Shown here piece after piece: positions 1-29,592 of a DNA stretch of 29,592 nt. How positions within the stretch are numbered: position 1 is the first letter of the stretch; every line of letters starts with the position of its first letter. The position numbers and the translations under genes are program-made. The DNA is taken from IMG/VR virus record IMGVR_UViG_3300010153_000063, positions 1 to 29,592 of that record. One strand, given 5' to 3'. The notes beneath the pieces were generated by a model. It was given only the letters and a program-made list of their open reading frames with translations, did no database searches and was not told where the DNA came from. Source of the stretch: a virus.

Positions 1-3000
1 AGCAACGTCTAGTGTTAGGTTGCCAGTAGAAACCAGAGACATAGCTCCACTAGAATTGTTACCTCTAATGTAGTTTGTACCACCGCCCCACTCTAGATTG
101 TAATCGTCAGATAATCGCAAGTGGCCCGAGTTAATATATTGTCGAGAGCCACCACCGTCTACAGTAAGTCCAGATGCTGTTACTGTGCCAGTTACGTCTA
201 ATGTTCCTGGTATTTTTACAGTTTTATTAGAAGTGCCAAGCATAATTTGATTTGAAGCTGTTACTGTAGCTGATATTCCTAAAGCTACAGAGTTATAATA
301 ACTACTAGGAACATTTGCATATGGCCCTAGCGCTGTTCCGCTTGTTCCTTCCGCTACTGCTTGATATCCTATAGCAATAGCATTTGTTCCGTATGGATGA
401 GCTTCAGACCCAATACCTATATTATTATTATTGCCGCTTCCAGAAGCTGTACTTTTAGCATCATTACCAATAATAATTGAATTAATACCCATAGAATTAG
501 AGCTTGTTCCCAGGGCAATACTATCTGCTCCTCCAGCATTACCTCTAAAAGCTAAAGCTCCACTACCAGCGCCAGTGCCTATAACTAATGTAGCAGCACT
601 ACCAGTGCTTGGTGTTATGGTAACTGTGCCATTCTCATCTGCAAAAGAATATGTTGTGTTGGCACTAGTAAATGTTAAATTATTTCCTGACCTAGCAACA
701 GTTGTTCCACCTCCACCTGTAAAATCAATGACTTCGCTTGTTACGCCAGACGCATTTGGATGTGTTGTAATAATTTCGCCATTAGCTACGCCTTGGCTAT
801 TTGCTGATATCATAAAATATTGACCAATATTTACATCAGCACCAGCTTCGATCCCAGCAAGTTTAGTTTGCTCTGCATCATCAAACGCATTTGTATTCGC
901 GTTGCTTTCATATAATGTTTTTATTGAAGCAGCATCTAGGTTCTGCTGCACTATCGTCCAATCACTTGAAGAAGACGGGTCGTCAACTTCAGCAATTAAA
1001 ACATCGCCTATTTCTAACCCTGTTGAGTAAAATGTACCAGCAACCGTTGTTGTATACATATCACCAATTGTTATACCACTTGGACTATTATCTAAATTTG
1101 GTGAGTTAGTTGCTGCATTATAGCTTCCCCTATATTGCACTGAAGAAGCAACATTAGAATCAACATATGCTTTTACACTTTGTTGGGTTGGTATTTTAGT
1201 AGCGCTATTACTACTCATATTGTCTTCATCAACAACAAAACCCATTCCAGATGTGCTTGTGTCAGCTACCATTACTGCACCAGCAGCATTTACATTTGTA
1301 GCATCTGTGACATCTGCGTTAGTTTCTATCCCATCTAATTTTGTACCATCTACGGAAACATCTCTACCATCAAATGTAGAGTTTGTTGTAATTGCGCCTG
1401 TCATAGCGCCACCTGATTTCATCAAAGCACCAGCAGCAGCAACATTTGTTGCATCTGTTACATCCGCACTAGCTTCTATGCCGTCTAGCTTAGTGCCATC
1501 AGAAGCTAAATCGCGCCCATCAACCGTTCCACCAGCAACAATATTTCCATCAACATTTAATATTCCTGGTATTTTTACAGTTTTATTTGATGTTCCTAAC
1601 ATAATTTGATTTGCAGCATTTACTGTTGCAGACGTTCCAAGCGCAACAGAATTAAAATAATTTGTTGGGACACTAGCATATGATCCCAATGCAATACTAT
1701 TATCACCAATTGCAGAAGCTTGTCTTCCTAATGCTGTTGTACCACTACCATAACTGTGCGCTTGTTCCCCTATAGCTATGCCGTTATTTGGGCTGTTTGA
1801 ACCTGTTGATGTTGTTGCTGATTTACCAATCGTAATTGCATTAACACCTATAGCGTTACTGCTTGTTCCCAATGCAACGCTATCAGCGCCCCCAGCATTG
1901 CCACGCATCGCCAATCCACCGCTTCCAGCAGCAGTGCCAATAACAAGCGTTGCAGCGCTTCCCTGGGCTGGAGTAATTGTTACAGTACCATTTGAATCAG
2001 CAAAACTATATGTTGTAGCATTAGCGGTAATGCCATCTAGCTTAGTGCCATCGGTAGCTATATCTCTTCCATCTACTGTGCCTGAAAGAGTAATATTGTT
2101 ATACACATCAAGCCCAGTTGCTGTAAATTTATGCTCTCTTATTGAGGTGTCGTCATTTATTTGTATTCGAAGACTGCCCTCTTTGCCGTTTGTTCCAGCA
2201 AAAGGATCTTCAGCGTAGCCACGCAATGTAGCGTAAGCAATGTAATCGCCATTTGTATCTTTTCCGTAAAGTGAAAACGCGCCCAGCATACTTGGCGTTT
2301 GTGCTGACACATTGCTAGTATCATAACTGGCAACCACAGGATTGCTGCCTTGGAGCCTTATATCATCACCACCTGTAGCAGAAGCTGATATTTGAACATA
2401 AGCAGCAACACCATTTATATCATTGCCGTAGACCATTAGGTCAGCATTCATATTTACTGAACCAGAACCATTTGGAAATATATTAATATCTCCATTTGAA
2501 TTTATTGAACTAAACGTATTGCCATCTAATTTTAAATTATCTACCGTTAGTGATGGTGAAGCTATTACGCTGCCTGTACCATTTGCATATAGTTCTAACG
2601 GATCATTAGTATTTGTTGTTGATATCTTACCGCTATCAAAAGCAAATCCTTCAATAACTGTACTGCCACCTATAGGAATTGTTAATGATGAAGCTGTTAA
2701 ATTTGCAACAGTTAAATCTAATGTGCTGCCTGTTCCAGCAACAGCGTTACCACTAGCGTCAAAACCCATCAATTGATTAGCACGTACAGATTTAATTGGT
2801 AATGTAAGATTTGCTGTATAATCTGATTGTGCAATTTTAAGAGAACGATCAAATTTTTCATCGAGCTGTTGAGACATAATTACATTACTATCTAATTGCT
2901 CATTTAATGTACTGGCAAGTAAAGGACCGCCTGTAACAAAATCTGTTGTTCTACTTAACTCCCTACCACCAGTAATTGTTAAAAGATCTGTAGCTATTAA

Positions 3001-3204
3001 CGCAGTAGCTAGGGTTATTGATCCTGTGCCATTAGCATTTGTTGCAACGGTATAATCATTTGTTAATGTAAGTGTTGTGCTGTTTTTAAAAACGGCAATA
3101 TCTGATGCTTGGAGTATATTAAATGTAAATGCGTATGGTCCTGTTCCAGTATTACCCGTAAATTGCACACGCCTGGTAACTGGATTAATGGGTACATCTG
3201 TCAT
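1..3204 (-). CDS. T7-type tail fibre protein, 3' end missing
   Basis: This is an open frame of 1068 codons running off the left edge without a stop, so the C-terminus is missing. The ATG at 3204 has an AGGAG Shine-Dalgarno about 6 nt upstream. Residues 1 to about 120 match the pattern of the T7 gp17 N-terminal domain that attaches the fibre to the tail tube (an F-x-F segment, D-Y-x-x, L-x-I-T-G-G-R-E-L, then a D-F-x-x-G-x-x-L-x-A-x-x-L-N segment). The rest is a low-complexity beta-rich shaft. It contains three D-G-R-D...D-G-T-K-L-D-G-I motifs (starting at residues 378, 562 and 612), common in marine phage fibres, and two long copies of a module rich in S-x-A-L-G / A-I-G repeats that resemble YadA-type trimeric adhesin heads. 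It should form a trimer and recognise the host surface. It is the last gene of the virion operon visible in the window. Confidence 0.85.
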   Translation of the reverse strand, partial: MTDVPINPVTRRVQFTGNTGTGPYAFTFNILQASDIAVFKNSTTLTLTNDYTVATNANGTGSITLATALIATDLLTITGGRELSRTTDFVTGGPLLASTLNEQLDSNVIMSQQLDEKFDRSLKIAQSDYTANLTLPIKSVRANQLMGFDASGNAVAGTGSTLDLTVANLTASSLTIPIGGSTVIEGFAFDSGKISTTNTNDPLELYANGTGSVIASPSLTVDNLKLDGNTFSSINSNGDINIFPNGSGSVNMNADLMVYGNDINGVAAYVQISASATGGDDIRLQGSNPVVASYDTSNVSAQTPSMLGAFSLYGKDTNGDYIAYATLRGYAEDPFAGTNGKEGSLRIQINDDTSIREHKFTATGLDVYNNITLSGTVDGRDIATDGTKLDGITANATTYSFADSNGTVTITPAQGSAATLVIGTAAGSGGLAMRGNAGGADSVALGTSSNAIGVNAITIGKSATTSTGSNSPNNGIAIGEQAHSYGSGTTALGRQASAIGDNSIALGSYASVPTNYFNSVALGTSATVNAANQIMLGTSNKTVKIPGILNVDGNIVAGGTVDGRDLASDGTKLDGIEASADVTDATNVAAAGALMKSGGAMTGAITTNSTFDGRDVSVDGTKLDGIETNADVTDATNVNAAGAVMVADTSTSGMGFVVDEDNMSSNSATKIPTQQSVKAYVDSNVASSVQYRGSYNAATNSPNLDNSPSGITIGDMYTTTVAGTFYSTGLEIGDVLIAEVDDPSSSSDWTIVQQNLDAASIKTLYESNANTNAFDDAEQTKLAGIEAGADVNIGQYFMISANSQGVANGEIITTHPNASGVTSEVIDFTGGGGTTVARSGNNLTFTSANTTYSFADENGTVTITPSTGSAATLVIGTGAGSGALAFRGNAGGADSIALGTSSNSMGINSIIIGNDAKSTASGSGNNNNIGIGSEAHPYGTNAIAIGYQAVAEGTSGTALGPYANVPSSYYNSVALGISATVTASNQIMLGTSNKTVKIPGTLDVTGTVTASGLTVDGGGSRQYINSGHLRLSDDYNLEWGGGTNYIRGNNSSGAMSLVSTGNLTLDVA
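201..657 (-). repeat. Tail-fibre duplicated module, distal copy
   Basis: This is the second copy of an approximately 152-residue module in the tail fibre, running from T-T-Y-S-F-A-D-E-N-G to N-K-T-V-K-I-P-G. It aligns without net gaps to 1560-2016; both ends are offset by exactly 1359 bases. It holds repeated A-L-G / A-I-G / G-I-G turns like the head repeats of YadA-family trimeric adhesins. Confidence 0.85.
1560..2016 (-). repeat. Tail-fibre duplicated module, proximal copy
   Basis: This is the first copy of the same module, from T-T-Y-S-F-A-D-S-N-G to N-K-T-V-K-I-P-G. The flanks of the module (S-A-A-T-L-V-I-G-T and Q-I-M-L-G-T-S-N-K-T-V-K-I-P-G) are nearly identical in the two copies. The centre has diverged, keeping only the A-L-G / I-G spacing. 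Confidence 0.85.
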
Positions 3205-3244
3205 TTTATACTCCTACTTATTACGTTCTATATATCAAATTCTT

Positions 3245-5689
3245 TTAATTACTCAACATCTTTGATAAATCTGGCCCTCTTCTTGGTTCAGTTTTGCCTG
3301 GGCTCCACCAATATTTTTGTCCCATTTGTTTACGATATTTAGTTTCAGTCCTTCGCATTTTCGACCTTGCTTTTGGATCTGCAAAAAGTTTTGCCTGGTC
3401 TACTATTAATCTTTCAAGTGCTAGTCTTGCATACCATATACTACTTCCTGGTGTGTATCTTGCAGTAAAACCAATTAACTCACTATTAAAATTTGTTGTT
3501 TTACCTGTTGCTAATTGATACGCATTACCAAAAGTTAATTTTCTAAAATCATCAAGCAAACCGACTACTGGCCCAGCAATAGTTTCACTTAAACCACCAT
3601 CATATCTGCTTGCATTTTGAAAAAGAAAATCTCCAAAAATACCAAACCCACCACCTTGTAAAAAAGCTGCTCCCCAAAATTTTGTATCTAACGGTTTTGG
3701 ATCACGCCCCTTAGACATTTCTTTTAATTGCAATGCTAACGCGCCCATTAATGTTGTGCTTACTATTAAATTTGTCATCATCGAAGCTTTGCCTGTAAAT
3801 GTTTGTTGGGATATAGCGCGCATAAGATGCGTATTAACAAGCGTAACACCAAAGTTTTTATACATTGCAAAAGATCTTAATAACTCACCGCCAATTGTTC
3901 CAGGTTGCGTTTCTCCTGTGAGCGCTGTCCTTCCTCTTACAGACGTTGACGGAACAGCAAAGTTTGTTTCTGTCTCAATCATAACCATTAAATTAGTTGC
4001 AAGCTCTCTAGCTGTTTCTGAATTTATATTTGGATTATATTCAATATCTTCAGCACGTAAAAATTTAACACCCCTGTCTTCATATAATGGTGTTTTTCTT
4101 ATTAAATCCCATTTTGACCCATTTAAATTATAACGCTCTAAAGCTTTTTGTAATGCTGGATTAAGTTGTTTGAAAGATTTGCTAGAATTATCTGCTAAGA
4201 AACTTAAAAATTCCATGCCAAAAACATGACGACCAACATTTGTCCAGGGAGAAAGTAATGAAGCTTTCATTGTAAAATCAGCTATTCTTCTTGTAATTTC
4301 TGGCCCACTCATGTCTCCAACATAACGTTGTTGAGCTGCGGCCATCGTTGTCCATTCATCTGCAATTAACCCAAGTTTAATGGCTAATTTTGCTTTGTCT
4401 TCTGATTTTGCTAAATTTCTAAGATACCCTCTTAAAATACCAGTTTGTGGCAAACCATTCATTTGCCTTGCTATTCTTTGAAAGTTTACATCTGTTACAG
4501 CAGAAACTGCTGCTGATCCTAATTGAGCTGCTTGAAGTGTCTGCCTAGTTCCAGCCATTGTCGTGGCAAATTTTCCGTCAATGGGTGCATTACTTTTTCC
4601 TGTAACAGCTTTATATAAATTATCTATTTTATTATGAGACTTAGCTGTTTTTTCAAAATTACCTTTTAGAGCGTTTTCTTTTGCTATTGTTTGTTTTACA
4701 AAATTAACTGTTGCATTTGGGTTTGGTCCCAATCTTTCCATCAAAGCGATATCTCTAGCCATAGTGCTTATATGAGCCATCATTGTATCAAATGGATTTG
4801 AATTACCAAAAGCTTCTTGATATTGTTGCCATGAATCAGAATCTTTAAAAATTAAAAATCTATGATCTTGTTTTCTATTTGCTAGGCTTTTACTGCCCAT
4901 AACACCGCCTGGTGTTAATTTATTATATCCATCCGTTGCTATTGTTTCATAAATATCTTTTAAAACTATCTCTAATTTTTCAGGACTAAATTTTAATTGA
5001 GTTGTTTCATCAAGCATTTTATCTACATTTAAACGTGGTAAAATAAACGATTTCCACTCATCAAATGATGCTTGCCTCACTTTAACAACGTTATGACTTT
5101 GTGGCATTCCCCAATTTTCTATTTTACCAATTGCTCCACCAGCTGCATTAAATCTCATTCTTAAAGTATTTGATGCAGTTTTCCATGCTTGAGCAAGTTG
5201 TTTTGCAAACACATCTCCAGTATCTTCATTAAAAACTTCTTTTAAAACATTTTTTAAACGAGCTTTATTTCTAGTTTCACCAACTATATTTCTACGAAAT
5301 GTCGCTAAAAACTCATCCATTTCTCTTGTAGCTGTTCTAGTTATTACTTTTTCTAAATCAACAACACTGTTAAACCTGGTGTATTCATCTCTATCAAACA
5401 ATGACAAAGCTGCTCTATTTATATCATTACCATTTTTATAGGTGCTAAAATCTTTTGTTATTTTTTTCCATGTTTGTGCTTGCAATAATGCTTGTCGTTT
5501 TTTATCAGCTTTAAGTTTTTTTATTGCAGCAGTAGCGTCCATTGATGCTTTAGCACTTGCAGCTGCACTGCCCATTTGTTTGTTGTATTGCGTTTCTAAA
5601 TCATCAAACAATTCAAATACTTCATCTGCCTGGTCTTGTTTAATTAAACCTTCTGAAACACCATCATTTATACATTTTTTAAAACTCAT
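3245..5689 (-). CDS. Large internal virion protein, gp16-like C-terminal partner
   Basis: An 814-aa protein. The ATG overlaps the stop of the upstream 1059-aa gene (ATGA), which implies coupled translation. I do not recognise a catalytic domain. The first 120 residues are predicted mostly helical and charged, with an Ala-rich stretch near residues 40-60. The middle and C-terminal thirds contain several moderately hydrophobic or amphipathic segments (around the A-A-V-S-A-V-T-D region and a clear one in L-I-V-S-T-T-L-M-G-A-L-A-L). The end is strongly basic. By size and position, last of the ejection proteins and just before the tail fibre, it probably corresponds to the long helical C-terminal part of T7 gp16 or to the helical regions that accompany large polyvalent phage proteins. 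That role is inferred from gene order, not from a motif. Confidence 0.6.
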   Translation of the reverse strand: MSFKKCINDGVSEGLIKQDQADEVFELFDDLETQYNKQMGSAAASAKASMDATAAIKKLKADKKRQALLQAQTWKKITKDFSTYKNGNDINRAALSLFDRDEYTRFNSVVDLEKVITRTATREMDEFLATFRRNIVGETRNKARLKNVLKEVFNEDTGDVFAKQLAQAWKTASNTLRMRFNAAGGAIGKIENWGMPQSHNVVKVRQASFDEWKSFILPRLNVDKMLDETTQLKFSPEKLEIVLKDIYETIATDGYNKLTPGGVMGSKSLANRKQDHRFLIFKDSDSWQQYQEAFGNSNPFDTMMAHISTMARDIALMERLGPNPNATVNFVKQTIAKENALKGNFEKTAKSHNKIDNLYKAVTGKSNAPIDGKFATTMAGTRQTLQAAQLGSAAVSAVTDVNFQRIARQMNGLPQTGILRGYLRNLAKSEDKAKLAIKLGLIADEWTTMAAAQQRYVGDMSGPEITRRIADFTMKASLLSPWTNVGRHVFGMEFLSFLADNSSKSFKQLNPALQKALERYNLNGSKWDLIRKTPLYEDRGVKFLRAEDIEYNPNINSETARELATNLMVMIETETNFAVPSTSVRGRTALTGETQPGTIGGELLRSFAMYKNFGVTLVNTHLMRAISQQTFTGKASMMTNLIVSTTLMGALALQLKEMSKGRDPKPLDTKFWGAAFLQGGGFGIFGDFLFQNASRYDGGLSETIAGPVVGLLDDFRKLTFGNAYQLATGKTTNFNSELIGFTARYTPGSSIWYARLALERLIVDQAKLFADPKARSKMRRTETKYRKQMGQKYWWSPGKTEPRRGPDLSKMLSN

Positions 5690-8600
5690 CTAACACAGAA
5701 CTCCATTCTTTTTATCATTTCTTCTTCTTGTTTTATTTCGTCTGATAATTGTCGCAAAGTTATAGTTTGATTTTCATTAATTGGTATTTCTAAATCTAAA
5801 TTAATTTCTTCTTCTTTAACCAATTTGTCCAAAATTGGCTGTTCTTCAATTCGTTCTTGTCTGCCCTTTCCACTGTCTGTGTATATGTTTCCCGTTGGAT
5901 CTGTTTTTGAGGTTTCTGTAGCGATTGGGTTTTTGCCATTGTTGTCAATTTCTGCGTAACCATTAATTTCTCCTTTTTTCTTTAATTTATCGTATGTAAT
6001 TTTAGGATTATTTCCTACACTTTCTAAAAATGGCGGTGGTATTATTCGATTTGTTTCAACAAATCTATTAATCATTCTTTTGTAAACTTCATCTGAATCA
6101 ACTGTTGCTAAGATTAATTCAACATTATAACCATTTTCTTTATATAAATTTATTTGTCTTTGAATAGATTCCACACTATTTCCAATTTTTGGAAATACAT
6201 GATCTGCCCCTTCTTCGATTAATGTTTTTTGCAAGATTGTTGTTAATTCTGAACTTTCTTCATGTACCGCTTGTACGCCTACACCATTTTTATATTCAGG
6301 AATTGTTTTTTTTATTTCATCTGCATCAAGTATAGCAGCTTTTTTATTAATAGCCAGCCTGTTTGCTATTGTACTTTTCCCCGATGCTGGCGGTCCTAGA
6401 ATAATTGTTACATTTTTATTGTACCCAATTTCTTCTATTGGCGTTTTTGTTTGTACAAAAGCTAATTCCTTTGCATTTTTTTGCCACAATGGAATTGCTT
6501 CTTCTACACCAACAATTGTTTTTCCATCTATATTAAAATTTCTTGTATTAATATAATTTTCAGAAGTAAAAGATTCAAATTTTAAAGTAGTACTGGGTGT
6601 TAGTTCTACATCTCGCAACGCTTTAACAACAAATGGATTTGCTTGTAATAGATTTTTTGGTGCATTTTCTTTTATTAAAATTTTTAAATCTGCAAATTCA
6701 TCTGCTAATGGAGGAGGTATTACTTCTTCTCCAAACAAATTATTTTCTAATACCGTTGTTTGCTCAACAGATCCTTGACCATTAGGATCATCAAAATCTT
6801 TTACGTTTGATTCTGTTTCAATCTCAGATCGGCTGCGCGGCGTTGGATCATCGACAATGCGTCCAAGTTCGCCATCTGATATCCGTTCAAAATCGCCTGA
6901 TTTAATTGATCCTCTGACATCTTGGACAAATCCTCTAACGGCTGTTGAGTAGTTTCCTGTTTCGCTTGCAAGCTTTGCTGCTTCGTTAAGTTTGTCTGAG
7001 AGCGGCCCTTTGCGATTTGCGACTGCCTGGAGTATTGCGATTGCTTGACCATCTGTATTTGCCCTTCTTTGATTTAAATCTTGAACCAAAACATTACCTT
7101 CTTGCTCAAGCGTGTCTGCGTTTTTAATTAAATTTTCAAAACTTTTTTTATCAGTTTTTAATTCTTTAAATGTTCGATCTAAAATTTTAGCACGTTCTGC
7201 ATATAAACTTTTAGAAACAATCTCATCACCAAATAATGATATTTGTTCTATTTCTTCACGCCCAGCATTATTAACTTGTCTTACAATTGATTCTGCTTGG
7301 AACACATTGGGTGGATCTGCTTTTGCTAATATTGTAACCGCATCTGCATGTAATGATTTATCTTCAATTAAACGCCCAATTACAGCAGCGTAATTTGCTG
7401 GTATTACACCATTTACAAACGAACCATAAGCATCATCACTTAATTTAATTATTTCTCTAGCTTGTATTACTAATTGAGATCTAGGTGGTAAATTATCTAA
7501 TCGGCTAGGGTCAACTCGTAAAACTTTTACAGCATCTAATACTTCACCACTGCCCTCAGCAATATTTTTTACAGCTGCAATTGCTCGAACTTGTGGAATT
7601 GTCCAACCGTCTGCTTCATCAAAAACATACGCATTTAATTTTATATCTTGCCCTGGGTCTTCTTTCATTAATCTTTTAGCTAATGCTAAACGTTGATGCC
7701 CATCTGCTATTGAAAAAGTGCCATCTGAATATTTGTAAACGCTTACAAGACCAGCTTGATAATTATCCCATTTTTTTACGCCTTGAAGTCTGTCTGTAAC
7801 ACCAAGTTCATCAGATTCTTTAAACTGGAATTTTTTTGCTTCAACATTTATTTGATTTGGATTTAAAGATATTGTTTCTGAAATTTCAGAACTGTCTTTT
7901 ATAACGTTATTTTTAATTGGTGAACTTGGAAATTCTGATATGTCAGGCGTTTTATTTTCGTTTAATGCGTTTTCTGTTTCAATAAGTCTTGATTCGTGTT
8001 CTGCTTTAGGAAAAACTTCGGATTGATCTGGTGAATTTTTTAAAGGATTATCATCTATTTTTTCTAAGTCTTCAATTATTTCTTCTATTTCACTTTTTTG
8101 CGCTGGTGTAAGAACATTTTTTTTATCTAAAATATTATATAATCTTTTTGTTTTATTTAAAGATAAAGATACGCTACGTCCTAATATTGGAATAAACCCT
8201 CCAATTGCCATATTTACAGCTAAGTTTGTCGTCATTTCTTTTATACCATATTCTTCACCGAGTTCAGTCATCCAATCTTTTATTTCTGGCTCATCAATAA
8301 TGCTTATTAAACCACCTACTAAAGCATTGCCAGCAACTTGCTTTGCTAAAGAAGCACCAGCAAAAGTCGGAGCCCCAGCAAACCCAATTGATAGTGGGTG
8401 TTTTATAAAAGCACCAGCTTGCCCTAATAATCTTTGAAAACCGTTTAATAAACCAGGAGCATAAAATTGAGCTTCAATATAACTTTCTTCTATATCTCTA
8501 TAAACTTGTTTTGTTCTGTCAAAAAATGTTTCTTCAGTTAAATTTTGCAAATTTTCTGGTAAATTTTCTTTATTATTTTTTATATAACTATAAATTTTAT

Positions 8601-8865
8601 TTTTTTCGTTATTATACCCTTCATTGCTTACCGATAAACCTAATTGATAAAAAGCTGGATTTTCAAATTTGTTACCTTGTATTTTATTTAATTCTAATAT
8701 TATTGGCTTCCAAGCTTCATATTCAGTGTAATATCTTGAATCTGGACCAGCCATGCCAGATACGACACCAAAATTATAGCCAACAATTACATCAGATTTT
8801 ATTGGTTTATTTCTAAGTTGATTAGGCTGAACAAATCCTAAATTTTTTATATTTGTTTCTGCCAT
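5686..8865 (-). CDS. Polyvalent internal virion protein with ParB-like and zeta-toxin domains
   Basis: A 1059-aa protein with an AGGAAA ribosome site. Residues 1-145 are helical. About 146-192 and 212-235 are Gly/Ala-rich hydrophobic stretches that could insert in a membrane. Residues about 335-530 form a ParB-like domain: L-N-P-N-Q-I-N beta strand, then the hallmark D-G-H-Q-R at 388-392, followed by helices. Residues about 817-975 form a zeta-toxin / UDP-GlcNAc-kinase-like P-loop domain with Walker A G-P-P-A-S-G-K-S-T at 824-832, the L-D-A-D-E segment near 846-850, H-E-E near 868-870 and Arg residues near 930-940. Zeta kinases phosphorylate UDP-N-acetylglucosamine and block wall synthesis. 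The gene sits where T7 encodes its large ejection protein, so the product is probably packaged and injected. Such fusions fit the 'polyvalent protein' class described by Iyer, Aravind and colleagues. Packaging and activity are inferred; no antitoxin gene is recognised nearby. Confidence 0.8.
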   Translation of the reverse strand: MAETNIKNLGFVQPNQLRNKPIKSDVIVGYNFGVVSGMAGPDSRYYTEYEAWKPIILELNKIQGNKFENPAFYQLGLSVSNEGYNNEKNKIYSYIKNNKENLPENLQNLTEETFFDRTKQVYRDIEESYIEAQFYAPGLLNGFQRLLGQAGAFIKHPLSIGFAGAPTFAGASLAKQVAGNALVGGLISIIDEPEIKDWMTELGEEYGIKEMTTNLAVNMAIGGFIPILGRSVSLSLNKTKRLYNILDKKNVLTPAQKSEIEEIIEDLEKIDDNPLKNSPDQSEVFPKAEHESRLIETENALNENKTPDISEFPSSPIKNNVIKDSSEISETISLNPNQINVEAKKFQFKESDELGVTDRLQGVKKWDNYQAGLVSVYKYSDGTFSIADGHQRLALAKRLMKEDPGQDIKLNAYVFDEADGWTIPQVRAIAAVKNIAEGSGEVLDAVKVLRVDPSRLDNLPPRSQLVIQAREIIKLSDDAYGSFVNGVIPANYAAVIGRLIEDKSLHADAVTILAKADPPNVFQAESIVRQVNNAGREEIEQISLFGDEIVSKSLYAERAKILDRTFKELKTDKKSFENLIKNADTLEQEGNVLVQDLNQRRANTDGQAIAILQAVANRKGPLSDKLNEAAKLASETGNYSTAVRGFVQDVRGSIKSGDFERISDGELGRIVDDPTPRSRSEIETESNVKDFDDPNGQGSVEQTTVLENNLFGEEVIPPPLADEFADLKILIKENAPKNLLQANPFVVKALRDVELTPSTTLKFESFTSENYINTRNFNIDGKTIVGVEEAIPLWQKNAKELAFVQTKTPIEEIGYNKNVTIILGPPASGKSTIANRLAINKKAAILDADEIKKTIPEYKNGVGVQAVHEESSELTTILQKTLIEEGADHVFPKIGNSVESIQRQINLYKENGYNVELILATVDSDEVYKRMINRFVETNRIIPPPFLESVGNNPKITYDKLKKKGEINGYAEIDNNGKNPIATETSKTDPTGNIYTDSGKGRQERIEEQPILDKLVKEEEINLDLEIPINENQTITLRQLSDEIKQEEEMIKRMEFCVR

Positions 8866-8880
8866 TATTAATTTCCTAAG

Positions 8881-11478
8881 TTAACGAAACACTGCGTTTA
8901 ATGGAACAGATTTATTAACATTAGAAGTTTTTTGCAAAAAATCTAATAAATTAATTACTAATAATTCTCCATTAACATCAGACGCATATTGAGGATTGTT
9001 TGAATATTCACCTTCTTCAGCATACACAAACACATATTGGTTTCCCCCAATTGCTTGTATATTCCAATCCTGAAACCCTAATCGCTCAGTTTTTAATTCT
9101 TTAGCTAAATCTTTGTCAATTATTTGATTTGTAGGGCTAGCATTCATAATAGATTCAACTGTTATATTTTCTAATTTATTTTCAATTTCTTCAACGCTTA
9201 TACCAGGAGGTAAAAGTGTTTTATTTTCCCGTACTACTTGCACACCTCCAGTTTCATTTTCTACATTATAGCCAGTTGCTAGTTGCAATGCTTGTTCATA
9301 TGTTTCTTCATTGAAGAATGTTAATTGATTTTTATCAGCTAGCGCAGAATATATTAAATTTGCTGTTTCAGAAACATTTTTCATTCCGTTTCCAGTAGCA
9401 ATCATTGATTTTCCAAACGTATTATACAAACCAATTCGTTTATTTGTTTCAGTAAATTCAATTGGCTTAAATCCATTTTTATTTAATTCAATGCCTTTTA
9501 AAGCTAACAAAGCAGATTGTTTTTCTCCAACTGTTAACAAAGCGCCAATAGTTGCTAACTCTGGTGCATTTTTTGCTATTTCTTCAAAAACACCTAATGA
9601 AAAATCATACCCTTGTTCGCTTATTGTAGCTAAAATTGTCAGCTGCTCATCTAAAGATCCTTTGCCTAAAGCTTCTGATAACAATTCTGATTCATCACTT
9701 GTTAAATAAGTTATAGTATCAAAATTACCCCACTCTTGCACCTGGGCAGCTTCGTTGCGTCTTTGTGCTAATGAGTCGGATAGATTTGTAAAATCAATTG
9801 GTTTTACACTGAGTACACCAGATTTAATAGCATATCCCATCGGATCAGTTTCTAATGCTTTTACCTTATTAGTTTGCAATATTTTTGCAAAATTTAAACC
9901 TTCTAACCTTAATGTAACATTTTCATAATCATAAGGACTAGCTCTTTTGTCTAAACTTTCATTTAAAGACATTACAAAACCACTCATTTGATCTGGGTTC
10001 ATCTTAGCCATTTTGTTTTGTATTTCAAAAATATACTTTAATTTGTCTATTCTTGGCATTAATTCATTGTATTTTGTTTTATAAATTTCATCAAATTTTT
10101 CAATTGTACTAAGCCAATCATAAATATCTTGACTGTTAGGAAGATCTTCTGGTTTTAATTTTTTATTTTCTTTTACAAGATTTTCAGCTACTTCTAATCT
10201 TTTTTCGATAGGTTCTAAACTCATTAATAAATTATTAATTTCTTTTGTATCGGCTTCTTTTGCAATTTCTTTTATTTCTTTGACTATTTTTGTAGCAAAT
10301 TTAGAAACTTCAATTTCATAGGTAGTATCTTTTCCTTTTTCTCCATATCCAGGCAATCCTTGCTCTAATTGTATTAAATTATTTTGCGCTTCTTCTGGAC
10401 TCATTTTTCTTAAACTTTGAGCTAATTGCATTTTAAATTCTAAATTATTTATATTTTGATTAAGCCTATTTCCAAATGGGTTTTGATTTATTTCATTTTT
10501 TAAAGATTCAATTGTTTCTAAACTTGGCATGCCGCCATTTTCTAAAATTGTATCTTGTTCATTAATCCTTGTTATTAAATTATTTTTTGCTCCAGTTTGT
10601 TTTCTAATATTGTTATTATAATCAACCTTTAAACGGTTCATAAACAAATCAGTTTCTACTAAATTCATGCCTGGCAATGGTTTTGCTTTATATGTTTCTA
10701 AAATCTCTTCTTGTTCAGAAATTGTCATTTGATTAAATCTAAATAATGTGTTGTTTTGCACAGCAGATTTATATGTTTTTTCTGCCCATTCATTTACATC
10801 TGCTTCTGAAATTTGAAGATCTAATAAAATTTGTTTATTATTAGCAATTAATTTTGCAATGTTATCTGGGTTCATTCCATCCATTACTGAATTGTTTATA
10901 ACGTCATCAGCTAAAACACCCATTTTTAAGTAATTTTTTTCTTGCAATTCTTTAGCGTATTTTGCTGATTGCCAGGTATTGTATTTATTCATTGCTAAAT
11001 CAGTTCTACCAGACAATTTTTGCTGAAGAACAGAGCCAGCCACAGGGTCAAATACATTTATACTTTCACTAAACCCATCATTAATATTTGCTAACTGTTG
11101 ACTAATTTCTGACGCTGGCGTGTTGTTTAATTCTCCAGCAGCCAAAACATTATTAATTTGCACTTGAGCATCTGTTTCTATTTCAGCAATAGCCAATCGA
11201 GCCCCTAGTTCATAAGCGGCTTTTTCTGATATTGTTTTAGCACCGCCTTGAGCTTGTAATTGTTCTAAAGTAGCTGCACTTCCTTCTTTACGAACACGTT
11301 CCTGGCCTAATAATGTTTCTTGTTCCACAGTTTTTTTAAAAAGAAATTGTGACATTCTTCCAACAGATTGTGAAATATCACTGCCTAATCTTGCACTTTC
11401 CCTGGCATCAGCAAAATCAATAGATCGAGGTTGACGAGCTTGTATTCCTAAACGTTGATATTTTGGTAGTAAAGCCAT
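8881..11478 (-). CDS. Internal virion protein, gp15-like
   Basis: An 865-aa, largely helical, charged protein with a GAGGT ribosome site. The N-terminus (basic, with R-x-A-R-Q-P-R, then long Gln/Glu/Ala helices) and the C-terminal small beta region (a G-G-N-Q-Y-V-F-V-Y strand, then a run ending L-L-V-I-N-L-L) resemble the general plan of T7 gp15. That protein forms the middle part of the ejected core tube with gp14 and gp16. No enzyme motif is seen; in particular there is no lytic transglycosylase signature. It lies between the small gp14-like gene (11486-11926) and the 1059-aa gene, the gp15 position in T7-like genomes. The assignment rests on order, length and composition. Confidence 0.65.
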   Translation of the reverse strand: MALLPKYQRLGIQARQPRSIDFADARESARLGSDISQSVGRMSQFLFKKTVEQETLLGQERVRKEGSAATLEQLQAQGGAKTISEKAAYELGARLAIAEIETDAQVQINNVLAAGELNNTPASEISQQLANINDGFSESINVFDPVAGSVLQQKLSGRTDLAMNKYNTWQSAKYAKELQEKNYLKMGVLADDVINNSVMDGMNPDNIAKLIANNKQILLDLQISEADVNEWAEKTYKSAVQNNTLFRFNQMTISEQEEILETYKAKPLPGMNLVETDLFMNRLKVDYNNNIRKQTGAKNNLITRINEQDTILENGGMPSLETIESLKNEINQNPFGNRLNQNINNLEFKMQLAQSLRKMSPEEAQNNLIQLEQGLPGYGEKGKDTTYEIEVSKFATKIVKEIKEIAKEADTKEINNLLMSLEPIEKRLEVAENLVKENKKLKPEDLPNSQDIYDWLSTIEKFDEIYKTKYNELMPRIDKLKYIFEIQNKMAKMNPDQMSGFVMSLNESLDKRASPYDYENVTLRLEGLNFAKILQTNKVKALETDPMGYAIKSGVLSVKPIDFTNLSDSLAQRRNEAAQVQEWGNFDTITYLTSDESELLSEALGKGSLDEQLTILATISEQGYDFSLGVFEEIAKNAPELATIGALLTVGEKQSALLALKGIELNKNGFKPIEFTETNKRIGLYNTFGKSMIATGNGMKNVSETANLIYSALADKNQLTFFNEETYEQALQLATGYNVENETGGVQVVRENKTLLPPGISVEEIENKLENITVESIMNASPTNQIIDKDLAKELKTERLGFQDWNIQAIGGNQYVFVYAEEGEYSNNPQYASDVNGELLVINLLDFLQKTSNVNKSVPLNAVFR

Positions 11479-11485
11479 TGTAACC

Positions 11486-11926
11486 TCAAATAATTATTTT
11501 TCCAACTGAGTGCGCTCTTATTCCATAATCTACTGCTGTTTCTGCTGCACCTAGATAAGACGTTGTTCGAGCAGTTTGACCAGCGCCTTTGTATATTGCT
11601 GCTTGATGTGTTGCCTGTCCTAACGCTAAAATTGCATTGTCTTGCGCTAAATTAAATTCCCTTATACCTTCTGCCATTGCTGTGTTTTGTATAGTCTTTG
11701 CTGACCCAGACATTGGGTCAACACCACCAAAAGCAGCGTTATTAATAATTGTGGCTAGTGTTTCATTTAATCTAGTTAAAGCTGCTACTCCTTGCTGTTT
11801 GTAAGCAAGCGCTTCTGAATTACCTCTTAGCTTTTCTTGTGCAGCTTTTTCATTATATTCCCTTTGCCTAGCACTACCTTCTGCTAATTTTCCAACAATA
11901 CCTATTCCAGCTAAAGCTAATTGCAT
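11486..11926 (-). CDS. Internal virion protein, gp14-like
   Basis: A 146-aa Ala/Gly-rich helical protein. It opens with a short hydrophobic segment (M-Q-L-A-L-A-G-I-G-I-V-G), has a charged helix rich in E, K and R, and then the F-G-G-V-D-P-M-S-G-S-A motif. That motif and the A-x-x-Y-x-x-x-G spacing are typical of the small core/ejection protein that follows tail tube B in podoviruses (T7 gp14 position). In T7 this protein inserts in the outer membrane during DNA entry. GGGA lies 7 nt upstream of the ATG, and the gene starts right after the tail tube B stop. Confidence 0.7.
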   Translation of the reverse strand: MQLALAGIGIVGKLAEGSARQREYNEKAAQEKLRGNSEALAYKQQGVAALTRLNETLATIINNAAFGGVDPMSGSAKTIQNTAMAEGIREFNLAQDNAILALGQATHQAAIYKGAGQTARTTSYLGAAETAVDYGIRAHSVGKIII

Positions 11927-11927
11927 A

Positions 11928-14141
11928 TCAATTCCCTACACTCATTTTGTATTCTAATCCAAGAACATTCATTTTTAATGGAACACTTTGCGTTATCGTA
12001 ATTTGACCTGATTTAGTATACCCAAGTAAAGCATGCGCTGTTTTTGTTCCAGTAAATTCGCTTATTGGTGTATCTAAACTTTGGCCTAAACTTCTAAAAG
12101 CTATTTGTTGATTATTTATTTTTAAATCTTGTGTGTCATGTACTAAAGCGTCAACTTGCAAAATTCTTTTTTGCACCCCTTGCGTTGAGCCAGATTGTAA
12201 CGTTGGTTCTGCTGGCATTGTTTTTGCACTGACTGTAAAATCTAAACCAACCTCCCAAGATGCAGTTGCTTGAGAAGCAAACGTAATAATAGAATTTGCT
12301 GGAACAACTTGTGTTGGATCAACCAATCCATCTCTTACAATATTAACTGTGAAACCAATTAATTGAGTTAATTGGCCAGACGTTGTATCTGGAAAACTTC
12401 CCTCTCCTTTTTCTGCTGAATCTAATAAATATGTAGAATCAAATTTTTCTAAATTCCATTGTATAGCTTGCCCTGACACTTCTCTTTTTACCATAACATA
12501 CACATCTGATACATCAACGCCAACTGCTATAAATGTACCTGTTGTTGTAAACCTGGATGGCGCTATAACATTTTGACCAATTAAAATAGAATACACCGCT
12601 AACGACCCATCATCACCATTTACAATATAAATTTTATCTGCTTCGTCTGTTGATGTTGCTCGAACAGACGCTATATCAATTGGTGTTTTTAACAAATGCG
12701 AACTTAATACAGACAATGATTGCACCTGATATGATGCTGTAGAATCAGTGTATTGGAATGCGTTTAATGTTTTACCTTGTCTTTGAATAAAAACTGACGC
12801 GCCATTTAAGTTTTCAATAGGTAATCCTGGTTTAGATCCAAGTTGCGTTTGCGGTCTTACTAAAAAATTTGATGGCGTAATTGCTGCATTATCAGTTTGT
12901 TGAATAATAAACTCACCACCTGTTGAAAATATTCTTAAATTTGAAGCTGAAACAACATTTACAATAGCGTTTAATTGATTTGTATTTATTGTTGCTTCTA
13001 CTGATTCATCAGCTAAACCCGTTCCAGGTTCGAAGTTAAAATAGTCTATTGTCCTGGAACCCCATACAGTGTTCGATCTTGTTTTTGACCCTCCAAAATA
13101 TAACCTACCTTCATGAAAGCATGACGATCTAGGCCAACCTCTTGTGTTTGACCATGTATCCTCATATCCATGTTCACTTTCCCAATTGCCAGCAACAACG
13201 GCAGATGCGTCAAAAAATGGTGTTTCTACAACGGCTTTCATTTCTGTAGCAGATACAAATTCTACATACCTTGCTCTACCAAATGTTGTTAAAACGCTTG
13301 CATATTCACCAACTGCTGCTGGAGCAAACGCTTCTATTTTATAATGGGTTGTATTATCTGGAGCTGTTGTCCAATTTGTAAACACTGTTAAAACTTTTGA
13401 AGAAGCAACAAAACTTTTTACATGCTTTGATTGCCCTGAGCCTGTTCCAGACGTTAATGTAATAAACATACCATTTGGATAATTATCAGCGTATGAACTT
13501 GAACTTTTTACGGTAATCGTATTTGCGGTTCCCCCTTGAGCCTGGCCTGTCTCAGTGCTGACCGAAGATGCTGTAATTGTGATATTACCTTCTGTAGCTG
13601 ACGGAGTAATTGAAAAATTAGGATTGTGTGTATCAAAATTAAAAGCATACTTAGGAATATTAGTAAAAGGTACATTTTCATATGTCCAACTTGTGTCACT
13701 GTTTCTAACTAATCTTTTTGTTTCAAGATCTTCATGGCATAAAATTAAAGTTTCGACTGCTTGTGTGTAGTTTATTTCATCAACCATAGTTGGTGTAATA
13801 CCAGCACAAGTTATAAAATTAGCTCCATTAACAGTAAGTTGAACACCATTTTTAAAAACAAATATTCTACCTGTTGTATTGTATGATGTTAAAACTAAAA
13901 TATAACTATCTGATACATTAAATTCAAAAGGAATTAATTTATATTTTGAATAAACAGTCCCTTGAGCAATTGTTGCAATATATTTAAGTCCATCACGCCT
14001 TGTTATTCCACCTTGCGGCTGCACTAATACATTTGTTGCTTCTTCTAAAGCGTTATTATATTGCTCAATATCAGTTCGAGATCTTACTAAAGGATCAATT
14101 TCGCCAACAGAAAAGTTTGTTTGGAACTGTGTAATCCTCAT
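11928..14141 (-). CDS. Tail tubular protein B (gp12-like nozzle)
   Basis: A 737-aa protein. The N-terminal 60 residues carry the pattern of phage tail tubular protein B: N-F-S-x-G-E-x-D-P, R-x-D-x-x-x-Y, and Q-P-Q-G-G-I-T-R-R-D-G-L-K-Y. An Arg/Trp-rich G-W-P-R-S-S-C-F-H-E-G-R-L-Y-F-G-G segment near residue 340 is also typical of this family, as is the beta-rich composition. In T7 this protein forms the hexameric nozzle below the gp11 ring and closes the channel. Spacing to tail tube A is one base, so the two are probably co-translated. Confidence 0.9.
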   Translation of the reverse strand: MRITQFQTNFSVGEIDPLVRSRTDIEQYNNALEEATNVLVQPQGGITRRDGLKYIATIAQGTVYSKYKLIPFEFNVSDSYILVLTSYNTTGRIFVFKNGVQLTVNGANFITCAGITPTMVDEINYTQAVETLILCHEDLETKRLVRNSDTSWTYENVPFTNIPKYAFNFDTHNPNFSITPSATEGNITITASSVSTETGQAQGGTANTITVKSSSSYADNYPNGMFITLTSGTGSGQSKHVKSFVASSKVLTVFTNWTTAPDNTTHYKIEAFAPAAVGEYASVLTTFGRARYVEFVSATEMKAVVETPFFDASAVVAGNWESEHGYEDTWSNTRGWPRSSCFHEGRLYFGGSKTRSNTVWGSRTIDYFNFEPGTGLADESVEATINTNQLNAIVNVVSASNLRIFSTGGEFIIQQTDNAAITPSNFLVRPQTQLGSKPGLPIENLNGASVFIQRQGKTLNAFQYTDSTASYQVQSLSVLSSHLLKTPIDIASVRATSTDEADKIYIVNGDDGSLAVYSILIGQNVIAPSRFTTTGTFIAVGVDVSDVYVMVKREVSGQAIQWNLEKFDSTYLLDSAEKGEGSFPDTTSGQLTQLIGFTVNIVRDGLVDPTQVVPANSIITFASQATASWEVGLDFTVSAKTMPAEPTLQSGSTQGVQKRILQVDALVHDTQDLKINNQQIAFRSLGQSLDTPISEFTGTKTAHALLGYTKSGQITITQSVPLKMNVLGLEYKMSVGN

Positions 14142-14142
14142 G

Positions 14143-14760
14143 TTAGTTTCTCACATCAATTAAACTATAATCCTGTACTACTTTATTAATTTGCCCCCTG
14201 GAATCAATGTTTGCCGCTTCTCTAAATAAACCGCCCCGACCACTTTCTCCTGGCGTTCCAACAGCTATACCACGAAAATAATCAGCTTTTTGAGACTGAT
14301 CTGTTACAGGTATTGCTAACTCTCCAGCTAATGCTGTCCTAAGTAATCTAACAAAATATACTGGTAAATCTGCTTCTGTTACAGTTGCTTGGTAATCAAT
14401 ATATACAGTTTCTAAATTTGTAAAAACTTGATCACCGTATATTTCCCAACCAGAATTTAAGGATTGAGCAGAACTTGAATTGCTAGAAAATAATGCAAGT
14501 ACGCCCGTTAACATATCCCCAGGTAATTGATAAGCATATTTCCATTCATTAGTTGGAGCAGCTGATAATCTGGCTAACTGTACTTTTTTTAAAGACCAAG
14601 ACCAAGGATATCTACTTATAAGTGTATCTCTTAAATCTGGATATAACCTGGAACATGCTGACGCTAAATCTGTACCCTCGCTAAAACTGCTTATTGTGGT
14701 AGATCCTAAAAGGATTAAAGCATCAGAACAAATTGAAATATCTGTATCACCAGTTGCCAT
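14143..14760 (-). CDS. Tail tubular protein A (gp11-like adaptor)
   Basis: A 205-aa protein with an AAAGGAG ribosome site 8 nt before the ATG. It matches the T7 gp11 family pattern: I-C-S-D-A-L-x-L-L-G near the start, A-C-S-R-L-Y-P-D-L-R-D-x-L-I-S-R-Y-P-W-S-W-S around residue 35-57, and Y-x-L-P-G-D-M near 80. The product should form the dodecameric ring joining portal and nozzle. It follows a strong GC hairpin (14778-14807) that separates it from the head genes. Confidence 0.9.
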   Translation of the reverse strand: MATGDTDISICSDALILLGSTTISSFSEGTDLASACSRLYPDLRDTLISRYPWSWSLKKVQLARLSAAPTNEWKYAYQLPGDMLTGVLALFSSNSSSAQSLNSGWEIYGDQVFTNLETVYIDYQATVTEADLPVYFVRLLRTALAGELAIPVTDQSQKADYFRGIAVGTPGESGRGGLFREAANIDSRGQINKVVQDYSLIDVRN

Positions 14761-14777
14761 TACTCACTCCTTTAATG

Positions 14778-14807
14778 TTTGGGGGGCCAATAATCCAGCC
14801 CCCCAAA
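14778..14807. terminator. GC-rich hairpin between head and tail genes
   Basis: A perfect 10-bp inverted repeat, TTTGGGGGGC / GCCCCCCAAA, with a 10-nt loop. It lies in the 51-bp gap after the small head gene and only about 17 bp before the tail tube A start codon. No U tract follows the stem in the direction of transcription, so it is more likely an attenuator, a 3'-end stabilising or processing hairpin for the abundant head-gene mRNA than a strong terminator. Confidence 0.65.
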
Positions 14808-14811
14808 ATAT

Positions 14812-15075
14812 TTATGATACGCCAATCGCTGTCCCAGCAGAAACGTCAACCGTTCCACCAGAGTTTGATATGACAACAGAAACAGTAGCCGTAGGCGTGT
14901 TTGAATCATAATGAAAAATCCAATCCCCTACTGCTAAAGTATCTGACAAACTATTAAAGTAGTTTGCACCAGTTACAGTCGCTTTAGCATCAGCGCTTAT
15001 GTAACTGTATATTGCTGGAGCATTACCGCGCTTAGACGCTGCGATGGTTGACCAACCTGTTGTTGAAAATGCCAT
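14812..15075 (-). CDS. Small putative head (decoration-type) protein
   Basis: An 87-aa Ser/Thr/Ala-rich, probably beta-rich protein with an AGGAG ribosome site. It has no recognised catalytic motif. Features are a W-x-T-I-A-A-S-K-R-G-N-A-P segment, Y-S-Y-I-S-A-D, and a D-W-I-F-H-Y strand. It is encoded 12 bp after the capsid gene and before the head hairpin, so it probably belongs to the head transcript and may be a minor capsid or decoration protein. The function is inferred from position only. Confidence 0.5.
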   Translation of the reverse strand: MAFSTTGWSTIAASKRGNAPAIYSYISADAKATVTGANYFNSLSDTLAVGDWIFHYDSNTPTATVSVVISNSGGTVDVSAGTAIGVS

Positions 15076-15087
15076 GTATAGTTCTCC

Positions 15088-15921
15088 TTATTCTGTACAA
15101 TGAATTTTAACGATGCCTTCACCGTCAATTGCATGTGAACCAGCAGAGAACATTGAAGACACTAAGAAGCTAGTTTTTTCTGGAATATAATTAACTTCAC
15201 TCTTCTGTGACATTGATTCCGCATAACCCATTGAATCTGTATGCCAAGCAAAACAGGTTCTAGTGCTAGGTTTTGGAATACCGCCTTCGTCACGATCTCC
15301 CATTGTAAGGATCTTAAAGCCCATGAAAGAATCAATTTCTCCACGAACAAGAGCCTTAACAGTTGCAAAATCTGAGCTAGTTGCTTCTGTTTCACCTAAT
15401 AACGCATCAAGCTGAGAAGCATGCATTAACAAATGACGCCCTTCGCTTGGAACATTTTTTTGATTTAGATGTTTTGCAGTTGCTCTTAGTTTTTCAACAT
15501 TCATGTTAGTACCAGACCCACCTACTGTTGTTGCAACAGTACTTGTTCCTGAAGCAGCATTAAGTGCATCAATACACAGTTGATCCATGCGTCTTGCAAT
15601 TGATTTAGCAACAACTTGCACTAACTCACGTCTTTCATCAAAATTGATGTGTGATTGGTGAAAGATGTCTGAATATTCAGCTGCGATATAATCCGACATG
15701 GTTAATGTGACATGTGAATATGTCACGTTTAGTGGTGTCACGTCCGTTTGAGGAACGCGAACAGTAGCAACACCTTTTCCGATTTTTGGAAATTTAACGG
15801 TATTACCAGCTACACCAGTACGAGTTCGCATAGTTCCGCGAAGAATTGCTTCCGCTTGATATGCTTGCTTAACTTCCGACTCAAAAAGAGTAACGAAAGC
15901 TGTAGTGACGTTCTGCGCCAT
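15088..15921 (-). CDS. Major capsid protein
   Basis: A 277-aa protein. I choose the ATG at 15921 (M-A-Q-N-V-T-T-A-F) because GGAGG lies 8 nt upstream; the in-frame ATG at 15936 would overlap that site. The protein shows the features of HK97-fold podoviral coats: an N-terminal T-x-F-x-x-x-V-x-x-x-Y, a K-F-P-x-I-G strand, Y-x-D-I-F-H-Q, the D-x-R-x-E-L-V-x-x-V-A-K-S-I-A-R-R-M-D-Q spine-helix pattern and the late H-x-D-S-x-G. It sits directly after the scaffold gene. A structured leader of about 165 bp precedes it, as expected for the most highly expressed virion gene. Confidence 0.88.
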   Translation of the reverse strand: MAQNVTTAFVTLFESEVKQAYQAEAILRGTMRTRTGVAGNTVKFPKIGKGVATVRVPQTDVTPLNVTYSHVTLTMSDYIAAEYSDIFHQSHINFDERRELVQVVAKSIARRMDQLCIDALNAASGTSTVATTVGGSGTNMNVEKLRATAKHLNQKNVPSEGRHLLMHASQLDALLGETEATSSDFATVKALVRGEIDSFMGFKILTMGDRDEGGIPKPSTRTCFAWHTDSMGYAESMSQKSEVNYIPEKTSFLVSSMFSAGSHAIDGEGIVKIHCTE

Positions 15922-16088
15922 AGCAGATACCTCCATTTTAGGTTTCGATTATGACACGATCCGTTATCCGTAATCGGGCGGTTCGCTAACGTATTGTGGC
16001 TGCGCTAACCAACAGAATTACTGTATAGACGGGCCAAGCGGTTAACCGTCTATTAAGGGATAACAAAAAAATTTTATTAAATCAAGAC
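15922..16088 (-). promoter_or_regulatory. Structured leader upstream of capsid gene
   Basis: The longest non-coding gap of the virion operon. It contains a perfect 8-bp inverted repeat (ATAGACGG 16025-16032, CCGTCTAT 16046-16053, 13-nt loop) with the 10-bp palindrome CGGTTAACCG overlapping its inner side. A 6-bp pair (CGATTA 15946-15951, TAATCG 15971-15976) and the direct repeat GCTAAC also lie here. A TTGATT / TTATCC pair with 16-nt spacing just after the scaffold gene is only a weak sigma70-like match. It could hold a capsid promoter or an RNA-stabilising leader. No clear U tract follows the hairpin. Confidence 0.45.
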
Positions 16089-16838
16089 TTATGAAGGATT
16101 AGAAAACCATTGTTTTTCATATTTCTGCCTAAAGTTTTGATCTGTATTCCACCTGGGGTCAGCAATTGCAGCTTGTAAATCTTCTTTTGATAATTGCTGC
16201 GCTTCTACTACAGGTGTAATTGGAATACTTTCATTTGTAATTGATTGATGTAATTTTACAAAAGCGTTTATTGAATCAGCACTTGTTAAAGAAAAAGCAA
16301 TTGCTTCTCTTTCTGCTACTGATAATGGTGCTTTTTGCAAAATTCTTTCGGCCATTTGTATTTTCTCCTGGCCACGTTCTCCAAGTTTAGCCATTTCTTG
16401 CGTTTTATCATACGCAATCTTTTCTTCTTCTTGCTTACTTATTTCAAAAACTTTATTTGCTAAATCTTCAAATGCAGCCTGGCTAACACCATTTTCTTTT
16501 GCCCATTCAGTGTAGATGTTTAATGAAGGATCTTCATTGTCTAAACCTTGGTCAATTAAATTAGATACATCATATTCTTCTGGCGCTTTATGTTTGCCAG
16601 CTTTGAATTTCTTTTCTAATTCCGTGTAGCTTTTTGCTAACTTTTCGTTATCAGCGCCTTCTTCCCCCCAAAACTTTGCTGGAAACCATTCTGGACGTTC
16701 TTCAGATGCTTCTTCAACTTCTGGCTTCGTTTCCATTGGTTCTGAATCTTCATGCAACGGTATAGGCTGCTCTTCTGGGTTTTCTGTTTCTACTTCTGCA
16801 TTTGGATTTACAATTGGTGTTTCTTCTTCTTCAGACAT
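16089..16838 (-). CDS. Scaffolding protein (gp9-like)
   Basis: A 249-aa very acidic helical protein. I choose the ATG at 16838 (M-S-E-E-E-E-T) with GGAG about 10 nt upstream; the longer frame to 16865 lies inside the previous gene. The first 60 residues are Glu/Pro-rich. They are followed by E-W-F-P-A-K-F-W and E-K-L-A-K-S-Y-x-E-L-E-K-K-F, the usual opening of podoviral scaffold proteins, then long helices ending in a conserved-looking P-R-W-x-x-D...F-R-Q-K-Y. It overlaps the Bbp19-like gene by 8 bp and precedes the capsid gene. The role is assembly of the procapsid. Confidence 0.8.
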   Translation of the reverse strand: MSEEEETPIVNPNAEVETENPEEQPIPLHEDSEPMETKPEVEEASEERPEWFPAKFWGEEGADNEKLAKSYTELEKKFKAGKHKAPEEYDVSNLIDQGLDNEDPSLNIYTEWAKENGVSQAAFEDLANKVFEISKQEEEKIAYDKTQEMAKLGERGQEKIQMAERILQKAPLSVAEREAIAFSLTSADSINAFVKLHQSITNESIPITPVVEAQQLSKEDLQAAIADPRWNTDQNFRQKYEKQWFSNPS

Positions 16839-17088
16839 TATTACTATTCTCCACTCTTTTTTCAATTTTTCTAACGAGTTCTGTCATTCCCTCACGCGCA
16901 TAACCATAGCTTGCGTCTTCTCCAGGATGCCAGGACGGTTGTTCAATAGTGATAGATCGAAGATGGCTTAATACTTTTTGCCCTTCAGCACTCTTAAACA
17001 CTTTTCCATAAAGTAGGTCTATTTCATCTACTTTAGGCGTATTATTTTGCGCTGGATTAAGTCCCTCCCAGCCTTCTTTTAAACTCAT
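16831..17088 (-). CDS. Bbp19-like small phage protein
   Basis: An 85-aa protein whose ATG overlaps the portal stop (ATGA). The core, with L-Y-G-K-V-F, G-Q-K-V-L-S-H-L-R, P-S-W-x-P-G-E-D, Y-A-R-E-G-M-x-x-L-V-R-K-I, fits the small Bbp19-like family found between portal and scaffold genes in podoviruses. Its molecular role is not established to my knowledge; the position suggests head assembly. Family assignment is from the motif pattern by eye. Confidence 0.7.
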   Translation of the reverse strand: MSLKEGWEGLNPAQNNTPKVDEIDLLYGKVFKSAEGQKVLSHLRSITIEQPSWHPGEDASYGYAREGMTELVRKIEKRVENSNNV

Positions 17089-18647
17089 TGCATAGCTTCC
17101 ATTGTTGCTCCCCCATCGTTAGCCATTTGTGCCTGTTGTTCAGCCATCATTTGCTCTTGTGCAGCTTCCATCATTTGTTGTTGTTCTTCTGGAGTTGCAA
17201 GTAAGTCTTGGTCTATGTTCATTTTTTCTGCTAAAAATCTTGTTATTCTAGGAATTGATAAAGATTGTTGACCCTCTGGTCCTAATGATCCAGCTATTTG
17301 CATAAATTGAACAACTTCATTAACTTCCGCTAACCTTTGTGTTTGAGCTAACGGTGCTACTGGTGTGATTTTTACTTCAACACCATTTACTTTTAATGGT
17401 AAATCAATAAATCCTTGTTGATCCATAATGTATAATATTCTTGATACTACTGGCATCATTGTTTCATTGATTAAACGACCAAACGCTGAACCAAGATTTG
17501 TTGCTAATTCCCTGGATCGTTCTGCTATTTCTGTTGCAGATCTTGCAGACATATTATCTGGCGGCAATGTATCATCCATTAATATCTTTTTAATATTCAT
17601 ACGCAAATCATTTGTTATAATTTGACTTACATTAAAATCACCAGCCCTGGGCAAAGGCGCAAGCGATGCTCCCTGGGGACCACCATTTCTCGCAACGCCA
17701 ATAATAGCCCCTGGAGCAATCTGAATGTTTTGAGGATTAATAATGCCATCATCTGCTGCTGTATAAACACCTGAAATAGCAAGTGACGCATTTTTTAAAA
17801 CAAGTTCTACTGTTTTATTAAGTGTTTTTATATCCGCTATCGCTGTTACCAGCGGCCCTCTACCATATATTTCTCCAGCTACTTTCATATATCTGGCAAC
17901 AATAAAAGGTGAAGATTTTAATGTTCGATACACGAGTTCTTGTTTTTTTGCTGGCCAAATAACATGATAACAAAATATACCCATTTCGTAATCAAAAATA
18001 ACAGCATCTATTAAATCTATTTCTTTTGATGGATTATCTCTTATTACCTGTTCGAGCTCTACACTTATTTCTGCATCTGGAAATTCTTGCGGTATAGTTT
18101 CCGCTTTCATTTTTAGTTTTCTATATACATTATCTACATTGCCATATGTACCTTCTTCGATTGCAACAAGATATTGTGGTATAGGCGTAAATCTTATGGG
18201 CGTTGACTCATCTCCTGGCGTTACCATCATAACAGCAGTTCCAACACATAAATCTAACAAAAACTCACCCATTGCTAGATCAAAATTTGTTTGGCGTAAT
18301 AGTTCAAACATTCTGTTTGTATATTGGTCTAATGCTACCTGGGCTTCTGGTTTTTGCTCTTCTGGTATTGCGCTGCCTGTTTCTAAACGACACCATTCTT
18401 TTTGAGGAGGAAATAAACCAGCTTGTATTCTATTAGCAAATCTTTGTGTTGCGTGAATTGCTGTAGAGTCAAAAACGCGTTCCATTTTATTTTGACCAGG
18501 AACGCTACCTTCATATTGACCCCCGTATAAATTTCTTTGGGGCAATGCAAATTCATAGCAGTCCTGGTATATAGATCTCCATTGATCTTTTCTGGTTTGC
18601 GCTTTTGCTTCTCGCTCGATTACCTGGGTAACATTTAACCTTGCCAT
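17085..18647 (-). CDS. Portal protein (gp8-like head-tail connector)
   Basis: A 520-aa protein. The ATG at 18647 (M-A-R-L-N-V-T) is preferred over an upstream TTG because GGA lies 8 nt before it. It carries the signature of the T7-type head-tail connector family: an N-terminal W-R-x-I-Y-Q-D-C-Y-E-F-A-L-P-Q, D-S-T-A-I-H-A-T-Q-R-F-A-N-R-I-Q-A-G-L-F-P-P-x-x-x-W in the first 100 residues, G-R-G-P near residue 270, and L-P-P-D-N-M-S-A-R-S-A-T-E-I-A-x-R near 370-390. The last 40 residues are Gln/Met/Ala-rich. It forms the dodecameric ring for DNA passage. The next gene starts within its stop codon. Confidence 0.92.
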   Translation of the reverse strand: MARLNVTQVIEREAKAQTRKDQWRSIYQDCYEFALPQRNLYGGQYEGSVPGQNKMERVFDSTAIHATQRFANRIQAGLFPPQKEWCRLETGSAIPEEQKPEAQVALDQYTNRMFELLRQTNFDLAMGEFLLDLCVGTAVMMVTPGDESTPIRFTPIPQYLVAIEEGTYGNVDNVYRKLKMKAETIPQEFPDAEISVELEQVIRDNPSKEIDLIDAVIFDYEMGIFCYHVIWPAKKQELVYRTLKSSPFIVARYMKVAGEIYGRGPLVTAIADIKTLNKTVELVLKNASLAISGVYTAADDGIINPQNIQIAPGAIIGVARNGGPQGASLAPLPRAGDFNVSQIITNDLRMNIKKILMDDTLPPDNMSARSATEIAERSRELATNLGSAFGRLINETMMPVVSRILYIMDQQGFIDLPLKVNGVEVKITPVAPLAQTQRLAEVNEVVQFMQIAGSLGPEGQQSLSIPRITRFLAEKMNIDQDLLATPEEQQQMMEAAQEQMMAEQQAQMANDGGATMEAMQ

Positions 18648-18664
18648 ACTAAATTCCAATCATA

Positions 18665-18838
18665 TTAGGATTTTTTTGCTTTCTTTTTAGGTTTTGGTGC
18701 TACACCACCTTCCCAGGCTTCATTAACATCTGGCGTTGAAGGATCATCACCTTTTAGTTGACCTGTTTCGGTTCTTGCTCTTTTTGGTTCAACAGCTTGC
18801 TTTTTATAGACTCTTTCGTCTTTTTTAATCTGTGTCAT
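18665..18838 (-). CDS. Small basic Lys-rich protein
   Basis: A 57-aa protein of unknown function, running from M-T-Q-I-K-K-D-E-R to a Lys-rich end (K-P-K-K-K-A-K-K-S). Its ATG shares a base with the stop of the preceding 84-aa gene (TAATG), which supports it as a real coupled gene. The centre has a conserved-looking G-D-D-P-S-T-P-D-V-N-E-A-W-E-G-G. It is encoded just upstream of the portal gene. A minor structural or DNA-binding role is possible but not shown. Confidence 0.6.
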   Translation of the reverse strand: MTQIKKDERVYKKQAVEPKRARTETGQLKGDDPSTPDVNEAWEGGVAPKPKKKAKKS

Positions 18839-19092
18839 TAATAATGCACCTCTCCTAGATTTGATTTACCTAATAAAGATTTACTACCACCAAGAGTATT
18901 TGTTGTTCTGCCTGATTGGGACGAAAACAAAGAAAATAGACCTTTACCTTTTAACTTTGATCGTTCTTGCAAAGCTTTCATTTGCGTTTGGCGTTGTGCA
19001 ATATCAGCTTGATCTTGCTTACTTTGCACTTTTTCAGCTTTTTTCTCTTCTTCTGTTTTAACTCTTTTACTACTTCCAAATAATCCTGACAT
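18838..19092 (-). CDS. Small charged protein between terminase and portal
   Basis: An 84-aa protein opening M-S-G-L-F-G-S-S-K, followed by a highly charged helix (about residues 12-48, Lys/Glu/Gln-rich, possibly coiled coil) and a Ser/Gly-rich end. I do not recognise a family, although short proteins with an S-G-L-F-G start are often found upstream of podoviral portal genes. The stop overlaps the start of the 57-aa gene. Confidence 0.6.
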   Translation of the reverse strand: MSGLFGSSKRVKTEEEKKAEKVQSKQDQADIAQRQTQMKALQERSKLKGKGLFSLFSSQSGRTTNTLGGSKSLLGKSNLGEVHY

Positions 19093-19093
19093 T

Positions 19094-19573
19094 TTAAAAC
19101 CTCACCATCATGTAATAATCTGCACCTTCTGGTCCAAATTTTGTCATAACTGACTCTACCTCAAAACCTAACGCTTTGGCAAACTTAAATGCAGTGGTAT
19201 TATCCTTTTTTACACAAATTTGTAACCTATTTACGTCATAATCGCCTATTGCGATATCTATTAAAGACTTTGAGCCCCTTATAAACGATATCGCATGTTG
19301 CTCTAATCCTTCACTTGGCAGCATCCAAACTTCCATTAGTCCAGGCCAGACGGATCTGAGCCCAAATACAGCTACAACGCGATTTTTTCCAATAGCTGCC
19401 CAGCTTAATTTTGGGTCTGCGCTATCCCAAACATAGTCCAGGTAATTTGGAATTATGCTTGCATAGAGTTGTTCGTGTTCTTTTAGGCGTAATTTTTGCA
19501 AATGCGCGTACATAAGCGGTACTATTTGCTCATCTTGGTTTATTTTAATGTCTGGGAATTGTATAAGTGGCAT
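19094..19573 (-). CDS. GNAT-like protein, possibly gp13-type
   Basis: A 159-aa protein with the layout of a small GNAT acetyltransferase: a W-A-A-I-G-K-N-R-V-V-A-V-F-G-L strand pair near residues 58-72, an R-L-Q-I-C-V strand, and N-T-T-A-F-K-F-A-K-A-L-G-F-E-V-E near residues 124-141, matching the last conserved GNAT helix and strand. The acetyl-CoA loop (Q/R-x-x-G-x-G/A) is not clear. T7 gp13 and the DUF2833 proteins share this general fold, so it may be a virion-assembly protein rather than an enzyme. It lies between the large terminase and the portal region; the ATG overlaps the terminase stop. Confidence 0.65.
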   Translation of the reverse strand: MPLIQFPDIKINQDEQIVPLMYAHLQKLRLKEHEQLYASIIPNYLDYVWDSADPKLSWAAIGKNRVVAVFGLRSVWPGLMEVWMLPSEGLEQHAISFIRGSKSLIDIAIGDYDVNRLQICVKKDNTTAFKFAKALGFEVESVMTKFGPEGADYYMMVRF

Positions 19574-21096
19574 TAAAATATATTAAATTCTGTTGTTGCT
19601 GAGAATGTTTGTCCTCCAGCAAATGTTGTTCCGTAGGTTCCGCGTCTTAATTTTCGCTGCTCACCGCCCCCAAGCATTAGATATCCAAACGCATCGCCAC
19701 AGTGTGAGTGTTCATTTTTAACGGGCATATCTTTAAACCGCTCTTGTCCAGCGCCCAGGCTTTGTCTTTTAAAAAAGTATCCCCCAGCAAGTGATTTACG
19801 CAATCTATTGCATTTTTTATTAACCATAAGCCCAGGTTTACCTCCAACAAGTCTATTCATAGGTGCTGCGGCTGCTTCTCGACGCACACCAAAAGCGTTA
19901 CTATCTGTTGGACTTGCTTTGAAACCAATAGATCTAAGGTGGTCAAAAGCGGTTACTTCATAAATTTCATCGCGTTTATTACCAGCTGGATCGCCCCATA
20001 TAACAACTTCTGCTTTATCGAACTTAGCTGCAATTGTTGCCAGGAGTTCTTGCCCGAAACGTTCTAGCCCCATGTTAAATGTAACGAGCTCGTCAATAAT
20101 ACGCCAAGAACCACCAGCAGTACGCTGCCCAAAAATAGCCGCTGGCGTTAATCCAAAGTCTACACCGATTTGCAATGGATATTCTGGATCATATTCAGCA
20201 TCGCCGCTCATAAGCTCATCATCATATTCAGGCCATACAGGTCTTCCTTCTTGAACAAAAGTAAATTTGCCCTCTCCGTAGCATCTTATCCAATCAGCGT
20301 TTTTACCGCCTAAGAGCTGCTCATAATAGCCGCTAGGCAGATGAAGCTTGTTTTCTGCACTAGGGTTTACCATCCACCACTTACCCCCTGAGAAGACAAA
20401 TCCATTTGCTTCTGGGTTTTCTGGTAATTCTTTTGCAGCTATTTCAAGAACGCCCCCAGGCTGGCGAAAAAATTTCCAAGGAAAACGCCCTGTTATTTTA
20501 TTTTTTTCAGACAAATCATGCCACCAGTGATCGGAATCTGGTGGGTTTGTGTCCATCCATATACCGTGCCAGGTAGCACCCCCATCAGCTTTTGTTGGAT
20601 ATCGCCCTACTCTGTGGGTCAGCCCGTCAATAACAGCTTTTGGAAGCTCTCTAGCTTCATTTACCCAGGCGCCAGTAAGCTCTAAAGACAGTAATTTACG
20701 CACATCTTGTGGCGTAGAAAGCGCCATAAATATAACTTCGCAATCAATACCAGGAGCATTATCTCTTGTTGGCAACTTCAAATGGTGCGTAATAGGTGGC
20801 TGCCAACGCATATTTCCCCAAGTATCTTCTGGAAACAGCTCTTGCCAGGTCTTAATTGTTGTTGTTCTTAGCTCTGGATAGGTATTTCTAACCACAACAA
20901 ATCGTGAATATCGAATACCGTCCCTGGGAGAAGGCTTTTGTTTAACAGCCCTTAACATTATTTCAGCAGCACACCCATAAGACTTACCACTACCAACTGG
21001 CCCCATTATCCCACGCACAAAACTTGAATCATGCAAAAACTTCCAAACAGTAGCAGATTTAGAAAAATCTAAATTTAAACTTGGTAAATTAGTCAT
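19573..21096 (-). CDS. Terminase large subunit
   Basis: A 507-aa packaging motor. I choose the ATG at 21096 (M-T-N-L-P-S-L), with GAGG 6 nt upstream; it overlaps the small terminase end by 8 bp. Walker A is G-P-V-G-S-G-K-S at residues 32-39 and a Walker-B-like L-S-L-E-L-T-G-A-W-V-N-E-A-R-E lies near residue 140. The RNase-H-like nuclease domain follows: G-V-D-F-G-L-T-P near residue 290, W-G-D-P-A-G near 365, and H-C-G-D-A-F-G-Y near 465-475, giving the acidic residues for metal binding. The ATPase translocates DNA into the procapsid and the nuclease cuts concatemers. Confidence 0.92.
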   Translation of the reverse strand: MTNLPSLNLDFSKSATVWKFLHDSSFVRGIMGPVGSGKSYGCAAEIMLRAVKQKPSPRDGIRYSRFVVVRNTYPELRTTTIKTWQELFPEDTWGNMRWQPPITHHLKLPTRDNAPGIDCEVIFMALSTPQDVRKLLSLELTGAWVNEARELPKAVIDGLTHRVGRYPTKADGGATWHGIWMDTNPPDSDHWWHDLSEKNKITGRFPWKFFRQPGGVLEIAAKELPENPEANGFVFSGGKWWMVNPSAENKLHLPSGYYEQLLGGKNADWIRCYGEGKFTFVQEGRPVWPEYDDELMSGDAEYDPEYPLQIGVDFGLTPAAIFGQRTAGGSWRIIDELVTFNMGLERFGQELLATIAAKFDKAEVVIWGDPAGNKRDEIYEVTAFDHLRSIGFKASPTDSNAFGVRREAAAAPMNRLVGGKPGLMVNKKCNRLRKSLAGGYFFKRQSLGAGQERFKDMPVKNEHSHCGDAFGYLMLGGGEQRKLRRGTYGTTFAGGQTFSATTEFNIF

Positions 21097-21499
21097 CCTT
21101 TTCCTCATAAGACGTCACAACTGGTCCCGTCATATTAATGCCAACAATTGAAGGTTTATCAATATTTTTTTCCACATCAAGTAATCCTGACGCCTTTGCC
21201 AACACGCGCAGCACTGAAACTTTATCAAACAACTCAATCGTTACACCGTGAGGACCAGCCGTTACTTTTTTAATTGCTGCCAAAGACTCATCAGGTATTT
21301 TATCAATAGGATGCACCTCACCCGTATGAATATCAATAATATCCGTTACCCTAGCAGTCCCCATTGCAATTAACTCCGAAGCAACAGCTTCCTTATTCTG
21401 TGCTAAAGTCTGAGAGCGCCCAATACGACGCTGAACCATCTGAGCGCCCCCAAATCGACCAATAGGTGGAATAGGCTTTTGCTTATCCCCCTTGCTCAT
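21089..21499 (-). CDS. Putative terminase small subunit
   Basis: A 136-aa protein just upstream of and overlapping the large terminase. It has a basic N-terminus followed by A-x-x-L-I-A-M-G-T-A-R-V-T-D-I-I, an I-P-D-E-S-L-A-A-I-K-K-V helix, a G-V-x-I-E-L-F-D-K strand/helix and L-A-K-A-S-G-L-L-D. This is the usual order of the central and C-terminal parts of small terminase subunits of the Terminase_2-like kind. It should recognise phage DNA and regulate the motor. The assignment rests on position plus this pattern. Confidence 0.75.
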   Translation of the reverse strand: MSKGDKQKPIPPIGRFGGAQMVQRRIGRSQTLAQNKEAVASELIAMGTARVTDIIDIHTGEVHPIDKIPDESLAAIKKVTAGPHGVTIELFDKVSVLRVLAKASGLLDVEKNIDKPSIVGINMTGPVVTSYEEKDD

Positions 21500-21747
21500 T
21501 AAAACGGTATCTTGTCATCTAAATCTTTTCCTAGATCACCACTACTAGGAGATGGCTTAAACCCCCTATTCTCATCTTGCTCAAACAACTTAATCCAAGT
21601 TTCACCATCCGCATTAGGTGTCGGTAAACTATCTAACTTAATACTCATACCCTTCTCATTATCAAAAGCTATACCAACCTTATGCCAATACACCTTCTCT
21701 TGACCTGGCCTCTGTTTAGCCTGGACAACATTGAATATTTTACTCAT
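21499..21747 (-). CDS. Small protein with SSB-like C-terminal tail
   Basis: An 82-aa protein. The ATG at 21747 (M-S-K-I-F-N-V-V) has GGAGG 6-7 nt upstream, so it is preferred to the ATG at 21759. The first 60 residues are likely beta-rich (Y-W-H-K-V-G-I-A-F, then S-I-K-L-D-S-L-P-T-P). The C-terminus is acidic and ends D-L-D-D-K-I-P-F, very like the protein-recruiting tail of bacterial SSB (D-D-D-I-P-F). I do not recognise an OB-fold with certainty. It may be a minimal ssDNA-binding protein or a factor that competes for SSB partners. A perfect TATAAT (21763-21768) lies just upstream, but a start from it would clip the ribosome site. Confidence 0.6.
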   Translation of the reverse strand: MSKIFNVVQAKQRPGQEKVYWHKVGIAFDNEKGMSIKLDSLPTPNADGETWIKLFEQDENRGFKPSPSSGDLGKDLDDKIPF

Positions 21748-21786
21748 GACTTCCTCCATATTATTATATTATTACCGATATCGCAC

Positions 21787-21915
21787 TTACAAAGCATTAA
21801 CAAGCTGTTTAATCAAATATATAAACTTAGTCCTGGGAATAATAACAACTAACTCGCCATCAACCCAAACCCTTAGACCATCAGGATAAACATGATATGT
21901 GATAATCGGTTTCAT
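21787..21915 (-). CDS. 42-aa hypothetical protein
   Basis: A short frame in the gap between the winged-helix gene and the packaging operon. It encodes M-K-P-I-I-T-Y-H-V-Y-P-D-G-L-R-V-W-V-D-G and ends K-Q-L-V-N-A-L. The composition and strand-turn-strand-helix plan (V-Y-P-D-G, V-W-V-D-G, then a hydrophobic helix) look like a real small protein. No good Shine-Dalgarno is seen, so confidence is moderate. Function unknown. Confidence 0.5.
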   Translation of the reverse strand: MKPIITYHVYPDGLRVWVDGELVVIIPRTKFIYLIKQLVNAL

Positions 21916-21962
21916 GAAATTTTGAAAAATAGTTCTGTGGGGATATGTACAGTAATGCGCGA

Positions 21963-21973
21963 CCCCCAGGGGG
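21963..21973. promoter_or_regulatory. CCCCCAGGGGG palindrome in intergenic gap
   Basis: An 11-bp near-palindrome in the 130-bp gap (21916-22045) between the winged-helix gene and the 42-aa ORF. On the minus strand, TTGCCC followed after 16 nt by TACTGT overlaps it, a weak promoter-like match. No U tract follows on either strand. It could be an operator or a short hairpin. Nothing else is recognised in this gap. Confidence 0.3.
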
Positions 21974-22045
21974 CAAGGGTATGGTCGATTTTAAAGCTCA
22001 TACAGCGGCCTTTAGTTGTTGCCAGGTATGTCGGGCTATCTTTTG

Positions 22046-22663
22046 TCATTCCTGGCGCTCTCTGTCTATTTTAAGCAGCCCTACGGCTTGTGCGGCTAAA
22101 CTTATTGTTGCTTTGCCCTGGTCCTTGTGTGAAATCCAGTAGCCTTGAGCAATTGAACTGGTGAAAAAGTTCTTAACGAGTAACTCAAAATCTTCATATA
22201 ACATAGATAACCTTCTCACATCCTCCGAGTTAGCGCCAGCTTTATCCAGTTTATGCTGCTCGATTGCTGTGTGTTCTGCTTCAGCTACTTGCATTTGTTG
22301 TTTACTACTTAGCCTGGAACGTATGGTTTTCTCAAGTTTAACATTAACATCATATACAACTCTGTTACTTGTGCTGCGCTGTCCTCTCCACAATGGATTA
22401 GCATAGACCATGTAACCTAAGTCTCTTAATATCTTAACATGGTTACTTACACCGCTTCTGGTCATTCCAATGTCCTGGGCTATTCGTTGCTGTGATACAA
22501 ACGTTCTTCCCATAAAATCACAGTAGCTACAGTAAGCTGCTAACACTCTTAAAGTCTGTCCTCTAATGCGTGGATCTTTTAGAGCTCTGATCGGTACAAT
22601 TGCAAACTGCCTGAGATCTTTGGCTCTTAGTTCAACTGGTTTCATTCTTATATTTATCCACAT
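22046..22663 (-). CDS. Winged-helix DNA-binding replication or regulatory protein
   Basis: A 205-aa protein; an alternative start is the second Met at 22645, which overlaps the previous stop. Neither start has a strong ribosome site. The segment S-Q-Q-R-I-A-Q-D-I-G-M-T-R-S-G-V-S-N-H-V at roughly residues 57-76 is a clear helix-turn-helix, followed by a wing (L-G-Y-M-V-Y-A-N-P-L-W-R-G-Q-R-S). It resembles the winged-helix proteins of phage replication regions and of plasmid Rep proteins. The C-terminal half is charged and helical. It is the last gene of the leftward replication cluster. It could be an initiator partner or a regulator of the late operon just downstream. Confidence 0.65.
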   Translation of the reverse strand: MWINIRMKPVELRAKDLRQFAIVPIRALKDPRIRGQTLRVLAAYCSYCDFMGRTFVSQQRIAQDIGMTRSGVSNHVKILRDLGYMVYANPLWRGQRSTSNRVVYDVNVKLEKTIRSRLSSKQQMQVAEAEHTAIEQHKLDKAGANSEDVRRLSMLYEDFELLVKNFFTSSIAQGYWISHKDQGKATISLAAQAVGLLKIDRERQE

Positions 22664-23108
22664 CTGATTCTTTAATTAACTTTGCATCTATGAGCCTTTG
22701 ATAGCCTTTTCCTGTAATGTAGCTTTCTCCTACTGGCTCACCGCTTTTAATCCTTTTGGCTGCTATGTGGTCGGGCTCGAACTTTAATATTGCAGCTGAT
22801 TGACTGATCATTTTATTTATTGTTATTGAATCTTTTACTGCTGACATAAATACTTTGATTGTTGGCCATGATCGTCCTGGGTTTTTCTTTCTAATATAAA
22901 TACTCATCTTATCAAAAGTCCTGGTAAAGTCTTCACCTTTTAGACCTCCTGGTAACTCTGAATTAATATCCTCAACCAAGTTATTCATTTCTGTTCGAGC
23001 TCGATCCTTTGTAAACGTTCCAGGCATATCGTACTGGCTAAGAATACGCTGCACCCATTCTCCAATAATCCTCGTTCTTTCACTGTAATCCAATTTCTTT
23101 CCTTTCAT
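22632..23108 (-). CDS. Unknown protein of replication cluster
   Basis: A 158-aa, mostly helical, basic protein. Its start overlaps the end of the DUF1376 gene by 29 bp and its end overlaps the winged-helix gene. Recognisable only by composition: W-V-Q-R-I-L-S-Q-Y near residue 18 and Y-I-R-K-K-N-P-G-R-S-W-P-T near residue 70. There is no Walker A, so it is not a DnaC-type loader by sequence. Its place after an initiator-like gene parallels the lambda P position, so a helicase-recruiting role is possible but unproven. Confidence 0.6.
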   Translation of the reverse strand: MKGKKLDYSERTRIIGEWVQRILSQYDMPGTFTKDRARTEMNNLVEDINSELPGGLKGEDFTRTFDKMSIYIRKKNPGRSWPTIKVFMSAVKDSITINKMISQSAAILKFEPDHIAAKRIKSGEPVGESYITGKGYQRLIDAKLIKESDVDKYKNETS

Positions 23109-23865
23109 CTGCTAGTATCCATTTCATCTGGTCTTCTTGTGACATTGCTTTAAATTGTGTGTCCGTTAACTCATCCCTCCACCTTTCCTGGTTTAACCAC
23201 GTTGCAAAGAGTGGAATAAATCTTTGCTCCTGGTTTTTGTATATTTCTATAAAATTACTAATTGATATCAATATAACATCAAAATGAACCTTACCTCTTG
23301 CCTTGATGTAAGCTTGCTCCGCTTTTCCTGTTCCAACCTTCTTTGGATAGATCTCCCAAATGGTCTTAAACTCCTCCAATAACTCACGCTCTTTTGGAGA
23401 TACTTTAGTATCTCTTTTAATAGTAGTTATGGTTTTGGTTTTGGTTCGTTGTCGAGCCGTTGGGTGAGCCGTTACCCTAGCCGTTGGTACGTCCGTTATA
23501 ACGTCCGTTGACTCCTGTTTGTTAGAAATCAATAACTTAGCCTTAGCACTAGCCCTACCAGCAGAACGTTTTTGTTCAACGTTTTCTTGCACCTGTTGGA
23601 AGACCTTTTGTTGCTTTTTTTGCGTCCATTTATCATTTTCTAACGTCCAAAAAGATAGGATCGTTTGCTTGATTTTAGACCATTTACCAGGCGTTAAACC
23701 AACCATGAGCGCAAGCCTTTTATCATCATTCGGCAAGCTGCACTCTGGCGTTCTCCAGGCAAACATTAATAACCTAAAGTAAATCCCGTGTTCCTCATTC
23801 GTTAAATGTTGTGTATCAGCGATATAACTGTCTGTCCAAAGTGGCATTGCTGGATATTTTGCCAT
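23080..23865 (-). CDS. DUF1376-type replication protein
   Basis: A 261-aa protein with an AAAGG ribosome site. The N-terminal 85 residues match DUF1376: P-A-M-P-L-W-T-D-S-Y-I-A-D-T, then H-L-T-N-E-E-H-G-I-Y-F-R-L-L-M-F-A-W and a W-x-K-I-K-Q-T-I segment, a winged-helix fold found in phage replication initiators. Residues about 95-140 are a basic, low-complexity linker with a four-residue period (T-D-V-I, T-D-V-P, T-A-R-V, T-A-H-P, T-A-R-Q) produced by five 12-bp DNA repeats. The C-terminal domain begins near F-K-T-I-W-E-I-Y-P-K-K-V-G-T-G-K-A, a motif seen in other phage replication proteins. A repeat array inside an initiator gene is the arrangement of the lambda O gene and origin. Confidence 0.78.
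   Translation of the reverse strand: MAKYPAMPLWTDSYIADTQHLTNEEHGIYFRLLMFAWRTPECSLPNDDKRLALMVGLTPGKWSKIKQTILSFWTLENDKWTQKKQQKVFQQVQENVEQKRSAGRASAKAKLLISNKQESTDVITDVPTARVTAHPTARQRTKTKTITTIKRDTKVSPKERELLEEFKTIWEIYPKKVGTGKAEQAYIKARGKVHFDVILISISNFIEIYKNQEQRFIPLFATWLNQERWRDELTDTQFKAMSQEDQMKWILADERKEIGLQ
23452..23511. repeat. Five 12-bp iteron-like direct repeats (candidate origin)
   Basis: Five direct repeats with an exact 12-bp period. Each contains CCGTT, starting at 23457, 23469, 23481, 23493 and 23505; the two on the right share ACGTCCGTT and the others AGCCGTT. They lie in the linker-coding part of the DUF1376 gene. On the side towards 23400 they are flanked by a GGTTTT-repeat tract and an AT-rich stretch (about 23400-23435) that could serve as an unwinding element. 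This matches the plan of phage origins located within initiator genes. Binding is inferred. Confidence 0.6.
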
Positions 23866-23940
23866 TTATTTTACCTTTTCTTTAAGGTGAGCATGTGCTA
23901 GGAGATACTCACTGTTCTTTCTTTCGGTTCAGTTGGTTTG

Positions 23941-24393
23941 CTACAAAACCTTTAACCCCTCGGTTCTCCATGACTGAGGGGTTTTTACCTTCCAATGAAC
24001 CTCGATAGCAAGCAACGGGTCACCATACTTTTGTAATGCCGTTACTCGATAAACTTGCGCGTCATCAAAATAAACAATCCCATTTAATGCATCTAAAGCA
24101 ATCTTAACAATATTATCAATATCTGGCCGCTTTGGATAAATTAAATGATGTGCTGCTAATTGCTTCTTTTTCTTTGTCCAAGACTTAGGAACCTCAAATT
24201 GAGCGTTGACCTTAACCTCACAAAAATCAGAAAAGGGCTCTAAATCCTTCAGCCACATCGCTTCCTGGGCAGCTGCCTTTAATCTAGCTTCGTAGTCCCG
24301 GGTTTTCTTAGGTGTATAAGCAAACCCTTTTCCAAACCTGGGGCGCCCTTTCCCAACTGGCTGACCTAGCTCTAAAACATAAACACTCTGCAT
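23941..24393 (-). CDS. rusA: RusA family Holliday junction resolvase
   Basis: A 150-aa protein. Motifs of the family are clear: P-V-G-K-G-R-P-R-F near residues 12-20, the aromatic T-P-K-K-T-R-D-Y-E helix, and the catalytic stretch P-D-I-D-N-I-V-K-I-A-L-D-A-L-N-G then Y-F-D-D-A-Q-V at about 90-115, with the acidic residues that bind magnesium. RusA dimers cut four-way junctions, here probably to resolve recombination intermediates before packaging. AAGG lies 7 nt before the ATG, and the gene follows the RHH repressor by 2 bp. A GC hairpin sits within its last 50 bases, and the -1 frame stays open for 25 more residues past it. Confidence 0.93.
   Translation of the reverse strand: MQSVYVLELGQPVGKGRPRFGKGFAYTPKKTRDYEARLKAAAQEAMWLKDLEPFSDFCEVKVNAQFEVPKSWTKKKKQLAAHHLIYPKRPDIDNIVKIALDALNGIVYFDDAQVYRVTALQKYGDPLLAIEVHWKVKTPQSWRTEGLKVL
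23954..23986 (+). terminator. Plus-strand hairpin with T tract inside rusA 3' end
   Basis: AACCCCTC (23954-23961) pairs with GAGGGGTT (23976-23983), extendable by several pairs into the loop, and is followed on the plus strand by TTT. On the minus strand the downstream run is AAAGG, which is poor for termination. It would therefore stop antisense transcription, or act as an RNA structure in the rusA message. Convincing as a hairpin, uncertain in role. Confidence 0.45.
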
Positions 24394-24395
24394 TT

Positions 24396-24614
24396 CTAAA
24401 CCTTATGCCTGGTGAGCCAACTCGATACACCCTGATCAGAAACAATAACGCGATTATTATTCAAACCCGAATCAATTAAATTAACCGCTAAAACCGCCTG
24501 ACTGATTCCCTGGCGCTTACTTTCAGAGTCAAGTTTAACCTTGATATCCGTTGGAACACGCAGAAAAAAGCCTTTAAACTCCTGTTTTTTCTGTTTTTTT
24601 CTCTTTTCAATCAA
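24396..24614 (-). CDS. Arc-like ribbon-helix-helix repressor
   Basis: A 72-aa protein starting with TTG (AAAGG about 10 nt upstream); no ATG fits. After a Lys-rich N-terminus, residues about 16-51 give the Arc/Mnt pattern: F-F-L-R-V-P-T-D-I-K-V-K-L (strand and helix A), then R-Q-G-I-S-Q-A-V-L-A-V-N-L-I-D-S-G-L (turn and helix B). It would bind DNA as a dimer or tetramer. It is the first gene of the leftward cluster and borders the divergent control region, which holds a perfect palindrome at 24642-24656. It probably controls the early operon and its own expression. Confidence 0.78.
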   Translation of the reverse strand: MIEKRKKQKKQEFKGFFLRVPTDIKVKLDSESKRQGISQAVLAVNLIDSGLNNNRVIVSDQGVSSWLTRHKV

Positions 24615-24729
24615 TGACTTACACCTTTTTTTGCTTTTTTGTCCATATTTTATGGATTACCCTATTGACTATCATTAGATATCGGTTTAATTGTTATTTT
24701 GTAGCAAGTCAACATTAGAAAGGAAAAAA
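24615..24729. promoter_or_regulatory. Divergent early control region
   Basis: This gap separates the leftward RHH/replication cluster from the rightward early operon. On the plus strand, TTGACT at 24665-24670 is followed after 15-16 nt by TTTAAT/TTAATT, a plausible rightward promoter. On the minus strand another TTGACT (24707-24712 in plus coordinates) faces it, with a weak -10. The sequence GATATCGGT (24678-24686) also occurs, on the minus strand, upstream of the packaging operon at 21774-21782. Confidence 0.5.
24642..24656. promoter_or_regulatory. Palindromic operator candidate
   Basis: A perfect inverted repeat, TCCATA-TTT-TATGGA, located 28 bp upstream of the RHH repressor start and beside the rightward -35. 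The size and symmetry suit an Arc-type RHH dimer of dimers. The link to the repressor is inferred from position. Confidence 0.5.
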
Positions 24730-24963
24730 ATGAAAAATGTTTACGTAGTTATTGGTGAGCATGATGGAATCATTGGAGTATATTCAAACATTCGCAAAGC
24801 TAGAAGTCGGGCAATAGCCTATGCTAGAGGTAATTACTGTCGTGCTTATCAATCCATAACCAATCCACGAAGTGGCGAAGATATTTTAGAATGGCGTAAT
24901 CAATTCAACGAGTCTTTTCGTGACGAAAATTCAGCAGAAATAAAAAAAGAATGCGTAAATTAG
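24730..24963 (+). CDS. Small early protein, first gene of rightward operon
   Basis: A 77-aa protein. The ATG at 24730 (M-K-N-V-Y-V-V-I-G-E-H-D-G) has AAAGGA 7 nt upstream; the longer frame from 24691 is a TTG start without a ribosome site. The opening strand V-Y-V-V-I-G-E-H-D-G-I-I-G-V-Y-S followed by an A-R-S-R-A-I-A-Y-A-R-G helix is a beta-hairpin-helix plan often seen in small phage proteins. Function unknown. The next gene starts 12 bp after its stop with an identical 19-nt leader. Confidence 0.65.
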   Translation: MKNVYVVIGEHDGIIGVYSNIRKARSRAIAYARGNYCRAYQSITNPRSGEDILEWRNQFNESFRDENSAEIKKECVN

Positions 24964-24974
24964 AAAGGAAAAAA

Positions 24975-25139
24975 ATGGAAATATTCCAAAATCCAAAAGA
25001 CTACGCTGCTAAGTTGTGTGCGCTGGGGTTTTCTCCAGCCATTGCCAAAGAGCAGCTCGAACAACATTATTTTGCGACACCAAGCAAGTATGTTGATGAC
25101 GTAATCAAACACATGGAGGAACTTAATGAAACTAACTAG
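24975..25139 (+). CDS. Small early helical protein
   Basis: A 54-aa protein starting at 24975 (M-E-I-F-Q-N-P-K-D-Y-A), whose leader is identical over 19 nt to that of the first gene. It contains A-A-K-L-C-A-L-G-F-S-P-A-I-A-K-E-Q-L-E-Q, a UBA-like three-helix composition, but no firm family match. Function unknown. Its end overlaps the next start by 14 bp. Confidence 0.6.
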   Translation: MEIFQNPKDYAAKLCALGFSPAIAKEQLEQHYFATPSKYVDDVIKHMEELNETN

Positions 25140-25716
25140 AGAATTTTATAGATTAGACAAACTGGATGGGGCCAAGATTTACATCCCAACAGACGTTAAT
25201 GGTCTAGAATTTTGTTTGTATTCACACAAAAACAATTATTTTGCACAGTGTTTTCGCGGCAAACAAGCAAAACCAGCTTGGCATTATGATTTTGGCAGCG
25301 ATGCAAATGCAGAACGCAACCGTGACAACACAATCAAAAACGAGATCAAAGAACAAAAGCAGCGTTTAGAGTATAAAGCAGAACAACGTAAAAAAGCGCT
25401 GCAACCCCACACATGGAAAGTAAATGACATTGTTTATGAGTCCTGGGGCTACGATCAAACCAACGTTGATTTTTACAAAGTAAAAGAATTGATTGGCAAA
25501 TGCACAGCAGTGCTTCAAAAAATAGGTAAGAAAACATTACCAGGCAGCGATTCATATAGCCACGGAATGGCCAGAGATGTGATTGCAGATGACAGGCTTT
25601 GGTTTGGAGATGCTTTTAAAGTACGCATTCACAACAACATGGCCAGGTTGCGCGGCAATTATTCCTACGCACACATCTGGGACGGCACACCAACTTATGA
25701 AAGTTGGTACGCATGA
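25126..25716 (+). CDS. Conserved-type phage protein of unknown function
   Basis: A 196-aa protein. N-terminal part: R-L-D-K-L-D-G-A-K-I-Y-I-P, then a beta region (C-L-Y-S-H-K-N-N-Y-F-A-Q-C-F), a long charged helix (K-E-Q-K-Q-R-L-E-Y-K-A-E-Q-R-K-K), and a C-terminal domain starting W-K-V-N-D-I-V-Y-E-S-W-G-Y-D-Q-T-N-V-D-F-Y. That last motif recurs, as I remember it, in uncharacterised phage and plasmid proteins. There are no catalytic residues I can name. The stop overlaps the next start (ATGA). Confidence 0.65.
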   Translation: MKLTREFYRLDKLDGAKIYIPTDVNGLEFCLYSHKNNYFAQCFRGKQAKPAWHYDFGSDANAERNRDNTIKNEIKEQKQRLEYKAEQRKKALQPHTWKVNDIVYESWGYDQTNVDFYKVKELIGKCTAVLQKIGKKTLPGSDSYSHGMARDVIADDRLWFGDAFKVRIHNNMARLRGNYSYAHIWDGTPTYESWYA

Positions 25717-25805
25717 AAAACCTCATAACTGACATTATAGCCTGTTTATCATTGTTTGTTATTTTTTACGGAGGTTTGTTTTTAATCTACGGTTTATCAT
25801 TATGA
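25713..25805 (+). CDS. 30-aa single-membrane-span peptide
   Basis: A short frame whose ATG overlaps the stop of the previous gene and whose own stop overlaps the next start (ATGA at both ends). It encodes M-K-N-L-I-T-D followed by a hydrophobic span (I-I-A-C-L-S-L-F-V-I-F-Y-G-G-L-F-L-I-Y-G). Coupling at both ends argues that it is translated. Probably an inner-membrane micropeptide; function unknown. Confidence 0.55.
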   Translation: MKNLITDIIACLSLFVIFYGGLFLIYGLSL

Positions 25806-25975
25806 CCTGGATTATTGAAAAATTTAAATATGATGAAACAATGGAATGCCCTGACTGTGATGGTTGGGGTTATTCTGATTGGCAACAAACAAACTTTTCA
25901 ATGTATCACGGTTTTAAATTTAATGATTGTGAAAATTGTGAAGGTCTTGGAACAATTGTAAAGGAAACAGAATGA
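25802..25975 (+). CDS. 57-aa DnaJ-type zinc-finger protein
   Basis: A short frame with two C-x-x-C-x-G-x-G motifs: C-P-D-C-D-G-W-G near residues 18-25 and C-E-N-C-E-G-L-G near residues 43-50. This is the pattern of one DnaJ zinc-binding unit, formed by two such motifs. It starts in the stop of the 30-aa peptide and ends with K-E-T-E, overlapping the next ATG. It has no J domain, so it could bind unfolded protein, a host chaperone or nucleic acid. The role is inferred. Confidence 0.65.
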   Translation: MTWIIEKFKYDETMECPDCDGWGYSDWQQTNFSMYHGFKFNDCENCEGLGTIVKETE

Positions 25976-26187
25976 ATATTACAAATGAAAAAATGACTTA
26001 TTATGAGGCTTTGCGCGCTTTTAACAGTGGCGATATTGCGCTTGGTTTTGCACCGCAGCATTTAATAGATAAAATAGCTGATAAAAATGAAAATTCATTA
26101 GCTTATTGTGGCTTTGTTCAAAGTCAATACGACGATGCTAAACAAGCTATTATTGACGAAATTAATTCTATTAAGGAAACAGAATGA
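25972..26187 (+). CDS. 71-aa early hypothetical protein
   Basis: A helical protein (M-T-Y-Y-E-A-L-R-A-F-N-S-G-D, D-D-A-K-Q-A-I-I-D-E-I-N) with no recognised domain. Start and stop overlap their neighbours by four bases (ATGA). Both junctions use the identical 15-nt sequence AAGGAAACAGAATGA. Function unknown. Confidence 0.6.
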   Translation: MNITNEKMTYYEALRAFNSGDIALGFAPQHLIDKIADKNENSLAYCGFVQSQYDDAKQAIIDEINSIKETE

Positions 26188-26504
26188 TTGATCAAATTGA
26201 TATAAAAAAAATGCACCACCGCAGCCCACAAGACACCGAACTGGCCGCAGCGGTGCGAGTTGTTCCGCGCGTCGTAGGGATGCGACGTTTTGTTTTGCAA
26301 TCCCTGGAGAGCATGGGAGGGAAAGCCACAGGAACTGCAATTGCAAAATTAGCAGACAAGCCAATTACTAGCATAAGACCACGTTTAACAGAACTATTAT
26401 CTTTTCAATTAATAGAAGATTCTGGACAACGTGAGTTGAACCAATACAAAAATAACGAAATAATTTGGAAAATAACAGAAGAAGGGAAAAAATATGTGGA
26501 TTAA
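26184..26504 (+). CDS. Winged-helix-like early DNA-binding protein
   Basis: A 106-aa protein. After a polar N-terminus (H-H-R-S-P-Q-D-T-E-L), residues about 30-100 follow a winged-helix plan: R-R-F-V-L-Q-S-L-E-S-M-G-G-K-A-T-G-T-A-I-A-K-L-A as helices 1-2, I-T-S-I-R-P-R-L-T-E-L-L as the recognition helix, then the wing up to I-W-K-I-T-E-E-G-K. MarR-like and phage regulatory proteins share this layout. Probably a regulator of phage or host transcription. Its end overlaps the Gp157 start. Confidence 0.6.
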   Translation: MIDQIDIKKMHHRSPQDTELAAAVRVVPRVVGMRRFVLQSLESMGGKATGTAIAKLADKPITSIRPRLTELLSFQLIEDSGQRELNQYKNNEIIWKITEEGKKYVD

Positions 26505-26979
26505 TTATGAAGAAATAAGACGCAAAGCAGATCAAATTAGAGAATTGTGTGGAGATGATGAAGATACTTTTCTCGATACGCTCGATGGCGAATGCGATGC
26601 AATGGATATTTTGGGTGGATTACTAACGTTGCGCGAAGAAACAAAACAAAATGAAAAAATGAATAAAGAACTTGCAGCAACTTATAAACAACGCGCAGAA
26701 CGCGCAAACAATAAGCAAGACGCAACAAACATTTTAATTAAACAGCTGCTCGATGCAATGAGCCAGAAAAAGGTTCAACATCCATTTGGGACCGTAACAA
26801 TAACAAAACCAAAGCAAAAAGTTTTTATCATTGATGAAAAACAAATACCAACGCAGCTTATGACAGTTAAAACATCACCTGATTTAACAGCTATAAAAAA
26901 ACAACTTGACCAGGGAGAGTTTGTCCCTGGAGCAGAAATTCAATTAGGAAACAGATCAATTTCAGTGAGGATAAAATGA
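26494..26979 (+). CDS. Gp157-like protein
   Basis: A 161-aa protein with the layout of the siphovirus Gp157 family: a helical acidic N-terminus with L-C-G-D-D-E-D-T-F-L-D-T-L, a long charged helix (K-E-L-A-A-T-Y-K-Q-R-A-E-R-A-N-N-K), then a small beta domain, H-P-F-G-T-V-T-I-T-K-P-K-Q-K-V-F and P-G-A-E-I-Q. The family was first noted for phage-resistance effects in streptococci and is common next to recombinase genes, as here. Its stop overlaps the next ATG. The mechanism is not known. Confidence 0.8.
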   Translation: MWINYEEIRRKADQIRELCGDDEDTFLDTLDGECDAMDILGGLLTLREETKQNEKMNKELAATYKQRAERANNKQDATNILIKQLLDAMSQKKVQHPFGTVTITKPKQKVFIIDEKQIPTQLMTVKTSPDLTAIKKQLDQGEFVPGAEIQLGNRSISVRIK

Positions 26980-27677
26980 ACTTAGTCGAAGCAATGAATG
27001 AAATTAATAACGCTAACGAAACTAAAGGTGTACCACAGAGAGGTGGTAAAAAATACACTGAAGTTTTTGTGCGTGTTGAAATATTTAGAAAAACTTTTGG
27101 TACTGATCTAGGTATAAAAACAGAAATTATACTTAATGATGGTAAGTTTGTTATTGTTAAAGCAACTATTGAAGATAAAGACGGTCACGTTGTTGGCTCT
27201 GGATTGGCTGAGGAGGTTCGCGGCAGCTCAAACGTAAATAAAACATCTGCATTAGAAAATTGTGAAACTTCCGCTATAGGACGCGCCCTGGCTTCTCTGG
27301 GGCTGCATGGTGGTACTTATGCCAGTTTAAATGAAATGGATGCCGTTAAGCGCAAAGAAACAGCACTAAAAGAAAAAGAATTAGAAGAAAAAGAATTAGA
27401 AGAAAAAGAATTAGAAGAAAAAAAACAACAACAATTAATTGATTGGGAAACAAGAGTTTTAACTGAATTTAGTAAAATTACAAATGATAAGCAGTTTTCA
27501 GAACGTGACCGCATGAGTAATTTAAAACAGTTTAAAACAGAATTATCAAATTTACATACAATGCCTGGAGCAATACAAAAAACTGTAAATAAAAAATACA
27601 ACGAAGCTTTAGCTTATTTAGGGGCTCAAATGGGAAAAAATAATGGAAACGTGGGATCAAATACAGAAACGTCATAA
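26976..27677 (+). CDS. Putative ssDNA-annealing recombination protein
   Basis: A 233-aa protein. Residues about 20-115 resemble phage annealing proteins of the Erf/Rad52-like group: a beta region (I-K-T-E-I-I-L-N-D-G-K-F-V-I-V-K-A-T-I), then N-K-T-S-A-L-E-N-C-E-T-S-A-I-G-R-A-L-A-S-L-G. The T-S-A-I-G-R-A-L element is characteristic. Residues about 128-150 are three K-E-L-E-E repeats, a charged helix linking to the C-terminal part. With Gp157 and RusA it would make a recombination set. The exact family is uncertain. Confidence 0.65.
   Translation: MNLVEAMNEINNANETKGVPQRGGKKYTEVFVRVEIFRKTFGTDLGIKTEIILNDGKFVIVKATIEDKDGHVVGSGLAEEVRGSSNVNKTSALENCETSAIGRALASLGLHGGTYASLNEMDAVKRKETALKEKELEEKELEEKELEEKKQQQLIDWETRVLTEFSKITNDKQFSERDRMSNLKQFKTELSNLHTMPGAIQKTVNKKYNEALAYLGAQMGKNNGNVGSNTETS
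27372..27416 (+). repeat. Three perfect 15-bp tandem repeats
   Basis: GAAAAAGAATTAGAA occurs three times in a row inside the annealing-protein gene and encodes K-E-L-E-E repeats. This may vary in copy number by slippage without changing the frame. Confidence 0.85.
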
Positions 27678-28101
27678 ACTTGAAAAAATAAATCTAATGA
27701 GAACTTGGGCTAAATTTTTTTCATCAGTTGACGTTCATCAAGCAGAAGCAGCAAGATTGTTGCATATAAATTATAAATTTTTAAATGACTCTCTAATTAA
27801 AAATAACATAGAATGGGAAGCAAAATATGAACCAGGAACAAAAAGATCTAATGAGGAAACAAATAGGGTACGCTCTAAGACAAGCAGAAATCGTATTAAA
27901 AGACGCCCAGAGACATCCAAAAAGATTAACAATTGCACAAAGAGCAGAGGGTTTAAAAAAGATATTAAATACAGTCCACAAGAAATTATATTAATGAAAG
28001 CCTGGGAACAAGCTGCAAAATTAGCTAACGAAAGAATGAGAAAACACAACGGCTTGCGTAAAGCAAACTCCTGGGTATCAAAAGATAATAAATTTAGTTA
28101 A
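27643..28101 (+). CDS. Basic early protein, unknown
   Basis: A 152-aa protein overlapping the end of the annealing-protein gene by 35 bp, with GGGAAAA before the ATG. The N-terminal half has a helix-turn-helix-like V-H-Q-A-E-A-A-R-L-L-H-I-N-Y-K-F-L-N-D-S-L. The middle is strongly basic (R-S-K-T-S-R-N-R-I-K-R-R). The C-terminal part has a helix I-L-M-K-A-W-E-Q-A-A-K-L-A-N-E-R-M. Probably DNA-binding; family not recognised. It meets the endolysin gene tail to tail with an 8-bp overlap. A second plausible 55-aa frame lies within it. Confidence 0.55.
   Translation: METWDQIQKRHKLEKINLMRTWAKFFSSVDVHQAEAARLLHINYKFLNDSLIKNNIEWEAKYEPGTKRSNEETNRVRSKTSRNRIKRRPETSKKINNCTKSRGFKKDIKYSPQEIILMKAWEQAAKLANERMRKHNGLRKANSWVSKDNKFS
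27827..27994 (+). CDS. Possible overlapping 55-aa gene in another frame
   Basis: An ATG with GGGAAG about 7 nt upstream opens M-N-Q-E-Q-K-D-L-M-R-K-Q-I-G-Y-A-L-R-Q-A and ends H-K-K-L-Y. The translation is a balanced amphipathic helix protein, not a typical shadow frame. It lies wholly inside the 152-aa gene, over that gene's basic low-complexity middle. It could be a real overprinted gene, or the two frames together may reflect an ancestral frameshift. Confidence 0.35.
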   Translation: MNQEQKDLMRKQIGYALRQAEIVLKDAQRHPKRLTIAQRAEGLKKILNTVHKKLY

Positions 28102-28606
28102 TTAAATTTAAAGATTGTTCTTTAGTCTCATCATTTCGTCTTATCCAACCACGTCCAAACGTGTCAAAGGTGCTGAGGTCTCTGTAAAACTTATCACGCA
28201 TATGGTGCATTTGTTCTATTATTTCTGTTGGCTCTACTTCAGCTACTCGTTGAAGTGTCATTGGCCCTATACCACCATCTTGCTCAACACCTACAATACG
28301 TTGCAATGCTTTAGCTGCACGACTAACTCCGCTGTTTACACCCCAATCAAAGCAGCTCCAATCAACCCCAGAAGGAAGGTCATCTGCTCGAAGTCTCGCC
28401 CAATAATTTTCTTTGTATATAGGGTAAACATCATCGTGAGTAAGACCTTCCATTTCCCCGTCCATAACTTGCCGACCTACATATTGTTCATAGACTGCAC
28501 GTGTAACTCCAAAATTTGTCTGTCCGCCAGGATCATTAGGGTGATTAACATAGCCCCCTTCGTGTTCAAGAAGACGCGCCATACATTCTTCAAAGTTCTG
28601 TTTCAT
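28094..28606 (-). CDS. GH108 family endolysin
   Basis: A 170-aa cell-wall hydrolase. The opening L-L-E-H-E-G-G-Y-V-N-H-P-N-D-P-G-G-Q-T-N-F-G-V-T places the catalytic Glu at residue 16. N-Y-W near residue 68, F-D-W-G-V-N-S-G near residue 87 and the C-terminal peptidoglycan-binding part (D-G-G-I-G-P-M-T, then G-R-G-W-I-R-R-N-D-E) complete the family pattern. It should cleave the glycan chain of peptidoglycan as a muramidase. There is no signal peptide or SAR segment, so it depends on the holin. Its ATG overlaps the holin stop (ATGA). Confidence 0.92.
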   Translation of the reverse strand: MKQNFEECMARLLEHEGGYVNHPNDPGGQTNFGVTRAVYEQYVGRQVMDGEMEGLTHDDVYPIYKENYWARLRADDLPSGVDWSCFDWGVNSGVSRAAKALQRIVGVEQDGGIGPMTLQRVAEVEPTEIIEQMHHMRDKFYRDLSTFDTFGRGWIRRNDETKEQSLNLIN

Positions 28607-29067
28607 TTTGCATTCTTTCTCATTTTAGCAAATTGGCGTGACCCAAACCAAAAACTAATTATACTTGTGAACAATAAATTTGTGTCGTCACTCCATACTT
28701 CATTAAGCGCGTCTTTAAAATCTGCACCGCTATTCATTGCATATGTTAAAGTTGTTATTTTAACTAATAAAAAGAAACCAACAAACAAATACGTTATAAC
28801 AGGCCGCACAGAACCACTCAGAGCTGCTGCAAAGCCTGATTTAGCATTAGCTGCCCTCATAGAAGCGTATATGCCTTCAGTTTCGCTTATATCGGCTTTT
28901 GCGCTAAGTTCATCTAACTTTAAAGATGAAAGTTGTTCAGCATATTTTCCTTTTGCTTCTAACATTTTTAATTCTTGAGCATCTTTTTGACGTTGTTGAA
29001 ACAAATCAATTATTGAGGGTAAAACTGACGTTCCAAATCCAAGAGCTGCACCTAAAAGACTAAGCAT
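28603..29067 (-). CDS. Three-TM holin of gene-transfer-agent type
   Basis: A 154-aa membrane protein with AAAGG before the ATG. It has a hydrophobic N-terminal segment (about residues 2-20), a charged helix (25-75), a second span (P-V-I-T-Y-L-F-V-G-F-F-L-L-V, about 88-105) and a third (about 128-143) ending in F-W-F-G-S-R-Q-F-A-K. The W-F-G-x-R end and the three-span plan match the GTA_holin_3TM family seen in alphaproteobacterial phages and GTAs. It forms the hole releasing the endolysin. Its ATG overlaps the previous stop (TAATG). Confidence 0.82.
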   Translation of the reverse strand: MLSLLGAALGFGTSVLPSIIDLFQQRQKDAQELKMLEAKGKYAEQLSSLKLDELSAKADISETEGIYASMRAANAKSGFAAALSGSVRPVITYLFVGFFLLVKITTLTYAMNSGADFKDALNEVWSDDTNLLFTSIISFWFGSRQFAKMRKNAK

Positions 29068-29390
29068 TATTTTACCTTTGTTTTAGAAATAGCAGTGGCG
29101 CCCATAAAACCGACAACGACACCTAATTGAGCTACGATAAATGTGTTTAAGAATCCAGCGGCTGCTGACAATCTTTCCAGGGAAACAATTGGTGTAAGAA
29201 GAATAATAACACCTACTAAAACAGCGCCCATAGCTATCCAGGCCATCATTCTTTGAGTGTCCATAAGTTTGTCTTCATTTTCCAAACGGACCCATCTTTC
29301 ATGGCGGTCAAGTTCATCGTCTGTAACAACACCATCGCCATCAGCATCAGCCATAGCATATTTACTATCTTTTTGAAGTTTTTTAGCCAT
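29067..29390 (-). CDS. EF-hand small membrane protein of lysis cassette
   Basis: A 107-aa protein with a strong AGGAGG ribosome site. Residues 15-26 (D-A-D-G-D-G-V-V-T-D-D-E) are a perfect 12-residue EF-hand loop with calcium ligands at positions 1, 3, 5 and 12, followed by L-D-R-H-E. Two hydrophobic spans follow, about residues 47-69 and 82-101. It is the first complete gene of a coupled lysis cassette, so it may be a second holin, an antiholin or a lysis timer responding to divalent ions. The role is inferred from context. Confidence 0.75.
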   Translation of the reverse strand: MAKKLQKDSKYAMADADGDGVVTDDELDRHERWVRLENEDKLMDTQRMMAWIAMGAVLVGVIILLTPIVSLERLSAAAGFLNTFIVAQLGVVVGFMGATAISKTKVK

Positions 29391-29430
29391 AATAACCTCC
29401 TGTTAATGTTTGTTATATTACACTATTTTG

Positions 29431-29592
29431 TTAATTTGCCAAAGGATTATCGAAAGCTTCTTGCAATCTTTCATTTAAATCATCCTCAAGTTTAGTCATA
29501 TCTGCATCAATTCGGTCAATTGTTTCTCTTAGAGAGTCCCGTACATCTTTTTCTGTATCTCTATTTAAAGCTTCAACTTCTCGAATAGATGC
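29431..29592 (-). CDS. 3' end of coiled-coil protein gene, 5' end missing
   Basis: An open frame of 53 codons and a TAA stop that enters from the right edge. It encodes R-E-V-E-A-L-N-R-D-T-E-K-D-V-R-D-S-L and ends E-A-F-D-N-P-L-A-N. The charged heptad pattern (I-D-R-I-D-A-D-M-T-K-L-E-D-D-L-N-E-R-L) indicates a coiled coil. It lies just upstream of the lysis cassette on the same strand. If the genome is circular or permuted it could be the C-terminus of the tail fibre gene that runs off the left edge. Confidence 0.6.
   Translation of the reverse strand, partial: ASIREVEALNRDTEKDVRDSLRETIDRIDADMTKLEDDLNERLQEAFDNPLAN

What the first reader, a model, noticed from the sequence alone, without database searches (positions are those of the whole stretch)
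5686..8865. Ejection-protein gene carries a ParB-like domain and a zeta-toxin kinase
The sequence shows a ParB-type D-G-H-Q-R motif (residues 388-392) and a complete zeta-like P-loop domain (Walker A at 824-832) in one 1059-aa protein, encoded exactly where T7-like phages encode their large internal virion protein. Zeta kinases are known to act on UDP-GlcNAc and ParB-like folds to act as CTPases or nucleases. If the protein is packaged, it would enter the cell with the DNA before any phage gene is expressed and could attack wall synthesis, host DNA or competing elements. This would be a virion-delivered effector system built into the DNA-ejection machinery.
Basis: partly seen in the sequence, partly recalled or inferred. 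Interest (0 to 1): 0.78.

Follow-up and report, generated by a model that had tools for sequence, protein, structure and literature searches.

The report
Swappable enzyme slot in phage ejection protein
A short-tailed phage carries, in a gene whose position and N-terminus mark it as a DNA-ejection protein, a ParB-like domain followed by a slot that holds a zeta-like kinase here, an alarmone-synthetase-like enzyme in a nearly identical phage and nothing in a third, which points to exchangeable enzymes sent into the host with the phage DNA.

Summary
The 1059-aa gene lies on the minus strand (8865..5686). It has a ParB/Noc-fold domain (DGHQR 388-392, invariant in 48 homologues) and a Zeta_toxin-family P-loop kinase (817-978, E=3e-16). 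Gene order and a profile match of the N-terminus to the 390-aa phiVC8 p18 place it in the gp16 ejection-protein slot of epsilon15-like podoviruses.

The larger finding is a cassette slot. A near-identical phage (L001, 97-99% DNA identity on both sides) has a RelA/SpoT-fold domain in place of residues 713-1020, and L002 has nothing there. Across 50 homologues the content changes at least 14 times (zeta, RelA/SpoT, ART, LPD23, empty). The slot is bracketed by the constant ParB region and a constant C-terminal tail with a cysteine near its end. No immunity gene fits downstream.

The UDP-GlcNAc/cell-wall reading is weakened: the essential Glu116 of zeta is Pro in all 18 cassettes, and Thr118 is usually not Thr. 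ParB is part of the constant chassis, so it is not the exchangeable effector.

Packaging, injection, catalysis and target are inferred; nothing here shows them. Phage polyvalent proteins and MuF polymorphic toxins are known, so this is a new variant of a known kind.

The parts
5686..8865 (-). whole gene, 1059 aa: ejection-protein chassis + ParB-like domain + zeta cassette + conserved C-tail
   Evidence: ORF; domain
7861..8865 (-). N-terminal chassis, residues 1-335, helical, Gly/Ala-rich hydrophobic stretch about 145-230; homologous to phiVC8 p18 (gp16 slot)
   Evidence: HMM hit E=4e-24 to a 390-aa protein without ParB or cassette
6901..7860 (-). ParB-like region, residues 336-655: ParB/Noc N-domain plus HTH-like helical domain (fold match 322-535) and helical extension
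   Evidence: (305 relatives in viral contigs)
7690..7704 (-). DGHQR motif, residues 388-392, invariant in 48 homologues
5806..6729 (-). exchangeable cassette, residues about 713-1020; replaced by an RSH-fold domain in L001 and absent in L002
   Evidence: DNA breakpoints 6730 and 5798; protein comparison
5932..6417 (-). zeta-family P-loop kinase domain, residues 817-978
   Evidence: Pfam Zeta_toxin E=3.2e-16; family profile hits zeta toxin 1gvn E=7e-12
6370..6396 (-). Walker A, residues 824-832 (GPPASGKST), Lys830
   Evidence: K and S invariant in 18 cassettes
5689..5805 (-). constant C-terminal tail, residues about 1021-1059, Cys1057 third from the end
   Evidence: Cys within 9 residues of the end in 53 of 59 complete homologues; also in phiV10 p19 and phiVC8 p18
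3245..5689 (-). downstream virion structural protein (phrog_684; epsilon15/phiV10 gp17-type), start overlaps the gene's stop by 4 nt, leaving no room for an immunity gene
8881..11478 (-). gp15-like gene directly upstream, conserved in synteny
11486..11926 (-). gp14-like internal virion protein (phrog_418)
   Evidence: (E=0.0016)

Best explanation
The gene encodes a gp16-type podovirus ejection protein that works as a carrier with an exchangeable enzyme. The N-terminal part and the Cys-containing C-tail are the ejection-protein core. A ParB/Noc-fold nucleotide- and DNA-binding-type domain is built into it in this clade. Between ParB and the tail lies a slot into which different enzymes recombine; here it is a zeta-family small-molecule kinase. 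The protein is most likely loaded in the capsid, leaves with the DNA, and exposes the kinase in the host cytoplasm before phage genes are expressed. There it would phosphorylate a nucleotide-type metabolite other than UDP-GlcNAc to slow the host or disarm a defence. Shown here: domains, synteny, slot, DNA-level swap, kept and lost catalytic residues. Inferred: packaging, injection, activity, target and benefit.
For: Gene order gp12-, gp14-, gp15-like, this gene, gp17-like is conserved across most loci, and phiV10/epsilon15 have the same order. The N-terminal profile matches phiVC8 p18, a minimal 390-aa version with N-terminus and Cys tail only (E=4e-24). The window and L001 are 97.0% identical over 8.1 kb up to codon 712 and 98.7% over 2.5 kb after the slot, while the cassettes do not align; residues 401-712 are identical. 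The L001 cassette folds as a RelA/SpoT synthetase (top Foldseek hit Tas1 effector, E=9e-8; VIA Z 14.5 to a small alarmone synthetase). The same slot holds canonical RelA_SpoT (2e-13), ART-PolyVal (3e-11) and LPD23 (6e-19) and zeta in about 20 loci. On the ParB tree the slot content needs at least 14 changes. Lys46, Asp67, Arg158 and Arg171 equivalents are kept in 18/18 cassettes. Published polyvalent-protein work predicts the same domain types in virion-delivered proteins (PMC5512222).
Against: No proteomics of any phage with this protein was found; in phiVC8 four virion bands were sequenced and the gp16-slot protein was not among them. No immunity gene is present, unlike most MuF toxins. Many relatives have no cassette, so it is dispensable. 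The altered zeta active site could also mean a dead kinase. Sequence alone cannot show injection into the cytoplasm.
Confidence: 0.6

Rival explanations
1. Late-acting effector: the protein is made from the late operon and the cassette acts in the already infected cell (for example on nucleotide pools, host defence or superinfecting phages); presence in the virion is incidental.
For: It is encoded among late structural genes; no immunity gene is needed if the cell is dying; cassette content varies independently of the chassis.
Against: The cassette is held inside an ejection-type protein between two conserved parts rather than encoded as a free gene; exchange inside this gene recurs in many lineages.
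Confidence: 0.2
2. The ParB and kinase domains serve virion assembly or genome uptake, as NTP-dependent parts of the ejection machine or DNA-binding spacers, and not as effectors.
For: ParB is present in every member of this clade, including empty ones, and resembles DNA-binding ParB/Noc; gp16-class proteins take part in genome uptake (PMC8954989).
Against: Kinase, RelA/SpoT-fold, ART and no domain replace each other in the slot, which a machine part with one mechanical task would not tolerate; phiVC8 p18 manages without ParB.
Confidence: 0.12
3. The zeta cassette is a UDP-GlcNAc kinase that poisons cell-wall synthesis.
For: Zeta fold by profile; catalytic Asp and two Arg kept; Iyer et al. suggest wall targeting for phage zeta domains.
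Against: Glu116, essential for toxicity, is Pro in 18/18; Thr118 is Val/Ile in 15/18; Arg120 is variable.
Confidence: 0.05
4. The cassettes are decaying or neutral passengers without function.
For: Empty versions are common; one essential zeta residue is replaced.
Against: The reading frame is open, and K, D, H, E, S, P, G and R positions are invariant across cassettes only 24-40% identical to the window's, which indicates purifying selection.
Confidence: 0.03

Closest known systems
Phage polyvalent proteins (Iyer et al. 2017, PMC5512222)
   Same: Several unrelated enzymatic domains in one protein encoded beside late virion genes; ParB-like, RelA/SpoT, ART, zeta and LPD domains; predicted to be injected with DNA.
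   Different: Here the chassis is a podovirus gp16-type ejection protein of usually about 750-1500 aa with one slot closed by a constant Cys tail; no MPTase was found; the zeta fusions described there are to MuF or in conjugative elements; the Pfam DdrB-ParB model does not match.
MuF polymorphic toxins of temperate phages (Jamet et al. 2017, PMC5576092; Apk2, PMC12226406)
   Same: Constant virion-type part plus exchangeable toxin domain, including RelA-like alarmone synthetases.
   Different: No MuF domain; cassette is internal rather than C-terminal; no adjacent immunity gene here.
epsilon15/phiV10/phiVC8 gp16-slot ejection proteins
   Same: Position between gp15-like and gp17-like genes; homologous N-terminus (phiVC8 p18) and C-terminal Cys tail.
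   Different: Those are 390-600 aa without ParB or kinase.
Zeta/PezT toxins
   Same: P-loop kinase fold, Walker A, catalytic Asp, two Arg.
   Different: Glu116 and Thr118 not kept; no epsilon antitoxin; embedded in a virion-type protein.
ParB/Noc CTPases
   Same: N-domain and HTH-like domain fold.
   Different: GHQR instead of GERR; fused inside an ejection protein.

Membership tests
Zeta toxin kinase (PF06414) | P-loop kinase fold above the curated score | tested here: met
   59.8 bits vs 22.3; profile hits 1gvn E=7e-12
Zeta toxin kinase (PF06414) | Lys46, Asp67, Arg158, Arg171 equivalents | tested here: met
   K830, D849, R934, R940; 18/18; R940/R171 lies outside the HMMER alignment and was matched by eye
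Zeta toxin kinase (PF06414) | UDP-GlcNAc residues Glu116 and Thr118 | tested here: not met
   Pro892 and Ile894; Glu116 is Pro in 18/18
Zeta toxin-antitoxin system | adjacent epsilon/PezA antitoxin gene | tested here: not met
   downstream gene overlaps by 4 nt, upstream neighbour is gp15-like
ParB/Srx superfamily | ParB N-domain fold | tested here: met
   Foldseek E=3e-4, probability 1.00; VIA Z 10.9, 177 and 197 residues aligned
ParB CTPase | GERR nucleotide motif | tested here: not met
   the corresponding stretch reads GHQR; correspondence made by position in the fold and by eye, not by a residue alignment
DdrB-like ParB (polyvalent type) | match to the Pfam ddrB-ParB model | tested here: inconclusive
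   no hit; HMMER filters may miss a distant member
gp16-type ejection protein | position between gp15-like and gp17-like genes | tested here: met
gp16-type ejection protein | homology to a known gp16-slot protein | tested here: met
   phiVC8 p18 E=4e-24
gp16-type ejection protein | present in virion and ejected | not testable with these tools
   no proteomics; phiVC8 study did not report the slot protein
Polyvalent protein | two or more disparate domains, next to late virion genes | tested here: met
MuF polymorphic toxin | MuF domain | tested here: not met
   no MuF hit in Pfam
Polymorphic toxin | constant carrier with exchangeable toxin domain | tested here: met
Polymorphic toxin | adjacent immunity gene | tested here: not met
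   4-nt overlap with the next gene in the window and in L001
RelA/SpoT synthetase (L001 cassette) | synthetase fold | tested here: met
RelA/SpoT synthetase (L001 cassette) | alarmone synthesis | not testable with these tools
   no Pfam hit; activity needs an assay

The most novel reading that the evidence does not exclude
Podovirus ejection proteins are a general phage delivery platform for polymorphic effectors: a fixed ParB chassis and a fixed Cys tail bracket a recombination slot, and phages exchange growth-arrest enzymes (non-canonical zeta kinases, alarmone synthetases, ADP-ribosyltransferases) that reach the host before any phage gene is expressed, without immunity genes.
Probability: 0.4. 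Interest if true: 0.78.

Novelty: new variant of a known kind. Interest (0 to 1): 0.62.

Why it matters
Most proposals that phages inject multidomain effectors rest on domain architecture. Here nearly isogenic phages differ only, within this gene region, by which enzyme sits in an ejection-type protein. That makes it testable what a virion-delivered enzyme does in the first minutes of infection, and it shows ejection proteins acting as an evolvable delivery platform. The modified zeta active site also points to an unknown substrate.

Tried and rejected
PDB sequence search with the window's zeta domain alone gave only adenylate kinases and other weak P-loop hits; the 18-cassette profile was needed to reach 1gvn. 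A full-protein search of viral contigs found only two relatives and the four-protein alignment only four; the ParB alignment gave 305 candidates, 80 kept. NCBIfam gave only weak generic kinase hits. An N-terminal structural match was looked for: the first 320 residues of the model gave no credible PDB match, but the model is weak there, so this says nothing about the fold. A pure T7-like reading was dropped because the downstream gene belongs to the epsilon15/phiV10 gp17 family. A chimeric assembly as the cause of the swap was considered and judged unlikely: frames stay open across both joints and swaps recur in other lineages. No paper holds both 'ParB' and 'internal virion protein', nor 'internal virion protein' and 'zeta toxin'.

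Full report
What is there. The gene is on the minus strand (window 8865..5686, 1059 aa). Pfam finds Zeta_toxin at 817-978 (E=3.2e-16). PHROGs match residues 337-653 to giant phage proteins (phrog_10691, E=2e-65). No Pfam ParB model reaches significance, but the AlphaFold2 model (built from 48 homologues, pLDDT 80-91 over most of 331-535) matches Noc and ParB over both the nucleotide-binding and the helix-turn-helix domains (Foldseek E=3e-4, probability 1.00; VIA Z 10.9). DGHQR is invariant in all 48.

Which gene it is. Neighbours are phage tail-tube proteins, a gp14-like internal virion protein, a gp15-like protein, this gene, a virion structural protein and a tail fibre. The downstream protein belongs to the epsilon15/phiV10 gp17 family, so the gene occupies the gp16 ejection-protein slot. 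A profile of its first 335 residues finds phiVC8 p18, the gene in the same slot of a cultured podovirus (E=4e-24). phiVC8 p18 is only 390 aa: it has the N-terminus and a C-terminal tail with a cysteine near the end, and nothing between. phiV10 p19 (600 aa) ends in the same way. A faecal phage contig (L093) has the same N-terminus with a glycosyl hydrolase 108 domain instead of ParB.

The slot. A scan of viral contigs with the ParB alignment gave 80 loci. Complete proteins end in a tail with a cysteine within nine residues of the end in 53 of 59 cases; the six exceptions lack the gp17-type neighbour. The length between ParB and the tail varies from almost nothing to several hundred residues. 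The clearest case is the window against L001: 97.0% DNA identity over 8.1 kb up to codon 712, then unrelated sequence, then 98.7% over 2.5 kb; residues 401-712 are identical. L001 carries a domain that AlphaFold2 (pLDDT 84) and Foldseek place with Tas1, a (p)ppApp-synthesising type VI effector, and with small alarmone synthetases. L002, 82% identical over the chassis, has no cassette. Other loci hold a canonical RelA_SpoT domain (L057), ART-PolyVal (L062), LPD23 (L043), or extra ParB_N-like and (by eye) GNAT-like segments (L020, L021). On a tree of the ParB region of 50 proteins the slot content needs 14 changes for three states, 18 for four. RelA/SpoT-type cassettes also occur in prophages of Bradyrhizobium and Methylobacterium.

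The kinase. An 18-cassette alignment reaches the solved zeta toxin 1gvn (E=7e-12). Residues shown by mutagenesis to be essential in zeta are K46, D67, E116, R158 and R171 (PMC6356619); T118 contacts UDP-GlcNAc and its exchange to Val in PezT gave a non-toxic variant (PMC3062530). Here K, D and both R are invariant, E116 is Pro in 18/18, and T118 is Val, Ile or Thr. A working phosphotransferase with another substrate is the simplest reading. A zeta-fold effector that phosphorylates NAD is known (PMC5491322, seen as an abstract).

How it probably works. Inference: the protein is stored in the capsid, leaves early with the other ejection proteins, and presents the cassette in the cytoplasm. ParB, present even without a cassette, is more likely part of the chassis in this clade (nucleotide or DNA binding during uptake) than the exchangeable weapon. 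The lack of an immunity gene (4-nt overlap with the next gene) fits a lytic phage whose producing cell is already lost.

Known and new. Iyer et al. (PMC5512222) predicted that phage polyvalent proteins with ParB-like, RelA/SpoT, ART and zeta domains are injected, and Jamet et al. (PMC5576092) described MuF polymorphic toxins. The class of idea is therefore known. What I did not find described is the gp16-type ejection-protein chassis with a closed internal slot, the near-isogenic swap, and the zeta variant with Pro at position 116. My literature search covered open-licence full texts only.

Limits. Packaging, injection, catalysis, substrate and benefit are not shown. The RelA/SpoT assignment of the L001-type cassette rests on fold. 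Loci are metagenomic contigs without cultured hosts. Changes on the tree cannot tell gain from loss.

Noticed in passing
L093:4795-8001: gp16-slot ejection protein with a glycosyl hydrolase 108 (lysozyme) domain in place of ParB (Pfam E=3.5e-7), same N-terminus and Cys tail.
   Followed up: partly
window 28094-28606 (-): Separate GH108 endolysin with peptidoglycan-binding domain.
   Followed up: no
L008:6714-11213 (cyanophage PSS2 gp030): Protein annotated head morphogenesis, next to the portal, carries a zeta kinase with a canonical DGTG stretch and, by eye, an ART-like region.
   Followed up: no
L004:7805-19543 (Ruegeria phage 45A6): 3912-aa polyvalent protein with the same ParB region at 43% identity plus helicase, methyltransferase, GNAT and LPD38.
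   Followed up: partly
L097 about 10107-10380: Small acidic ORF (about 89 aa) between the RelA/SpoT-type cassette gene and the gp17-type gene in a Methylobacterium prophage; possible immunity gene, though gaps also occur behind empty versions.
   Followed up: partly
L013, L016, L020, L021 post-ParB regions: A second ParB-like segment (DGNST motif; Pfam ParB_N 0.0013 in L021) ahead of the RelA/SpoT-type domain.
   Followed up: no
L034:10940-11686: Cassette of about 150 aa with no Pfam match in the same slot; possibly another effector type.
   Followed up: no
window 19094-19573 (-): GNAT acetyltransferase gene directly after the large terminase gene.
   Followed up: no
C-tail of homologues: Cysteine 2-5 residues from the C-terminus kept across highly diverged ejection proteins; role unknown.
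   Followed up: partly
NC_023841 (L005): 'Dunaliella viridis virus SI2', listed with an algal host, carries the same virion module with an empty slot, so its real host is probably a bacterium.
   Followed up: no
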